A DNA stretch of 64,000 nt from Gammaproteobacteria bacterium (GTDB lineage Bacteria; Pseudomonadota; Gammaproteobacteria; SZUA-152): contig JAVVEP010000006.1 of the NCBI GenBank assembly GCA_032250735.1, forward strand, positions 1-64,000. The letters run 5' to 3'. A program made the position numbers and the translations under genes. Below are positions 1 through 64,000 of this stretch, in pieces (positions within the stretch are counted from its first letter, which is position 1; every line of letters begins with the position of its first letter). Below the pieces are notes generated by a model, which did no database searches, had not been told where the DNA came from, and was given only the letters and a program-made list of their open reading frames with translations.

Positions 1-204
1 GGGCCGATTTCCCATCAGCGCAGTAGATTCTTCCATAGTCCGACAGGCTCCTAGGTAGACCGGCGCAAAGGCCCTCAGTCTGTGAGGGAGATAGCGGCAG
101 TGCTGGCCGAACAGAGACCTTAGGCTTGACCCATTACGGCGGTGCTATGATAGGGTAATTCGATAGGCTAACAGACGGACGTTAAATCAACTCGGGGGTG
201 GGTT

Positions 205-771
205 ATGGTAGGTAAAAAGAATATCGTATTTGGGTTCCTGTTTCTGGCGACCACGGCGGCCCTGGGCCCGCTCATGGTACTGAAATACGAGGACTGGGGT
301 GTGGCCAACGGTGAGAAGCAGGTGGTGGTCGGTAAGCTGCAACAGTTCAGGGCGGGTAGCTACGCGGACGATCCCGAAACCCTGGATGAGCTGACGCCCA
401 AGCAGCTGGCCGTCGCCAATAGCGAGGCGATTCTCGCCATGAACAAGGTGGGCGCCATCGAATTTGGGATCGACTACATCAAGGGCGGACCGCACGCTCA
501 CGGTAATCTCGAAGCCCTGCTCAATATCGTGGTGGGTATTGTGCTGTGTTTTATTGCCGCACCGCTGATGTTCAAGCAGGCGGTCAGTCTGCTATTTCTG
601 GTCGGCACCCTGTTGCACTCCGGCCTGTTGTACCTGGAGCGCGTATTCGACATGGCCTGGGCGGGCGTTTTGCTGGGCACCGGGGTTGGGCCGGTGCTCC
701 TGCTGGTGGGTCTGGTGCTGACCGGTGCGCTGGCGGCGAAGGGCTTCAAGGGTGAGCTGGTGCGGGATTAG
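205..771 (+). CDS. Integral membrane protein of unknown function
   Basis: A 188-residue protein that I do not recognise. It has one N-terminal hydrophobic segment (about residues 7-25, no obvious signal cleavage site), a polar stretch of about 75 residues that probably faces the periplasm, and three closely spaced hydrophobic segments (about 105-123, 125-143 and 152-178), so about four membrane helices. The start is the ATG preceded by a G-rich ribosome-binding region. The same-strand gene downstream (prolyl iminopeptidase) starts about 80 bases later, so co-transcription is possible but not shown. The antisense reading frames here are shadows. Confidence 0.7.
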   Translation: MVGKKNIVFGFLFLATTAALGPLMVLKYEDWGVANGEKQVVVGKLQQFRAGSYADDPETLDELTPKQLAVANSEAILAMNKVGAIEFGIDYIKGGPHAHGNLEALLNIVVGIVLCFIAAPLMFKQAVSLLFLVGTLLHSGLLYLERVFDMAWAGVLLGTGVGPVLLLVGLVLTGALAAKGFKGELVRD

Positions 772-848
772 GTCGTCCACGGCTGTATCCTTCTAACTTT
801 GATTAGTATTCCTGTGATGCATGCGCCCGGGTGGCAGATGCCGTCGTT

Positions 849-1799
849 ATGAGAGATCTCTACCCGGGGATCAGGCCCTATGTCACGCAGCGGATTGCGG
901 TGGACGCACCGCATGAGCTGTATGTGGAGGAGAGCGGCGAGCCCAACGGCATCCCGGTGCTGTTTGTGCACGGCGGACCGGGGGCCGGTTGCTCGCCCTA
1001 TCATCGGAGTTTTTTCGATCCCGAAAAATACCGCATTATCCTTTTTGACCAGCGCGGTAGTGGGCAGTCCACGCCGCACGCGGCACTGGAAAAAAACACC
1101 ACGCCCGATCTGGTGGCGGACATGGAGGCCATCCGCCAGCAACTGGGTATCAAGCAGTGGCTACTGTTCGGTGGTTCCTGGGGATCGACCCTAAGCCTGG
1201 TGTATGCGCAGACCCATCCGCAACGGGTATTGGGTCTGATCCTGCGTGGAATCTTTCTGTGTCGCCCGCATGAGATCCAGTGGTTCTATCAGTCAGGCGC
1301 CAGCCATATCTTTCCCGACTACTGGGCAGAATACCTCACGCCCATTCCCGAGGATGAACGTGACGACATGGTGGCCGCCTATTATCGACGCCTGACCGGC
1401 GACAACGAATTACAGCGCATGGCGGCCGCCAAGGCCTGGTCGAAATGGGAGGGGCGGACCTCTACCCTGCATCCCAGTCGCAAGGTGGTGGACCACTTCA
1501 GTGAGCCCCACACCGCGCTCAGTCTGGCGCGCATCGAATGCCATTATTTCACCCATGACAGCTTCCTCGAGCCTAACCAGATATTGCGGGATGCAGGCCG
1601 CCTGATCGACATTCCCGGTATTGTCGTGCAGGGGCGCTACGATGTGGTGTGTCCCATGCAGAGCGCGTGGGACTTGTGCCAGTCCTGGCCCGAGGCCGAG
1701 CTACAGATCATTCCCGATGCCGGACACTCCGCCCTGGAGCCGGGTATTGTCGATGCCCTGGTGCGCGCCACCGACGATTTTGTGCGGCGCCTCTCATAA
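849..1799 (+). CDS. pip: Prolyl iminopeptidase
   Basis: Alpha/beta-hydrolase of the peptidase S33 family that removes N-terminal proline from peptides in the cytoplasm. From the ATG at 849 the protein is 316 residues, the usual length, and begins MRDLYPGIRPY as homologues do; a GTG 18 bases upstream is in frame but less likely. Visible motifs are the oxyanion-hole HGGPG (41-45), DQRGSGQS (67-74), the nucleophile elbow GGSWGS with Ser110, a late Asp in GRYDVVCP and the catalytic His in DAGHS. The family assignment is firm. The gene is followed by a short tandem repeat and dtd. Confidence 0.95.
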   Translation: MRDLYPGIRPYVTQRIAVDAPHELYVEESGEPNGIPVLFVHGGPGAGCSPYHRSFFDPEKYRIILFDQRGSGQSTPHAALEKNTTPDLVADMEAIRQQLGIKQWLLFGGSWGSTLSLVYAQTHPQRVLGLILRGIFLCRPHEIQWFYQSGASHIFPDYWAEYLTPIPEDERDDMVAAYYRRLTGDNELQRMAAAKAWSKWEGRTSTLHPSRKVVDHFSEPHTALSLARIECHYFTHDSFLEPNQILRDAGRLIDIPGIVVQGRYDVVCPMQSAWDLCQSWPEAELQIIPDAGHSALEPGIVDALVRATDDFVRRLS

Positions 1800-1833
1800 T
1801 CGGCCTCGGAATTTTTCTAGCAATTGTCACAAA

Positions 1834-1869
1834 AATTCTCATAACAATTCTCATAACAATTCTCATAAC
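1834..1869. repeat. Three tandem 12-bp repeats before dtd
   Basis: The unit AATTCTCATAAC occurs three times without interruption between the pip stop and the dtd start, ending 18 bases before the dtd ATG. It is A+T-rich against a G+C-rich background. Copy number could vary by slippage and change the dtd leader. Confidence 0.85.
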
Positions 1870-1887
1870 AATAATTAGCAAGCATCC

Positions 1888-2328
1888 ATGATCGGTCTAT
1901 TACAACGAGTCACCCGAGCCAGTGTCACCGTCGAGGGTAAAGTGCTCGGTTGCATCGAACAGGGGCTGATGGTGTTGGTGGGCATCGAGCGTGACGACAC
2001 CGAGGTCCAGGCCGACCGGTTGCTGGAACGTCTGCTGAGCTACCGGGTGTTCGCCGACGCGGACGGCAAAATGAATCTCAGCCTGCAGCAGGTGCAGGGT
2101 GGTTTGTTGCTGGTGCCACAGTTCACCCTGGCCGCGGATACCGACAAGGGCGCACGCCCCGGTTTCAGCTCGGCGGCAACGCCGGAAAAAGGCCGACAGC
2201 TGTTTGAATATCTACTCTCACGGGCGCAGCAGCAGTATCCCCATGTCGCCAGCGGCCAGTTTGGCGTCGACATGCAGGTGGAACTTATCAACGACGGCCC
2301 GGTGACCTTTTCCCTGCGGGTTCGTTAA
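1888..2328 (+). CDS. dtd: D-aminoacyl-tRNA deacylase
   Basis: Cytoplasmic proofreading enzyme that hydrolyses D-aminoacyl-tRNA (and Gly-tRNA-Ala), recycling tRNA. At 146 residues it has the standard DTD length. It begins MIGLLQRVTRASVTV like homologues, carries the PQFT motif (77-80) that forms the active-site wall with Thr80, and ends with the cross-subunit Gly-cisPro motif GPVTF (137-141). The ATG start follows the 12-bp repeat array directly. It converges on cca. A short G/C hairpin (about 2330-2344) lies between them but lacks a T run. Confidence 0.96.
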   Translation: MIGLLQRVTRASVTVEGKVLGCIEQGLMVLVGIERDDTEVQADRLLERLLSYRVFADADGKMNLSLQQVQGGLLLVPQFTLAADTDKGARPGFSSAATPEKGRQLFEYLLSRAQQQYPHVASGQFGVDMQVELINDGPVTFSLRVR

Positions 2329-2365
2329 ACCCCCGGCGGGGGAACGGCAAGCGGGCTATTTTACG

Positions 2366-3598
2366 TTAGTGATTGGTGGTCAAAGTGATGGCCATCTGGA
2401 TTGCCTCGGCGCGCAATCGGTCGAGCTGCTGGCCGATGGCGCTGCCGGTGAGTCCTTGCCTAACGAGATCCTGGGCGTTGATCGCGGCGGCGGCATCGCG
2501 GGCGCGACGCAGGATGTCCGGCTGCTCGAAGTGCGCATCTTCATAGCCGGTGCGGCCGCGCGAGTCGGCCTCGCAGGCGGCGATGAATTGCTCGAAGCGC
2601 GCGGGACGGCGAAAGGCGTCGAGGGCATTGAGCATTTTCAGCAGGGTGGTGGGTTTTAATTCCGCGGCCCGATGATAATGCAGGTGATAACGGGTCACGG
2701 CAACCGCTAATTCCCGATAGGTTTTGGGCGTCCGCAGGCGTTCACACAGGGCCTCCACCAGGGGTACGCCACGTTCCTCGTGGGCGATGTGTTTGGGCCA
2801 CTGATCCTGGGGCGTGATGCCCTTGCCCAGGTCATGCACCAGGGCGGCGAAACGCACCATGGGTTCGGGGGACAGGCGCGCGGCCTGTTGCAGCACCATC
2901 ATGGTGTGGATGCCAGTGTCGATCTCCGGGTGATATTGTTCCGGCTGCGGCACACCGAACAGGCAGTCGATTTCCGGGAACAGTTTGGCCAGCGCGCCGC
3001 AGTCACGCAGCACCTCAAAAAAGCGTGTCGGTGTCTGTTCGCCCAGGGCGCGTTCGGTCTCGGCCCACACCCGCTCGGCGACCAGCGCATCCACCTCGCC
3101 GGCATCGACCATCTCCTGCATCAGCCGCAGCGTCTCGCTGGTGACGCGAAAACCGAGGTGGGCAAAGCGGGCCGCAAAGCGCGCCACCCGCAGGATGCGC
3201 ACCGGGTCTTCACTGAAGGCCCGGGAGACGTGGCGCAGCACTTTGTCGGCCAGATCCTGCTGGCCGTGGAAGGGGTCGATGAACTGTCCGTCGGCATCTT
3301 GCGCGATGGCGTTGATGGTCAGATCGCGGCGCAGCAGATCCTCTTCCAGGGTCACGTCCGGCGCCGCATGCACCGCAAAGCCGTGATAGCCCGGGGCGGT
3401 CTTGCGCTCGGTGCGGGCCAGGGCATATTCCTCGTGAGTCTCGGGGTGCAGGAACACCGGGAAATCCTTGCCCACCTGTCGGTAGCCCTGCGCCTCCAGT
3501 TGCTCGGGCGTGGCCCCCACCACCACCCAGTCGCGCTCCTTGGGCTCAAGGTCCAATAATCTGTCACGCACCGCGCCGCCTACCAAATAGATCTCCAT
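2366..3598 (-). CDS. cca: Multifunctional CCA-adding enzyme
   Basis: tRNA nucleotidyltransferase that adds or repairs the 3' CCA end, with a C-terminal HD phosphohydrolase domain as in the E. coli-type protein. The 410 residues hold the N-terminal nucleotidyltransferase signature GGAVRDRLL (7-15), then ERDWVVVG where E. coli Cca has DRDWVVVG. The first of the two catalytic carboxylates is therefore Glu21 instead of Asp, and Asp23 is kept. The RRDLTINA motif and the HD motif HDLGKG are present. The start is the ATG at 3598, back to back with the divergent gene at 3616. Confidence 0.95.
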
Positions 3599-3615
3599 GC
3601 CGGTATGTTACCCGG

Positions 3616-4689
3616 ATGGGACGCTTGTTTATATGGCGCGCGCTGCCCAAGGCGGCGGGCTGGCGCTGGCTGCTGTTATTGATGCTGCTGTTCGCGGGCG
3701 GTTGCGCCAGCCTGGGTTATTACGGCCAGTCCATCGGTGGTCAGTGGGCGGTGTGGGAGCGGCGTCAGCCCATCGCCGAGTTGATCGCCGCCCCCGAGAC
3801 CCCGGCCGCGCTGCGCGAAAAGCTGCAGACGGTGCTGGCCATCCGCGCGTTTGCCAGCCGCGAACTGGCGCTGCCCGATAACCCCAGTTATCGCAGTTAT
3901 GCGGACCTGCAACGCCCCTTTGTGGTGTGGAATGTGTTTGCGGCCCCGCCCCTGGAGATGACCCTGCAACGCTGGTGTTTTCCGTTTGCGGGCTGCGTGG
4001 GCTATCGCGGCTATTTCTCGAAACCGGCCGCCGAGGCGTTTGCCGCGCAGTTGGGCCGCGAGGGGCTGGAGACCTACGTCGCCGGTGTCGCCGCCTATTC
4101 TACCCTAGGGTGGTTTGATGACCCCCTGCTCAACACCGTCATCCAGCGCCCGCCGGCGCGGATCGCCGGGCTCATCTTTCACGAGCTGGCCCACCAGCAG
4201 CTGTACCTGCAGGGTGACACGGCCTTCAACGAGGGCTTTGCGACGGCGGTCGAGCTGGAGGGCGTGCGGCGCTGGCTGGCCGTCCACGGTGACGATGCGC
4301 AGCGGGAGGCCGACCAGCAGTTCCGGCAGCGCCAGGATGCCTTTGTGGCGCTGGTGACCGGGGCGCGGGACCGGCTCCGAGGGCTGTACGCCCAGGGGCT
4401 GGATGAAGCAGAGGCCCTGGCGCGCAAGGCGGCGATTCAGGCCGGGCTGCGCCGGGACTATCGGCGGCTCAGAGAGGAATGGGGCGGTTATGACGGTTAC
4501 GATGCCTGGTTTGCGCAGGGGCTGAATAATGCGCAATTGGCTGCGGTGACCACCTATCGCGACCATGTGCCCGTCTTTCAGCGCCTGCTGGCGGAGCAGG
4601 GCGGGGATATGGAGGCCTTTTATCGGGCCTGTCGTGAACTGAGTGGGCGGCCTGCCCAGGAGCAAGCGAGCCTGCTGGCGGGTCGATAG
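3616..4689 (+). CDS. Predicted aminopeptidase lipoprotein (COG4324 type)
   Basis: A 357-residue protein of the 'predicted aminopeptidase' family. A short basic N terminus and a hydrophobic segment lead to the lipobox FAGGC (Cys30), so it is probably a lipoprotein. The zinc-peptidase signature HELAH lies at 189-193, with a candidate third ligand Glu206 in NEGFA. I know of no established physiological substrate for the family. The gene is divergent from cca with only 17 bases between the starts, so the two promoters must overlap neighbouring coding sequence. It converges on the NDUFA9-like gene. Confidence 0.85.
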   Translation: MGRLFIWRALPKAAGWRWLLLLMLLFAGGCASLGYYGQSIGGQWAVWERRQPIAELIAAPETPAALREKLQTVLAIRAFASRELALPDNPSYRSYADLQRPFVVWNVFAAPPLEMTLQRWCFPFAGCVGYRGYFSKPAAEAFAAQLGREGLETYVAGVAAYSTLGWFDDPLLNTVIQRPPARIAGLIFHELAHQQLYLQGDTAFNEGFATAVELEGVRRWLAVHGDDAQREADQQFRQRQDAFVALVTGARDRLRGLYAQGLDEAEALARKAAIQAGLRRDYRRLREEWGGYDGYDAWFAQGLNNAQLAAVTTYRDHVPVFQRLLAEQGGDMEAFYRACRELSGRPAQEQASLLAGR

Positions 4690-4708
4690 TGTGCGCCCGG
4701 GACGGCGA

Positions 4709-5662
4709 TCAGTCCCGCCGGGCAGAGCGGCGCAGATCACTAAAGCGCCGGTTCAGGTCTCGATTGCCCAGGTAGCGGGGCGCAACGGCCTCGATGGACG
4801 CGGGCTGGATGCCGAACACCGCCGGAAAGGCCGATTTGCACAGGCTGTTGACGCGGGTGGATAAAAAGTTGTCCCGCGAAAAGGGCCTGCCCGGCAGCTG
4901 TTCCATCACCAGTCCCATCCACCACGAAAGCCGGTCACCCAGACCGATGATGCGCCGCCGGTGGCCGGTCAATGTGCCGACGTAGGTGACCAGTTCGTAC
5001 AGGGTGTAGGGCGTGGGTCCGCACAGGTTGTAGGCCTGGCCGATGGTGGCCGGGTTGCTGAGGGCGTGCACAAAGGCCTCGGCCACGTCTTCCACGTACA
5101 CCGGGGCGAAACGGGCCTTGGCGCAGGCCAGCGGAAACAGGCCGGGGCTGAGCGCCAGCAGGCGGGCGAAGCGGTTGAGAAACTGGTCGTCGGGACCAAA
5201 GATCACCGAGGGCCGGAACACGGTGACCCGCAGGTCCGTCGCGCCCAGGGCGATTTCCTCGCCCTCGCCCTTGCTGCGCAGGTAGCGACTGGGTCCGTTT
5301 TTGGCGTCGGCCTTGAGGGCGCTCATGTGCAGCAGGCGGCCCATCCCGGCGCTGCGGCAGGCATCGACGATCTGTCGGACCAGCTCGACGTGGGCGCGCC
5401 CAAAATCCCCCCGCCGGCGTTCGTTGAGGATCCCCACCAGGTTGACCACCGCGTCCATGCCCTGCAGCTGCGCGCCGAGGGCGGCGGCGTCATAGGGATT
5501 GCATTCCACCAGGCTCAGCCCCGGCAATACCAGCAGCTCCCGATGCGCCTCCCGGCGACGGGTCAGTACCCGTACCGAGTGGCCGGCCTTGACCAGATGG
5601 GCGGCGAGGTGGCGGCCCACAAAACCGGTGCCACCGATAAGGCAAATAGACAGTCTGCGCAT
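4709..5662 (-). CDS. NAD(P)-binding protein, complex I NDUFA9-like
   Basis: Atypical short-chain dehydrogenase/reductase of the NDUFA9 / NmrA-like group. From the ATG at 5662 it is 317 residues and begins MRRLSICLIGGTGFVGRHL, with the dinucleotide-binding GGTGFVG motif at residues 10-16, which decides the start. The frame stays open further upstream but that part is unlike the family. Bacterial members are often annotated as complex I NDUFA9 subunit family protein or nucleoside-diphosphate-sugar epimerase; the function is uncertain and no nuo gene is nearby. The upstream 305 bases are shared with the divergent aldehyde dehydrogenase gene. Confidence 0.88.
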   Translation of the reverse strand: MRRLSICLIGGTGFVGRHLAAHLVKAGHSVRVLTRRREAHRELLVLPGLSLVECNPYDAAALGAQLQGMDAVVNLVGILNERRRGDFGRAHVELVRQIVDACRSAGMGRLLHMSALKADAKNGPSRYLRSKGEGEEIALGATDLRVTVFRPSVIFGPDDQFLNRFARLLALSPGLFPLACAKARFAPVYVEDVAEAFVHALSNPATIGQAYNLCGPTPYTLYELVTYVGTLTGHRRRIIGLGDRLSWWMGLVMEQLPGRPFSRDNFLSTRVNSLCKSAFPAVFGIQPASIEAVAPRYLGNRDLNRRFSDLRRSARRD

Positions 5663-5967
5663 GGTCTGTGGGGTTCTCCTGATGTGGTCCTGAAATGTGG
5701 CCCTGAAGTGACTCAAAAGTGGCCAGCGACGAGGCGGGTGTCGGAATCGAAGGGCGATTTTGCGGTGTGGCAGGGAGGGGGTCAAGCGGGTATGGTAAAC
5801 GCGGGTGTCGCCTGGCCTATGCCATCGGCGATATAATGGTGATGGGTCTATACACGTTAGACTGCTGCGGTTTTTTTTTTTGCGCATCGCGCAGCCGGAT
5901 AGCGCGACGGATGGCCGAACAGGAAATTTTACGGGTGGCTGTGCGGCGTACACAGTCCGGGGGTGTC
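5663..5967. other. Divergent intergenic region with an 11-T run
   Basis: No convincing gene is seen. The region separates the NDUFA9-like gene (minus) from the aldehyde dehydrogenase gene (plus) and must hold both promoters, but I could not place matched -35/-10 boxes with confidence. A run of 11 T (5871-5881) is the most distinctive element. Confidence 0.6.
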
Positions 5968-7332
5968 ATGGCATATCAGACCATCAATCCGGCGAGCGGT
6001 GAGCTTGTCGAACATTTTGCCGCCTGGACCCCCGCACAGCGGGAGGTGGCGCTGGCGCAGGTCAGTGCCGCCACGCCGGGCTGGGCCGCCACCACCCTGG
6101 AACAACGCTGCCGCCTGCTGGCTCGGCTGGCCGAGGTGGTGCGCGCCGAGCAGGAATCCCTCGCGCAACTGGTGAGCCTGGAGATGGGCAAGCTCGTCCC
6201 TGAGGCGCGGGCCGAGGTGGAAAAGTGCGCCCAGGGCTGTGAGTACTACGCCCGGCAGGCCGGTCGATTTCTCGCCGATGAGCTGGTCGAGACGGACGCC
6301 GGCAGGAGCCTGGTGGCCTATCAGCCGCTGGGCACGGTGCTGGCGGTGATGCCGTGGAATTTCCCCCTGTGGCAGGTGTTTCGCTTCATCGCCCCGACCC
6401 TGGTGGCGGGCAATACCGGCCTGCTCAAACACGCCTCCAATGTGCCGCAGTGTGCGTTGGCCATCGAGCGTCTGCTGCGTGAGGCCGGTTTTCCCGAGGG
6501 CGTGTTTCGTACCCTGCTGATCGACGCCCGCGAGGTCGCCGAGGTGATCGCCGACCCGCGGGTACAGGCGGTCACGCTCACCGGCAGTGAGCCCGCCGGG
6601 CGGGCGGTGGCTGCGGCGGCGGGCCAGCATCTCAAAAAGAGCCTGCTGGAGCTGGGGGGCTCGGACGCCTTTGTGGTGCTGGAAGACGCCGACCTGGATC
6701 TCGCGGTGCCGCAGGCCGTGGCCTCACGCTTCCTGAACTGTGGGCAGAGCTGTATCGCGGCCAAGCGCTTTATCGTGGTGGAGGCCATCGCCGAGGACTT
6801 TGTCGCCCGCTTCGCCACCGCCGCGGGCAGGCTGTGCGTAGGGGATCCCCGCGATGCGCAGACGGGGCTGGCGCCCATGGCGCGTGCCGATCTGCGGGAC
6901 GAGCTGCACGCGCAGGTACAGGCCAGTATCGCGGCCGGCGCGGTGCGGGTGATCGGTGGGGAGCCTGTCGCCGGGCCGGGGGCCTTTTATCCGCCGACGA
7001 TCCTTGATCAGGTGCGGCCGGGGATGGTCGCCTATGAACAGGAGCTGTTCGGCCCGGTGGCGACGGTGATCCGGGTGGCCGATGAGGCCGCCGCCCTGGC
7101 CACGGCCAATGATTCCCGCTTTGGCCTGGGCGGCAGCGTGTGGACAAAAGACAGCGCGCGCGGCGAACGGTTTGCCCGCCGGATGCAGTGTGGTTCGGCC
7201 TTCGTGAACGGCATGGTGAAGAGCGATCCCCGCCTGCCCTTCGGCGGTATCAAGGCCTCGGGTTACGGCCGGGAGCTGTCGCAGCACGGGCTGCGCGAGT
7301 TCGTGAACGTCAAAACCCTGTGGATAAAATGA
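5968..7332 (+). CDS. NAD(P)-dependent succinate-semialdehyde dehydrogenase-type aldehyde dehydrogenase
   Basis: Aldehyde dehydrogenase of 454 residues, closest in feel to the Sad/YneI succinate-semialdehyde dehydrogenases. The start MAYQTINPASGE (ATG at 5968) matches the family; an upstream open frame of 83 codons is not family-like. Landmarks are MPWNFPLWQ (cofactor-proximal loop), the catalytic base Glu228 in LELGGSD and the nucleophile Cys262 in NCGQSCIAAKRF. It probably oxidises a short-chain semialdehyde to its acid with NAD(P)+ in the cytoplasm. The exact substrate cannot be read from sequence. Confidence 0.9.
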   Translation: MAYQTINPASGELVEHFAAWTPAQREVALAQVSAATPGWAATTLEQRCRLLARLAEVVRAEQESLAQLVSLEMGKLVPEARAEVEKCAQGCEYYARQAGRFLADELVETDAGRSLVAYQPLGTVLAVMPWNFPLWQVFRFIAPTLVAGNTGLLKHASNVPQCALAIERLLREAGFPEGVFRTLLIDAREVAEVIADPRVQAVTLTGSEPAGRAVAAAAGQHLKKSLLELGGSDAFVVLEDADLDLAVPQAVASRFLNCGQSCIAAKRFIVVEAIAEDFVARFATAAGRLCVGDPRDAQTGLAPMARADLRDELHAQVQASIAAGAVRVIGGEPVAGPGAFYPPTILDQVRPGMVAYEQELFGPVATVIRVADEAAALATANDSRFGLGGSVWTKDSARGERFARRMQCGSAFVNGMVKSDPRLPFGGIKASGYGRELSQHGLREFVNVKTLWIK

Positions 7333-7429
7333 GGCGGCCAGCAGGCGGTGGCGTCACGTGGACAGTCTGCAGGCGATAATGAGTAACCGTTAATAGTGAA
7401 TAGCAATAGTGAACAATAATCATGAATAG

Positions 7430-10400
7430 GTGTATCCGCAGCGCATGCAATTAATTAGGCAGCCGGGTGATCAACCAACCGAGGAGCTCAGAGGGCAGGT
7501 CTCGGTGCTGACGCGCGCCCAGTTCCTGAGTCGTTTTCGCCGGCTGATTATTCTGGCGTGGACAATCCCGGCGGTGTTTGGCCTGTCGTTCCTGCTCTAC
7601 ATCCAGATGTTCACCCTGGAACAGATGGCGGAGGTGATGAGCAGTCCCATCGAGCCTGTGTTCATTGTTGCCTCGCTGGTATTTGCGCTGTGGTATTTCC
7701 AGCGCTATGTGTCGGTGGTCGCCGAGTATGTGGGCGCAGCGGACTCCCAGCAGCGGGAGAGCCTGGCGGCCGCGGCGCTGGCGCGGGTGAGGCGCTTCCC
7801 CCTGCATTTCTGGGGTTTCTTTCTGTTCTATCTGCTAGTAGCGCCCATCACGGTGATCTACAGCGCCGAGCTGTACAGTGATTTTGTCGCCCGTCCGCAA
7901 GACTGGTTTCGCATCAATCTGGTGGCCCTGACGGTGTCGATCATCGTTGGCCTGCCGATCTTTTTCCGGCTCTACGATCTGTTCGGCCTGGCATTGCAGC
8001 CGCAGCGGCTGGAGAGGCCGGTGGTCAGCATCCGCACCCGGGTGTTTCTCATCGCCGCCCTGGTGCCGCTGCTGGTGGACACCATGCTGGTGCAGTATTA
8101 CTGGACCCGCACCGGCTATTTCACTACCGAAACTTTCGTTGTCTGGCTGATGCTGCAGGCCCTGGCGGTGGCTGGCGCGGCGATCTTCATGGGCAGCTTT
8201 GGTCGCTCCCTGCAACCGCTGGAAAAGGCGGCCGGCGCGGCCCGTTCCCTGTTGCTGCGAAGACCGAACCTGCGGGCCTATTCCACCGACGAGCTGGGTG
8301 TGCTGACCGGGCAGTATCAGGGTTTGCTGGAAAACCTGCATTTCCAGCGACAGATTCTGGAGGCGGGGAACCGGGTGTTGCGCGGGGTCAATACCTCGGC
8401 CAGCACCGGCGAGGCCTACGACAAACTGGTGGAGGTCTGTGCCCAGGCGCTGGACGTGGATGTTGCCTATTTAATGTTACGCGGCCCGGGCCTGCGGGAG
8501 TTGATTGCGGTCTCCGTGACCGGCGCTACGCACCGGCCGCAGGGGCATTTTCGCCTGTCGCTGGATGAGCCCTCCCTGCTGGTGCAGGCCTTTAACGAGG
8601 CGCGCCTGATCGCGGTGGACGATGCCGCAGAAGATCCCCGCCTCAGCCCCCGCATCGTCAAGCAATATGACATTACATCGGCGATGTGCGCGCCGCTGAT
8701 TGCGGAGGGCGAGGTGATCGGCTCCATCGGCGCCAGCACCCGGGGAAGGGTGCGGCACTTCACCCAACAGGATCGCGACATGCTCAGCCTGCTGGCCCGC
8801 GAGGCCACGGCCGTGGTGCACACCCAGCTGTTGGAGGAAAAACACCAGCAGGCCGAGCTGCGCTATCAGGAGGCGAGCCAGCTGGCCGAGGTGACCCTGC
8901 AATCGATCAGTGACGGCGTGATCACCACCGATATCGATGGGCACATCGTGTACCTCAATCCCGTGGCCGAACACTTTACCGGCTGGGGATTGGCCGATGC
9001 CCAGGGTCAGCCGTTGCGCCAGGTATTACGCCTCAAAGATGAGGCGGGTGCCGCGGTCATCGACGCGGTGCTGCGTTGCCTGGAGGCGGGTGAGCACCTC
9101 ACCCTGCCGGGCTCGACCAGCCTGCTGCAGCGTGATGCCCGACGCGAGTTCGCCGTGGAGCTGCGCCTGGCGCCGATCCGCGAAAGGAATGGGCGCCTGC
9201 GTGGTGCGGTACTCACCTTTCATGACACCACAGACATGGCGGCCCTGTCGCGCCGGCTCTCGTATCAGTCCAGCCACGACGCCCTCACCGGGCTCATCAA
9301 CCGGCACGAGTTTGAGGCCCGCCTGCAGTCGCTCATGGCCCACTGCCGGGAGCAGGGCGGAGAACATGCCCTGTGTTATCTGGATGTGGATCAATTCAAG
9401 GTGGTCAACAACACCTGCGGCTATGTGGCCGGTGACGAGTTGCTCAAGCAGCTCGGCATGCGCTTGCGCGCCACCCTGCGCGAACAGGATGTAGTCGGCC
9501 GCCTGGGGGGAGATGAATTCGGCCTGTTGCTGCAGGACTATACCCTGGCCGAGGCCCAGGCCGTCGCCGCCACGATTCTGGAGATGGTGAAGGAATTCCG
9601 TTTTACCTGGAAAGACAAGGTCTTCGATGTGGGGCTCAGCCTGGGGCTGGTGCCGATTACCGCGCGCAGTGGCAGTATCACCGATGTGCTGAGCGCCGCT
9701 GATTCGGCCTGTTATATCGCCAAGAGCCAGGGGCGCAATCGGGTGCATGTGTTTGCGCGGAACGATCTGGCGCTGACCCGGCATCGGGGCGAGATGCAGT
9801 GGCTACAGTACATCCGCGATGCACTGGACAACAACCGCTTCCAGCTTTTTCATCAGCTGATACAGCCGCTGGGCAAGGTGGTGAATGCCGAATTGCGCTA
9901 CAGCGAAATTCTTCTGCGCCTGCGCCGCGAGGATGGCGAGATCGTCACGCCTAATCTGTTTTTACCGGCCGCGGAACGCTACCACCTGATGCCCGCTATT
10001 GACCGCTGGGTGGTGCATCACGCCCTGCAACAGCTCGGGCGGCAGGGCTCGGACCCAGTCTCCTATTCCATCAACCTTTCCGCACAGTCCCTGTGTGAAG
10101 ACAGCTTTCTCGACTTTGTGCTGACCGAGCTGCGGGAGAATGGCGTGACGCCAGAGAGGGTGTGTTTCGAGATTACCGAGACCGCCGCCATTGCCAACCT
10201 GAATCGCGCCATACGCTTTATCACCGAGCTGAAAGATCAGGGCTGCCGTTTTGCCCTGGACGATTTCGGCAGCGGCCTGAGTTCGTTTGGTTATCTCAAA
10301 AACCTTCCGGTGGATTATCTAAAGATCGACGGGGCCTTCGTGAAGGACATCGACACCAATCCCATCGACCGCGCGATGGTGGAGGCGATCAACCAGATCG

Positions 10401-10576
10401 GCCATCTCATGGGCATCAAAACCGTGGCGGAGTTTGTCACCACCGCCGCGGTGCTGAACGAGGTGCAGGCCATCGGCGTGGATTTCGGCCAGGGCTTTCA
10501 CATCGCCAAGCCGGTGCCGCTGGTGAGCACGGGACACCACGAGCCAGCGCAGAGCGGCAACAAAAATTCTGCCTAA
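7430..10576 (+). CDS. Membrane-bound GAF-PAS-GGDEF-EAL cyclic-di-GMP protein
   Basis: A 1048-residue bifunctional-type signalling protein. It has about six membrane helices in residues 35-258, a linker/HAMP-like stretch, a GAF domain (about 320-460), a PAS domain (about 485-600), a GGDEF domain with intact RLGGDEF near residue 692 and an EAL domain from about 790. The inhibitory I-site RxxD (REQD) sits five residues before GGDEF. In the EAL domain the signature is EIL (about 826-828), with NLS, the acidic [10 protein letters not shown] and KTVAE motifs present, so both activities look feasible. The GTG start at 7430 is uncertain; an ATG at 7445 is possible. No cognate effector is adjacent. 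Confidence 0.93.
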
Positions 10577-10642
10577 GCGGTTGTTTGACCGCTAACGCTT
10601 AACCACAAATACCAAACCGCCAAGGATTCTGGATTGGAAACA

Positions 10643-11434
10643 ATGATTGCCTACGCCCTGTTGGGCGCCTTCGCGGGAACCCTGGCGGGTTTGCTGGGGG
10701 TCGGTGGCGGGCTGGTGATCGTGCCGGTGCTGGTCTTTCTCTGGCAGCCGGATGTCGTCGGCGGCCTGCCGCTGGGTGGTACACAGACGGTGCAGCTGGC
10801 CATTGGCACCTCGCTGGCGGCGATCGTGTTCACCTCCCTCGCTTCGGTGCGGGCCCATCATCGGCGCGGCAGTGTGCTGTGGCCGCAATTCTGGCGGCTC
10901 ACGCCGGGCATCGTGCTGGGAAGCTTTGTGGGTGCGATGGTGGCTGCCTCCCTGCCGCAGGCCGCGCTCAAGACCGTGTTTGGCCTGTTCGAGTTGCTGG
11001 TGGCGGCGCAGATGATGTTCGGTACCTACACCCTCAAACCGCACTGTACACCGGGTCCCGTGGGCATGGGGCTGGCCGGCAGTGTGATCGGCGCCGTGTC
11101 CGCCCTGGTGGGCATTGGCGGCGGCACAATGACCGTGCCCTTTCTCAGCGCCTGCCGGGTGCGCATGCAGCAGGCGGTGGGCACCTCCGCGGCCTGCGGC
11201 CTGCCCATCGCCCTGGGAGGCACCCTGAGTTACATGCTACTGGGCTGGGGAAATGCCCAGCTGCCCGCGGGCGCGGCCGGTTTTGTGTACGGGCCCGCGT
11301 TGCTGGGCATCGTCATCACCAGCATGTTGTTTGCCCCGCTGGGCGCCGCCCTGGCGCATCGTCTGCCCACTGCAGTATTGAAGCGGGTGTTTGCCGGCTT
11401 TCTGGTCCTGTTGGGCGTGTGGATGCTGAGCTAG
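10643..11434 (+). CDS. TauE/SafE family anion permease
   Basis: Membrane protein of 263 residues with two halves of about four helices each. Each half opens with a glycine-rich motif (GLLGVGGGLVIVPVL near the N terminus and ALVGIGGGTMTVPFL in the second half), the hallmark of the TauE/SafE (DUF81) family, whose members export or import sulfite, sulfonates or other organic anions. In a sulfur oxidiser, sulfite or sulfoacetate export is plausible but not shown; the gene is about 10 kb from apr and soe. The ATG at 10643 is preferred over an in-frame TTG at 10634. Confidence 0.9.
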   Translation: MIAYALLGAFAGTLAGLLGVGGGLVIVPVLVFLWQPDVVGGLPLGGTQTVQLAIGTSLAAIVFTSLASVRAHHRRGSVLWPQFWRLTPGIVLGSFVGAMVAASLPQAALKTVFGLFELLVAAQMMFGTYTLKPHCTPGPVGMGLAGSVIGAVSALVGIGGGTMTVPFLSACRVRMQQAVGTSAACGLPIALGGTLSYMLLGWGNAQLPAGAAGFVYGPALLGIVITSMLFAPLGAALAHRLPTAVLKRVFAGFLVLLGVWMLS

Positions 11435-11794
11435 CTCGAGATCCCATCAATTCCAGTTTTTGTGACAGCCCTATCCCTGTTCGTCCTGCCTTTTATCGAT
11501 ATCAGATTTATATTTCTGATTTGTAATATACAAAACTCATATTTCCTCTAAAGTAACCACGATTTACTCCGATAGATTCCCTGAATGTTAGGGCACGCTA
11601 ATGTTCTGGCATTGGCCTGGTGTCGTGGGGGTGTAGTGTTTTATTCCCTTATTAAAACAAGGCTATAGGGCGAAAGGGGGGAGTTTTCCCTCAAAACCTT
11701 ATCAATAAGTAAAATTTATTGGCCGATAGGTTCCAGCCCGGATCTTTGACCAGAATTAAAAATCCATTGCTACATCGCTACGGAGTAATCGAGT
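11435..11794. other. A+T-rich intergenic region upstream of the porin gene
   Basis: These 360 bases show no gene. They hold the leader of the porin gene. A near-palindrome TTGTAATATACAA (about 11519-11531) and a G-rich run before a T/C run (about 11675-11695) are visible, but I could not match either to a known operator or riboswitch. No clear -35/-10 pair with 16-18 bp spacing was found. Confidence 0.5.
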
Positions 11795-12901
11795 ATGTTT
11801 AAAAAAATCATGATGCCGGCCCTCGCCGGTCTGGTGCTGGTGCCGACCCTGGCGAGCAGCGCAACGGTCGCTGAACTGGAGGAGCGTCTGCTCAAGCTGG
11901 AGGACCAATCCATGGTCTCCGCCGAGGGTATCTATGACATCAACACCCGGGTGGAGAATCAGATGGTGATCTCCGGCTATACCGATGTGGAATTCATCTC
12001 GGACTCGCGTGCCGGCACGCCCGATGGCTTCCGCCTGCATCACATGAGCCTGTTTTTCGAAAAGAACATGGGTGACAAGTGGCGCTTCTTCTCGGAAGTG
12101 GAATACGAAGACGCCCCCAAGTTTGAGGGTACGACTAATAATGTTATTAAAGATGCCGATGGCAAGATCTTCCTGGAGGCCGTCAACATGACCTACCTGT
12201 GGCGACAGGAGGCCAATCTGCGCTTTGGCCGTATGTTCACTCCGGCGGGCATCTGGTCGGTGGACCACTACCCCACCTTCGTGCCCACCCAGGAGCGCCC
12301 GCAGCATATCCGCGCGATCTTCCCGCAGAATGTGGATGGCGCCCAGGTGTTTGGTACCCTGGGGATGGGCTCGAGCTTCCTGAACTATGATGCGTATGTC
12401 GGTAACGGCCGCAGCGATAATGCGGGCAAGAGTGACGACAACAGCACCAAGGCCATTGGCGCCAAGCTGTCTTTCCTGTTTCCTCTGCTGAACCATTTTG
12501 AGCTCGGCAGCAGCTATTACACTGATGCCCAGGATTCAAAGGAGGGCGGTGAAGAGCTGACCGCCACCGGCTTCCACGGCAAAATGAAGGCCGGCCAGGC
12601 CACCCTGCAGTTCGAGGTCGCTAATGGAGAATGGGAGACCACGGAGCGCGAGGGGGCCTACGTCCAGCTGATGTATGATTGGGACAAATATACCTTTGGG
12701 GTGCGTGCCGATACCTATGACGAGGATTCCGGCAATTCGGCGAGCAAGAGCGAAATAACCATGAATAGCGTATTCGCGAATTACCATGTGAATAAAGACG
12801 TGACGCTGAAGATCGAATTCCATGCGGTCGATAATGAAGACCCCGTGGATGAGGATTACGAAAAGACCATCATCAGTGTGGTGGGCTACCTCGGAAACTA
12901 A
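11795..12901 (+). CDS. Outer-membrane porin, OprO/OprP-like
   Basis: A 368-residue predicted outer-membrane beta-barrel. It has a Sec signal peptide (about residues 1-22), a short coiled-coil-like segment (VAELEERLLKLEDQ) typical of trimeric porins, then alternating hydrophobic/polar strands rich in aromatic residues and a C-terminal strand ending in VVGYLGN. FGRMFTPAG and GAQVFGTLG stretches resemble phosphate-selective porin family members. Substrate specificity cannot be read. The short PstS-like gene follows after 30 bases and ends at a strong terminator, so the two probably form an operon for anion uptake. Confidence 0.8.
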   Translation: MFKKIMMPALAGLVLVPTLASSATVAELEERLLKLEDQSMVSAEGIYDINTRVENQMVISGYTDVEFISDSRAGTPDGFRLHHMSLFFEKNMGDKWRFFSEVEYEDAPKFEGTTNNVIKDADGKIFLEAVNMTYLWRQEANLRFGRMFTPAGIWSVDHYPTFVPTQERPQHIRAIFPQNVDGAQVFGTLGMGSSFLNYDAYVGNGRSDNAGKSDDNSTKAIGAKLSFLFPLLNHFELGSSYYTDAQDSKEGGEELTATGFHGKMKAGQATLQFEVANGEWETTEREGAYVQLMYDWDKYTFGVRADTYDEDSGNSASKSEITMNSVFANYHVNKDVTLKIEFHAVDNEDPVDEDYEKTIISVVGYLGN

Positions 12902-12931
12902 TCGGGAAACAAGAGAAAGGTGAGAATTATC

Positions 12932-13390
12932 ATGAAAAACATGAATGCATGCCTTAAAGGCCTGGCGGCAAGTTTCCTGATGGCGGCGGCCGTGATGCAG
13001 GGCGTCGCGCAGGCGGCCGATGTGGCGGTGATCGTCAATCGATCCAATCCGGAGGCGCTCACAATTGAGCAAATCAAGAACATCTATTCAGATCGCGTCA
13101 CCACCTGGCGCAGTGGACAGAAGATTGAGCTGTATAACCTGCCGGACACCCAGGAGTCCCGTGAAATATTTGCACGGAATGTCCTGGGGATGAGCGGGCA
13201 GGCCTCGGCCGCCGCGGAGTCGCAACGTAAAACCAACAATACCCTGAAGAATCCATCCATGACCAAGCGTGAGCGTCTGGTGGTATCGATTGTCGCCCAG
13301 AAACGCAATGCGATCGGCTATGTGCCCGCGTATCTGGTGGAAGACAGAAAGGATATTCGCGTGGTCAAGATCCTGAAAGAGGCGGAATAG
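12932..13390 (+). CDS. Short PstS-like periplasmic substrate-binding protein
   Basis: A 152-residue exported protein with a signal peptide (cleavage likely after AQA, before ADVAVIVN). The remainder resembles one lobe of phosphate-binding PstS-type proteins: IVNRSNPEALTIEQIKNIYSDRVTTW matches the 'sxxqlxxIFxGxxxxW' segment, and IGYVPAYLVED resembles the late GY motif. At half PstS length it may bind no ligand alone. The ATG at 12932 is chosen over a GTG at 12920 because an AAGGTGAG sequence lies at good spacing. It is downstream of the porin gene and ends before a terminator; no pstCAB genes are near. Confidence 0.8.
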   Translation: MKNMNACLKGLAASFLMAAAVMQGVAQAADVAVIVNRSNPEALTIEQIKNIYSDRVTTWRSGQKIELYNLPDTQESREIFARNVLGMSGQASAAAESQRKTNNTLKNPSMTKRERLVVSIVAQKRNAIGYVPAYLVEDRKDIRVVKILKEAE

Positions 13391-13439
13391 AGATACGCTG
13401 ACAATCCGTTAAATCAGCTCGTAATAATAGAGAAGGTGA

Positions 13440-13471
13440 AGGGCTGCTCCAGTGGTGGGGCAGCCCTTTTT
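13440..13471 (+). terminator. Rho-independent terminator after the porin/PstS-like pair
   Basis: An 11-bp stem (AGGGCTGCTCC pairing with GGGGCAGCCCT, one G-U pair) with a six-base loop is followed directly by a T run. It lies 50 bases after the PstS-like stop. Confidence 0.9.
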
Positions 13472-13598
13472 GATAAGCCGGTTTCTGTGAGCGAGCGGGT
13501 GCGGAGTGCTGAAACGCTGGCGTGGAATCAGGATGCAGTTAATGATTCTAACCTGAATCAGCTTGCCCGTGCGCCCCCAAGAATCCCGATGCTACTCA

Positions 13599-14513
13599 TC
13601 AAACCGCCCGCGTCGTAATCGTCATCGCCATGCGATGTGATGCCCCGGCGCTGAGGGTGTAGGCGTTGTCGAAGGCGTTGCCGGCCTCGACGCAGAGCAT
13701 GGCGTGATACTGGTCGTTGGGCATATCGGCGAAGGCCTTGGCGCCTTGCTCGCCGGGATTCCAGACGATGGTGGAGTGGCTGTTGTGTTTGTGCATCTCG
13801 ATCTCGCGGCCGTGGCCGGGGTCTTCGATGACCACGCTGCCGCTGTGATCGAGGAACACGCAATCGAGCGGCGGGGTGATGGTGAGGGTGCTGTTCTGGG
13901 TGGCGGCGCCGTCGCGCAGCTTGTCCAGGTAACGAATCCCTTCCAGACCACGGAGCCTGAGCCCCTCCGCCTCGGCGACCCGAAAATAGGTATGCAGGGC
14001 CTCGCTGACATTCCAGTCGCGATCACTGAGATTTTCGCCGATCAGCTCGACGTGCAATGCCTCGCCGAGGGTAACCGCAAGCTGTAACTTGAAGTTGTAG
14101 GGCCAGACCCTTGCGATCGCCTCATTGGGAGAAAGACACAGCACTACCTGGGTCGCGCCGCCCGGCTGGTCGCTGACGGATTCGATCTCCCATTGCTCGT
14201 AGCGGGCAAAACCGTGGCCTTTCTTGTCCTTGTCGCTGGGATGGGCGCCCATTGCGGTGGCGTCATAGGCGCCGAACCAGGGCCAGCACACGGGCACGCC
14301 GCCGCGCACGGGTTTGCTGCCGTCATAGACGGCGGTATCGCTGAGCCACAGGGTGTCGACCCCGCCCCTGGGCACATAACTGAGGAGGGTGCCGCCATAG
14401 GGCGTCAGTCGGGCGCTGCCGAAGTCGTTAACGATATCGATCATCACCAGCTGGTCGTGTCGGCTGAAGCGGACGTTGGGGTGGGGGAAACGACTCTGTA
14501 GCGAAGCAGGCAT
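13599..14513 (-). CDS. D-hexose-6-phosphate mutarotase (YeaD-like)
   Basis: Galactose-mutarotase-fold enzyme of 304 residues in the YeaD / hexose-6-phosphate epimerase group, which interconverts alpha and beta anomers of hexose 6-phosphates. Family landmarks are GGTLLSYVPRGG, DTLWLSDTAVYDGSKPVRGGVPVCWPWFG split over residues 38-80, HGFAR, and ALHTYFRVAE with the catalytic-region histidine, then the VWNPGEQGAKAFADMP segment. The ATG start follows the pattern of homologues. It is a single gene on the minus strand, convergent with the porin/PstS-like pair. Confidence 0.92.
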   Translation of the reverse strand: MPASLQSRFPHPNVRFSRHDQLVMIDIVNDFGSARLTPYGGTLLSYVPRGGVDTLWLSDTAVYDGSKPVRGGVPVCWPWFGAYDATAMGAHPSDKDKKGHGFARYEQWEIESVSDQPGGATQVVLCLSPNEAIARVWPYNFKLQLAVTLGEALHVELIGENLSDRDWNVSEALHTYFRVAEAEGLRLRGLEGIRYLDKLRDGAATQNSTLTITPPLDCVFLDHSGSVVIEDPGHGREIEMHKHNSHSTIVWNPGEQGAKAFADMPNDQYHAMLCVEAGNAFDNAYTLSAGASHRMAMTITTRAV

Positions 14514-14654
14514 GTGGAGTTCCAGGTTGTGATGGGTGGTGGAGACGGAGTATTCAGTGTCGCGCCGCCGGGATCAACAGGCTGCGCTAATCTAAATTTT
14601 ATCCGGCATCGTACTTGGCCAGTCTAAACGGGCGGGGGGTCAGCTTGTTGCTGT

Positions 14655-14682
14655 TTGTGAAAACCCGGCGGCCCGTTATATT
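14655..14682 (+). promoter_or_regulatory. Putative sigma-70 promoter for the LPP20-like gene
   Basis: TTGTGA and TATATT are separated by 16 bp, about 130 bases before the ATG of the LPP20-like lipoprotein gene. The surrounding intergenic stretch (14514-14810) holds no gene. This is a pattern match only. Confidence 0.35.
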
Positions 14683-14810
14683 GTTTGCGCATAAATGCAG
14701 GCTGCGGGCCTATGCTGTATGCTTTCCTGGTACGTGCTTGATCATCTTTCACTGATCGTTACGGCAACGATTATGTGTCTGGAATGGAATGGAGTGGTTG
14801 GAGAAAACTG

Positions 14811-15425
14811 ATGCTGAAAAATTTCTGTGATGCTGTGGTTGCCTCAGGTAGGGGCGGGAAAATTCCTGCGGCGCTGTGGAAAGGCGGATGGACAACGGCG
14901 GTCGCTTTATTGTTGGTCGCCTGCGCCAGTACCACAAGCCTGGATCAGGCGACGGATGCCAGCGGGGTTCCGCTGTGGGTCAATCAGGGCAGTAACATCC
15001 TCACCTCCAAACAGGGGCGCCGTTTTCACGGTGTGGGTTCGGCCCCCGATCTGGGTGATTTTTCCCTGCAGACCGCCACCGCCGATACACGCGCGCGGCA
15101 GGAGATCGCCCGCATTATGGCCTCCTACATCGAGATCGTCTCGCGCGATTTTATTGCCACGGGCGATGCGGCCGAGGTCGGGTTTACCGCACAAAAGGCC
15201 GCGCGACAGATGGAACATGTCTCTTCCATTGATCTGACGGGTATTGAGGTGGTGGGTCACTGGCGGGACAAGGATTCCCGAACGATCTATTCCATTGCGG
15301 CCGTGGACATGCAGCAGGTGCGTGAGGTGATTAACAAGGCGGCGGAGCTGGATCCCGAATTGCGCGACTTTATCCACCGCGAGGGTGATCGCATTTTTGA
15401 CCGTATCTCCACCGCGGAAGATTGA
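14811..15425 (+). CDS. LPP20-family lipoprotein
   Basis: A 204-residue lipoprotein. The ATG at 14811 has GGAG eight bases upstream and is preferred over a GTG at 14775. A hydrophobic stretch ends in the lipobox LLVAC (Cys38), unusually far from the N terminus. The mature part carries VPLWVNQG, FHGVGSAP and an alpha-helical A-rich DTRARQEIARIMASYIE-type segment seen in LPP20 / FlgP-like outer-membrane lipoproteins. The role here is unknown; no flagellar genes are nearby. It converges on moaA. Confidence 0.8.
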   Translation: MLKNFCDAVVASGRGGKIPAALWKGGWTTAVALLLVACASTTSLDQATDASGVPLWVNQGSNILTSKQGRRFHGVGSAPDLGDFSLQTATADTRARQEIARIMASYIEIVSRDFIATGDAAEVGFTAQKAARQMEHVSSIDLTGIEVVGHWRDKDSRTIYSIAAVDMQQVREVINKAAELDPELRDFIHREGDRIFDRISTAED

Positions 15426-15485
15426 ACCCAATACCGGCCTAATACCCCCGCAGGCGTCCGTTTGCGGGACAGGCTGTATCCTCGA

Positions 15486-16460
15486 CTAACCCCCGGTCAT
15501 CGACATGAAGCGCACCACCTGCGAGGGCTTTTCGCCGAACTCGTGGCGTTCCGGCTTCAGGGTGATGGCGAGTCGAATGGCGGCGTGCAGCTCGTCATCC
15601 GAGATGCCCGCCCGCAGCAGGGGGCGTAATTCAAATCTATTCTCCTGCCCCAGACACAGATACAGCGTGCCATCCACCGACAGCCGCACCCGGTTGCAGG
15701 TCTCGCAAAAGTGTTGCGAGATCGGGGTGATGAAACCGATGCGCAGCCTGGTGCCGGCGACCTGCAGGTAGCGCGCCGGGCCACCGCCCGGCATCACCCC
15801 GGGAATCAGTTCAAAACGCTGTTCCAGCCGGGCACGGACCGTTTGCAGGTTTACGTAGTGATCGACGGCGTCCCGGCCCGTGGCGCCCATGGGCATGGTC
15901 TCGATGAAGCGCAGGGTGAAGTCGTGCGCGATGCAGAAATCCACCATCGCCTCGACGTCGTCTTCGTTCACGCCTTTCATTACCACCATGTTGATCTTGA
16001 TGGGGGAAAAGCCGGCGGCCTTGGCGGCCATCAGGCCGTCGATGACCTTGTCGAGCTTGCCGCCGGTGATCTCCTGGAAGCGCTGCGGGTTGAGGGTGTC
16101 GAGGCTCACGTTGAGGCGACGCACCCCCCCGTCGTACAGGGCCTGGGCGTGGCGCGCCAGTTTGACCGCGTTGGTGCTCAGGGAGAGGTCTTCGATGCCG
16201 GGCAGGTGCTGCAGGCGGGCGGCCAGTGCCGGCAGGTCCTTACGGACCAACGGCTCACCGCCGGTGATGCGTACCCGACGGGTGCCCAGCGCCCCGAAGG
16301 CGCGGATCACGCGCTCGATCTCGTCAAAAGTCAGCCAGTGTTCCGGCTCCTCAAAATCCCTGAAACCCTTGGGCAGGCAGTAAAAACAGCGTAGGTCACA
16401 GCGATCCGTGACCGACAGACGGACATAATCGATGGAGCGGCCAAAGGGATCGATTAACAT
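15486..16460 (-). CDS. moaA: GTP 3',8-cyclase (molybdenum cofactor biosynthesis)
   Basis: Radical-SAM enzyme catalysing the first step of molybdopterin synthesis, from GTP to 3',8-cyclo-7,8-dihydro-GTP, with MoaC. The 324 residues hold the SAM-cluster motif Cys21-x3-Cys25-x2-Cys28 (CDLRCFYC), the second [4Fe-4S] site CETC...LC near the C terminus, and the essential C-terminal GG. It is the nearest gene downstream of soeC on the same strand, separated by a polypurine/polypyrimidine element. Supplying molybdenum cofactor beside the molybdoenzyme SoeA makes functional sense. Confidence 0.96.
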   Translation of the reverse strand: MLIDPFGRSIDYVRLSVTDRCDLRCFYCLPKGFRDFEEPEHWLTFDEIERVIRAFGALGTRRVRITGGEPLVRKDLPALAARLQHLPGIEDLSLSTNAVKLARHAQALYDGGVRRLNVSLDTLNPQRFQEITGGKLDKVIDGLMAAKAAGFSPIKINMVVMKGVNEDDVEAMVDFCIAHDFTLRFIETMPMGATGRDAVDHYVNLQTVRARLEQRFELIPGVMPGGGPARYLQVAGTRLRIGFITPISQHFCETCNRVRLSVDGTLYLCLGQENRFELRPLLRAGISDDELHAAIRLAITLKPERHEFGEKPSQVVRFMSMTGG

Positions 16461-16470
16461 TTTGAATCAG

Positions 16471-16564
16471 ATAAAAGAGTAAAGATAAAAGGGGAAAGTA
16501 AAAAATATTAGCCCAAGTATAGGCGATTGTTTTTCTTTAATCTTTCCTCTTTGCTCTTTTCCCT
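16471..16564. repeat. Polypurine/polypyrimidine intergenic element, copy A
   Basis: A purine-rich arm (AAAAGAGTAAAGATAAAAGG and on) is followed about 35 bases later by a pyrimidine-rich arm (CTTTCCTCTTTGCTCTTTT), whose reverse complement is nearly the same sequence, so the element forms an imperfect hairpin. It fills the moaA-soeC gap. Similar elements lie at 17568-17643 and 49133-49255. Confidence 0.75.
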
Positions 16565-16571
16565 ACGATCG

Positions 16572-17546
16572 TCAGATCGTTTGGTAATACAGGTTTTGCG
16601 GGTGGTTGGCCTGGGCAAAGAAGAACCAGCGTTCGGCGAGCAGCCCCACGTATTGCACCGCAAAGGCCATCAGCAGCAGCGTCGGGTTGTCGTTGTTCAG
16701 GCCCATGCCGAGCAGCAGCAGGGGCAGCGGGAACACCAGCAGCAGGAAGATCCATTTGATGGATCTGACGAAGGCCAGGGATTTACCGTGGAAGAATTCG
16801 CGGGTATTGAACGAACCGCCCATGGCGCCCTGCGATTTTTGCTGGATCTTGCTGTGCCGCACGCCGATGGCGGTGCGCAGGCTGGAGCGGTGTTTGATGC
16901 GGCGGTTGCGCAACAGGGACGCGCTGCGTGTGACCAGGGCGGCGAGGGTGAGGATGATCGCCCAGGTGCCGAACAGCCCGGTGACCTCGCTGCTGTACTG
17001 CGCCGCATAGGCGGTGGCGAGGGTGAAGCCGGAACTCATGCCGAACAGGGTGTAATTGATGGCGGTCAGCGGGGTGTGCCATTCCTGCAGGAATTTCAGG
17101 CAGGCATAGATCATGGCGGTGCAGATAAACAGGGCGAAACACAGCACCACGCCGATGATGCCCACCAGCAGGGTGAGGCCGGTCTCTGGCAGGGCGGTGG
17201 TGCCAAACACGGTCGGATTCCAGTCCAGATAGTGCAGCAGGGCATACACAAACACGATGCCCATAAAGGCCGGCAGGGCAATGACCTCCCGTGACAGCCA
17301 GGAGGTGCGCCACATGGCGGCGGAACGCCAGGCCCGCTCCGGATGCCCCAGGTGGAAAAAGGAGGCGGCCAGCCCGGCCACCAGGAACCCCAGCACCAGC
17401 AGGCTGCCCGTGCTGTAAAAGGCGTTGTCCTGCAACGGCAGGGCGCCGAGGTGACTGAAGGTCTCGGCGGTCATCAGCGCCAGGAACAGGCCCTGGCCCG
17501 CGCCGATGAGCGTGGTCAAAAAAATCACTGAAAAAGCGGGATGCAT
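16572..17546 (-). CDS. soeC: Sulfite dehydrogenase membrane anchor SoeC (DmsC family)
   Basis: Quinone-reactive membrane subunit of the SoeABC complex, in the DmsC/NrfD superfamily. From the ATG at 17546 it is 324 residues with about eight hydrophobic helices and no heme-c motif. GGAG lies at good spacing before this ATG; upstream in-frame codons come from the polypurine element and are not coding. It would anchor SoeAB at the cytoplasmic face and pass electrons to quinone. The assignment rests on its family plus its position after soeA and soeB; a generic DMSO-reductase-type anchor is the alternative. Confidence 0.88.
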   Translation of the reverse strand: MHPAFSVIFLTTLIGAGQGLFLALMTAETFSHLGALPLQDNAFYSTGSLLVLGFLVAGLAASFFHLGHPERAWRSAAMWRTSWLSREVIALPAFMGIVFVYALLHYLDWNPTVFGTTALPETGLTLLVGIIGVVLCFALFICTAMIYACLKFLQEWHTPLTAINYTLFGMSSGFTLATAYAAQYSSEVTGLFGTWAIILTLAALVTRSASLLRNRRIKHRSSLRTAIGVRHSKIQQKSQGAMGGSFNTREFFHGKSLAFVRSIKWIFLLLVFPLPLLLLGMGLNNDNPTLLLMAFAVQYVGLLAERWFFFAQANHPQNLYYQTI

Positions 17547-17567
17547 AAAAATTTTCTCCGAAAATTT

Positions 17568-17643
17568 AGGGCAAAGATGAAAGGGCAAAGATTAAAGTAG
17601 AAAGGGTTTTCCGTTCCCCTTTTCTTCTGTCCTCTTTTCCCTG
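17568..17643. repeat. Polypurine/polypyrimidine intergenic element, copy B
   Basis: GGGCAAAGATGAAAGGGCAA and on, then GTTCCCCTTTTCTTCTGTCC and TCTTTTCCCT, form an imperfect purine/pyrimidine hairpin like copy A. It sits between soeB and soeC, inside what should be one operon. Confidence 0.75.
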
Positions 17644-17651
17644 ACGTTTTA

Positions 17652-18383
17652 TCACCAGCTGGTACTGTCCTCCAGGAAGGGGGCGTTCTTGTCGGTCTCG
17701 GGCAGGTGGCCATCCTTCTTGAGCGGATTATCGACACGCGTGAGTTCGTCCGCGTGGATTTTGATCCGGGTCTTACGGCGTGGCAGATAGTGGTTGGCCG
17801 GTTGGGTGCCCCACTCGGGCATCAGCGGATAGCCACCGCTCTCGCAGATCGCGCGTGAGACCTCGGATTCCGGGTCGTGCACGTCGCCATACAGGCGTGC
17901 CGAGGTCGGACAGGCCAGCACGCAGGCGGGCTTACGTTCGGCCTCGGGAAGGGTCAGGTCATAGATGCGGTCCACGCACAGGGTGCACTTCTTCATCACC
18001 TTCTGTTTTTCGTCGATCTCGCGCGCGCCGTAGGGACAGGCCCAGGAGCAGTATTTGCAGCCGATGCACTTGTCGTAATCCACCAGCACGATACCGTCTT
18101 CTGCACGCTTGTAGCTGGCGCCGGTGGGACACACCGGGACGCAGGGCGGGTCTTCGCAGTGCAGGCAGCTCTTCGGGAAGTGGATGGTCTCCGTATTGGG
18201 GAACTCGCCCACCTCATAGGTCTGTACGCGGTTGAAGAAGGTGCCGGTCGGGTCCTTGCCGTAGGGATTGTCGTCCATCAACGAACCGGCGGCGCCGGAG
18301 GTGTTCCACTGCTTGCAGCTGGTGACACAGGCATGACAGCCGACGCACACATTCAGGTCGATGACCAGGGCCAATTGCGTCAT
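17652..18383 (-). CDS. soeB: Sulfite dehydrogenase iron-sulfur subunit SoeB
   Basis: Electron-transfer subunit of 243 residues with four ferredoxin-type [4Fe-4S] motifs, as in DmsB/PsrB: Cys13-x2-Cys16-x2-Cys19-x3-Cys23, then CLHCEDPPCVPVC, CIGCKYCSWAC and CTLC...CVLAC. The ATG at 18383 lies two bases after the soeA stop with AGAGGAAAT upstream, so translation is coupled. There is no signal peptide, consistent with a cytoplasmic SoeAB pair. It hands electrons from SoeA to SoeC. Confidence 0.93.
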   Translation of the reverse strand: MTQLALVIDLNVCVGCHACVTSCKQWNTSGAAGSLMDDNPYGKDPTGTFFNRVQTYEVGEFPNTETIHFPKSCLHCEDPPCVPVCPTGASYKRAEDGIVLVDYDKCIGCKYCSWACPYGAREIDEKQKVMKKCTLCVDRIYDLTLPEAERKPACVLACPTSARLYGDVHDPESEVSRAICESGGYPLMPEWGTQPANHYLPRRKTRIKIHADELTRVDNPLKKDGHLPETDKNAPFLEDSTSW

Positions 18384-18385
18384 GC

Positions 18386-21307
18386 TTATTTCCTCTTGCC
18401 GATGTTGAGCCGGGCCGGTTTTTTGCCCGCAAAATAGCTCAGCCACGATTTGCGCTCAGGCTGGCCGGGGACGGGCAGCATGGTCTCGAACTGTGGTGAG
18501 GTGACCTCGGGCTCATTGGGATCGGCCTTGTAGACGCGCACCTGCACGTCATACCAACCGGCCTGCCCGGTGATGGGGTCGGAGTTGGAGAGGTGCTGTC
18601 CCGCATCGTGGGCGGGCAGCTCTTCGGAGATCAGGTGATTGAGCAGGAAGCCCTTTTGTGATTCGTTGGCATCGGGCGTGAGGTTCCAGGCGCCGCGGGC
18701 CTTGCCGATGGCGTTCCAGGTCCACACGGTGCCGGGTTCCACCGCCTCGGAGAAGCGACACATGCAGCGCACCTTGCCCCACTGGGATTCCACCCAGATC
18801 CAGTCGCCGTCGTCAAAGCCGGCGGCCGCCGCGGTCTTCGGGTTCACGTGCAGGTAGTTGTGGGTATGGATCTGGCGCAGCCAGGCATTCTGCGAATCCC
18901 AGCTGTGATACATGGCCATGGGACGCTGGGTGAGGGCGTTGAGCGGGTATTTGTGCTTGTCCGTCAACTGGGCCTCCAGCGGCTCGTAATAAAACGGCAG
19001 CGGATCGAAATAGGTCTCGATGCGCTTGCGCAGGCGATCCGGTGGCTGTTTGCCGGCGTATTTGCCCTGCGCGCTGAGACGGAACTTCTGCAACACCTCG
19101 GAATAGATGTGGATGTTGATGGGATCCGTGTAGCGCGTCAGGTGGTGATGTTGCGCCCATTCCAGGTAACCCTGATTCCAGTTACGCATGTACTGGTAGG
19201 ACTTGGGCAGCTCGTAATGGAACACGCAATTGTTCTTCTCGTACATCTCCCACTGCTTGGGGTTGGGTTCGCCGCGAATGGATTTTTCGCCACTCTTGCC
19301 GCGCCAGCCCGCCAGGAAACCGATGCCGGAACCCGGCTCGGTCTCGAAGTTGGTGATGAAGTCCGGATAATCGCGGAACTTGCGCGAACCGTCTTTGTTG
19401 GTGAAGGCGGGAAAACCCAACCGTGAGCCCAGCTCGATCAGCACCTCCTGGAACGGTTTGCACTGCCCCTTGGGCGGCACTACCGGGATGCGCACGGAGT
19501 CTACCGGGCCATCGAATTCGGAGATGGGGCGGTCGAGCATGGACATCACGTCGTGACGCTCCAGATAGGTGGTGTCGGGCAGCACCAGGTCGGCAAAGGC
19601 CACCATTTCCGATTGGAAGGCATCACAGACGATCAGGAAGGGGATCTTGTATTCGCCATCCTCTTCCTTGTCGTTGAGCATCTTGCGCACTTCCGAGGTA
19701 TTCATCGACGAGTTCCAGGCCATGTTGGCCATGAAGATCATCAGGGTGTCGATCTTGTACGGATCGCCGCGATGGGCATTGGTGATGGCGTTGTGCATCA
19801 GGCCGTGCACCGACAGCGGATATTCCCAGGAGAAGGCCTTGTCGATGCGTACCGCCTCGCCGTTGTCGTCGACGAACAGGTCATTCGGATCGGCCGGCCA
19901 GCCCAGCGGCATGCCACCCAGGGGCGTATTGGGTTTGACGCCGTGCGGGCCATTGGGGGTCTTCGGGCAGGGCGGGATCGGCCGAGGGAACGGCGCCTTA
20001 TGGCGGAAACCGCCGGGGCGATCGATGGTGCCGAGGATGGACATCAGGATCGACAGCGCACGGATGGTCTGGAAACCATTGGAGTGGGCAGCCAGGCCGC
20101 GCATGGCGTGGAAGGACACGGGGTTGCCGGTGACCGACTCGTGTTCCCTGCCCCAGGTATCGGTCCAGGCGATGGGCAATTCGATCTTTTCGTCGCGCGC
20201 GGTGATGCCCATTTCATGCGACAGGCGGCGGATGGTGTCCACCGGGATGCCGGTGATGTCGGCGGCCCACTCGGGGGTGTAATCCTTGACCCGATCCGCC
20301 AGCAGCTGGAAGGCCGTTTTCACCGGGGTGCCGTCGTCGAGCCTGAACTCACCGAGCAGCACAGGGTCGACGTTCTCGGTGTGGGTCTGCACGGCCCGAT
20401 TGGTGGTGCGATCCCACCACATCTCGTCATGCGGATGGATCTTGCCCTCGTCGAACTCCTCGCCGCGCATCAGCAGGCCGAACTCATCGCTGTCCGCATC
20501 GATATTGATGAGCTGGGCGCTGTTGGAATACTGGATCAGGAAGTCGCGGTCATACAGGCCGGTCTTGATGATCTCGTGGATCATGGCCAGCAGCAGGGCG
20601 CCGTCGGTGCCCGGTTTGATGGGCACCCACTCGTCGGCGATCGCGGAATAGCCGGTGCGGATGGGGTTGATGGAAACGAACCGCCCTCCGCTGCGCTTGA
20701 ACTTGGACAGCTCGATCTTCATCGGGTTGGAGTGATGGTCTTCCGCGGTGCCGAACATCAGGAACAGTTTGGAGCGCTCCAGGTCGGGGCCGCCGAATTC
20801 CCAAAAGGAGCCGCCGATGGTGTAAATCATGCCAGCGGCCATGTTCACCGAGCAGAAGCCGCCGTGGGCCGCGTAGTTGGGGGTGCCGAAGTTCCTGGCG
20901 AACATGCCGGTGAGGGCCTGCATCTGGTCACGGCCGGTGAACAGGGCGAATTTCTTGGGGTCGGTCTCGCGCAGATGGCGCAGACGGTCTTCCATGATTT
21001 GGAAGGCCTCATCCCAGGAGATCACCTCAAAATCCGAGCTGCCCCGATCGGCACCCTCGCGGCGGCGCAGCGGCTTGGTCAGCCGCGCCGGCGAATACTG
21101 CTTCATGATGCCCGAACTGCCCTTGGCGCAGATTACCCCCTTGTTGAGTGGGTGATCCGGGTTGCCCTGGATGTAGCGCACCTCGCCATCACGCAGGGTG
21201 ACCCGTATGCCGCAACGGCAGGCACACATATAACAGGTGGTGTTTTTGGTCTCGATGCCTTTTTCGAGACTGGATTCTGGCGCTGAGGCTGTGCTCGTGT
21301 AGGACAT
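18386..21307 (-). CDS. soeA: Sulfite dehydrogenase (quinone) molybdopterin subunit SoeA
   Basis: Catalytic subunit, 973 residues from the ATG at 21307, a size fitting SoeA of purple sulfur bacteria. It oxidises sulfite to sulfate in the cytoplasm. The N terminus holds a [4Fe-4S] site Cys25-x2-Cys28-x3-Cys32...Cys60, followed by the molybdopterin oxidoreductase core and a C-terminal dinucleotide-binding domain. There is no twin-arginine signal, which separates it from periplasmic thiosulfate/polysulfide reductases. A Cys in GGFCSVNMA is the likely Mo ligand by position. The 577-codon open frame on the opposite strand is a composition artefact. The gene is divergent from aprMBA. Confidence 0.92.
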   Translation of the reverse strand: MSYTSTASAPESSLEKGIETKNTTCYMCACRCGIRVTLRDGEVRYIQGNPDHPLNKGVICAKGSSGIMKQYSPARLTKPLRRREGADRGSSDFEVISWDEAFQIMEDRLRHLRETDPKKFALFTGRDQMQALTGMFARNFGTPNYAAHGGFCSVNMAAGMIYTIGGSFWEFGGPDLERSKLFLMFGTAEDHHSNPMKIELSKFKRSGGRFVSINPIRTGYSAIADEWVPIKPGTDGALLLAMIHEIIKTGLYDRDFLIQYSNSAQLINIDADSDEFGLLMRGEEFDEGKIHPHDEMWWDRTTNRAVQTHTENVDPVLLGEFRLDDGTPVKTAFQLLADRVKDYTPEWAADITGIPVDTIRRLSHEMGITARDEKIELPIAWTDTWGREHESVTGNPVSFHAMRGLAAHSNGFQTIRALSILMSILGTIDRPGGFRHKAPFPRPIPPCPKTPNGPHGVKPNTPLGGMPLGWPADPNDLFVDDNGEAVRIDKAFSWEYPLSVHGLMHNAITNAHRGDPYKIDTLMIFMANMAWNSSMNTSEVRKMLNDKEEDGEYKIPFLIVCDAFQSEMVAFADLVLPDTTYLERHDVMSMLDRPISEFDGPVDSVRIPVVPPKGQCKPFQEVLIELGSRLGFPAFTNKDGSRKFRDYPDFITNFETEPGSGIGFLAGWRGKSGEKSIRGEPNPKQWEMYEKNNCVFHYELPKSYQYMRNWNQGYLEWAQHHHLTRYTDPINIHIYSEVLQKFRLSAQGKYAGKQPPDRLRKRIETYFDPLPFYYEPLEAQLTDKHKYPLNALTQRPMAMYHSWDSQNAWLRQIHTHNYLHVNPKTAAAAGFDDGDWIWVESQWGKVRCMCRFSEAVEPGTVWTWNAIGKARGAWNLTPDANESQKGFLLNHLISEELPAHDAGQHLSNSDPITGQAGWYDVQVRVYKADPNEPEVTSPQFETMLPVPGQPERKSWLSYFAGKKPARLNIGKRK

Positions 21308-21763
21308 AATATCTAGCCTTTGGTGTAAGCGGTCGGAAATTATATCAGCATATAGTGATATAGCTAACTTATTGCACTTGGGCCGCGATAAATAATTTGT
21401 ATCGCCATGCGCCTTGCTGATGGATACATAACTAGCCAAGCCCGAAAAGACTCGCTATGTTTCGGGCTGGAGTTTTTTCTGGTCTGTTCTGGGCGCTAGT
21501 CTATTATTGCGGTGGTGATTAACAGTCCGTAGACCGAAACGCTCAATTAATGAACAGAATGCTCGCCCTGACAGATTTTACGGTGTGATTATTGCTGCTC
21601 GTGCTTTGCCAGCAGGTGCTGGTTCAACAGTAGCAGACTAGTAAGTTATAGATTTTTTGTATAGGGGATTTAGTCTTACTATGCTCGACGGCTGCCCATT
21701 TTAAAGCTAATCTGTCGGCCAATAATTTTGCGGCCAACAATTATAATTACGAGGATAATCTAA
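21308..21763. other. Shared regulatory region between soeABC and aprMBA
   Basis: These 456 bases contain no gene and separate the divergent soeA and aprM. The sequence is much more A+T-rich than the soe side. A direct repeat GGCCAA...GGCCAA occurs near 21718-21738, just before the aprM ribosome-binding site. It must carry promoters in both directions; the best aprM candidate is listed separately. I recognise no operator. Confidence 0.6.
21657..21685 (+). promoter_or_regulatory. Putative promoter of aprMBA
   Basis: TTGTAT and TATGCT with 17 bp spacing, about 80 bases before the aprM ATG. This is a pattern match in A+T-rich DNA, where chance matches are common. Confidence 0.35.
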
Positions 21764-22615
21764 ATGTTCATGATCAATCCCTTCGCCGAGCTTTCGGCAT
21801 CGATACCATCCAATGTAATGCAGGGGTACCTCATCTTGATGGTGCTGCTGGTTGTAGGCGGCACAATACTGGACATGATGCATAAAAAAAGCGCGAAGTA
21901 TTTTTTCGAAAATGCGAAAAAAGCGCAGGCGAATGCAAAACGGACAGTGGGTACCGGGGAAAAAGTCGGTCTTGCCATTCAAACGGTTGCCAGTGAGGTG
22001 TTAACGTCTTCTGAGTTCTGCAACCCAAAACGCAGGCTTTCCCATCTGTTAACCATGTATGGCTTTATTATTTTCGTGGTGACTACCGCCATTATGATTT
22101 TTGGCTACCCAACTCCTGCAACACCGGCACCTGCCATCCTGCCGCAGCTCTGGCATATCGGTGCGTTGATGCTGGCGATTGGTGGATACTGGTTCTGGTT
22201 CTTTATCCGCGTTGATGTGTCTGCGGAAGGTCTTCCCTGGTTCCGTTTTGAACGTGCGGATTTGTTTATCCTTTCACTGTTAGCCACCTCGACTTTTGCA
22301 TTGATCTGGTCTTATACGCAGTCTGCAGGTATTGCAGGGTGGTCAACGCTGTTCATGGTCTTGTTTATCGCTTCAGCCACGTTACTGTTTGGCGGCGTAT
22401 ATTGGTCCAAGTTTGCACACATGTTCTTCAAGCCTGCCGCAGCACATCAGAAAAAAATTACCAAAGCCGACGGTTCAATGGAGAATCTGCCTGGTGACTA
22501 TGACCTGACCGATCCTGAAGTACAGAAAAGATTTCCGGATATCCCTGAGTATATGGGCAAAAATCCTCCAAACATGGGGCTTGGTATCAAGCGTGAAGCG
22601 CCTAACCATTACTAA
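21764..22615 (+). CDS. aprM: APS reductase membrane anchor AprM
   Basis: A 283-residue membrane protein with about five helices (roughly residues 20-42, 92-112, 125-150, 165-185 and 195-216) and a soluble C-terminal tail ending in KREAPNHY. In purple sulfur bacteria and related oxidisers AprM takes the place of QmoABC as the quinone link for AprBA; its position directly before aprB supports this. The ATG has GAGG upstream; a second in-frame ATG is two codons later. Codon use is A/T-rich, unlike soeA across the intergenic region. Confidence 0.9.
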   Translation: MFMINPFAELSASIPSNVMQGYLILMVLLVVGGTILDMMHKKSAKYFFENAKKAQANAKRTVGTGEKVGLAIQTVASEVLTSSEFCNPKRRLSHLLTMYGFIIFVVTTAIMIFGYPTPATPAPAILPQLWHIGALMLAIGGYWFWFFIRVDVSAEGLPWFRFERADLFILSLLATSTFALIWSYTQSAGIAGWSTLFMVLFIASATLLFGGVYWSKFAHMFFKPAAAHQKKITKADGSMENLPGDYDLTDPEVQKRFPDIPEYMGKNPPNMGLGIKREAPNHY

Positions 22616-22638
22616 TTCAAAAGCAGGAGAATAAAAAA

Positions 22639-23121
22639 ATGCCAACTTTTGTATATATGACGCGCTGTGATGGCTGTGGCCACTGCGTTGATATTTGTCC
22701 TTCGGACATCATGCACATCGATAAAACCCTTCGTCGTGCTTACAACATCGAACCTAACATGTGCTGGGAATGTTACTCCTGTGTTAAGGCCTGTCCAATG
22801 AACGCCATTGATGTGCGCGGTTATGCGGATTTTGCCCCGCTGGGTCACTCGGTACGTGTGAATCGTGATGAAGAGAAAGGCACCATTGCCTGGCGTATCA
22901 AGTTCCGCAACGGCAAAAAAGACATGGATCTACTGGCGCCTATCACCACCAAGCCCTGGGGCACAGGATATCCAAACTTGTCCGAAGCAGCTGCACCCAG
23001 CAAGGAAGTGCGTGACAGTGAACTATTGTTCAACGAGCCTAAGTATGTCCGCATGGATGAAGGTGGTTTACATACGCTGGAATCAAATGGCTTGCAAATT
23101 AAAGAAGGGGTGTACTACTAA
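22639..23121 (+). CDS. aprB: Adenylylsulfate reductase beta subunit
   Basis: Iron-sulfur subunit of APS reductase, 160 residues. Two [4Fe-4S] motifs are intact: Cys10-x2-Cys13-x2-Cys16-x3-Cys20 and Cys42-x2-Cys45-x2-Cys48-x3-Cys52, with a Trp (43) between clusters as in known AprB. The C-terminal extension wraps around AprA in solved structures. Running in the oxidative direction it takes electrons from the AprA flavin and passes them to AprM. Its stop overlaps the aprA start by one base (TAATG). AGGAG lies upstream of the ATG. Confidence 0.97.
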   Translation: MPTFVYMTRCDGCGHCVDICPSDIMHIDKTLRRAYNIEPNMCWECYSCVKACPMNAIDVRGYADFAPLGHSVRVNRDEEKGTIAWRIKFRNGKKDMDLLAPITTKPWGTGYPNLSEAAAPSKEVRDSELLFNEPKYVRMDEGGLHTLESNGLQIKEGVYY

Positions 23122-25028
23122 TGGGCTACAAGACAATTATTGAAGACGGTATTGACGTCTTGGTTGCGGGTGCGGGCCTCGGTGGTACCGGTGCGGCATT
23201 TGAAGCAAGATATTGGGGCAAGGACAAAAAAATTGTCATTGCAGAAAAAGCCAATATCGATCGTTCTGGTGCGGTAGCCCAGGGTCTGTATGCGATCAAC
23301 TGCTACATGGGAACACGCTTCGGCGAGAACAACCCGGAAGATCACGTACGTTATGCACGTATCGACTTAATGGGTATGGTGCGTGAAGATTTGGCATTCG
23401 ATATGGCGCGTCACGTTGACTCGGCTGTGCATCAGTTTGAAGAGTGGGGCCTGCCGATCATGCGCAACACAAAGACCGGCGCCTATCTGCGTGAAGGTCG
23501 TTGGCAGATCATGATTCACGGTGAGTCCTACAAGCCGATTGTTGCAGAAGCTGCGAAAAGATCAGCAGACAAGGTATTCAATCGTGTTTGCTTAACCCAT
23601 CTGCTGATGGATGAGGCCAAAGAGAACCGCGTTGCCGGTGCCGTTGGTTTCAACGTACGTACTGGTAACTATCACGTATTCAAGTCCAAGACTGTTGTCT
23701 GTGGTGCCGGTGGTGCTTCCAATATCTTCAAGCCACGTTCAGTGGGTGAGGGTGCGGGTCGTGTCTGGTACGCACCATGGTCTTCAGGTTCTGCTTATGG
23801 CCTGATGATCGAAGCAGGCGCGAAGATGACGCAAATGGAAAACCGTATCGTACTGGCTCGATTCAAGGATGGTTACGGTCCTGTCGGTGCTTACTTCCTG
23901 CATCTTAAGACCTATACCCAGAATGCCTACGGTGAAGAGTACGAGTCCAAGTGGTTCCCTGAGCTGCAGGAAAGGGTTGGTATAGAATACCTGGACCCAG
24001 AAGCGTCTCACACCACTCACCGTCCAATCCCAACCTGTCTGCGTAACCACGCAATCATCAGTGAGGTGAATGCTGGTCGTGGTCCTATCCACATGGTTAC
24101 GATGGAAGCCTTCCAGGATCCTCATCTTGAAGAGATTGGCTGGCATAACTTCCTGGGTATGACCGTGGGTCAGGCGGTACTGTGGGCGGCAACGGATGTT
24201 GATCCTAAACACGAAAACCCTGAACTGACGACTTCCGAGCCCTACGTCATGGGTTCACATGCAACCGGTTGTGGTGCCTGGTGTTCTGGTCCGGAGGATG
24301 TATCACCAGAGGAATACTTCTGGGGTTACAACCGTATGACGACCATTGAAGGCCTGTTCGGTGCGGGTGATGCGGTAGGCGGCACACCTCACGCATTCTC
24401 ATCAGGTTCTTTCACTGAAGGTCGTCTGGCTGCTAAAGCTGCCTGTAAATATATTGATGATGGCAAAGCGGAAGGCATCCGCGTGACTGACGCTCAGATC
24501 AATCGTCGTAAAGAGCAGATCTACAAGCCACTGGAAACTTATAAAGTCTATAGTAACGAAGTGGTTGCCGGTTCCGTTAATCCTAACTTCCACAACCCAA
24601 GACAGGGTCTTGATCGTTTGCAGAAGTTGATGGATGAGTATTGTGGTGGTTTTGGTGTTAGCTACATGACCAACGATAAGCTTCTGAACATCGGTCTTAA
24701 GAAGATGTCGATTTTGGGAGAAGATCTGGAGAAAATTGCCGCGTCAGATATCCATGAACTGCTGCGTGCATGGGAACTGAAGCATCGTTTCCTGACTTCT
24801 GAAGCGGTATTCCATCATACGTTGTTCCGTAAGGAGACACGTTGGCCTGGTTACTACTACCGTGGTGATGCGATGAAGCTGGATGATGAGAACTGGCATG
24901 TATTAACCGTTTCTCGTCGTGATCCTCAGACGGGTGAGTACACGATGGAAAAAGCGCCTCTGTACCACCTTGTAGGTGACATCGAGGACAAAGATCTGGC
25001 TAGACTGAAAGCACAAGGTCACCACTAA
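23121..25028 (+). CDS. aprA: Adenylylsulfate reductase alpha subunit
   Basis: Flavoprotein subunit of 635 residues related to fumarate reductase/succinate dehydrogenase flavoproteins. In sulfur oxidisers it converts sulfite plus AMP to APS. The FAD motif GAGLGGTGAAFEA is near the N terminus; the substrate-pocket region with MGSHATGCGAWCSGPED and FGAGDAVGGTPHAFSSGSF is present. It is translationally coupled to aprB and followed by a double hairpin terminator. Codon use is A/T-leaning like aprM and aprB. The coupling with AprM and a distant sat argues for the oxidative pathway instead of sulfate reduction. Confidence 0.97.
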   Translation: MGYKTIIEDGIDVLVAGAGLGGTGAAFEARYWGKDKKIVIAEKANIDRSGAVAQGLYAINCYMGTRFGENNPEDHVRYARIDLMGMVREDLAFDMARHVDSAVHQFEEWGLPIMRNTKTGAYLREGRWQIMIHGESYKPIVAEAAKRSADKVFNRVCLTHLLMDEAKENRVAGAVGFNVRTGNYHVFKSKTVVCGAGGASNIFKPRSVGEGAGRVWYAPWSSGSAYGLMIEAGAKMTQMENRIVLARFKDGYGPVGAYFLHLKTYTQNAYGEEYESKWFPELQERVGIEYLDPEASHTTHRPIPTCLRNHAIISEVNAGRGPIHMVTMEAFQDPHLEEIGWHNFLGMTVGQAVLWAATDVDPKHENPELTTSEPYVMGSHATGCGAWCSGPEDVSPEEYFWGYNRMTTIEGLFGAGDAVGGTPHAFSSGSFTEGRLAAKAACKYIDDGKAEGIRVTDAQINRRKEQIYKPLETYKVYSNEVVAGSVNPNFHNPRQGLDRLQKLMDEYCGGFGVSYMTNDKLLNIGLKKMSILGEDLEKIAASDIHELLRAWELKHRFLTSEAVFHHTLFRKETRWPGYYYRGDAMKLDDENWHVLTVSRRDPQTGEYTMEKAPLYHLVGDIEDKDLARLKAQGHH

Positions 25029-25123
25029 GCAACTTTTCAAGCATCTTTTTATGCAAGGAAGGGCGTGATTTTCTAGTCTTTTAAAATCACGTCAGTTAAC
25101 AATATTTGCGTTAACTTGCTGTT

Positions 25124-25163
25124 AAAAAAGGGACCGACATGTTTAGTGTTGGTCCCTTTTTTA
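25124..25163 (+). terminator. Rho-independent terminator of aprMBA
   Basis: The 12-base arm AAAAAAGGGACC (25124-25135) pairs with GGTCCCTTTTTT (25151-25162). A second hairpin, CGTGATTTT / AAAATCACG, lies just before it at 25064-25091. Confidence 0.92.
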
Positions 25164-25205
25164 TCTATTAAGAGGTTATCTATTTAGCGATTGGTTTGGT
25201 CACGC

Positions 25206-25240
25206 TTTAGATGACATTGCTTTAGATGACATTGCTTTAG
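25206..25240. repeat. Tandem 15-bp repeat upstream of the 117-aa gene
   Basis: TTTAGATGACATTGC occurs twice in tandem plus a partial third TTTAG, about 60 bases before the start of the next gene. Confidence 0.8.
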
Positions 25241-25297
25241 GTTGCATAAGAAAGTGCAAAAGTGTCTTTTGATGAGATAGATTAACGAGATGTTTTG

Positions 25298-25648
25298 ATG
25301 AATATTATTGAAAAAACAGATGAAGAGATTTTAGAGCTGGCGCACCCGATGTGGGCGGATCTTGTGAAATACTCGAATGAAGGAAACTACGGTGCTTTCA
25401 CCCGTAACTTCTCGTCTTCATTTATAAAGGGCGCGAATGAGGTTGAAATGGGCAAGCAGTTTGCGAGAAGCGACCTGGCAAAAAACCTGTCAGAAGATTA
25501 TTCATATCTTGGCATGATTCGTCGTGGTGAATATGTCACTGTTCTTTATAAAGTGATTAACAAAAAAGATAAAGGTGAATGGCTGGGCAGGCTGGTGCTG
25601 GGTTATGAAAAGGACAAAGTGAGGATTTTTGGTGCGACCTTGTTCTAG
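25298..25648 (+). CDS. Hypothetical 116-residue protein next to apr
   Basis: A small soluble protein I do not recognise by name. It has an N-terminal helix-rich part (EEILELAHPMWADLVKYSN), a middle with FTRNFSSSF, and beta-rich C-terminal strands ending in VRIFGATLF. The overall order resembles a small alpha+beta (NTF2/SnoaL-like) fold, but that is only an impression. The ATG at 25298 is preferred over a TTG one codon earlier. It lies after the aprMBA terminator and about 45 bases before the SlyD-like gene, and shares their A/T-leaning codon use, so it may begin a separate transcript with the SlyD-like and TPR genes. Confidence 0.75.
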   Translation: MNIIEKTDEEILELAHPMWADLVKYSNEGNYGAFTRNFSSSFIKGANEVEMGKQFARSDLAKNLSEDYSYLGMIRRGEYVTVLYKVINKKDKGEWLGRLVLGYEKDKVRIFGATLF

Positions 25649-25693
25649 GGCGGGGTTTTAAATCAGAGTTGGCAATAACAGGTTTTATTAGAT

Positions 25694-26203
25694 ATGTCAG
25701 ATACAATTGAAGACGAAAAATTCGTTGAGCTAAATTATAAGGTCATCGATAACAAAACCGGTGATGTGCTGGTTACTGTGGACTATCCCCTGGGTTATGT
25801 TCATGGTGTGAATGATGTTATGAATGAGCAGGTGACAAAAGAGTTGTATGGTAAAAAAGTCGGGGATGTCATCGAAGTGCCTGTTGACACGACACTGTTA
25901 TATGGCGAGAGAGACGAGTCACTGGTGTTTACCGATCGTATCGAAAATGTCCCTGAGGAATTTCACGAAGTTGGTATGACCATCACCATGGAAAATGAAA
26001 AGGGTGAACCTAAAAACTTTATCGTCACTCGCTTCGATGACAAGACATTAACCGTTGATGGTAATAATCCATTGTGTGGCAGGGATGTCACTTTTATGTT
26101 GGAAGTTTTGTCTATACGTGAGGCTACCGATGAAGAAATCGATCTTGGCGGTGCGGTCGATGCCGACCCGGACCTAAATGAAATACTTGAACGCGCAGAA
26201 TGA
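25694..26203 (+). CDS. SlyD-like FKBP-type peptidyl-prolyl isomerase
   Basis: A 169-residue SlyD-type FKBP. The N-terminal strand, then LGYVHGVNDVMNEQVTKELYGKKVGD, corresponds to the FKBP 'G...L...L.GM..G..' core. An inserted flap region (EFHEVGMTITM...NNPLCGRDVTFMLEVLSIREAT) is the chaperone-like IF domain ending in the 'NHPLAGK.L.F.V.V..VR.AT' signature. The His/Cys metal-binding tail of E. coli SlyD is missing; an acidic tail replaces it. It would assist folding or metallocentre assembly. It overlaps the next gene by four bases (ATGA). Confidence 0.9.
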   Translation: MSDTIEDEKFVELNYKVIDNKTGDVLVTVDYPLGYVHGVNDVMNEQVTKELYGKKVGDVIEVPVDTTLLYGERDESLVFTDRIENVPEEFHEVGMTITMENEKGEPKNFIVTRFDDKTLTVDGNNPLCGRDVTFMLEVLSIREATDEEIDLGGAVDADPDLNEILERAE

Positions 26204-27228
26204 AATTCTCAAATAACACCATGCTTTTCCCTGTCAACAGGGTCCTGGAACGTACAATAGCTAGTTCACTAGGTATGCTGAGTGAGGAGCTGGTCGCAGC
26301 GGCTACTCCGGATACCCAGGTAACCACCGCTGATAATTTTCTTTTCATGCGCGGGAATTATGAGCAGCACCGTTTCAGTGCCAATATTCTTGAAAGTTTG
26401 CGTGGAGCACTTGGGGCTGCTCTTTCGAACGACAGTCGCGATCAGGAGCCGCTAGCCTGGGCTGAGACTCAAAACCGTCTTGGAAATATTTTGGCGGCAA
26501 TGGGCCAGCAGCAGAGAGCTGCTGAATTGTATGAAAAGGCCATTCAGTGTTTTAACCATGCGTTAGAAGTATTGAACCAGGACGATTCACCCTTCGGCTG
26601 GGCGGCGACGCAGTATAACCTGGGTACAGCAAGCCAGGCGCTTGGCCGACTGCAGGAAGATGCCAAACTATTAAAAACTGCCGTTGATGCTTATACCAAT
26701 GCCTTGTTGGTATGGTCGCGAGATGAATCACCAGAAGAGTGGATGTCCGCCATGTATCAACTGGGCGCTACTTTTCATGCCTACGGAAAACTTCTTAAAG
26801 GGAACCGTACTTTTCAAAAATCTGTTGTCGCCTATAAGAATGCACTTGCCGTGCTCGATGCAGATAATTATGCATTGGAGTTAACTGCTACACATAATAA
26901 CCGTGGAGCCGTATTGCATCATCTCGGTGAGTCAGAAGAAAATCCTGAACGCCTCGAGGAAGCCATTAAATCCTATGAAAAGGCATTAACGGTGAGCATG
27001 GAACAGCAGCTGCCCTTCCATTTGGCGGCCATCTGTCGAGTCAATAAGGCGACAGCACAAAATGTATTGGCAGAATTAACAAACGATGCTGTGCTTGCAG
27101 AAGAAGTGGCCGATGAGTTTGAGGTGATTGTCGAATGTTTTCCGCATGCCCTTCAGCCGCTTTGTTTAAAACACTGTGAGGAGCAAATGCATAAGGCGAA
27201 GTCGCTAACACTTGCGGCCAGCGCTTAG
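26200..27228 (+). CDS. TPR-repeat protein coupled to the SlyD-like gene
   Basis: A 342-residue soluble protein with at least four or five tetratricopeptide-like helix pairs between about residues 85 and 280: AETQNRLGNILAAMG, AATQYNLGTASQALG, MSAMYQLGATFHAYG and THNNRGAVLHHLG, each followed by an A-rich second helix. There is no signal peptide. The start overlaps the SlyD-like stop (ATGA), so the two are made together. A protein-docking role beside a folding catalyst suggests help in maturing Apr or another complex; that is inference only. Confidence 0.85.
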   Translation: MKFSNNTMLFPVNRVLERTIASSLGMLSEELVAAATPDTQVTTADNFLFMRGNYEQHRFSANILESLRGALGAALSNDSRDQEPLAWAETQNRLGNILAAMGQQQRAAELYEKAIQCFNHALEVLNQDDSPFGWAATQYNLGTASQALGRLQEDAKLLKTAVDAYTNALLVWSRDESPEEWMSAMYQLGATFHAYGKLLKGNRTFQKSVVAYKNALAVLDADNYALELTATHNNRGAVLHHLGESEENPERLEEAIKSYEKALTVSMEQQLPFHLAAICRVNKATAQNVLAELTNDAVLAEEVADEFEVIVECFPHALQPLCLKHCEEQMHKAKSLTLAASA

Positions 27229-27336
27229 TCGGGGGGTGTTGCGGTTGTTGAAGGCGCTGTCAATCTGCCGCTGCTTTGGCTGGATAGCAAAGATTTGTCA
27301 GTAAGTTGATGATAAGTTGATATAAGGTAGTGAAGT

Positions 27337-27762
27337 TTGTCGCCGGAAAAAAAACAAACAGAAAAACAGGAAAAAAAACGAGACCCCAATAATCCGTGCC
27401 TGTTTTGTACAGACCCACAAGGGGTGTCCCTGGATTACGAGCTTGCGTACAGTGCCCGAGATACCTATGCGGCGAGCCCGGGTCATACCCTGGTTATCCC
27501 GAAACGCCATGTCGCCAGTTTTTTCGACCTGACGCCGGAAGAAATCAATGCCTGCATGGCGCTGATAAACGAGGAACGCAAGTTACTGGACGAGGAGTTC
27601 AAGCCCGACGGCTACAACATCGGCGTGAACGTTGGTCCAGCGGCTGGGCAGAGTATTTTTCATGTCCATATTCACATCATTCCCCGCTATAAGGGAGATG
27701 TAGAGAATCCCCAGGGAGGGGTGCGGCATGTGATTCCAAAAAAGGGACATTACACGCGCTAG
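27337..27762 (+). CDS. HIT-family nucleotide hydrolase
   Basis: Histidine-triad protein of 141 residues. The active-site HVHIHIIPR motif is intact near the C terminus, and the nucleotide-binding NVGPAAGQSIFHVH segment precedes it. A CLFC motif near the N terminus may bind zinc. The apparent start is TTG at 27337 with AAGG upstream; no ATG fits. HIT proteins split nucleoside phosphoramidates and adenylylated compounds; members of the family can hydrolyse adenylyl sulfate (APS), which makes its place between apr and sat worth noting. Confidence 0.88.
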   Translation: MSPEKKQTEKQEKKRDPNNPCLFCTDPQGVSLDYELAYSARDTYAASPGHTLVIPKRHVASFFDLTPEEINACMALINEERKLLDEEFKPDGYNIGVNVGPAAGQSIFHVHIHIIPRYKGDVENPQGGVRHVIPKKGHYTR

Positions 27763-27847
27763 AGAGTATAATTTAGTCAGTTAGTGGGAGGGGCTGACAA
27801 CCCTGGTTATATTCCTCCCGTTTTCGACCCATTAAGGAGATTTGAAT

Positions 27848-28012
27848 ATGAGTGATAAGCCTTTTTGCCGACCCAAGGTACCCGACGGTCACGCATTTCA
27901 TGTGACAACCCGTCAGAAAGAGATCACACCAGGAAAGTTTTTTGTTGGTTATGAAACTATCTGGGAAGCTCACCAGAAAGAAGTGCCATACACTACTCCC
28001 AAGAAGCCTTAA
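27848..28012 (+). CDS. Small 54-residue protein behind a strong ribosome-binding site
   Basis: An open frame of 54 codons plus stop, starting at ATG with TAAGGAG about ten bases upstream. The product begins MSDKPFCRPKVPDGH and ends TTPKKP. It is charged, has one Cys, two Trp/Tyr-rich patches and no membrane segment. I recognise no family. The strong ribosome-binding site, the codon use matching the neighbours and the bidirectional terminator that follows support a real gene. It is 86 bases after the HIT gene. Confidence 0.65.
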   Translation: MSDKPFCRPKVPDGHAFHVTTRQKEITPGKFFVGYETIWEAHQKEVPYTTPKKP

Positions 28013-28107
28013 GCAACCAGTCTCCAACGAATCGGCCGCGCGACCTTCCAAGTCAAACGGGAATGGTGGCGCGGTCATAAAGTTTGATGTGGTTAATGCT
28101 TTTGGTT

Positions 28108-28152
28108 AAAAAAGGCACGCTTTACTGACACGGGTAATGCGTGCCTTTTTTA
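28108..28152. terminator. Bidirectional terminator
   Basis: AAAAAAGGCACGC and GCGTGCCTTTTTT form a 13-bp stem around a 17-base loop, with an A run before and a T run after. It serves the 54-aa gene on the plus strand and the DUF4279-like gene on the minus strand. Confidence 0.93.
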
Positions 28153-28161
28153 TTCGAGGCT

Positions 28162-28734
28162 TTAAATACGCTCGGATAGCTTGTAATCCACATTAATAAA
28201 AGCGCCAATATCGGCCAGAAAACGAATCGTTCTGGCGCCGAAACCCACCTCCGGACAGGTGTCATCCTTATCGACAGACAGCACCAGTTCCACGCCAATT
28301 CTGGGCGATAAGTTGTGGCTTTTAGCCACCGCAATAATCTTATCCTTGACCGGTTCCAGTTGCTTAATGATGATCTCCGTCAATTTATAAACATCGACTT
28401 CGTCAGTGCCGCATTCCGCAGAAACAATATCGGTCGATAACTCCCATGAGCTGATCACGGGTTTGTCCAATCCACTATTTGCCCCGGCAGCATTGATTGA
28501 GGTGGGCTCGATGCCAAGCAGGCGAGTGATGTCAGCGGGATTGAAATGATAACCACACAGGGCAAAGAAAGCCCTTCCTTTATTAGACGCCAAAATCTTT
28601 CCCTCGTAGATAGTGTTCTCGTTAATTAACGAGAAATATGACCGGCGATTATAGCGTATAGGCTGAATAGGTGCGGTGCGCTCATTGAAAATCACCTCAA
28701 TAGCGGCGGTGTCCTTTGTTATTGCTTGAGGCAC
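28162..28734 (-). CDS. DUF4279-like protein
   Basis: Up to 190 residues. The central part, ALCGYHFNPADITRLLGIEPT, is the opening strand-helix of the DUF4279 family, followed by SSWELST and the terminal alpha/beta part. The family function is unknown. The start is uncertain: the longest frame begins at a GTG at 28734, but the first 40 residues are not family-like and a later non-ATG start is possible. It lies alone on the minus strand, with a terminator close downstream, and is divergent from the tandem globin. Confidence 0.75.
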   Translation of the reverse strand: MPQAITKDTAAIEVIFNERTAPIQPIRYNRRSYFSLINENTIYEGKILASNKGRAFFALCGYHFNPADITRLLGIEPTSINAAGANSGLDKPVISSWELSTDIVSAECGTDEVDVYKLTEIIIKQLEPVKDKIIAVAKSHNLSPRIGVELVLSVDKDDTCPEVGFGARTIRFLADIGAFINVDYKLSERI

Positions 28735-28860
28735 AGTGCCTGGTCAGATTTCCGTAGAAACTGAGCAAATTGCTCGGCATTTAAGATGTATTTACAATGC
28801 ATCTTAGTGGGGTTAATATCCGCTTCGTTGTCTTTAAGTCGTATTTTGGAGGATGTGATG

Positions 28861-29661
28861 ATGGGTTTTCTCAAAAGTTTATTTGGTGGTGGTTCCAAGC
28901 CTGCGAGTCTATTTGACCGCATTGGCGGTGATGCTGCCGTAAATGCTGCAGTGGATATTTTTTATCGCAAGGTGCTGGCCGATGATCGTATCAACCAGTT
29001 CTTCGAAGGTGTGGATATGGACAAACAGGCCGCTAAACAAAAGGCCTTCCTGACCATGGCTTTTGGTGGACCGAATAATTACACCGGCGAAGATATGCGT
29101 AAAGGCCATGCGCACCTGGTCGCGAAGGGTATGAATGCCTCACATTTCGATGCCGTCATGGAAAATCTGGGCGCCACTCTGACTGAGCTGAACGTACCTG
29201 GCGATCTCATTGGTGAGGCTGCGGCCATTGCTGAAAGCGTGCGCGAACCCATATTGGCGGGTTATACCGACGAGGAGATGGCGGCGATGGCGGGCGGCAA
29301 ATCACTGTTTGATCGTATCGGCGGTGAGGCCGCGGTGAATGCCGCGGTGGATATCTTTTATCGCAAGGTGCTGGCCGATGATCGCATCAGTGCCTTTTTT
29401 GAAGGTGTGGATATGGACAAGCAGGCCGCTAAACAAAAGGCCTTCCTGACCATGGCCTTCGGTGGGCCGCACAATTACAGTGGCGAGGACATGCGTAGAG
29501 GCCATGCCCATCTGGTGGCGAAGGGTCTGAACGACAGTCACTTTGATGCGGTGATGGAGTGCCTCGGTGCGACATTGACCGAACTGAATGTGCCCGGTGA
29601 TCTGATTGCCGAGGCGGCGGCCATTGCCGAAAGCACGCGCAATGATGTGTTAGGTAAATAG
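28861..29661 (+). CDS. Tandem (two-domain) group I truncated hemoglobin
   Basis: A 266-residue protein made of two nearly identical truncated-globin domains with a period of 132 residues (396 bp): SLFDRIGGDAAVNAAVDIFY starts at residue 16 and its copy at 148. Each domain keeps the B10 Tyr in DIFYRKV (Tyr35, Tyr167) and the proximal His in MRKGHAHLV / MRRGHAHLV (His83, His215), so each should bind heme. A short Gly-rich leader (GFLKSLFGGGSKPA) precedes the first. GGAGG eight bases upstream decides the ATG at 28861. O2/NO binding or NO dioxygenation is the family role. A terminator follows. Confidence 0.93.
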   Translation: MGFLKSLFGGGSKPASLFDRIGGDAAVNAAVDIFYRKVLADDRINQFFEGVDMDKQAAKQKAFLTMAFGGPNNYTGEDMRKGHAHLVAKGMNASHFDAVMENLGATLTELNVPGDLIGEAAAIAESVREPILAGYTDEEMAAMAGGKSLFDRIGGEAAVNAAVDIFYRKVLADDRISAFFEGVDMDKQAAKQKAFLTMAFGGPHNYSGEDMRRGHAHLVAKGLNDSHFDAVMECLGATLTELNVPGDLIAEAAAIAESTRNDVLGK

Positions 29662-29679
29662 ACGCTATCCGTATCAGTG

Positions 29680-29706
29680 AAAAGGGGCCGTGCGGCCCCT
29701 TTTTTG
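29680..29706. terminator. Bidirectional terminator after the globin gene
   Basis: AAAAGGGGCCG and CGGCCCCTTTT pair around a two-base loop and are flanked by A and T runs. It serves the globin gene and the convergent double-thioredoxin gene. Confidence 0.93.
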
Positions 29707-29739
29707 TGGACCGACACTTTGTGTGTCGCAGGGTAGCGG

Positions 29740-30834
29740 TTAGCGGTTGTGCCGCTGCCGCCAGAGCTGGAAGTTGGGCTCGGCGAGATAGCCCTTCGAT
29801 AACACGTAATGCAGGACATTGTTGAGCCGGTAAAAGCCGACCACGGAATCGATGCGGATGATTTCTTTGCCGTGCTCATCAAAGAAAATCAGTGTGGGTG
29901 TGTAATACAGCCCGAGATCATCCGCCCACTGTCTGGCTGTTGTTCGCTTGCCGCCGGGTGTGAGCACAGGGGTGTCGGAGAGAAGGTCGAGCTGCACGGA
30001 TTCCAGCTGTGTCATGGTGTGCAGGATGGTGGTGTTACGCAGTGGTCCGCTGTGGAGCAGGTCGCAGGCGTGGCAGCGAGGCTTTTCGAAAAACACCACC
30101 AGTGGCATCTGGGAGGGGAACAGTGAACGATCCAGGCCATAAGGAGGCGCGGTGAAGATGCTGTTGCGATTGAGCGTGTCCTTGCCGTACTCGGAGAAAG
30201 AGGCGGCACGGGACAGATAGGTTTTGAACTTCGCGGTCTGGTAGTGATGGTCTGCCACAAATTCGAGCGCGGCGACAAACTGATAGGGCGGATGGTAGCC
30301 GGAAAGACGGAGGGTTTCCCTGCCTTCCGGGTCATAGAATATCAGGGTGGGTGTGAAATTCGCCTTATTGGCAATGGCGAAGTCTTTTTCGGTCCGGTAG
30401 ACGGTTCCCTGGACATCCGCTACCGGTCGATCGCCACGCACGTCGATGGCAACGACATCAAAATGCTTGCGGGTGTAGGCGACGATGAAGGGGTCCTGCC
30501 AGTTGTGTTCCAGATGCGCCTTGCAGTAGGCACAGTCTTTCTGGCCGAAGTAGACGATTAGCCCGCGCTTATTGCTGGTCGCGACGTCAGTGATGTCATT
30601 GCGCAGCTCGAGAAAGCTGAGCTTGAACCAGTCCGGCAGGGTTAGGTCGGTATCGAGTGGCTTGTCGTCGAACTCGAAGAAATCGGCATCGGGAATGTCG
30701 CCCAGTGAGCCTGGCGCTTCATCTGTTTCAAGAGTGGTTTGTACGGTAGTGGCTGCGAATGCGGTGCAGAACAGGCACGACAATAACAGCAGAGCCTGGA
30801 TGCATTGAATGATTGTTCGATCGTTTCGGCCCAT
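29740..30834 (-). CDS. Exported protein with two thioredoxin-like domains
   Basis: A 364-residue protein with an N-terminal signal segment (about residues 8-27, ending in AFA) and two thioredoxin folds in tandem. The first has the redox motif Cys101-AY-Cys104, the second Cys254-HA-Cys257; each is followed by a TPTLIF cis-proline loop. The first domain resembles SoxW / thioredoxin-fold proteins of sulfur oxidisers. A periplasmic dithiol-disulfide or thiol-reducing role is likely. It is the next gene downstream of sat on the same strand (205-base gap with a strong hairpin) and convergent with the globin gene. Confidence 0.85.
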   Translation of the reverse strand: MGRNDRTIIQCIQALLLLSCLFCTAFAATTVQTTLETDEAPGSLGDIPDADFFEFDDKPLDTDLTLPDWFKLSFLELRNDITDVATSNKRGLIVYFGQKDCAYCKAHLEHNWQDPFIVAYTRKHFDVVAIDVRGDRPVADVQGTVYRTEKDFAIANKANFTPTLIFYDPEGRETLRLSGYHPPYQFVAALEFVADHHYQTAKFKTYLSRAASFSEYGKDTLNRNSIFTAPPYGLDRSLFPSQMPLVVFFEKPRCHACDLLHSGPLRNTTILHTMTQLESVQLDLLSDTPVLTPGGKRTTARQWADDLGLYYTPTLIFFDEHGKEIIRIDSVVGFYRLNNVLHYVLSKGYLAEPNFQLWRQRHNR

Positions 30835-30936
30835 TTGTGGTGTTCGGTTGTCGTGCCTTGCTGGTTAGCCCGCAGTTATTAGAAGTTGTTAGAAGTTATG
30901 CGACATCAAAACCGCCCACAACCGGCTTGAATGAAT

Positions 30937-30974
30937 CGTGCGCACCGATATACATGTAATCATCGGTGCGCACG
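30937..30974. repeat. Perfect 13-bp inverted repeat between sat and the double-thioredoxin gene
   Basis: CGTGCGCACCGAT (30937-30949) and its exact complement (30962-30974) flank a 12-base loop. There is no T run on either side, so it is either a transcript-stabilising hairpin after sat or a protein-binding site. Confidence 0.8.
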
Positions 30975-31022
30975 TCAGCTGGCCATCCTGGATAAGAGTG
31001 GATAACAGTGCTTACGATACTG

Positions 31023-31037
31023 CTTACGTTACGTAAG
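31023..31037. repeat. Near-perfect palindrome just after the sat stop
   Basis: CTTACGTTACGTAAG is palindromic except for its centre base and ends three bases from the sat stop codon. Similar CTTACGATAC lies next to it. It could be a binding site or chance. Confidence 0.5.
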
Positions 31038-31039
31038 AG

Positions 31040-32224
31040 TTACAGGCTTTGGTAATAATCGATGAGGATTTTAGCCACTTCAGGTCGTGAGAACTCTTTG
31101 GGTGGAGCTATGCCATTGCCCAGCATTTCACGCACTTTTGTGCCGGAGAGCAAAACGAAATCTTCTTTTTGGTGATCCGGTGCTTCACGCATCATCACCA
31201 CCTTGTTGAGTTTCTTGGACCAGGCCGTGTGATCGGCCTCGAAGATTTCGATGTCCATGGCACCTTTTGGTACTTCATCATGGAAGATGGTCTGTGCATC
31301 AAAGGCGCCATAGTAGTCACCCACCCCGGCGTGGTCACGACCGATAATGAAGTGTGTCGCCCCCATGTTCTGGCGGAAATAGGCATGCAGCACGGCTTCA
31401 CGTGGACCGGCATACAGCATGTCGAAACCGTAACCCGTCACCATCGCGCTGTTGGGTGGGAAGTACAGTTCGACCATCTTGCGGATAGCCGCATCACGTA
31501 CTGGCGCCGGGATATCGCCGGGCTTGAGTTTGCCCAGCAGCATGTGAATCACCAGGCCGTCACAACCGAGGCGCTCCATGGCCATGTGGCATAGTTCCTC
31601 GTGCGCCAGGTGCATGGGATTGCGCGTCTGGAAGGCGACGACTTTTTTCCAGCCGCGCTCAGTGATCTCATTGCGAATTTCCACTGCGGTACGGAAGGTG
31701 TCAGGGAATTCAGTCTGGAAGTAACTGAAGTTCAGCACCTGGATAGGGCCCGATACGGCCATGCGTCCCTGTGAATTAAACGCGGCTACGCCCGGGTGTT
31801 CAGGGTCATCGGTACGGTAGACCTTGTCGGTCATCACTTTCATCTGCTCAGCAGATACTGCTTCAATGGCTGACACGTCCATGACGGCCAGGACCGGGTT
31901 GCCATCGACGTTCGGGTCACGAAGGGCTATGCGCTTCGCATCGCCGATGGCATCGGTGTTTTCCAGCAGGCATAGAATCGGGACCGGGAAGAACGAGCCA
32001 TCGGTAAGGGTCATTTTTTCTGCAGCACCCATAGCATCAGCGACATTCATGAACCCTTTTAATGGGTTAAAGTAACCGGCGCCCATCATCACTGCATTAC
32101 CGGCTGCCTGGGAACTGATGACCACTGAAGGCAGTGACTCGGCTTCTTTGCTTAATGCATCATGTTCCGCGACGTCATAAACGAAACGTGGTTGTAGTTC
32201 ATCAGAACCAATCGGTTTAATCAT
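31040..32224 (-). CDS. sat: Dissimilatory sulfate adenylyltransferase (ATP sulfurylase)
   Basis: Homo-oligomeric ATP sulfurylase, 394 residues from the ATG at 32224. In sulfur oxidation it converts APS plus pyrophosphate to ATP and sulfate, the substrate-level phosphorylation step after Apr. Motifs are FQTRNPMHLAHE (with the RNPxHxxH active-site signature), GRDHAGVG and the late SGTKVREML. AAGGA nine bases upstream selects this ATG over an upstream in-frame TTG. It is about 6 kb from aprA and on the opposite strand, so it is a separate transcript. Confidence 0.96.
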   Translation of the reverse strand: MIKPIGSDELQPRFVYDVAEHDALSKEAESLPSVVISSQAAGNAVMMGAGYFNPLKGFMNVADAMGAAEKMTLTDGSFFPVPILCLLENTDAIGDAKRIALRDPNVDGNPVLAVMDVSAIEAVSAEQMKVMTDKVYRTDDPEHPGVAAFNSQGRMAVSGPIQVLNFSYFQTEFPDTFRTAVEIRNEITERGWKKVVAFQTRNPMHLAHEELCHMAMERLGCDGLVIHMLLGKLKPGDIPAPVRDAAIRKMVELYFPPNSAMVTGYGFDMLYAGPREAVLHAYFRQNMGATHFIIGRDHAGVGDYYGAFDAQTIFHDEVPKGAMDIEIFEADHTAWSKKLNKVVMMREAPDHQKEDFVLLSGTKVREMLGNGIAPPKEFSRPEVAKILIDYYQSL

Positions 32225-32653
32225 TCCTCGGTATCCTTTTTCTTGGCAACTAAAATGTTGAGCAACTGGAGTGTTCTTCAACCTAGTGGGCCGCGTGCTT
32301 TAGCTGATAACAGGCCGGCAGTCTGCCGATCGGCATGACAGGACGAGCGTACCCCTTGATGGTGTCTGGGGTTGCTGCCTGGTCCACTAACGTGTTGTTT
32401 TATATTTTTAGTTATAAGTTATAAATAGTACCGCCCGGTACAGATGGACGGATCAAACTACCTTAAAGGCTTTTCCCGCGCCTGCAAAGCAGTTTTCCTT
32501 TTCAGGTCCATAAAATCCCTTTATTCGATCCGGGTGCGGAGCTTGGCCTATTTTCACCCTCACTTAAACCCAATAGCCTCTATGAAACCCGGGGCGATTC
32601 ACGCCTGCTTTCTGGTTGTGGAGAGTTTAAAGGCGTCAACGCCATTTAATCCG
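32225..32653. other. Intergenic region upstream of sat
   Basis: These 429 bases hold no supported gene. They contain the sat promoter on the minus strand and the end of the 7TM gene. A 14-bp palindrome GTACCGCCCGGTAC (32428-32441) sits next to an A+T-rich patch (32399-32427), an arrangement typical of an operator beside a promoter, but I cannot name a regulator. An open frame on the plus strand (from 32444) runs antisense into the 7TM gene and is rejected. Confidence 0.5.
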
Positions 32654-34219
32654 TCAGAGGCTCCGTTTTCCACCCCGATAGGTGTTGATCGACAGGGTCG
32701 CGGCGAGGGTCAGCAGATGGGTCTCAGGATGGGCCACCAGCCAGTGGCCGAGCGATTCGAATTGCATCACCGGCAGGCAAAGGGCGACCTGCGCCAGGGT
32801 CCATCCCAGTCGCCTCAGTGCACTGGCCGGCCCCTCTTTTTCCAGGGTCCTGTAGAAGAGATCCACCAGGATCGCCATGATGACCACCGGCAACAGCACG
32901 ACCTTGCCATCATGCCACCATTGAAAATACTCCAGCAGTGAAATGCTGGCGGTAACTCCCAGAACCACCAGGATCAATACCACCGTGAGACGGGGCTGTC
33001 GACGAAATCTGGTGTGCAGGGCCGAGAGCCCCAGCACCCCGAACAGCAACACCACCGCCATGGTGACAGCCGCCATTTGCCAATCGGCGTAGACCAGCGA
33101 CAGGGCGAACAGGGCCGGCATAAAGGTGCCATAGCTGCGTATGCCCGTCAGTTCCCGAAACAGCGTGGTCAACAGCACGGCCAGCGGCAACAGCAGCAGG
33201 TGTGACAGGACATTGCGCACCTCCAGTGGCAGGCGGGTGAGGTAAAAGACCCGCTGCCAGCCGGATTCGCTGCCGGCATGCATCTCCAGGTGTTGATCCA
33301 CATTGGTGACGCTGTAATGCAGGCTGACCCGGTCGGTCGTATGGACCTCGACCAGCTCGGCCCTGTCCTTTACGAACGGCAGGAAATTGTCGGGCAGGTC
33401 CCGCTGATAGCCATGCAGGGGGTCATAGGCCAGCCAGCCCTCCTCGATATCGTAGACCTCCACCCAGTGATGGAGGCGCACCTCCCGGTTTTCCACCAGC
33501 TCCAGGCCCGTCACCAGCCGCGCAGGGATATTGGCGGCACGACTCAGGGCCACCATGACGTTGGCGCGTTCCAGCACGCTGGCCTGACCGCTGGCAATGA
33601 CCTCGGGTAGGGGGCGGGTTTCGGCTTTTTGGGGCGATAACAGCCGGTGCGCAAAGCGGAAGATGTGGCTTTGCAGCTCTGCGCCTGAGGACGATCGGTC
33701 GGTGATCTGACGGACCTCGTTTACCAGGGTATCGTGTTCAAGCCCCAGCAGTGGATCGCTGCGCAGATACCGCTCCCGCTCACGGGTGGTGAGCCTGTGC
33801 CGTAGCGACTGCTGCAACTGCTGCTGCATGAAGGGAGCGGCCGACTGGTACAGGGTAAAACCGAGATTAAAGCCGTGTGCGTGGGCGCTGCTGGCCGCCA
33901 GGCGTATCTGGCGAGCAACCCCCCAGTCGGGGTCGGCCGTAAACCGCAACCGCCATCCCGGGTGGGCCAGCTGCTGGCCGATAATCCGCAGATGGGCGGT
34001 GTCGGCGGGCACGGCCGCGATGGCAATGGCCTCCGGTGCAGCGGGTTTGTCCAGCTGGACACTGATCCGCACCTCCCATAGGCGGTCACCGGCCGCAGCG
34101 GTTGCCGCGCTGCTGTCCAGATAACGCAGTCCGGCAGCGATCGCCCATAACACTACCAGCACGGCAGCGGCGGTCCAGAGCAACCAGTGAAACGAGCGGT
34201 GTGATGTCCTGCCGATCAT
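32654..34219 (-). CDS. Inactive transglutaminase fused to seven membrane helices
   Basis: A 521-residue inner-membrane protein of the family described as inactive transglutaminase fused to 7 transmembrane helices. One N-terminal helix (about 12-32) leads to a periplasmic part that ends in a transglutaminase-like domain (about 205-290: ERANVMVALSRAANIPARLVTGLEL, HHWVEVY, GWLAYDP). The catalytic Cys expected before the His is not seen, hence 'inactive'. A C-terminal block of membrane helices follows (about 345-480). The family typically travels with a retropepsin-like protein and an ATP-grasp ligase; the former is divergent next door, the latter is absent here. Confidence 0.88.
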   Translation of the reverse strand: MIGRTSHRSFHWLLWTAAAVLVVLWAIAAGLRYLDSSAATAAAGDRLWEVRISVQLDKPAAPEAIAIAAVPADTAHLRIIGQQLAHPGWRLRFTADPDWGVARQIRLAASSAHAHGFNLGFTLYQSAAPFMQQQLQQSLRHRLTTRERERYLRSDPLLGLEHDTLVNEVRQITDRSSSGAELQSHIFRFAHRLLSPQKAETRPLPEVIASGQASVLERANVMVALSRAANIPARLVTGLELVENREVRLHHWVEVYDIEEGWLAYDPLHGYQRDLPDNFLPFVKDRAELVEVHTTDRVSLHYSVTNVDQHLEMHAGSESGWQRVFYLTRLPLEVRNVLSHLLLLPLAVLLTTLFRELTGIRSYGTFMPALFALSLVYADWQMAAVTMAVVLLFGVLGLSALHTRFRRQPRLTVVLILVVLGVTASISLLEYFQWWHDGKVVLLPVVIMAILVDLFYRTLEKEGPASALRRLGWTLAQVALCLPVMQFESLGHWLVAHPETHLLTLAATLSINTYRGGKRSL

Positions 34220-34388
34220 GCGTGTTTCGGGAACCCTGGTGAGTGTCTGGCGGTCTACTGGTGGATTATTTTGTCATTATCTAAAGGGTGTCGATGGAAT
34301 GTGTCGTCGCACAAAATGATCAACCATAATGAATAGTAGTATTCATTGATAGTAACGACGTAATCGTCGACATATGAGGTATAGGCCG

Positions 34389-34913
34389 ATGACCCGAGCA
34401 CCGCTGATGCAGTCGACCGCCCTGCTGGTGATGATGGCTCTCACCGCGGCACTGGTTGCCGCTGCGGGAGTCGCAGGCGCGGATGAGGCCCCCGCCATCC
34501 TGGGTTGGGTTGAAGAGGTATCGATTCTGGATACCGGGCTGGTGTTGCCGGCCAAGATAGACACTGGGGCGGACAACAGCTCGATCCATGCCTCCGCCAT
34601 TAGTTATGTTACCCATGACGGTAACCCCTGGGTCCGCTTCACCCTCCGGGATCGGGCGGGCGTCGAGGTGGTCATGGAGCGGCCGCTGATCCGGCTAGGG
34701 CAGATCAAGCGGAAAGAGGGCGGTTATCTCGAAAGACCCGTCGTCAGCCTGGGCCTGTGTGTGGCCGGGCAGCGGGTCACTGCCGAGGTCAACCTGGCCG
34801 ACCGCAACCACTTCACCTATCCGATGCTGGTCGGACGCAGCCTCATGGTGCGGCGCTTCGTTGTCGACCCGAATCGTAGGTATATCACCCGACCGACCTG
34901 CGCGGCGGTGTGA
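34389..34913 (+). CDS. Retropepsin-like / putative ATP-dependent zinc protease family protein
   Basis: A 174-residue exported protein of the Zn_protease / RimB-like family. A signal peptide (about residues 1-31, ending AGADEAP) precedes GWVEEVSILDTGLVLPAKIDTG. The motif AKIDTGADNSSIHA contains DTGA, the single aspartic-protease-type signature, so the old 'zinc protease' name may be wrong. GAGG upstream favours the ATG at 34389 over the one at 34374. It is divergent from the 7TM transglutaminase-like gene with which the family usually shares an operon. Confidence 0.85.
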   Translation: MTRAPLMQSTALLVMMALTAALVAAAGVAGADEAPAILGWVEEVSILDTGLVLPAKIDTGADNSSIHASAISYVTHDGNPWVRFTLRDRAGVEVVMERPLIRLGQIKRKEGGYLERPVVSLGLCVAGQRVTAEVNLADRNHFTYPMLVGRSLMVRRFVVDPNRRYITRPTCAAV

Positions 34914-34936
34914 TTTGAGTGCTGAGTGCTGAGCTC

Positions 34937-35947
34937 TCAGTCCTTCATATGGCCCGCCGCCTGCTGGTCGGCGTGGTAGGAGGAGCGCACCATGGGGCCG
35001 CTGGCGACGTTGGAAAAGCCCAGCTCGCGGGCGATGTCGGCCAGTTGATCGAACTCCTCGGGCGTGACGAAGCGATCCACCGGCAGGTGGTTGAGGCTGG
35101 GTTGCAGGTACTGGCCCAGGGTGAGCATGTCGCAGTCGTGGGCGCGCAGGTCTTTGAGGACCTCGACGATTTCATCGAAGGTTTCGCCCAACCCCAGCAT
35201 CAGCCCGGATTTGGTGGGCACCTGCGGGTACAGGGCCTTGAACTGCTGGATCAGCCGTAGCGACCAGGCGTAGTCGGCACCGGGACGGGCCTTTTTGTAG
35301 AGCCGCGGCGCGGTCTCCAGGTTGTGGTTGAAGACGTCCGGCGGCGCTTGTTGCATGATCTCCAGCGCGATCTCCATACGGCCCCGGAAATCCGGCACCA
35401 GGACCTCGATGCGGGTCTGGGGTGAGGTCTCGCGCACCGCACGGATGCACTCGACGAAGTGCCCGGCCCCCCCGTCACGCAGGTCATCGCGATCCACCGA
35501 GGTAATCACTACATACTGGAGCTTGAGCAGGGCCAGGGTCCGGGCGAGATTCCCGGGCTCGTCGGCATCCAGGGGCTTGGGCCGGCCGTGGGCGACGTCG
35601 CAGAAGGGGCAGCGGCGGGTACAGATATCGCCCATGATCATGAAGGTGGCCGTGCCGTGGCTGAAGCACTCCCCCAGGTTGGGGCAGGCGGCCTCTTCGC
35701 AGACGGTATGCAGCTTGTGCTCGCGCAGCAGGCCTTTGACGCGCTGGGCCTCGGGGCTGGTGGGGGCCTTGGCGCGTATCCAGCTCGGCTTGCGTTGTAT
35801 CCGCACGCTGGGCTCGACCTTGATCGGGATGCGGGCGACCTTTTCTGCGCCGCGGAGTTTTTCGCCGGCCTTTACGCCGGGGGTTTTTTTCGTGTTCTGG
35901 GCCGTCATTGCGTCACGTGAGGGGGGTGGGGTGCGGGGTTTATCCAT
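34937..35947 (-). CDS. lipA: Lipoyl synthase
   Basis: Radical-SAM enzyme inserting two sulfurs into octanoyl groups on lipoyl domains. 336 residues, with the auxiliary-cluster motif Cys83-x4-Cys88-x5-Cys94, the SAM-cluster motif Cys109-x3-Cys113-x2-Cys116, and the C-terminal RSSYHAD whose Ser completes the auxiliary cluster. The N-terminal 40 residues are variable, so the ATG at 35908 (MTAQ) is a possible alternative start. It is separated from lipB by a histidine kinase gene on the same strand. Confidence 0.96.
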
Positions 35948-36044
35948 GATTATGCCGGGGAAATTGGGTGGCTCGAAGGAGGGCCATCATACAATGGAAT
36001 GGGGTGTGAGACACTGTTGACCGGCCGTTACTGACGATTAGGAG

Positions 36045-37640
36045 CTACAGGCTAAAGCCGAAAGTGGCCCCTTTGCCGGACGCGCTTTCGGCCCACACAC
36101 GCCCCCCGTGGCGCTGGATGATCCGGGCCACCGTGGCGAGGCCGATGCCGGTGCCCGCAAATTCGCTGTCCGGGTGCAGGCGCTGGAAGCTGGTAAACAG
36201 CTTGTCGGCGTATTGCATGTCGAAGCCCACGCCGTTGTCGCTGATCTCAAAACCCTCGCCGTCGGTGCGGCGGCGAAACGTGATATGCGGGGCCGCGCTA
36301 CGCGCGCTATATTTCCAGGCGTTGTCCAGCAGGTTGGTGATGACGGCGCGCATCAGTCGCGGGTCGCAGCGGGCATAGAGCCCGTCTTCGATGTCGATGC
36401 GGATCTGTCGCTCGGGATCCTGTTCATGCAACTGGGTAATGGCCTCATGGGCCAGCTGGCTGAGGTCGGTGTCCTCCGGTGTGAGCTCGCTGCGCACCAG
36501 TTGTGAGAGGTGCAGCAGGGCCTCGATAAGGTCATTCATGCGCGCACAGCCGGACTGCACCCGTTGCAGATAATGATGGGCCTGCTCATCGAGCTGGGTG
36601 GCATAGTCCTCCGCCAGCAGCGCACTGAAGCCGCTGATGCTGCGCAAGGGCGCACGCAGGTCATGTGAGACCGAGTGGGCGAAGTTTTCCAGTTCCTTAT
36701 TGGCGGCCTCCAGTTCCGCGGTGCGCTGCTGGATGCGTCGTTCGAGGGAGGTGTTGAATTCCTGGATGCGCCGGTTCGCCGCGCGTTTTTCCAGCTCCAC
36801 CGTGATGCGCGTGGCGAACATGCCGAGAATGGGTGCGGTCCATTCCGACAGCGCCATGGGGCGGGTGTCCATTACCGAGACCAGGCCGATCATCTTGCCC
36901 TCGGAGGGCGTCAGGGGTGAGCCAAAATAGGAATCGACCCCCATCTGCACCAGCATCTCATCGTCGGCATAGCGCTGCGCTGCCTGACTGGGGATGAGTT
37001 CCGCCTTCAGATCCAGGATATCCTTACAGGGCGTGCCCTCCAGGTGATATTCGAAATTGTCGGCAATGTGATCGCCGGCCCAGACGGCCAGGGTGCGCAC
37101 CTCCTGTCGGTTTTCCTTGAGCAGGCCGATGAAGGCGTAGCGGGCGCCGTAGACCTGGGCGAGATTTTTGACGCAGTCATGAAAAAAATCGTCGGTATCA
37201 TCGCTGGGGGAGCTGACCGCCAGGGCGCGCAGCGATGTTTCGACCTGCTTGCGGGCGCTGATGTCGAACATGAAGCCCTGGAGTGTGCGTTTGCCCGAGG
37301 CATCCACCCCCACCGAGACCACATCGCGCACCCAGACCACCTGATGGTCGGCGGTGAGCAGGCGATACTCCAGTTCGTGGTTTTCATTATTGTCCGACAG
37401 GTTCTGACAAAATGCGGGCGCCCAGTGCTGATCATCGGGGTGTAGATGTGTGACCCAGAAATCCGGCTGGTACCATTCGTCCAGCGGATAGCCGAACAGG
37501 GCGACCGCCTGTTCTCCCATGCGGGTGAAGCGCCAGGTATCGGTATCCAGTTCCCAGGGGATAGCATGTGTCGATTCGATCAGGTGTCGATACCAGGTGT
37601 CGCCCTGCTGATCGTCGGCAACCTCTTTTGTGGAGTCCAT
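36045..37640 (-). CDS. PAS-GAF sensor histidine kinase
   Basis: A soluble 531-residue kinase: PAS domain (about 18-130) with a PAC-type end GFMFDISARKQ, GAF domain (about 145-288), coiled coil (290-320), HisKA with phospho-acceptor His326 in SVSHDLRAPLRS, and HATPase_c with the N box TNLLDNAWKYS, G1 DNGVGFD and G2 GTGIGLA. The kinase part resembles bacteriophytochrome-type kinases, but the GAF lacks an obvious bilin-binding neighbourhood and no PHY domain is seen. No receiver or response-regulator gene is adjacent, so it is an orphan. It sits between lipA and lipB. Confidence 0.93.
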   Translation of the reverse strand: MDSTKEVADDQQGDTWYRHLIESTHAIPWELDTDTWRFTRMGEQAVALFGYPLDEWYQPDFWVTHLHPDDQHWAPAFCQNLSDNNENHELEYRLLTADHQVVWVRDVVSVGVDASGKRTLQGFMFDISARKQVETSLRALAVSSPSDDTDDFFHDCVKNLAQVYGARYAFIGLLKENRQEVRTLAVWAGDHIADNFEYHLEGTPCKDILDLKAELIPSQAAQRYADDEMLVQMGVDSYFGSPLTPSEGKMIGLVSVMDTRPMALSEWTAPILGMFATRITVELEKRAANRRIQEFNTSLERRIQQRTAELEAANKELENFAHSVSHDLRAPLRSISGFSALLAEDYATQLDEQAHHYLQRVQSGCARMNDLIEALLHLSQLVRSELTPEDTDLSQLAHEAITQLHEQDPERQIRIDIEDGLYARCDPRLMRAVITNLLDNAWKYSARSAAPHITFRRRTDGEGFEISDNGVGFDMQYADKLFTSFQRLHPDSEFAGTGIGLATVARIIQRHGGRVWAESASGKGATFGFSL

Positions 37641-37723
37641 CAGTGAAATCTAGACAAAAAAAATCGGCTTGTACATATTTTTTAGGGTTAATTCTAGATG
37701 GCGAAAAACTTGAAGTTGCGGGT

Positions 37724-38371
37724 TTATGGGGTGAGCTGCCTGGTTAGGGATAAAATCAGCCCTTGCTTGATGTCCGCCATGTCGGGGTGTGAGACATGGT
37801 GGCTCAGCTGATCGGTTGCCAGGCCCTCGTAGCCACAGGGATTGATCCGGGAAAATGGCGTTAGATCCATATCGACGTTGAGACTCAGTCCATGATAAGA
37901 ACAGCCTTTGCGAATTCGTAAACCGAGCGCGGCAATCTTGGCGGCATCGACATAGATGCCGGGTGCCCCCTCGCGGCGTTGGCCGTGAATCTGATACCCC
38001 GCCAGCAGCTCGATGATGGCCTGCTCGATGCTGACGACCAGGGTCTTCACGCCAAGCCCGCGGCGCCGTATATCTAACAATAGATAGGCGACCAATTGGC
38101 CGGGGCCATGATAGGTAACCTGACCGCCGCGGTCGCAGTTGACGACGGGTATATCGCCGGCTCTGAGGATGTGTTCGCGTTTGCCATTGAGTCCCAGGGT
38201 GAATACCGGCGGGTGTTCCAGCAGCCAGATTTCATCGGCGGTATCGGCGCTGCGCGTGTCGGTGAAGTGCTGCATCTCGCGCCACACGGGCTCGTAATCC
38301 CGCAGGCCCAGCTGGCGCACAATAAAGTCTTGGCCGGCGTTATTGCTGTCTGAGTGGTCGGGCGTGATCAC
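37724..38371 (-). CDS. lipB: Octanoyl-[ACP]:protein N-octanoyltransferase
   Basis: Transfers octanoyl from acyl carrier protein to lipoyl domains, providing the LipA substrate. At 215 residues it is the normal length. Motifs include [17 protein letters not shown], the Lys-containing [17 protein letters not shown] and the catalytic Cys in INPCGYEG. Its start overlaps the ybeD-like stop by four bases. Confidence 0.96.
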
Positions 38372-38652
38372 AGGGCCATGAGTACATGTTCGCAGGCAGT
38401 GAGATCGGTGTAGATGGCATCGAGCTGGGCACGGCTTTGAGCGGTAATGGTGATGGTGATGGATACATACTTTCCGTTACTGCTGGGTCTGCTTTTGAGG
38501 GTGCTGTCATCGACCTCGGGTGCATGCCGTTGCACGATATCCAATATTGTCAGGTGCAGCGATGCGGAAGCGAGTCCCATCGCCTTGATGGGAAACTCGC
38601 AGGGGTAATCAATGGCCGATTGTGGATTGTTGTGGGTATCGTCGGTGGTCAT
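38368..38652 (-). CDS. ybeD: YbeD/DUF493 family protein
   Basis: A 94-residue DUF493 protein (E. coli YbeD), small alpha/beta ferredoxin-like fold: [34 protein letters not shown] and CEHVLMAL follow the family pattern. It is regularly found directly before lipB and overlaps it here (ATGA type), which suggests a regulatory role linked to lipoylation; the molecular function is not established. Confidence 0.95.
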
Positions 38653-38676
38653 GCTGGCGTATTTTTGGCAAACGGA

Positions 38677-39525
38677 TTAGCTGCGTAATTGCTGCTTGTA
38701 GTCCTGATATAAGGCCAGCATCCGCTTAAACAAGGGGCCGGGACGGCCATCGGCGACCACGGTGTTGTCGAGTCGGGTCACCGGCAGAATTTCCCGGGTG
38801 GATGATGTCAGCCAGACCTCATCGGCCTGCTGTAGATCAAGGCGCGAGATAGACTGTTCGCAATGGGCGATGTCGTTGGCGGCGGCAAGTTCGAGAATAA
38901 GATCACGGGTGATGCCGGGTAACAGAAACGGGCCGGTAGGCGGCGTGCAAAGTACGCCGTCAAGCACCGCGAACAGATTGCTGGCGGCGCCCTCGGTGGC
39001 AAGGCCGTCACGAATCAGGATGGCCTCGGCGGCATTCTGGTCTAGGGCCTCCTGGCGCAGCAGGATATTGGGCAGCAGGCTGATCGCCTTGATATGGCAG
39101 CGCTGCCAGCGAATGTCATCCAGGGTGATCGCCGCTACGCCATTTTCGATAATCTCCGTCGCCGGTGGCTTGAGCGGGTTGCACATGGCAAACACCGTGG
39201 GTGTCGGCTGCGCGGGCATGGCGTGGTCACGCTGCGCACAGCCGCGAGTGACCTGCAGGTAGAGTGACTGCTCCCCGCCGCCATTATGCGCGACCAGTGC
39301 GTCTAGCAGCGTGACCCAGGCATCGGTGTCGTGCGGGTTGGGAATGCGCACGGCATCCAGGCTGTTTTGCAGGCGCTGCAGATGCTCTTCCAGCCGAAAC
39401 AGTTTGCCACCATAGGCGGGAATGACTTCATAGACGCCATCGCCAAAGATAAAGCCGCGATCCAGTACCGGCACGCAGGCCTGTTCAGCGGGAAGAAAAC
39501 TGCCGTTAAGATAAACTGTTGGCAT
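38677..39525 (-). CDS. dat: D-amino acid aminotransferase
   Basis: PLP fold-type IV transaminase, 282 residues, interconverting D-alanine and D-glutamate via 2-oxo acids. The N terminus MPTVYLNGSFLPAEQACVPV and DRGFIFGDGVYEV match the family; the PLP lysine is Lys146 in CHIKAISLLPN, close to Lys145 of the Bacillus enzyme; NLFAV and the glycine-rich PGITRD follow. It stands between dacA and ybeD, supplying D-amino acids for peptidoglycan. Branched-chain transaminase activity cannot be excluded. Confidence 0.92.
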   Translation of the reverse strand: MPTVYLNGSFLPAEQACVPVLDRGFIFGDGVYEVIPAYGGKLFRLEEHLQRLQNSLDAVRIPNPHDTDAWVTLLDALVAHNGGGEQSLYLQVTRGCAQRDHAMPAQPTPTVFAMCNPLKPPATEIIENGVAAITLDDIRWQRCHIKAISLLPNILLRQEALDQNAAEAILIRDGLATEGAASNLFAVLDGVLCTPPTGPFLLPGITRDLILELAAANDIAHCEQSISRLDLQQADEVWLTSSTREILPVTRLDNTVVADGRPGPLFKRMLALYQDYKQQLRS

Positions 39526-39607
39526 TAGATTCGTGTTGCCTTATGTTGCTGAGACGCATGGCAGGATACCCTTTATCATGCGTGTTGTTGGTAGGTAGCG
39601 GTGAAAA

Positions 39608-40786
39608 TTATTCAAACAACAGCTTGATTTCGTCGATGAGACTATCCACCAGGCCGCCCTTCTCAATGTCGGTGAGAGCGACTAATTCCCGTTTGGCGTA
39701 TTGCTCGTCACTCAGGCTGATATTCACCGAGCCAAACGACTGGCCTTTTTTCGCCGGTGCGACAATGCGTGCATCGAGGTTCATGTTGGCGTCGAGATTC
39801 TTGTACTGGCCTTTGGGTATGGTGAGGTAAAGATCCTGTTCCAGACCCAGCTCCAGCTGCTCCTGTGTGCCTTTCCAGATGCGCGCGGTAGTCAGTGGCG
39901 CATTGGCCTCGTAGAGTTTGTGAGTTTCAAAGAAACGGAAACCGTAGGTGAGTAGTTTCTGACTTTCGGCAGCGCGGGATTCTTCGCTGCTGGTGCCGAG
40001 CACCACGGAAATCAATCGCATGTCATCCCGCAGTGCGGAAGCCACCAGGCAGTAGCCGGCCGCATCGGTGTGTCCGGTCTTGATGCCGTCCACGGTATTG
40101 TTGCGCCACAATAATTTGTTGCGGTTGTATTGGGTGATGTTGTTAAAGGTAAAGCTCCTGATCGAATACTGTTTGTAGTGTTCGGGAAAATCACGAATCA
40201 AGGCGGTCGCCAGCCGGGCGATGTCGCGTGGCGTGGTGTAATGGTTTTTGTGCGGCAGGCCGGTGCTGTTAACAAAATGACTGTCGACCATGCCCAGCTC
40301 TGCGGCGTGCTGGTTCATCAGGGATGCAAACGCATCTTCACTGCCCGCGATATGTTCGGCCAGGGCCACCGTGGCATCGTTGCCGGACTGGACGATGACG
40401 CCTTTCAGCAGGTCTTCAACGCTGACATTTTTTCCGACCTCCACAAACATGCGCGAACCCTGCATGCGCCAGGCCTTCTCGCTAATGCGTACCTCATCGC
40501 TCAGTGAGATAGAACCCTTGGCCAGTTCATTTGCAAAGACATAGGACGACAGCATTTTAGTAATGCTGGCCGGTTCCAGACGCTGGTCGGATTCTTTTTC
40601 GGCCAGCACCCGCCCGCTGTTGAAGTCGATGAGCAGGTAGCCCTTGGCCTTGATCTTCGGTGTGTCGGGTATAAGGGTGGCGGACTCACCGGGGGCGATG
40701 GCGCTGAAAAACAGGGCGGTGGCCAGGGTAAGTAAAAAGAGTGGCGCGGCGAATAGGGCCCGGGACTTGTGAATAATATGCTGCAT
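39608..40786 (-). CDS. dacA: D-alanyl-D-alanine carboxypeptidase (PBP5/6 type)
   Basis: Low-molecular-weight penicillin-binding protein, 392 residues, that trims the terminal D-Ala of peptidoglycan stem peptides in the periplasm. Signal peptide (about 8-36), catalytic motifs Ser74-I-T-Lys77, Ser134-Gly-Asn136 and Lys236-Thr-Gly238, then the PBP5_C beta domain and a C-terminal amphipathic helix (VDSLIDEIKLLFE) that anchors it to the membrane. It is the downstream partner of rlpA and mltB in the cell-wall cluster. Confidence 0.96.
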   Translation of the reverse strand: MQHIIHKSRALFAAPLFLLTLATALFFSAIAPGESATLIPDTPKIKAKGYLLIDFNSGRVLAEKESDQRLEPASITKMLSSYVFANELAKGSISLSDEVRISEKAWRMQGSRMFVEVGKNVSVEDLLKGVIVQSGNDATVALAEHIAGSEDAFASLMNQHAAELGMVDSHFVNSTGLPHKNHYTTPRDIARLATALIRDFPEHYKQYSIRSFTFNNITQYNRNKLLWRNNTVDGIKTGHTDAAGYCLVASALRDDMRLISVVLGTSSEESRAAESQKLLTYGFRFFETHKLYEANAPLTTARIWKGTQEQLELGLEQDLYLTIPKGQYKNLDANMNLDARIVAPAKKGQSFGSVNISLSDEQYAKRELVALTDIEKGGLVDSLIDEIKLLFE

Positions 40787-40928
40787 TGAAAGACTCGACT
40801 GTTGTGTATGAATGAAACGTGATGGGTTAGATAAACTGTGGCAGATAAGATAAATGCTGCGGGTAAAAAGCCGCGGTTTTTATCGGCTTCGTTTAGCCGG
40901 TGTGGTGCAAATCATAGCCATTTCCGGC

Positions 40929-41903
40929 CTAATCCACAACGAGGTTCGGGCTGTCCAGTCCCAGCGGTTCGAGCGTGGTGCGCAGGCGTTGTGCATCCGC
41001 TTCCGATTGCAGTGGGCCAATGCGCACCTGGTAGACATTGTAGGCGCCGGTGTCCTTGCGATTGATCAGCACATTTTCTGCAGTGCTGGCCATCAGTCGG
41101 TTGACCAGCTGGGTGGCGTTGTTGTGATCCGTGAAGGCGCCGACCTGTAGATAGAGCTGGCCCGTAGCCGCGAGTGTAGTGGCGGAGCCGGTGGTACCGG
41201 TTGTGACGGGGCTGGTTGCCACGTTCTGTGAGCTGGGTGTGGCGTTGTCGGGTTCAATCGCGCGGATCTCCACGCGGCCGGTTCCCTTTTCGGTGATGCC
41301 GAGTTTTTTTGCCGCCACGAAAGAGAGGTCAATGATGCGACCGCTGGCGAAGGGGCCGCGATCATTGACACGCACAATAATTTTCCGGCCGTTGTCCAGA
41401 TTGCGTACCTCTACGTAAACCGGCAGGGGTAGTGTTTTGTGTGCCGCGGTCATGGCATACATGTCATAGGTCTCGCCGCTGGAGGTGCGATGGCCGTGAA
41501 ATTTGGTGCCGTACCAGGAGGCGATGCCGGTCTGCTGAAAACCGCGGGCGGTGTCGCGCACGGTGTAGCGTCGACCCTGCACCACGTAGGTTTTGGGGTT
41601 GCCGTATTTGCTGCGTGGTTCGTGCCGGGGGATGGCGTCGGCAACACCTTGGTGATCGATCTGTTCTGCCGGCGCGTTGTCCTGTGCAAAGCCGTAACGG
41701 CTGTGCGGCAGTGAGCCGCAGGCGCTGAGCGCGATGCTGATCAGCAAGATGACCGTCAGCCGGTGCTGAAGGTGTGTGGCCCGAAGCTGTCGCTGGACGG
41801 CGCCAGAATGGCGGGCCGCAGGATCGGTGAAGCCGGTTGTTCGAAAATCGTTTATTCGAAAACCGTTTATTCGAAAACTGTTTATTCGAAAACAAAGGTT
41901 CAT
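40929..41903 (-). CDS. rlpA: RlpA septal-ring lytic transglycosylase with repeat-derived N terminus
   Basis: A 324-residue RlpA: double-psi beta-barrel domain (GIASWYGTKFHGHRTSSGE...VRVNDRGPFASGRIIDLS) and a C-terminal SPOR domain that binds denuded septal glycan. The lipobox LISIALSAC comes about 60 residues in, after an odd leader FRINSFRINGFRIND encoded by 15-bp tandem repeats. The ATG at 41903 overlaps the mltB stop (ATGA), so coupling favours this start; a later non-ATG start nearer the lipobox is the alternative and would make the repeats untranslated. Confidence 0.9.
   Translation of the reverse strand: MNLCFRINSFRINGFRINDFRTTGFTDPAARHSGAVQRQLRATHLQHRLTVILLISIALSACGSLPHSRYGFAQDNAPAEQIDHQGVADAIPRHEPRSKYGNPKTYVVQGRRYTVRDTARGFQQTGIASWYGTKFHGHRTSSGETYDMYAMTAAHKTLPLPVYVEVRNLDNGRKIIVRVNDRGPFASGRIIDLSFVAAKKLGITEKGTGRVEIRAIEPDNATPSSQNVATSPVTTGTTGSATTLAATGQLYLQVGAFTDHNNATQLVNRLMASTAENVLINRKDTGAYNVYQVRIGPLQSEADAQRLRTTLEPLGLDSPNLVVD
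41840..41893. repeat. Tandem 15-bp repeats at the 5' end of rlpA
   Basis: TTCGAAAATCGTTTA and two close variants lie in tandem with a partial fourth copy TTCGAAAAC. The unit is a multiple of three and encodes Phe-Arg-Ile-Asn-X in the rlpA frame. Confidence 0.9.
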
Positions 41904-42931
41904 TTTGCGCTGGCGCTAAGTGCCTCGTTCCGTTTTTTCATGATGGCCTGACCCAGCTGATGCACAGCCATGGCATACAGTGGGCTGTGATTATAACGGG
42001 TGATCACATAAAAGTTGTTGAGCCCGATCCAGTATTCACGGCCCACTGCCAGTTCGAGTTCGATGAGGGCGCCAAGTTCCCCAAGGTCCACTTTGGTCTT
42101 GGCGGTCACGCCGCGTTTGCGCAGTTCGGCGAGGGTGCTGTGGGGTTTGTAGCCTTCCTGCACCAGCAGCTGGATGTGGTTGCTGCCGACGATGGCCGGT
42201 GTCGCCACGGGGCCGCCGGGCTGCCATTTGTGACGTTTGAAATAATTGGCGACGCTGCCGATGGCGTCGGCATTGTTGTTCCAGAGGTCGCGTTTGCCAT
42301 CGCCGTCGAAGTCCACCGCATAGTGGCGATAGCTGCTGGAGATGAATTGTGACTTGCCCATTGCCCCGGCGTAGGAGCCGGTGATCTGCATGGGATCGAG
42401 CGCCTCTTCCCGGGCCAGCAACAGATAATGTTCCAGCTCGCTGCGGAAAAATTCGCCGCGTTTGGGATAGGCAAAGGCCAGGGTGGAGAGCGAGTCCATC
42501 ACCCGATAGCCGCCCTTGTGCCGGCCGTAACGGGTTTCGACGCCGATGATGGCGACGATGATTTCGGGTGGTACGCCGTATTCCTGTTCCGCGGCCTGCA
42601 GTGTGGCCTCGTTCTCGTTCCAGAAGGTGACGCCTTCATTGATGCGGGTGTCGGTGACGAAGATGGGGCGATATTGATGCCAGGGTTTGCCCTCGGCCGG
42701 GCGGCTGATGGCGTCGATGATCTTTTGTTTCAGGGTGACGTCCCTGAACAGGGCGGTCAGCTTTTCTGCATCGAAGCTGTGTTTGTCGACCATCTCCTTG
42801 ATGAAGGTTTTGACATCTTCACGCTCGGAAACAATCTGCTCGTCGAGCGCGGTGCTGGCGCCGGCGGGCATTGCCAGCAACAGGCCGCTGAAAATACAGG
42901 AATAGGAAATTGTGCGCAGGTTCAGTTTCAT
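41900..42931 (-). CDS. mltB: Membrane-bound lytic murein transglycosylase B
   Basis: SLT35-type lytic transglycosylase of 343 residues that cleaves the glycan backbone to 1,6-anhydromuropeptides. The catalytic Glu lies in IIGVETRYGRHKGGYRV; GKSQFISSSYRHYAVDFDGDGKRDLW matches the family's Ca-binding-like loop. The N terminus is a signal peptide (CIFSGLLLAMPAGASTA) without a lipobox cysteine at the end, so a soluble periplasmic form is possible. Overlaps rlpA by four bases. Confidence 0.95.
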   Translation of the reverse strand: MKLNLRTISYSCIFSGLLLAMPAGASTALDEQIVSEREDVKTFIKEMVDKHSFDAEKLTALFRDVTLKQKIIDAISRPAEGKPWHQYRPIFVTDTRINEGVTFWNENEATLQAAEQEYGVPPEIIVAIIGVETRYGRHKGGYRVMDSLSTLAFAYPKRGEFFRSELEHYLLLAREEALDPMQITGSYAGAMGKSQFISSSYRHYAVDFDGDGKRDLWNNNADAIGSVANYFKRHKWQPGGPVATPAIVGSNHIQLLVQEGYKPHSTLAELRKRGVTAKTKVDLGELGALIELELAVGREYWIGLNNFYVITRYNHSPLYAMAVHQLGQAIMKKRNEALSASAK

Positions 42932-42960
42932 GGTGTTTTATTCGATCTGGGTGGAGGCAT

Positions 42961-44088
42961 TTAGCGCGGCAATAGTTTGCGGTGCGTGTGGATGGACATA
43001 AGGATACCGAAACCGGCCATCAGGGTCACCATTGATGTACCGCCGTAACTGACCAGCGGCAGGGGCACGCCAACCACGGGTAACAGGCCGGTTACCATGC
43101 CGATGTTGACGAAAATATAGATGAAGAAGGTCATCACCAGACTGCCGGCCAGCAGACGGGTGAATGTATCCTGCGCCTGACTGGCGATCAGCAGACCGCG
43201 CATGATGACCAGCAGATACACCGCCAGTAACGCCAGAATGCCGAACAGGCCAAACTCCTCGGCGTAGGCGGAAAAAATAAAATCGGTGGAGCGCTCGGGC
43301 AGGAAATTGAGCTGGGACTGGGTGCCGTTGAGCCAGCCCTTGCCATACAGTCCGCCGGAACCGATGGCGATCTTTGACTGGATGATGTGATAGCCCGCGC
43401 CGAGCGGATTCTGTTCGGGATTGAGGAAGGTCAACACGCGCTGGCGCTGATAGTCGTGCATAAAGTGCCATACCACCGGGGCGCAGGCCGCCAGCCCCGC
43501 CCCTGATACAAACAGCAACCGCCAGGAGATGCCGGAAAACAGCAGCACAAAGATGCCGGCGCAGGCCACCAGCAGTGCGGTGCCCAGGTCCGGTTGCCTG
43601 GCGATCAGCAGGGTGGGGATGACGATGATCAGGCCGGCAAAGGCCAGCCGCTGCAGGCTGGGCGGCAGGGGATGGTCGCTGAGATACCAGGCCACCATCA
43701 TGGGCACGGCGAGTTTCATCATCTCCGAGGGCTGGAAGCGGAACAGGCCGAGGTCCAGCCAGCGCTGCGCCCCCTTGCTGGCGTCACCAAACAACAGCAC
43801 CGCCAGCAACAGGATAACGCCCAGAGTGAATATCCAGGGGGTCCAGCGTTTGAGGGGGGCGGGATTTAATTGCGCCAGCACCAGCATGATAAAAAAGCCC
43901 ACCCCCAGGCGCACGGACTGTCGCCAGATGACATCGATCTTCTGGCCGCTGGCACTGAACAGCATGATCAGGCTGATGGTCGCCAGCGCGAGCAGACACA
44001 ATAACAGCGGCACATCGAGGTGCAGGCGTTCCGCCAGGGTGCGGCGGTTGGCCTGCAGGACCTCGGCGCGGGCCTCGAACAGGTTCAT
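42961..44088 (-). CDS. rodA: Rod-shape SEDS peptidoglycan glycosyltransferase RodA
   Basis: Integral membrane SEDS glycosyltransferase of 375 residues with about ten helices. Landmarks are RWLDLGLFRFQPSEMMKLA, QPDLGTALL with the essential Asp, AIGSGGLYGKGWLNGTQ, ERSTDFIFSAYAEEFG and the late PLPLVSYGGTSM. It polymerises lipid II for cell elongation together with PBP2; its start overlaps the mrdA stop by four bases. Confidence 0.97.
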   Translation of the reverse strand: MNLFEARAEVLQANRRTLAERLHLDVPLLLCLLALATISLIMLFSASGQKIDVIWRQSVRLGVGFFIMLVLAQLNPAPLKRWTPWIFTLGVILLLAVLLFGDASKGAQRWLDLGLFRFQPSEMMKLAVPMMVAWYLSDHPLPPSLQRLAFAGLIIVIPTLLIARQPDLGTALLVACAGIFVLLFSGISWRLLFVSGAGLAACAPVVWHFMHDYQRQRVLTFLNPEQNPLGAGYHIIQSKIAIGSGGLYGKGWLNGTQSQLNFLPERSTDFIFSAYAEEFGLFGILALLAVYLLVIMRGLLIASQAQDTFTRLLAGSLVMTFFIYIFVNIGMVTGLLPVVGVPLPLVSYGGTSMVTLMAGFGILMSIHTHRKLLPR

Positions 44089-45998
44089 GTCGTCGGCTCC
44101 GTTGTGGTGGTGTCCGCTGTGTTTGCCGGGGTGATGGGCAGGGCCTCAGCGGGGAGTATCCGGTTCAGATAATCGTCCATGACCTGTCGGGCGATGGGTG
44201 CGGCCACGGCGCCACCGCTGCCGCCGTTCTCGACGATCACCGCCACCACGATGCGGGGCCGATCCGCCGGGGCGAAACCGACAAACAGGGCGTGGTCGCG
44301 CAGTTTCTTGGCGATGTCCTCTTCGACGTATTTCTCATCCTGCTTGATGCCGAACACCTGGGCCGTGCCGGTTTTTCCGGCGATCTTGAAATTTGCGCCC
44401 TGGCTGATGCGTCGTGCTGTTCCGTGCGAGCTGTGTACCACCTTGGTCATGGCACGGATGATGTAGTTCCAGTTGTCCGGGTTGCCCACCGGCACCGCGA
44501 CATTGGGGATGGAGGGTAGCCATACCTTTTCGCCGCTGCCGGGGTCTTCGGTGGCGGCCACCAGTCGTGGGCGGAGCTGGCTGCCGTAGTGTGACAGGGC
44601 GGCGGTGGCGGTGGCCAGCTGCAGGGGCGTCGTCAGGAAGAAGCCCTGGCCGATGCCGGTGATGAGCGTCTCGCCGGGATACCAGGGTTGCCGTTTTTCG
44701 CGGCGTTTCCAGGCGCGGGTGGGCACCAGGCCGGTGAGCTCGCCGCTGATGTCGATGCCGGTGATGTCGCTAAAACCGAAGGGCTCCAGAAACTGCGAGA
44801 GGCGATCGATGCCCAGGGTCAGGGCCAGGTCGTAAAAATACACGTCACAGGATTCGATCAGGGCATGGGAGAGGTCCATCGGCCCGTGGCCGGTGATTTT
44901 CCAGTCGCGGTATTTGCGTTCGTCACCATCCAGCAAGTACCACCCCTGACAGTAGGTGGTGGTGTTGGGGTCGATCAGGCCGTATTCCAGCCCCGCCAGG
45001 CCGATGAAGGGTTTGACCGTGGAGCCCGGCGGATAGCGGCCGCGGATGGCGCGGTTGAACATGGGCTGGTCGGGCGAATCCTGCAGGGCGCGATAGGTTT
45101 TGCTGTCGATGCCGGCGACGAACAGGTTCGGGTCGAAGGTGGGCATGCTGGCCAGTGCCAGCACGCTGCCATCGGTGGGATCGATGGCCACCACGGCGCC
45201 GTTGTCCTCTCCCAGGGCGGTCTCGGCAATGCGCTGCAGCTCGGCATCCAGGCTAAGGTAGAGATTGAGACCGGGTACCGGTGCGTCGCGATCCAGCACC
45301 CGCAGGGTGCGGCCCTGGGCGTTGGTCTCGACGCGTTCCACGCCGACCTCGCCATGCAGCAGGTCTTCATAAAAGCGCTCGACCCCGGTTTTGCCAATGT
45401 AGTCGCTGCCCTCGTAATTGTCGTTGTCGATGCTCTGTAATTCCTGCTCGCTGATCCGCCCCACGTAACCCAGGGCATGGACGCCGCGGCCATTGAAGGG
45501 GTAGTGGCGATAGAGGTGGGCGACGGTATCGACCCCGGGAAAGCGGTGCCGATTGACGGCAAAGCGGGCGACCTCGGCATCCGACAGCCGTTCACGCAGG
45601 GCGATGGGTTTGTAACGCTTGCTGCGTTGCAGGCTTTGTTTGAAGGTGCTGATATTGTCGTCGCTGATATCGATCAGCTCACGTAGCCCGGCGATGGTGG
45701 CATCCAGATCCTCGACCTGTTCGGCGATGACCTCCAGTTGAAAGCTCGGCAGATTCTCGGCCAGCAAGATGCCGTTGCGGTCATAGATGAGGCCGCGGGT
45801 CGGGGGCACGGCGCGGATATGCATGCGGTTTTTGTCGGACAGTACGGCATAGGTGGCGTGTTTCAGTACCTGTAGATCAAACAGCCGCACCAGCAGCAGG
45901 GCCAGCAGGGCGATACAGCACAGCAGGGCGATGACCGCGCGGCTGGTGAACATCCGGGTCTCGCGAAAGTGGTCTTTGATGGTGTTGCTGGAGGCCAT
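44085..45998 (-). CDS. mrdA: Penicillin-binding protein 2
   Basis: Class B PBP transpeptidase of 637 residues for elongation-specific crosslinking. One N-terminal membrane helix (about 18-40), a pedestal domain, and transpeptidase motifs STVK in RYPPGSTVKPF, SCD in ALIESCDVYFYD, and KTG in IAGKTGTAQVFG. It lies between mreD and rodA, as is standard. Confidence 0.97.
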   Translation of the reverse strand: MASSNTIKDHFRETRMFTSRAVIALLCCIALLALLLVRLFDLQVLKHATYAVLSDKNRMHIRAVPPTRGLIYDRNGILLAENLPSFQLEVIAEQVEDLDATIAGLRELIDISDDNISTFKQSLQRSKRYKPIALRERLSDAEVARFAVNRHRFPGVDTVAHLYRHYPFNGRGVHALGYVGRISEQELQSIDNDNYEGSDYIGKTGVERFYEDLLHGEVGVERVETNAQGRTLRVLDRDAPVPGLNLYLSLDAELQRIAETALGEDNGAVVAIDPTDGSVLALASMPTFDPNLFVAGIDSKTYRALQDSPDQPMFNRAIRGRYPPGSTVKPFIGLAGLEYGLIDPNTTTYCQGWYLLDGDERKYRDWKITGHGPMDLSHALIESCDVYFYDLALTLGIDRLSQFLEPFGFSDITGIDISGELTGLVPTRAWKRREKRQPWYPGETLITGIGQGFFLTTPLQLATATAALSHYGSQLRPRLVAATEDPGSGEKVWLPSIPNVAVPVGNPDNWNYIIRAMTKVVHSSHGTARRISQGANFKIAGKTGTAQVFGIKQDEKYVEEDIAKKLRDHALFVGFAPADRPRIVVAVIVENGGSGGAVAAPIARQVMDDYLNRILPAEALPITPANTADTTTTEPTT

Positions 45999-46067
45999 AT
46001 GGGGTATTTGAGGTGCTCAGTAAAGATGCCGCGGGTGTCGGTTTGTGACTCTCAGGCTCTCCGTGGT

Positions 46068-46562
46068 TTAACGCACACGGTAGGTGCGGCGCAGGCCACG
46101 TAACACAGTGAATACCAGCGGCCATGCCAGCAGGCTGGTCAGCGCCGGTAGCCAGTAGGCCCAGGTCTCCGAGGATTGGCCGACGCTACCCCGGATCCAC
46201 AATACCAGCATCAGATGCAGCGTGATGAGCAGCAGGACACTCACCGACTGCTGCCACAGGGGAAACAGGCGAATCCGCTGGTGCAGGCGTATGGCCAGGT
46301 AGGCGACGATGGCCAGGGCGAGCGCATTCTGGCCCAGTAGCGCGCCGTTGGCGACGTCCAGGATTAATCCGGTGAACCAGCCGATGCCGACCCCCACTCG
46401 CTCCGGCAGGGCGATGCACCAATACACCAGCACCAGGGCGAGCCAGTCCGGGCGCAGGGATACTGCCCAGTCGGGCAGGGCGATCATCTGCAGCAGCAGG
46501 GCGAAGACAAGGCTGATCACAATGGTGGCGCCGCCGTGGTGGCGGGCTATGTTCGAGGCCAT
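46068..46562 (-). CDS. mreD: Rod shape-determining protein MreD
   Basis: A 164-residue membrane protein with about five helices. The family signature is weak in all MreD proteins, but LRPDWLALVLVYWCIALPERVGVG and GLILDVANGALLGQNALA match it, and the position between mreC and mrdA settles the assignment. It links MreB/MreC to RodA-PBP2. Confidence 0.93.
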   Translation of the reverse strand: MASNIARHHGGATIVISLVFALLLQMIALPDWAVSLRPDWLALVLVYWCIALPERVGVGIGWFTGLILDVANGALLGQNALALAIVAYLAIRLHQRIRLFPLWQQSVSVLLLITLHLMLVLWIRGSVGQSSETWAYWLPALTSLLAWPLVFTVLRGLRRTYRVR

Positions 46563-46584
46563 GATACCTCGCGGGCGCTGACGG

Positions 46585-47460
46585 TCATGGCGGGTTTGCC
46601 CCTGCTGCGGTATCGCCAGCGGGGTCTGCCTGATCCGGGGTCTGGTCGTGCCACACCAGCAGCACCTCTCGGGACTGTTCCAGCTGCGCCGTCGGCACGG
46701 CCGATATCACCGCGTAAGGCAGGGTGGGATCTTTGTGCACGCTGGTCACCATTGCCACCGGGTAGCCGGGAGGGAAGCGTCCGCCCAGTCCCGAGGTGGT
46801 GAGCAGGTCGCCCTCCACGATGTCGGCGCTGATCGGCAGATAGGGGAGGTCGAGCCGGTCCGGTGCGCCGGTGCCCAGGGCGATGGCGCGCAGGCCGTTG
46901 CGATTCACCTGTACCGGGATGGCGTGGTTGGCGTCGGTGATCAGCATGGCGGTGCTGGAAAAGGGCCCGAGGTGCACAATCTGTCCCATCGCGCCCTCGG
47001 CATCCATTAGCGGCTGGCCGAGGTAGACCTCATGTCGGCTGCCCTTGTTGATCACCACCTGGCGGGTAAAGGGCTCCAGATCCACGGAGAGGAGTTCACC
47101 AATCAGCACGCGTTCGTTGAACTTTTTGGAAGACTGCAGGAGTTCACGCAGACGCAGGTTTTCTGCCGTCAGTGATTGCAGTTTCAGGAGCTTGGCCTTG
47201 TACAGGGTTTGTTGCATTTCGAGGCGCGCATTCTGGGTCTGCAGGGTCTCCCTGCTGGCGAGGCTTTCGCCGACCCAGTTTGACGCCGCGACAGGCAGGT
47301 TAACGATGAATTGCAGGGGATACACCAGTAGCGAGAGTGTGCCGCGGATACCCTCCAGGTGATGCTGGCGATGATCCACAGACATCATCAGTATGGAAAG
47401 GATGGCCAGCACCACCAGTCGCGTGGTGATGGATGGCCCCTGTATGAATAGCGGTTTTAT
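46585..47460 (-). CDS. mreC: Rod shape-determining protein MreC with an apparent ATA start
   Basis: Periplasmic bitopic scaffold: one membrane helix, a coiled coil (about 75-110) and the MreC beta-barrel domains (VDLEPFTRQVVINKGSRHEVY, GLGGRFPPGYPVAMV). Homologues begin M-K-P-(L/I)-F...GPS; here the matching frame reads KPLFIQGPSITTRL, and the codon where they have ATG is ATA (47458-47460), nine bases after GGAGG. No ATG, GTG or TTG lies between that point and a GTG at 47415, which would cut off the conserved start. I therefore place the start at ATA; a base error or the GTG at 47415 are alternatives. Confidence 0.88.
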   Translation of the reverse strand: MKPLFIQGPSITTRLVVLAILSILMMSVDHRQHHLEGIRGTLSLLVYPLQFIVNLPVAASNWVGESLASRETLQTQNARLEMQQTLYKAKLLKLQSLTAENLRLRELLQSSKKFNERVLIGELLSVDLEPFTRQVVINKGSRHEVYLGQPLMDAEGAMGQIVHLGPFSSTAMLITDANHAIPVQVNRNGLRAIALGTGAPDRLDLPYLPISADIVEGDLLTTSGLGGRFPPGYPVAMVTSVHKDPTLPYAVISAVPTAQLEQSREVLLVWHDQTPDQADPAGDTAAGANPP

Positions 47461-47544
47461 TGCCTTGCTCCTCCGCGTCGCCCTGGAAGCCCGTGGCGTG
47501 GAAATGCTGTGGCCGATGCCCGGCCGCGCTGCGTGATCGGGGGT

Positions 47545-48603
<1,059 letters not shown>

Positions 48604-48830
48604 TTATAATCGCTCTTATTGTCGCAGTTAGGGATTGTAGGGGATGGCTATCGGGCCATCATCCTAGAGATTGCCGTTAATGTAACAATGCTGGGGGGTT
48701 TCAGCAAGATAACATGCGGGTTTAACGCCCCCAGCGGACTATGGGCCGTGGCGCATTTATGCTAAATTCTGCACTCTTTTTTGGTCTGGCCCCGTTTGCC
48801 CTTTATTACATACCTTTCAGAGAATCGCGC

Positions 48831-49130
48831 ATGTCGTCAAAACCGTCGCTACAGAGAGCAGACATCGAAAAAATCGCCCACCTTGCCCGGCTCGGTATCG
48901 CTGAGGCCGATGTCCCGGAGTACGCCCGCGAGCTGAGCAATATTCTGGGTCTGGTGGAACAGATGTCGGCCGTGGACACGGCGGGCGTCAGCCCCATGGC
49001 CCATCCGCTGGATGCCCAACAGCGTCTGCGCGAGGATGTGGTGACCGAGCAGAATCAGCGTGAACTGTTGCAGGCCAATGCGCCGCAGGTTGAGGCGGGT
49101 CTGTTTTTGGTGCCGCAGGTTATTGAATAA
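48831..49130 (+). CDS. gatC: Glutamyl/aspartyl-tRNA amidotransferase subunit C
   Basis: A 99-residue stabilising subunit of the GatCAB amidotransferase. From the ATG at 48831 it begins [23 protein letters not shown], the family pattern; an open frame upstream is not conserved-looking. [23 protein letters not shown] is the typical C-terminal part. A polypurine/polypyrimidine element separates it from gatA. Confidence 0.95.
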
Positions 49131-49132
49131 AG

Positions 49133-49255
49133 GCAGGGAACAGGGCGAAGATAAAAGATAAAAGATAAAAGAAAACAACCTGGTCTTCTTTGCTTTTTTT
49201 CTTTCCTCTTTTCTCTATTCCTTTTTTCGCCTTTTTTTCTTTTCTCTTTCCTTCT
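49133..49255. repeat. Polypurine/polypyrimidine intergenic element, copy C
   Basis: The purine arm contains three tandem GATAAAA units; a pyrimidine arm of about 80 bases (CTTCTTTGC, CTTTCCTCTTTTCTC, CCTTTTTTCGCC) follows. The layout is that of copies A and B. It fills the gatC-gatA gap, inside an expected operon. Confidence 0.75.
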
Positions 49256-49269
49256 GGATCTGAATTCAT

Positions 49270-50736
49270 ATGCACAACAAATCCATTGCCGAGCTATCCC
49301 GAGGCCTGTCCGAGGGCGCATTTTCTTCCGCGGAACTGACCCGCGCCTATCTCGATCGCATCGAAACACTGGGCAGCAGCCTCAATGCCCTGGTGACCCT
49401 GACCGCCGATGAGGCGATGCAGGCCGCACATGCCGCAGACCAATGCCGCGCGCAGGGTGTGGGCGGTGCGCTGACGGGGATTCCCATGGTGCACAAGGAT
49501 ATTTTCTGCACCCAGGGCGTGAAGACCTCCTGCGGTTCAAAGATGCTGGACAATTTTATTTCGCCCTACGATGCGACCGTGGTCGAAAAATTAAAACAGG
49601 CGGGCATGCCGATGTTGGGCAAGGCCAACATGGATGAGTTCGCCATGGGCTCGTCCAACGAAACCAGCTACTACGGCCCGGTGAGAAATCCCTGGGATAC
49701 GCAGACGGTGCCGGGGGGTTCATCGGGTGGCTCGGCGGCGGTGGTGGCGGCACGACTGGCGCCCTTTGCCACCGGCACCGATACCGGTGGTTCGATTCGT
49801 CAGCCGGCGGCGCTGTGCGGCATCACCGGGTTGAAGCCGACCTACGGGCGGGTATCGCGTTACGGCATGATCGCTTTCGCCTCCAGTCTGGATCAGGCCG
49901 GCCCGATGACGCGCAGTGCCGAGGATGCAGCGTGGATATTGAATGTCATGGCCGGTTTCGATGCGCGTGATTCCACCTGCGTCGAACAGCCGGTGCCGGA
50001 TTATACCGCGCAGCTGAATGGCGACATTAAGGGTCTGAAAATTGGTCTGCCAAAAGAGTATTTTGATGAGGGGCTGAATGCCGAGGTGGCTGCGGTGATT
50101 GATGCAGCGATCCAACAGTATCAAGCCATGGGTGCGGAGCTGGTCGAGATCAGCCTGCCTAACTCGAATCTGTCAGTGCCGACCTATTACGTGGTTGCGC
50201 CGGCGGAGTGTTCGTCCAACCTGTCGCGATTTGATGGGGTGCGCTTCGGTCATCGTTGTGACAATCCGCGGGATCTCGAGGATCTGTACAAACGTTCGCG
50301 TGGCGAGGGTTTTGGGCCGGAGGTGAAGCGCCGCATCATGATCGGCACCTATGCCCTGTCGGCGGGTTATTACGATGCCTACTATCTGAAGGCGCAGAAA
50401 TTGCGTCAGTTGATCAGTAATGATTTCAAGCAGGCCTTCGAGAAGGTGGATGTCATCATGGGACCGACATCTCCGGATGTTGCCTTCAGGCTGGGCGCCA
50501 AGGCCAGTGATCCGGTGAGCATGTACCTGTCCGACATCTACACCATCGCAACCAATCTTGCCGGCCTGCCGGGCATGTCGATCCCCGCCGGGTTTGTGAA
50601 TACCGATGGTCGTGACATGCCGGTGGGCCTGCAGCTGATCGGCAATTACTTTGATGAGGCGCGGCTGTTGAATGTGGCGCATCAGTATCAACAAACGACG
50701 GACTGGCATACACGTGCGCCGGCCGGCTTTGAATAG
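49270..50736 (+). CDS. gatA: Glutamyl/aspartyl-tRNA amidotransferase subunit A
   Basis: Amidase-signature subunit, 488 residues, that releases ammonia from glutamine for GatB. The catalytic triad is intact: Lys76 in MVHKDIF, cis-Ser151 in GGSSGGS and nucleophile Ser175 in [10 protein letters not shown]. The start ATG matches the family N terminus. gatB follows after ten bases. Presence of GatCAB implies mischarged Asp- or Glu-tRNA correction in this organism. Confidence 0.98.
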
Positions 50737-50746
50737 GTTGGACATC

Positions 50747-52210
50747 ATGCAATCAAAAATGCAATCAGCAGTGCAATGGGAAGTCGTGATCGGTCTGGAG
50801 ATTCACGCCCAGCTCGCCACCAACAGCAAGATCTTTTCCGGCGCCTCCACCGCCTATGGTGCGGAACCGAATACCCAGGCCTGTGCGGTGGATCTGGGCC
50901 TGCCCGGGGTGTTGCCGGTGCTGAACAAGGAGGCGGTGCGCATGGCGGCCAAGTTTGGCCTGGCGATCGGCGCCAATGTCTCCCGTCGTTCGGTGTTTGC
51001 GCGTAAAAATTATTTCTACCCCGATCTGCCCAAGGGCTATCAGATCAGCCAGATGGAATTGCCGATCGTCGAGAAGGGTTCGCTGGAGATTGAGCTGGAC
51101 GATGGCTCGACCAAGCTGATCGGCGTGACCCGCGCCCACCTGGAAGAAGATGCCGGCAAGTCCATGCATGGCGATTTTCACGGCATGACCGGGATTGATC
51201 TCAATCGCGCGGGCACCCCACTGCTGGAGATTGTTTCCGAGCCGGACATGCGTTCCGCCAGGGAGGCGGTGGCCTACATGAAAAAGATCCACTCCCTGGT
51301 GCAGTATCTGGAAATTTGCGACGGCAATATGCAGGAGGGTTCGTTCCGCTGTGATGCCAATGTGTCGGTGCGCCCCAAAGGGCAGAAGGAATACGGTACC
51401 CGTGCCGAGCTGAAAAATATCAACTCGTTCCGGTTTGTGGAAAAGGCCATTGAGATCGAGGTCGAACGACAGATCGATGTGATCGAATCCGGCGGCAGGG
51501 TGGTGCAGGAGACCCGTCTGTATGATTCGGACAGGAATGAAACCCGTTCCATGCGCAGCAAGGAAGAGGCCAACGATTATCGTTATTTTCCCGATCCGGA
51601 TCTATTGCCGGTGGTGATTGAGGAGGCCTTCCTTGCGGCGGTGAAGGCCACCCTGCCCGAGCTGCCGGACGAAAAGAGACGCCGTTACATGCAAACCCTG
51701 TCATTGAGCGCCTATGACGCCGGGGTGCTGACGGCGAGTCGCGAGCTGGCGGAATATTTTGAGGCCGTGTTCGCGATCGCCGGCGGCGAAAGCAAGCTGT
51801 CCGCCAATTGGGTGAGCGGTGAACTCATGGGCGCGATCAACAAAAGCGACTTGCCGCTGCGCGACAGTCCGGTGAGTGCCGCGATGCTGGGTGGCATGAT
51901 CAGGCGCATCGCCGACAACACCATCTCCGGCAAGATGGCCAAGGAGGTGTTTGAGGCGATGTGGAATGGCGAGGGTGATGCCGACAGCGTGATCGCGGCC
52001 AGGGGCCTGAAACAGATCACCGACAACAGCGCTATCGAACCGATTATCGATGAGATCATCGCCAATAATCCCGGCCAGCTGGAACAGTACCGGGCCGGCA
52101 AGGATAAGCTGTTTGGTTTCTTCGTGGGCCAGGTGATGAAGGCCACCCAGGGAAAGGCCAATCCACAACAGGTCAATGGCCTGCTTGAGCAAAAACTGAA
52201 GGACCACTAA
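50747..52210 (+). CDS. gatB: Glutamyl/aspartyl-tRNA amidotransferase subunit B
   Basis: Kinase/transamidase subunit of GatCAB, 487 residues from the ATG at 50747 (an ATG four codons later is equally plausible). [40 protein letters not shown] and [18 protein letters not shown] are family signatures; the C-terminal YqeY-like domain that recognises tRNA ends at LLEQKLKDH. It reads from the same transcript as gatA. Confidence 0.98.
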
Positions 52211-52252
52211 AAAGCCTGTCTGGCTAACCAGCAACTGGCCGGAATATTTTTG

Positions 52253-53161
52253 ATGTCGCCTAGATCCGATTCCCTGAGTAATTTCCTGTTTGAAAACCTC
52301 GATGTCCGTGGCGAGGTCGTGCATCTCGATGCCAGCTGGAAACAGGTGCTGGATCGTCATGAATATCCCCCGGTGCTGCGCGGCCTGCTGGGTGAGATGA
52401 TGGCCGCGGCTGTGTTGCTGATAGGCACCCTGAAATTTAACGGCAAGTTGACCCTGCAATTGAAGGGTGACGGACCGGTGACGCTGGGGCTGGTGGAGTG
52501 CACCAGTGAGCGTCTGTTGCGGGGCCTGATCCACTGGCGGGGTGATGTGGATCACTGCGTCGGCTTGAACGCATTGCTGGGCAAGGGCGTGGTGGCGATC
52601 ACCCTGCAACAGGATGCGCAGGATGGCAGAAACCGGAGTGAACGTTACCAGGGTATTGTCGAGGTGATCGGTGACAGTCTTGCGCAGTCACTTGAGCATT
52701 ATCTGCAACACTCGGAACAGCTGGAGACGCGGCTGTGGTTGACGGCCGATGGGCAGGCCGCTGCCGGTATGTTGCTGCAGCGGCTGCCGGCGCAGCAAGA
52801 GGAATATGACAGCCTTGATGAGGATGCCTGGCCGCGTCTGGTGTATCTGGCGGATACGGTGAAGGATGCAGAATTGTTGGCGCTGCCGGTCAATGAAATT
52901 ATTCACCGCCTGTTTAATGAAGAAGATGTGCGACTGTTTTCTGCGCTGCCCGTCGCGTTTCGCTGCAGCTGCTCGCGTGAGCGTGTGCAGAACACCCTAC
53001 GCATGCTGGGGGAGGCTGAGGTGCAGTCGGTGTTGCTGGAAGAGGGGGCGGTGAAGGTGGATTGTGAATTTTGCCGTCAGCATTATGCGTTCGACGCGGT
53101 GGATGTTGCGGCCCTGTTTGCGGACGGCATCGTGGCGGCGACCCCGAAAAGTTCGCAGTGA
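52253..53161 (+). CDS. hslO: Redox-regulated chaperone Hsp33
   Basis: A 302-residue holdase activated by oxidation. The C-terminal zinc-binding redox switch is intact: FRCSCSRERV (C-x-C) and DCEFCRQHY (C-x2-C). The N-terminal domain shows LLGEMMAAAVLL and LQLKGDGPVTL. The ATG at 52253 is used; a TTG one codon earlier is in frame. It follows gatB by about 40 bases, possibly co-transcribed. Confidence 0.97.
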   Translation: MSPRSDSLSNFLFENLDVRGEVVHLDASWKQVLDRHEYPPVLRGLLGEMMAAAVLLIGTLKFNGKLTLQLKGDGPVTLGLVECTSERLLRGLIHWRGDVDHCVGLNALLGKGVVAITLQQDAQDGRNRSERYQGIVEVIGDSLAQSLEHYLQHSEQLETRLWLTADGQAAAGMLLQRLPAQQEEYDSLDEDAWPRLVYLADTVKDAELLALPVNEIIHRLFNEEDVRLFSALPVAFRCSCSRERVQNTLRMLGEAEVQSVLLEEGAVKVDCEFCRQHYAFDAVDVAALFADGIVAATPKSSQ

Positions 53162-53188
53162 TCATTTCAGGTCCGGGTTATGCTCGGG

Positions 53189-54766
53189 TCAGAGTGCCGT
53201 ATCCCGTAATAGCGGTGCGCCCTGTTGCTCGGCGGTATAGACGACAACCTGATTGCGGCCATTATTTTTTGCGGCATACAGCGCCTTGTCGGCGTGATAC
53301 AGCAGGTTGGTCAATGCCGCATCAGCATTCAGGCTATTATCGGTTAGGCTAACGCCGATGCTGGTAGTCATCTTGATGATTGTCTGTTTGTAGGTGACGG
53401 GCTGCACCTCTAGTGTGGCGCGGATTTTTTCGGCAAGCACCTCCCCTCCCTGTGGCGCATCGGCGAGACTGAGTATCAGGAATTCCTCACCGCCCATGCG
53501 GAACACATAATCGTTGGCGCGCGAAAACTCTTTCAGCAAACTGCTGATATGTGCAAGGCACTGATCGCCGGCAAGGTGGCCATAACGGTCATTGATCGTT
53601 TTGAAGTGATCGATATCCAGCATCAGGCCGGTGAGATAGTGATTTTCCCGCTGCGTCTGGGCGAGCAGTTTGGGGAACACCTGTTTCAGATAACGTCGAT
53701 TGAACAGGCCGGTGAGTGAATCGGTGATCGCCGATTCTTCCAGCCGTTTGTGCGCGCGATCAATCTCTTCCTGTTTTTCCCGCAGGCTTTGCAACATCTC
53801 CGAAAACTGATTTGCCAGGGCGTCTATCTCGTTGGTCTCCACCGACTTGCCCATCACCGGCAGGGTGCCCTGGGTGACTGCATGGGTGATCTGCATTAGC
53901 TGCCTGAGGGGTCGATTAAAGTTGCGCGCAATCGCCAGACCCATGAACAGGATTGCGGCACTGCCCAGAATGGCCAGCAGCAAGATCAGTCGGCTGTGCT
54001 TGTCGAGCTGGTCGAGGACCTCCTGCTCGGAAATGCCATGCCATAGGTGAGGGGTATTCATGCCCTCGCTGGAAAGGGGAATGGCGCGCACCTGATAGAT
54101 CTCACCATTGACCACAATACTGTTGTTGCTGGGAAGAAAGGTCTTGCCTTCGCTTTCCGGCAGGCTGCTGAGCTGGATGGTATTGTTTTTTTCAATAAAC
54201 AGGTGGCCGCCCGTATAGCTCTGGTGTTGCGATAACCAGCCGCTGTTGAGGATGTGGGTAATGGCGATCGTGCCGAGTAGCGTGTCCTGGTAGGTGATGT
54301 TGGCCCAGGCGACCAGTTCCAGGCCGTTTTTGCCCTGAAAATAAAAGATTTCATTGGAGGAGTGCTGGATGTGTTCCTGCACGGCGGTGGCAAGGTCGGA
54401 AGAGTCTGCATTGAGCTGGGCCCGTCCCGTGAGATCGACAAATACAAATCGCTCCACGGGTAGCCAGCCGAAATTGCGGTCGAACAGTTGCGCCAGGGCG
54501 TCCACTTCCACACCGACCTTGGTCACCATGAACATGTATTCCTGGATGCGTGGGTCGTCACGTATGACTTCGGCGTAATGCAGTAGCTCGTTTTCTTCCA
54601 TCTCGATATTGCCGCTCAGGAGGCGGGCAGTGCTCAGTGTGTTGCGTTCAGCCTGCTCAAGAATGACGTTGCGCGACGAAATATAGGTATAGGCGAGCGT
54701 TGCCACCAGAAAGGCGACCAGTAGAAAGGTGTAAAAAATCAGGCGTGCGCGATAAGTGGTGAACAT
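53189..54766 (-). CDS. Membrane diguanylate cyclase with periplasmic sensor
   Basis: A 525-residue c-di-GMP synthase. Helix 1 (about 7-30), a periplasmic sensor of roughly 220 residues of double-Cache type, helix 2 (LILLLAILGSAAILFMGLAI), a HAMP-like linker and a GGDEF domain with active site RMGGEEF. The inhibitory I-site RAND lies five residues before it. The ATG at 54766 gives the expected short cytoplasmic start; a GTG-type start 25 codons upstream is in frame. The gene converges on hslO and lies downstream of the PstS-like gene on the same strand. Confidence 0.92.
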   Translation of the reverse strand: MFTTYRARLIFYTFLLVAFLVATLAYTYISSRNVILEQAERNTLSTARLLSGNIEMEENELLHYAEVIRDDPRIQEYMFMVTKVGVEVDALAQLFDRNFGWLPVERFVFVDLTGRAQLNADSSDLATAVQEHIQHSSNEIFYFQGKNGLELVAWANITYQDTLLGTIAITHILNSGWLSQHQSYTGGHLFIEKNNTIQLSSLPESEGKTFLPSNNSIVVNGEIYQVRAIPLSSEGMNTPHLWHGISEQEVLDQLDKHSRLILLLAILGSAAILFMGLAIARNFNRPLRQLMQITHAVTQGTLPVMGKSVETNEIDALANQFSEMLQSLREKQEEIDRAHKRLEESAITDSLTGLFNRRYLKQVFPKLLAQTQRENHYLTGLMLDIDHFKTINDRYGHLAGDQCLAHISSLLKEFSRANDYVFRMGGEEFLILSLADAPQGGEVLAEKIRATLEVQPVTYKQTIIKMTTSIGVSLTDNSLNADAALTNLLYHADKALYAAKNNGRNQVVVYTAEQQGAPLLRDTAL

Positions 54767-54881
54767 GCGATATACGTTATCTTGTTGGCTCGTCTCGGGT
54801 AAGGACTGTCTCAGCGTCGCTTCGCAACGGCTTGTGCTCACGGGGCAATAGTACGCGGTTGTCAGGCACGGTTGTAGGGGG

Positions 54882-55781
54882 TTACAGCGGATTTAGTGGT
54901 AGTAGTTCGTATTTTTTTGCCACGCGGCGAAAGGCTTCACCAGTCTGGGTTTCCTTGATGAGCTTGACGACATCCGCCGAGGGTTGCCGGTTGGTAATGG
55001 CGGAAAGTTGACGAGAAAACAGATATTTGCCGTTAGCCAGATTCTCGGCCGTGGGTTTGACGCCATTGACGGTGACAATCTTGACCTTGTCTTCTGGCGA
55101 AAACTCCCAGGTGGCGCCCGTGTGCCCGATGGCGCCGCTAAAGTCGCTGACCCTCTGTACCATCGCGGCCGCACTTTTGACGGTCAGTTTTTCCTGACGA
55201 AATTCCTTGTGGCTCGGTAGAATGGTTTTCCAGTGGCCGGGGCGTTCCTTACAGTGCAATCGGGCGACCACCACAATGGGTTTGTCCGGGCCGCCGACCT
55301 GTGACCAGTTGAGCAGATCGCCACGGAAAATGGCGCGCACCTGCTCTACGCTGAGATCGTCGATGGGGTTGTCTTCATGGGTGAGGATCAGAATGGGTTC
55401 CATCGCCAGCGGATAGACGATGAGCTGTTCCTTTTCGATTTCCTCATCGCTGAGGGGGCAGCACACAAAACCGAAGGTCTCGCGATTCCTGGCGCCCTGC
55501 TTGGCGGCCTTGATGCCGGCATTACAGCCCACGCCCAACATGGAGTTCTCGCCGAAGAGGATGGTTTTGCGGCCGGTCTTGGCTTCGAGATCGGCCTTGA
55601 TGGCATTGAACAGGATCCACGCGAAATGGGCGCCCGCCCCCATTAACACGTCATCACCGGCCTCGCTGTCGGCCGGTGGTGTTTCGGTGGCCGCTACGGC
55701 CGTAGCGCCGGCGGCCAGGGCGAGTGACAACAGTAGTGCGGCAACAATGACGCCATAGCGGTGACCCTTGTCGTTTCTCAT
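54882..55781 (-). CDS. Cysteine-rich PstS-like periplasmic binding protein
   Basis: A 299-residue exported protein with a signal peptide (about residues 8-31) and a type-II periplasmic-binding fold of the PstS class: LMGAGAHFAWILFNAIKADLE, ILTHEDNPIDDLSVEQVRAIFRGDLLNWSQVGG and AIGHTGATWEF. Unlike typical PstS it has several cysteines in likely pocket positions (GVGCNAG, FVCCPLSDEE and RLHCKERPGHW), so the ligand may differ. There are no permease genes nearby. A 7-4-7 direct repeat resembling a Pho box lies 31-48 bases before the ATG. Confidence 0.85.
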   Translation of the reverse strand: MRNDKGHRYGVIVAALLLSLALAAGATAVAATETPPADSEAGDDVLMGAGAHFAWILFNAIKADLEAKTGRKTILFGENSMLGVGCNAGIKAAKQGARNRETFGFVCCPLSDEEIEKEQLIVYPLAMEPILILTHEDNPIDDLSVEQVRAIFRGDLLNWSQVGGPDKPIVVVARLHCKERPGHWKTILPSHKEFRQEKLTVKSAAAMVQRVSDFSGAIGHTGATWEFSPEDKVKIVTVNGVKPTAENLANGKYLFSRQLSAITNRQPSADVVKLIKETQTGEAFRRVAKKYELLPLNPL

Positions 55782-55811
55782 TATTTCATACCCCTTTCTA
55801 TATATACCGTC

Positions 55812-55829
55812 ATGACGTCAATATGACGT
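55812..55829 (-). promoter_or_regulatory. Pho-box-like direct repeat
   Basis: On the minus strand ACGTCAT-ATTG-ACGTCAT: two identical 7-base repeats with a 4-base spacer, the PhoB-box geometry; each shares GTCAT with CTGTCAT. A TATATA lies 5 bases downstream, closer than the usual distance to the -10 box. Confidence 0.4.
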
Positions 55830-56034
55830 TGCCGAGATTTTCATTGTCGCCCTAACATGAGACCAGAAACAACCGCCATGGTTGCATCTGGCCTGTGCCC
55901 CGGCGTTTTTCCGGTCTAATTTGTTTATCGGACAAACAGAAAAGCTCTTCAGAATTTATTGTGACCAAAGTCCGGTTAGGCACTGTGGACTTTGTAGGGA
56001 GAGTACGGCGATTCCAGGCGACCGTGAAACGGCG

Positions 56035-56463
56035 TCACGCGGACTCGCCGATGTGGACATTCGTACCCTGGAATCGGTGGTCGATAAAGCGATAGGCGCG
56101 CAGCTGCAGGGTGCCGGTGGTGTGCAGTGAGATGATGAGGTACAGGGCATCCGGGTACTGCATCTGCTCGCTATCCGCGAGCGACGGGCTGGCCGGGGTG
56201 GTGGGGTGTGAATGATAGATTGCGAACAGGGTCTGGCCCTGTTCCCGCATCTGGCGCAGGGCCGCGATCTGTTGTTGGGGGTCGAGTTGAAATTGATGCT
56301 GGGGTGCGGTGGCCACGTTGTCGACCGGATAACACTGGCAGGGTTGGCCGGCGTGGCCGGCGATGAGTCCGCAGATCTCCCGATCCGCTGCGCCGAGCGC
56401 CTGTTCCAGTAGTTGATTGGCGATGCGGCGGGGGAGTTCGATGGTCTCGCGGGTCGGAGGCAT
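56035..56463 (-). CDS. M67-family JAMM metallopeptidase
   Basis: A 142-residue JAB1/MPN-type zinc peptidase. The JAMM motif is complete: Glu29 early, then His84-Ser-His86-Pro, Ser94 and Asp97. Bacterial stand-alone members (Mec-type) release cysteine or other groups from ubiquitin-like sulfur carriers. It begins six bases after the end of the MoeB/ThiF-like gene, so the two are one unit: E1-like activation of a ubiquitin-like protein and its deconjugation. The carrier protein itself is not in the window. Confidence 0.92.
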   Translation of the reverse strand: MPPTRETIELPRRIANQLLEQALGAADREICGLIAGHAGQPCQCYPVDNVATAPQHQFQLDPQQQIAALRQMREQGQTLFAIYHSHPTTPASPSLADSEQMQYPDALYLIISLHTTGTLQLRAYRFIDHRFQGTNVHIGESA

Positions 56464-56469
56464 GGTGGG

Positions 56470-57255
56470 CTATTTCCCGGCACAGACGGGGCATGACGGA
56501 TCGCGGCGCAGGCGGATTTCGCGAAACTCCATGTTGGCCGCATCCAGGGTCAGCAGTCGTCCGGCGAGCGGGGTGCCGATGCCCGCCAGCAGTTTGATCG
56601 CCTCGGTCGCCTGGATGCTGCCGATGATGCCGACCACGGGCGACAACACGCCATTTTCGCTACAGGTGGCGGCGGCCTCGGGGATGTCATCGTAGAGGCA
56701 GCGGTAGCAGGCGGCCTGTTCATCCTGTGAGTCGGGGCCGTGGCCTGGACTGTGGCCAGGTCGACGGTTGAGAAAAACACAGACCTGACCCTCCATTCGG
56801 ATGGCGGCCCCGGAGACCAGCGGGGTGCGGGTGTCGACGCAGGCCTGGTTGATGGCAAAACGGGTGGCAAAATTGTCGCTGGCATCGATCACCAGATCCG
56901 CCTGCTGCACCGCGTCATGGAGCTCGGCGCCGCTGAGTCGCTGCTGGCGAGTGATCACCTCGATGTCGGGATTCATGGCGCGCAGCGTGTCGGCGGCGGA
57001 TTCCACCTTGGCGCGGCCGATGTCGGCCTGGGTGTGGAGGATCTGGCGTTGCAGGTTGGTGAGGTCGACGGCGTCATCATCGACCAGGGTCAGGCGGCCG
57101 ACACCGGCGGCCGCCAGATACATGGCCACCGGCGAACCCAGTCCGCCGAGGCCGATGATCAGCACCTTTGACGCGAGCAGGCGCTGCTGTCCGGCAATGT
57201 CGAATTGCGGCAGCATGATCTGTCGGCTGTAGCGGAGGAGTTGCTCGTCGTTCAT
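56470..57255 (-). CDS. moeB: MoeB/ThiF-family adenylyltransferase
   Basis: E1-like enzyme of 261 residues that adenylates the C-terminal GG of MoaD or ThiS-type sulfur carriers. ATP-binding GLGGLGSPVAMYLAAAG, the VDDDAVDLTNLQRQ segment, two zinc-binding pairs (CYRC and CPVC at the C terminus) and the TCSENGVLSPVVGIIGS region are present. It lies in the hemA-prfA-prmC-moeB gene order known from Pseudomonas. Whether it serves MoaD, ThiS or both cannot be told. Confidence 0.95.
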   Translation of the reverse strand: MNDEQLLRYSRQIMLPQFDIAGQQRLLASKVLIIGLGGLGSPVAMYLAAAGVGRLTLVDDDAVDLTNLQRQILHTQADIGRAKVESAADTLRAMNPDIEVITRQQRLSGAELHDAVQQADLVIDASDNFATRFAINQACVDTRTPLVSGAAIRMEGQVCVFLNRRPGHSPGHGPDSQDEQAACYRCLYDDIPEAAATCSENGVLSPVVGIIGSIQATEAIKLLAGIGTPLAGRLLTLDAANMEFREIRLRRDPSCPVCAGK

Positions 57256-57365
57256 GTGTTGGCTAGTGCGGGTCTTGGCTGCTGGCGTGCGGGCGGCAGG
57301 CCGGGTGGGTTGAGGGCGGGTGCGTGTCGACAGCTCGGGGTCGGGAGCTTGCCGCCGGCAAGGGT

Positions 57366-57776
57366 TTACAGATAATGCCGCATATACTCCGGTCGTTGGT
57401 CACGACAGCCGTGTTGGCGCTGATGGTAACAGCTGACGAAGATGTCGAGTGTGGAGCTGGCCTGATCGTGCTGGTAGCCCCAGTTCACCAGCTGGGTCTC
57501 TTCCGTGTAGTAGAACAGTGCGCGTTTCATCTTGCTGAGCAGGCTGTTGTCGAGGTGATAGCCGACCTCCGAGAGCGCGGTCTCGATCACCTGCAGGCTG
57601 ATCTGGCGAAGGTCGTACCGCACCTGGATGCACTGTGGCGTCAGTGCGCGAATATCCGCGATGCCGGACACTCCCATCAGCAGGCGCAGGGTCTCGCGCG
57701 CATCGTTGGCGGCGGGGTCCTCGTTGCGGAAGTGGATTTCGTGCTGCTTGATGAAATCGATGTGTGCCGGATCCAT
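57366..57776 (-). CDS. Hypothetical 136-residue protein between prmC and moeB
   Basis: An unrecognised soluble protein. Residues about 25-75 (RETLRLLMGVSGIADIRALTPQCIQVRYDL, then a second helix) have the beta-alpha-beta-beta-alpha-beta look of a heavy-metal-associated fold but without the CxxC metal site. The C terminus is rich in His, Gln and Arg. Its place in the operon between prmC and moeB, and the same strand, support a real gene. A competing frame over the same stretch lacks a plausible start. Confidence 0.75.
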   Translation of the reverse strand: MDPAHIDFIKQHEIHFRNEDPAANDARETLRLLMGVSGIADIRALTPQCIQVRYDLRQISLQVIETALSEVGYHLDNSLLSKMKRALFYYTEETQLVNWGYQHDQASSTLDIFVSCYHQRQHGCRDQRPEYMRHYL

Positions 57777-57862
57777 GCACTGATCCTAGCCCGAAAACGG
57801 CGCAAATTCTATGCGAAAGTGGGGTGCGCGTGCATGCGGGGCGGAGCGCGGGTGGTGGGGGA

Positions 57863-58732
57863 TTAACCGGGCCAGCAGCCCAGGGTCACGCGTGGCTGGT
57901 GCGCCAGGTCCTCGATGGTCTGTACCTGCCGGTAGCCGAGCCCGGTGAGGCAGGCACGGGTCGCCGGACCCTGATCAAAGCCGTGTTCCAGCAACAGCCA
58001 GCCCGCGGCATGCAGGTGCTGGCGGGCGGTGTCGCCGATGGTGCGAATATCCGTCATGCCATCCGGGCCGGAGTGGAGCGCCGACAGCGGCTCAAAGCGC
58101 AGGTCGCCCTGTTGCAAATGGGGGTCGTCGGGATGCACGTAGGGCGGGTTGGAGATGATCATCTCGAAGCGTGTGTCCGCCAGTGGCGCAAGCCAGGCCC
58201 CCTCGACAAAACGGATATTGGGCACCGCGTAGCGCACGGCGTTGTCGCCGGCAACGGCCAGCGCCGCGGCGGAGAGGTCCGTCGCCACCAGCCGGCAGCC
58301 CGGCCGTTCGCGGGCGATGGCCAGGGCAATGGCCCCGCTGCCGGTGCCGAGATCGGCAATCTGCCAGCGGGCCTGCGGCGGAATCCTCTCCAGCGCCTGT
58401 TCCACCAGGGTCTCGGTCTCCGGGCGGGGAATCAGGGTGGCGGGCGTCACGCGGAGTGTCATGTCCCAAAATTCACGCTCGCCCGTGAGGTAGGCGATGG
58501 GTTCACCGGCACAGCGGCGAGCGAGCAGGGTCAGAAATGCGGCGGACTGTTCCGGCTGCGGTGCGTGTTCCGGCCAGGTGTATAAAAAGCTGCGGCTCTG
58601 GCGGAGCGCGTAGGCCAGCAGTATTTCGGCCTCCCGTCGGGCCTCGTCCGCCGTAGTGTGCGCGCCTAACTGCTGCTGCGCCGCCTGCAGGATGTCGCGG
58701 ATACCGCCGGTACTGTGGCTGGCTTTGCCCAT
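57863..58732 (-). CDS. prmC: Peptide chain release factor N5-glutamine methyltransferase
   Basis: SAM-dependent methyltransferase of 289 residues that methylates the Gln of the GGQ motif in release factors. The catalytic NPPY is intact (IISNPPYVHPDD), SAM-binding IADLGTGSGAIALAIA precedes it, and an N-terminal helical domain is present. It starts eight bases after prfA, its substrate's gene, so they are co-expressed. Confidence 0.97.
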   Translation of the reverse strand: MGKASHSTGGIRDILQAAQQQLGAHTTADEARREAEILLAYALRQSRSFLYTWPEHAPQPEQSAAFLTLLARRCAGEPIAYLTGEREFWDMTLRVTPATLIPRPETETLVEQALERIPPQARWQIADLGTGSGAIALAIARERPGCRLVATDLSAAALAVAGDNAVRYAVPNIRFVEGAWLAPLADTRFEMIISNPPYVHPDDPHLQQGDLRFEPLSALHSGPDGMTDIRTIGDTARQHLHAAGWLLLEHGFDQGPATRACLTGLGYRQVQTIEDLAHQPRVTLGCWPG

Positions 58733-58740
58733 GACGGATG

Positions 58741-59826
58741 TTAGTCGTCGCTCAATTCTGCCAGCTGCTGAATCTGATGTTCGTTCACCAGCGGCTCGAT
58801 GATCTGATCCAGATCACCGTGGGTGATCTCTTCCAGTTTGTAGAGGGTGAGATTGATGCGGTGATCGGTGACCCGCCCCTGCGGATAGTTGTAGGTGCGA
58901 ATGCGTTCGGAGCGATCGCCGGAGCCGACCAGTGACTTGCGGGTCTGGGCCTGTTCGGCCGCCTGCTTCTCACGTTTGGCCGCGGTGATGCGCGCCTGTA
59001 ACAGCGACATGGCCCGCGCCCGGTTTTTGTGCTGTGAGCGCTCATCCTGGCATTCCACCACGGTGCCGGTGGGCAGGTGGGTAATGCGGATCGCCGAATC
59101 GGTCTTGTTGACGTGCTGGCCGCCGGCGCCCGAGGCGCGAAAGGTGTCGACCTTCAGGTCGGCCGAGTTGATCTCGATTTGTTCCACCTCGGCCACCTCC
59201 GGCATCACCGCTACGGTGCAGGCCGAGGTGTGAATGCGGCCCTGCGACTCGGTTTCCGGCACGCGTTGCACCCGATGGGCGCCGGACTCGAATTTGAGCC
59301 GGGAATAAGCCCCCTGGCCGACGATGCGGACAATGATCTCCTTGTAGCCGCCGTGCTCGCCCTGATGCTCGCTGACGATCTCGGTCTGCCAGTGTCGGCG
59401 CTCGGCGTAGCGGGAATACATGCGGAACAGGTCGCCGGAAAACAGGGCGGCCTCATCACCGCCGGTACCGGCGCGAATCTCCAGGAAGATATTGCTGTCG
59501 TCATGCGGGTCGGTGGGCAGCAGTAATTTCTGTAACTCGATCTCCAGCTGATCCCGCCGGGTCTTTGCCGTCTTGAATTCCTCTTCGCCCATTTCACGCA
59601 TGGCGGCGTCGCTGTCCTTGAGCAGGGCCTCGGCCTCAACAATATCGTCTAACGTGGATTGGTAGCTCTTGAAGCATTTCACCACCGGGCTGAGTTGTGA
59701 GTATTCCCTGGAAAGATCGCGAAACTGGTTTTGATCCGACATCACGCCCGGGTCAGACAGCATGGCGCCGACCTCTTCGAGGCGTTCGGAGAGGGTTTCA
59801 AGCTTGGCGTGGACGGATGGTTTCAT
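58741..59826 (-). CDS. prfA: Peptide chain release factor 1
   Basis: Recognises UAG and UAA stop codons and triggers peptidyl-tRNA hydrolysis. 361 residues, with the stop-codon PxT motif as PET (190-192) in RVPETESQG and the peptidyl-transferase GGQ at 235-237 in [15 protein letters not shown]. Between hemA upstream and prmC downstream, the usual order. Confidence 0.98.
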
Positions 59827-59836
59827 GGGGGCGATT

Positions 59837-59872
59837 TATCAGGGTTTAGTATCAGGGTTCAGTATCAGGGTG
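59837..59872. repeat. Tandem 13-bp repeats between hemA and prfA
   Basis: TATCAGGGTTTAG and TATCAGGGTTCAG follow one another, then a partial TATCAGGGTG. It starts 11 bases before the prfA ATG on the minus strand. Confidence 0.8.
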
Positions 59873-59974
59873 CCAGGGGAGTATCGTTACAAACGGTAGC
59901 GGTAAAAAGGCCTGCTACGAAGGGTCAGTTGGCGCCGGTGCATTTGCGGCCGGGCAACCGGAGGGCACGCCGAG

Positions 59975-61243
59975 CTAATGCTCGTGATCTTTGAGGTCGA
60001 ACAATTCGCGGGCGACATCGAAGACCTCTTTGCGATCCTCGTAACCGGCCTTTTTGAGTTGCACGCTGGGCTCGTGGATGAGCTTGTTGGTGAGGCGGCT
60101 GGCCATTTCGGCGAGCACCTGTTCGGCGTCTTTACCAGAGTGCAACAGGCGCACGGCGCGTTCCACTTCTTCATTACGCTGGGTCTCGGCATTTTCGCGC
60201 AGGGCGCGAATAGTGGAAACGGCGTTCAGCGATTGCAGCCAGTGCATGAAGTGTGACACTTCCGTGTCGATAATCTCTTCGGCCTGCAGGGCGGCCTCCT
60301 GGCGGGAACGCAGGCCTTCCTGAATGATGTCCTGCAGGTCGTCGACGGTATAGAGATAGACGTCATTGAGCTCGCTGACCTCGGGCTCGATGTCGCGGGG
60401 CACGGCGATGTCGACCATCAGCATGGGTTTGTGCTTGCGTTTTTTCAGGGCGCTTTCGACGCTGCCCTTGCCGAGGATCGGCAGCGGGCTGGCGGTAGAT
60501 GAGATGATGATGTCCGCCTCGGCCAGATGATCGGTGATCTCCGGCAGGGAGATGGCATAGGCGCCGACCTCCTGGGCCAGGGCATGGGCATTTTCCAGCG
60601 TACGGTTGGCGATGATCATGCGCCCGATGCCGCTTTGGTGAAGATGGCGCGCGGCCAGTTCGATGGTTTCGCCGGCGCCGATCAGCAACGCGGTGCGCTG
60701 GTCGAATTCATCAAAGATCTGTTTGGAGAGACTGACCGCCGCGAAGGCGACGGAGACGGCGCTGGCGCCAATGGCGGTGTCGGTGCGCACCTGTTTGGCG
60801 ACCGAGAAGGTGTGCTGAAAGAGGCGGTCGAGCTGGCCGCCCATGGTGCCGGCTTGGGTGGCGGTCATATAGGCGTCTTTTATCTGGCCGAGAATCTGCG
60901 GCTCGCCCAGCACCAGCGAGTCCAGTCCGCTGGCGACCCTCAGCATGTGGCGCACGGCCTCCTGGTTCGGGTGCAGGAAGAGGTAGGGCTCAATGTCCTG
61001 CTTTTCGAGCTTGTGATATTCTCGAAACCATTTAACAATGATCTCGTTTTTGTGAGACCCCACTCCGGAATGACAATACAATTCGGTGCGATTGCAGGTC
61101 GATACAATGGCGGCCTCCTGGATTTTAACGCTGGACACCAGGTCTTTCAGGGCATCGACCAGCTTGCCCGGCGCGAACGCCACGCGTTCCCGGATATCTA
61201 CAGGGGCAGTCTTGTGATTAATGCCAAAGGCTAAAAGAGACAT
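59975..61243 (-). CDS. hemA: Glutamyl-tRNA reductase
   Basis: First enzyme of the C5 tetrapyrrole pathway: reduces glutamyl-tRNA to glutamate-1-semialdehyde with NADPH. From the ATG at 61243 the protein is 422 residues and begins MSLLAFGINHKTAPVDIRE; the nucleophile is Cys50 in VSTCNRTELY, and the NADPH motif LIGAGETIELAARHL follows. An open frame 58 codons upstream is not family-like. Heads the prfA-prmC operon and is divergent from the TPR lipoprotein gene. Confidence 0.97.
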   Translation of the reverse strand: MSLLAFGINHKTAPVDIRERVAFAPGKLVDALKDLVSSVKIQEAAIVSTCNRTELYCHSGVGSHKNEIIVKWFREYHKLEKQDIEPYLFLHPNQEAVRHMLRVASGLDSLVLGEPQILGQIKDAYMTATQAGTMGGQLDRLFQHTFSVAKQVRTDTAIGASAVSVAFAAVSLSKQIFDEFDQRTALLIGAGETIELAARHLHQSGIGRMIIANRTLENAHALAQEVGAYAISLPEITDHLAEADIIISSTASPLPILGKGSVESALKKRKHKPMLMVDIAVPRDIEPEVSELNDVYLYTVDDLQDIIQEGLRSRQEAALQAEEIIDTEVSHFMHWLQSLNAVSTIRALRENAETQRNEEVERAVRLLHSGKDAEQVLAEMASRLTNKLIHEPSVQLKKAGYEDRKEVFDVARELFDLKDHEH

Positions 61244-61724
61244 ACGTAGCAGTGAAACCTCAATCGAGCGGCAAATTCTGAGCGAACTGGGGCGCGAATA
61301 CAAGAGGACCGGTACATCGAGCCGATCCCCGGCCCTTCCGGCTGGAATCCGACGAGAGTATGTCCGGCCGTTTTTGGTCCGGCCCCGCGTCCAGGCGAGT
61401 GATCTTTCGCGGCACAATCTGTTGTTGCAGCCATTCGATGCGGCATTCGCGGTACAGAGTTCACTGCACCGGTGGGCGGCAGCGCGTCCGGTTCATCATG
61501 GCGTGAACGAGATGGACGGCTGATGGTCTGAGTGGGTGGCCGGTGACAGGCTGCCAAGAATGCAGGGGCGTGAGGGCGTTGATTGTCATAGCGCAAAGGC
61601 ATTGATTGTCATAGTAAGGTGCGCGGTTGTGCATACCTTGATACTGGAGTGATCTATTTTGGGAGTATTTTTTTTGCAGGCATCTGTGTTGAAAGGCCCG
61701 GTCCTTAACCGGCGACGGGTAGTC
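61244..61724. other. Divergent intergenic region between hemA and the TPR lipoprotein gene
   Basis: These 481 bases carry no supported gene. They include the upstream open frame of hemA (rejected as coding), the promoters for both directions and a direct repeat of 13 bases (listed). I could not fix a promoter position confidently. Confidence 0.5.
61579..61614. repeat. Direct repeat of 13 bases upstream of the TPR lipoprotein gene
   Basis: TTGATTGTCATAG occurs at 61579-61591 and 61602-61614, a 23-base period, close to two helical turns. It resembles a tandem operator but fits no regulator I can name. Confidence 0.6.
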
Positions 61725-63449
61725 ATGAGGCCCTCCCTATTGCTACTGGCGCTGGCCCTCGCGTTGCTGGCAACGGGCTGTGCCACCACCGGTCCATCCG
61801 ATGGCTCTTCCCCGGTCAACTCCGCCGCGTCGATGCCGGATGCAGACGACCTGCAATCGGCCGATTTCCCGCCGCAGGTCCTGTACCAGCTACTGGTCGC
61901 CGAGCTGGCGGGGCAGCGTGGCGAGATCGGCGTGGCCGTCGCCAATTATCTGGCCGCCGCCAGGGCCTCGCAGGACGTCAAGGTGGCGGAACGGGCCGCC
62001 CGTGTCGCCATTTTCGCGCAGGCGCTGGAGCAGGGGCTGGAGGCCGCGGAATTGTGGGTGAGGATGGCCCCTGCGGATGCCAGTGCCCGCGAGGTGTTGG
62101 CGCCGCTGTTGCTGGCCTTTGGCCGGGCCCCCGAGGCGGTCACGCATTACCAGCAGTATATTGCCCTTTCCGCCGATCAGCCTGATCGGGGTTTCCTGCA
62201 GATTGCCGGACAGTTGGCGCGGGACAAAAACCCGCTGGCTGCCCTGTCGGTAATGGATGAGCTGGTGGCCGGCCAGACCGATAATCCCTACGCCTGGCTG
62301 GGGCACAGTCAGCTGGCCCTGCATCAGGCCCGGCTGGATCTGGCGGCGGACTCCGTGGACAAGGCCCTGAACCTGAAAAGGGACTGGGCGCCGGCCGTGG
62401 TGGTGAAGGCGCGCATCCTGGCCTTACAGGGTGACAAGGATGGCGCGATCGACTACCTCGAGGCCCGTCGCGACGCTGGGCTGGGTGACGACATCACGGT
62501 GGGCCTGAGTTATGCGCGGCTGTTGACCGAGGTCAAGCAGCTGGAGAAGGCGCGTGACGAGTTTGAACGCCTGGCCGAGCGTGCGCCACGCAATGCCGAG
62601 GTGCATTACGCGGCCGGTGTGCTTGCCCTGCAGTTGAACGACCTGGACAAGGCGCAGCTTCGTCTGACCCGTGTGTTGCGTCTGGGACAGCGTATGCTGG
62701 AGGCGAATTATTATCTGGGCCGCGTCCACGAACAGAAAAACGAGCCGGAGACGGCGCTCAAGCATTATTTTGCCGTGCGGCACGGGGAATACTATCTCAG
62801 CGCCCAGTCGCGCGCGGCCAGTCTGCTGGCGGAACAGGGTGAGCTGGATCAGGCGCGGGAACACCTGCAGTCCCTGCGGGTTGCCAATGAGCAGGAGCAG
62901 GTCAGGCTGTATCTGGTCGAGGGTGAGCTGTTACGCAAGGCCGAACAGTATCAGCAGGCGCTGGAGTTTTTCACCGAAAAGCTGGAGGCGATACCCGACG
63001 ACACCTCCCTGCGTTATGCGCGCGCGCTGGTGGCAGAAAAGGCCGACCAACTGGAGCTGGCCGAGCAGGACCTGCGGGCCATCATCGAACGCGAACCGAG
63101 CAATGCGCAGGCGCTTAACGCCCTGGGTTACACCCTGGCGGACCGCACCGAGAGACTGGAGGAGGCCCTGGGTTTCATCGAGCGCGCCCTGCAGGTTGAG
63201 CCTGAGGATGCGGCCATTATCGATAGCATGGGCTGGGTGCACTTCCGACTGGGCAATCACGCCAAGGCGGTGGAGTATTTACGCAAGGCCTTGTCCCTGA
63301 TTGAAGACCCGGAGATCGCCGCCCACCTGGGTGAGGTGTTGTGGCAGATGGGCAACAAGGCTGATGCACTGAATGTGCTGGAGTCCGCGCTGGAGGCGAA
63401 TCCCGATCACAAGGCCCTGCTGGATGCGATGAAGCGCCTGGGGTTGTGA
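61725..63449 (+). CDS. TPR-repeat outer-membrane lipoprotein upstream of lolB
   Basis: A 574-residue lipoprotein. The ATG at 61725 starts a normal lipoprotein signal with lipobox LLATGC (Cys19); a TTG 22 codons upstream would give an unlikely leader. Most of the protein is TPR helices; the last block (NAQALNALGYTLADRTERLEEAL, then IIDSMGWVHFRLGNHAKAVEYL) is clearest. The same gene lies before lolB in Pseudomonas; its role is not well established, with outer-membrane assembly proposed by context. Two bases separate it from lolB. Confidence 0.92.
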   Translation: MRPSLLLLALALALLATGCATTGPSDGSSPVNSAASMPDADDLQSADFPPQVLYQLLVAELAGQRGEIGVAVANYLAAARASQDVKVAERAARVAIFAQALEQGLEAAELWVRMAPADASAREVLAPLLLAFGRAPEAVTHYQQYIALSADQPDRGFLQIAGQLARDKNPLAALSVMDELVAGQTDNPYAWLGHSQLALHQARLDLAADSVDKALNLKRDWAPAVVVKARILALQGDKDGAIDYLEARRDAGLGDDITVGLSYARLLTEVKQLEKARDEFERLAERAPRNAEVHYAAGVLALQLNDLDKAQLRLTRVLRLGQRMLEANYYLGRVHEQKNEPETALKHYFAVRHGEYYLSAQSRAASLLAEQGELDQAREHLQSLRVANEQEQVRLYLVEGELLRKAEQYQQALEFFTEKLEAIPDDTSLRYARALVAEKADQLELAEQDLRAIIEREPSNAQALNALGYTLADRTERLEEALGFIERALQVEPEDAAIIDSMGWVHFRLGNHAKAVEYLRKALSLIEDPEIAAHLGEVLWQMGNKADALNVLESALEANPDHKALLDAMKRLGL

Positions 63450-63450
63450 A

Positions 63451-64000
63451 GTGAGCAAAATGCTATGCCGGCGGATAGGGCCGGGATTGCTGGCGGGAAT
63501 CTTGGTGTTAACGGGCTGCGCCACCCCTCCCCGGGTGCCCCCCGCCGAGCTGGATCGGCTGTGGCAGCAGCACCGCCAGACCCTGCAGCACAAGGACGAC
63601 TGGGCGCTGACGGCGCGCATTGCCGGCTCCACCGAAGAGGATGGCTGGAGTGGCAAGCTGTCCTGGCAACAGAGCGGCGAAAACTACCAGATCCATTTCC
63701 AGGCCCCCTTCGGGCAGGGCGCTGCGCAGTTGCTGGGTGGCCCTGAACGGGTGGAGATGCGCACCTCGGACGAGCAGGTGATCATCGCCGAGGATGCCGA
63801 GTCGCTGCTGTATCAGCAGTTGGGTTGGCGCTTGCCCCTAAAGGGGCTGCGCTACTGGGTGCTGGGCCTGCCGATGCCGGACACGCAGTCGACCGATGAT
63901 GAGCCACTGCTGGTACTGGACCAGGCCGGCCATCTCTCCCGTCTGCAGCAATCCCACTGGCAGGTGAAGTACGAGGCCTATCGTCGGGTCGGCGAGGTCG
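63451..64000 (+). CDS. lolB: Outer-membrane lipoprotein receptor LolB (partial at window end)
   Basis: The 5' part of lolB, cut by the window edge after about 183 codons of an expected 190-210. The start is a GTG (63451) or an ATG three codons later. The lipobox VLTGC (Cys23) precedes the beta-barrel fold: WALTARIAGS, GWSGKLSWQQ, QGAAQLLGGP and LRYWVLGLPMP match LolB. It takes lipoproteins from LolA and inserts them into the outer membrane. It follows the TPR lipoprotein gene without a gap. Synonymous frames on the opposite strand are shadows. Confidence 0.93.
   Translation, partial: MSKMLCRRIGPGLLAGILVLTGCATPPRVPPAELDRLWQQHRQTLQHKDDWALTARIAGSTEEDGWSGKLSWQQSGENYQIHFQAPFGQGAAQLLGGPERVEMRTSDEQVIIAEDAESLLYQQLGWRLPLKGLRYWVLGLPMPDTQSTDDEPLLVLDQAGHLSRLQQSHWQVKYEAYRRVGEV

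Follow-up and report, generated by a model that had tools for sequence, protein, structure and literature searches.

A tandem group 1 truncated hemoglobin, probably NsrR-controlled and membrane-tethered, as a likely nitric oxide dioxygenase

Introduction

Many roles have been proposed for truncated globins, few of them with genomic evidence. Among the closest described systems, the glbN (cyanoglobin)-ferredoxin reductase operon of Legionella pneumophila is the predicted sole target of NsrR in that organism, and NO oxidation has been proposed for it (PMC1274295; repeated in PMC3820574). It combines a cyanoglobin-type TrHb1, an NsrR operator and a ferredoxin reductase as presumed electron donor, in the same layout as the single-domain paralogue of the genome described here; but the Legionella operon is described as pairing a lone globin gene with the reductase, whereas the gene studied here stands alone, has no adjoining reductase and encodes a tandem fusion whose N-terminus is predicted to bind membranes. 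For THB1 of Chlamydomonas reinhardtii (4xdi, 6cii), efficient NO dioxygenase activity is reported and Lys53, at position E10, is the proposed sixth ligand (PMC4439042). THB1 shares the TrHb1 fold, Tyr B10, Gln E7 and Lys E10 with the tandem globin, at 47-48% identity (fold match), but is single-domain, eukaryotic and tied to nitrogen assimilation, and no such N-terminal anchor has been described for it.

The cyanoglobin GlbN of Synechocystis and Nostoc (1s69, 1mwb, 2hz2) is the best of the closest PDB sequence matches, which further comprise Tetrahymena trHb and THB1; it has the same Tyr B10, Gln E7 and Gln E11, but a single domain and, in position E10, a His (His46 in Synechocystis) that is Lys in the tandem globin. 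Nostoc GlbN is reported as a peripheral membrane protein, according to the title of Hill 1996 as cited in PMC3820574. Mycobacterium tuberculosis HbN is an NO dioxygenase of the TrHb1 group that has a short extension at its N-terminus, the pre-A motif, which affects its function (PMC3493545) and may, according to Gardner, aid contact with the reductase (PMC3820574); it differs from the tandem globin in its lower identity (34-36%, fold match) and single domain, and pre-A is not established as a membrane anchor. The flavohemoglobin Hmp, finally, is an NsrR-controlled NO dioxygenase consisting of a globin plus an FAD/NAD reductase; there a globin of the 3/3 fold is fused to the reductase, whereas here the reductase is split off from globins of the 2/2 fold.

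Results and discussion

The tandem globin gene

The window, i.e. the whole 64,000-nucleotide stretch analysed here, carries a tandem TrHb1 gene on the forward strand (28858..29661), which starts at ATG 28858 or 28861 and encodes 266-267 residues; a Shine-Dalgarno sequence, GGAGG, is read from the sequence at 28848..28852 (+), 5 or 8 nt before the candidate start codons. Two globin domains, D1 (28906..29262, +) and D2 (29302..29658, +), are delimited by sequence comparison, PF01152 matches and a structure model, and are joined by a linker of 13 residues (29263..29301, +), whose pattern G[YF]TxEEKAA is kept in most relatives. A likely intrinsic terminator, AAAAGGGGCC-GTGC-GGCCCCTTTTTT, identified by eye at 29680..29705 (+), supports a monocistronic unit. 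The divergent neighbour (28162-28734, minus strand) encodes a DUF4279 protein of unknown function, and a gene for a thioredoxin-like-domain protein (29740-30834, minus strand) lies between the globin gene and sat, in the same order as in the congener locus L035.

The protein is a group 1 truncated hemoglobin of the TrHb1/cyanoglobin type by sequence and by its match to the 2/2 fold. Profile searches give two Bac_globin matches (PF01152, E 1.7e-38) in the plus-strand reading frame, and an NCBIfam profile search gave no globin family for the tandem protein. An AlphaFold2 model (pLDDT 83.5, pTM 0.50) contains two TrHb1 folds; in a fold search, a model domain superimposes on 3aq7 with a TM of about 0.92, and the best PDB matches are TrHb1. 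As the low pTM leaves the arrangement of the domains in the model uncertain, no heme-heme distance is claimed. The chain departs from the usual single-domain architecture of TrHb1 in having two domains, with family homology unaffected; the predicted fusion with two heme sites is supported.

The heme pocket is invariant in all 163 domains compared: Phe B9, Tyr B10, Phe CD1, Gln E7, Lys E10, Gln E11, Phe E14 and the proximal His F8. Both copies thus keep, as predicted, Tyr B10 (Y35 in D1, 28963..28965; Y167 in D2, 29359-29361; plus strand, as are all pocket codons) and His F8 (H83, 29107..29109; H215, 29503-29505). Lys E10 (K59, 29035..29037; K191, 29431-29433) is a possible ligand of the heme iron and may make O2 binding slower. 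The H16 position that serves covalent heme attachment in Synechocystis GlbN (His117) is occupied by Val in D1 and Thr in D2.

Age of the duplication

The two domains repeat with an exact period of 132 codons and are identical in 103/119 residues and 276/357 nucleotides, which bears out the head-to-tail repeat that had been described from the sequence. The accompanying observation of long, nearly identical stretches of DNA holds for two runs of 35 nt and 29 nt, but was overstated as a general description, since 45/119 codons differ synonymously. The longest run of identical codons, 11, is mildly unusual (permutation p about 0.017). With a dN of 0.11 and a dS of 1.41, the domains have been under strong purifying selection and do not stem from a recent event.

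D1 and D2 make the same synonymous codon choice in 55% of cases, no more often than either does in comparison with the single-domain paralogue, which is unlinked (53% and 56%); no homogenisation is thus seen in this genome, and on the strength of this control recent duplication or gene conversion is rejected here, contrary to the original prediction. In a weakly resolved domain tree (119 columns), D1 of the window groups with D1 of its relatives and D2 elsewhere, which points the same way. Synonymous agreement between domains is higher in two related genomes (85% in G005, 77-83% in G002), so recent duplication or conversion does occur elsewhere in the window's family. In the same tree, sister domains come together with starred support in several other proteins (e.g. 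L032, L041, L117), and with lower support in L034, L048, L050, L051 and L056.

A predicted N-terminal membrane anchor

The protein begins with a predicted cationic amphipathic helix, MGFLKSLFGGG (28861..28893, +), which we propose to be a membrane anchor. The same kind of element, e.g. MFGFLKKLFGGG or MFKAIMKMFGGG, with a hydrophobic moment of at least 0.55, starts every tandem protein from Gammaproteobacteria whose N-terminus is readable (25/25), and five further tandem proteins, from betaproteobacteria and Nitrospirota, have an N-terminal transmembrane helix instead. Counted after correction of start sites, predicted anchors are found in 30/30 tandem proteins with a readable N-terminus as against 12/94 single-domain genes, the latter including six second genes of Mariprofundus; single-domain proteins mostly start with MSD-SLF or similar. 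Residues 1-12 of the tandem protein have a pLDDT below 50 in the AlphaFold2 model; alternatively, the helix may contact another protein or remain disordered.

A conserved NsrR-type operator

Upstream of the gene lies a 23-bp imperfect palindrome, AAGATGTATTTACAATGCATCTT (28783..28805), with the core GATGTAT-N5-ATGCATC, which matches the published NsrR consensus gATGyAT-N5-ATrCATc (PMC1274295) without a mismatch. At up to three mismatches, 100 shuffles of the window yield no match; at up to two mismatches, the entire 3.43-Mb genome has only two places with NsrR boxes, and a reversed control has none. The start of the divergent DUF4279 gene is about 50 bp from the box. A possible sigma-70 promoter, TTTACA-17-TAATAT (28791..28819, +), overlaps the palindrome, which is suggestive of repression by overlap, although it matches at only 9/12 positions, a level expected 1.1 times per region by chance.

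In a promoter alignment of related globins, the NsrR-type box is a conserved block. Of the tandem genes, 29/31 are preceded by a box scoring at least 13/18, and of the single-domain genes 80/94 (4.7% and 4.5%, respectively, in dinucleotide shuffles); a box scoring at least 14/18 precedes 23/31 tandem genes versus 2/620 dinucleotide shuffles. In some lineages the operators are degenerate, and since the loci are related by descent, these and the other counts of loci are not independent. The genome encodes two Rrf2 proteins, of which one best fits NsrR (NF008240; 141 bits, below the equivalog cut-off of 182) and the other is IscR, above its cut-off. The tandem gene is best read as a solitary member of the NsrR regulon, its palindrome being the presumed binding site.

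The second place (G000:C4:29160-29219; L164/L168) holds two neighbouring NsrR-type boxes, downstream of which are encoded a multicopper oxidase, two c-type cytochromes and a NirK-like protein. This gene order presumably resembles that of the ncgABC-nirK operon of Nitrosomonas. The NirK-like protein scores 180 bits against NirK (TIGR02376), below the cut-off of 296; in Nitrosomonas, control of NirK by NsrR is known (PMC1274295). A COX1-family locus (L171) was considered as a possible NO reductase and was given no assignment.

The single-domain paralogue and its reductase

The genome has an unlinked single-domain paralogue (G000:C4:100105-100467), flanked by a divergent nsrR-like Rrf2 gene on one side and, on the strand of the globin, by a gene for a 2Fe-2S/FAD/NAD ferredoxin reductase on the other. 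In other genomes, the reductase adjoins 96/106 single-domain loci and NsrR is near 74/106, counts that include some duplicate loci. Of the 47 multi-domain loci tabulated, one from Nitrospirota and three zeta-like ones have an adjacent NsrR or reductase, and neither gene lies beside the tandem gene in the 43 gamma/beta loci (0/43); the electron donor of the tandem globin is therefore assumed. A profile search of the genome found no canonical Hmp above the cut-off.

Several further loci touch on this pair. At L013, L119-L123, L125, L126, L128 and L130-L137 a globin-ferredoxin reductase pair has no nsrR in the fetched flank, and several of these retain an NsrR-like box. On two plasmids of Methylocystis rosea (NZ_CP044330.1, NZ_CP034088.1), a TrHb1 that is 62% identical lies beside a 2Fe-2S domain protein, so the globin/reductase pair may be mobile. 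An 877-residue frame at G000:C29:16519-16902 (L175) matches the globin part of flavohemoglobin and is possibly a globin-coupled sensor.

Function

From these sequence features we infer NsrR binding, location, turnover and reductase pairing, and the tandem globin is probably an NsrR-controlled, membrane-tethered, two-heme TrHb1 acting as an NO dioxygenase. NO would destroy the Fe-S cluster of NsrR and free the operator at 28783-28805, allowing the globin to be made; the amphipathic N-terminus would keep it on the inner membrane, on its cytoplasmic side, a place where NO and O2 accumulate and where the respiratory oxidases would be poisoned by NO; and NO would react with the oxy-heme of the two-heme globin to yield nitrate. 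The electrons would probably come from the ferredoxin reductase beside the single-domain paralogue and nsrR, such that globin and reductase would form a "split flavohemoglobin", the genome having no canonical Hmp above the cut-off. One source of NO may be the cell's own NirK-like nitrite reductase, in the operon with the other NsrR-box place. NO removal, one of several options listed originally, is supported by the operator, the paralogue context and the invariant pocket; cooperativity, another, is not supported, and the simplest view of the extra domain is that it raises the number of catalytic hemes on each anchor.

Other roles fit less of this evidence. In a microaerophile, a membrane-held globin could gather O2, where it is scarce, for the cbb3 terminal oxidase: the relatives include microaerophilic iron and sulfur oxidisers such as Mariprofundus, Gallionella and Sideroxydans, the genome has ccoN, the protein has a predicted membrane anchor, and a genome paper on iron oxidisers suggested that trHbN works with a terminal oxidase (PMC3770913). 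Capture or delivery of O2 is nevertheless unlikely, as the operator is of the NsrR type, the single-domain form occurs with nsrR and ferredoxin reductase, the pocket of Tyr B10, Gln E7 and Gln E11 suggests slow release of O2 (PMC4720485), and an O2 carrier does not need a dedicated NADH-linked reductase. Rather improbable, too, is a role under NsrR control in other reactive nitrogen chemistry (reduction of nitrite or hydroxylamine, peroxynitrite) or in NO or redox sensing, with Lys E10 as sixth ligand. The invariance of this residue, the proposed role of the equivalent Lys as sixth ligand in THB1, and the inclusion of nitrite stress in the NsrR regulon (PMC1274295) speak for it, but efficient NO dioxygenase activity is reported for THB1, whose pocket is the same (PMC4439042), the reductase pairing fits turnover, and a signalling domain is absent.

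Sulfide or sulfite heme chemistry tied to the Apr, Sat and Soe proteins, which had been suggested as an option from the neighbourhood, is very improbable. The window does contain aprBA, sat and soeA-like genes within 12 kb of the globin gene, and inside the window's family aprA is found in 7/7 tandem versus 3/12 non-tandem genomes (Fisher p 0.003), a count that includes one partial match (G012) and in which 4/7 tandem genomes come from one genus; common descent or chance best accounts for this association. In tandem genomes outside the family, however, aprA and dsrA are each found in 0/7 and soxB in 1/7, the neighbours of tandem genes vary from lineage to lineage, no conserved operon partner adjoins the tandem gene in the gamma/beta loci, and the operator is of the NO type. 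Tandem fusions thus occur in genomes without sulfur genes, which by the refuting condition set originally largely disposes of the sulfur reading: on gene distribution and non-conserved neighbours the association is rejected, and the tandem globin is most likely not a sulfur-metabolism protein. That the tandem gene is an assembly artefact, or a chance duplication without functional meaning, is likewise very improbable, even with a draft genome in 61 contigs. Neither collapse nor stuttering of the assembly can account for copies as diverged as these, and their substitution pattern is that of purifying selection; many MAGs assembled independently contain orthologues with two or three domains, D1 groups with D1 of relatives, and a congener (L004/L035) has a tandem orthologue in the same order, HIT-globin-thioredoxin-like.

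Distribution and meaning of the tandem form

Described originally as uncommon, the tandem form is rare in a broad sample, yet recurrent: among 369 evenly sampled Gammaproteobacteria, a close TrHb1 match is present in 67 genomes and a tandem one in 9, and beyond these it recurs in Beta- and Zetaproteobacteria and in one Nitrospirota MAG. Many MAGs have two-domain orthologues, and three-domain ones are encoded at L008/L052, L036, L041, L043, L051 and L054. A single-domain paralogue is also present in 11/14 tandem genomes. In Zetaproteobacteria, a soluble globin gene adjoins one whose product has a transmembrane N-terminus, and in G474 and G588, which are taken as zeta from their likeness to named Mariprofundus loci, the anchored member is itself a tandem. 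Anchored single-domain forms occur in the beta and zeta lineages, so anchoring probably preceded duplication there. No description of tandem or multi-domain bacterial truncated globins was found in the open literature, although subscription papers may hold one; the Legionella glbN-ferredoxin reductase pair under NsrR is already known, and what would be new is the anchored tandem form.

The probable NO dioxygenase of the window may belong to a widespread, undescribed class of membrane-tethered TrHb1 in chemolithotrophs, a generalisation for which we see about even chances. Anchors, amphipathic or transmembrane, would have arisen more than once, and the anchored copy would later have been multiplied, giving chains of two and three hemes in Gamma-, Beta- and Zetaproteobacteria and a Nitrospirota lineage. 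Such proteins would act as an NO-destroying layer on the inner membrane and protect the respiratory oxidases, beside a soluble single-domain copy with reductase under NsrR. The conserved NO-sensor operator, the reductase partner of the single-domain form and the invariant pocket point to one role, and the repeated anchors and two or three globin units suggest that the place and number of hemes matter. Why an NO dioxygenase should be placed at the membrane thus becomes a directly testable question. The findings also link NO defence to microaerophiles that oxidise iron and sulfur and that either produce NO or encounter it.

The zetaproteobacterial "300-aa frames" were considered as fusions and rejected, being adjacent genes split by a stop codon. 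In Zetaproteobacteria and look-alikes (L058-L066, L138, L140-L156), the soluble and transmembrane-anchored TrHb1 genes are adjacent, the second often in frame just past the stop of the first, with the ferredoxin reductase next and nsrR divergent. The Nitrospirae locus L056 (JACRHL010000019.1, 4661-5744) has a tandem TrHb1 with a transmembrane N-terminus between divergent nsrR and a ferredoxin reductase gene, and is the only fetched non-zeta locus with the tandem form inside the operon. At G013:C69:46234-46644, the match of a single-domain TrHb1 reads through one TGA stop.
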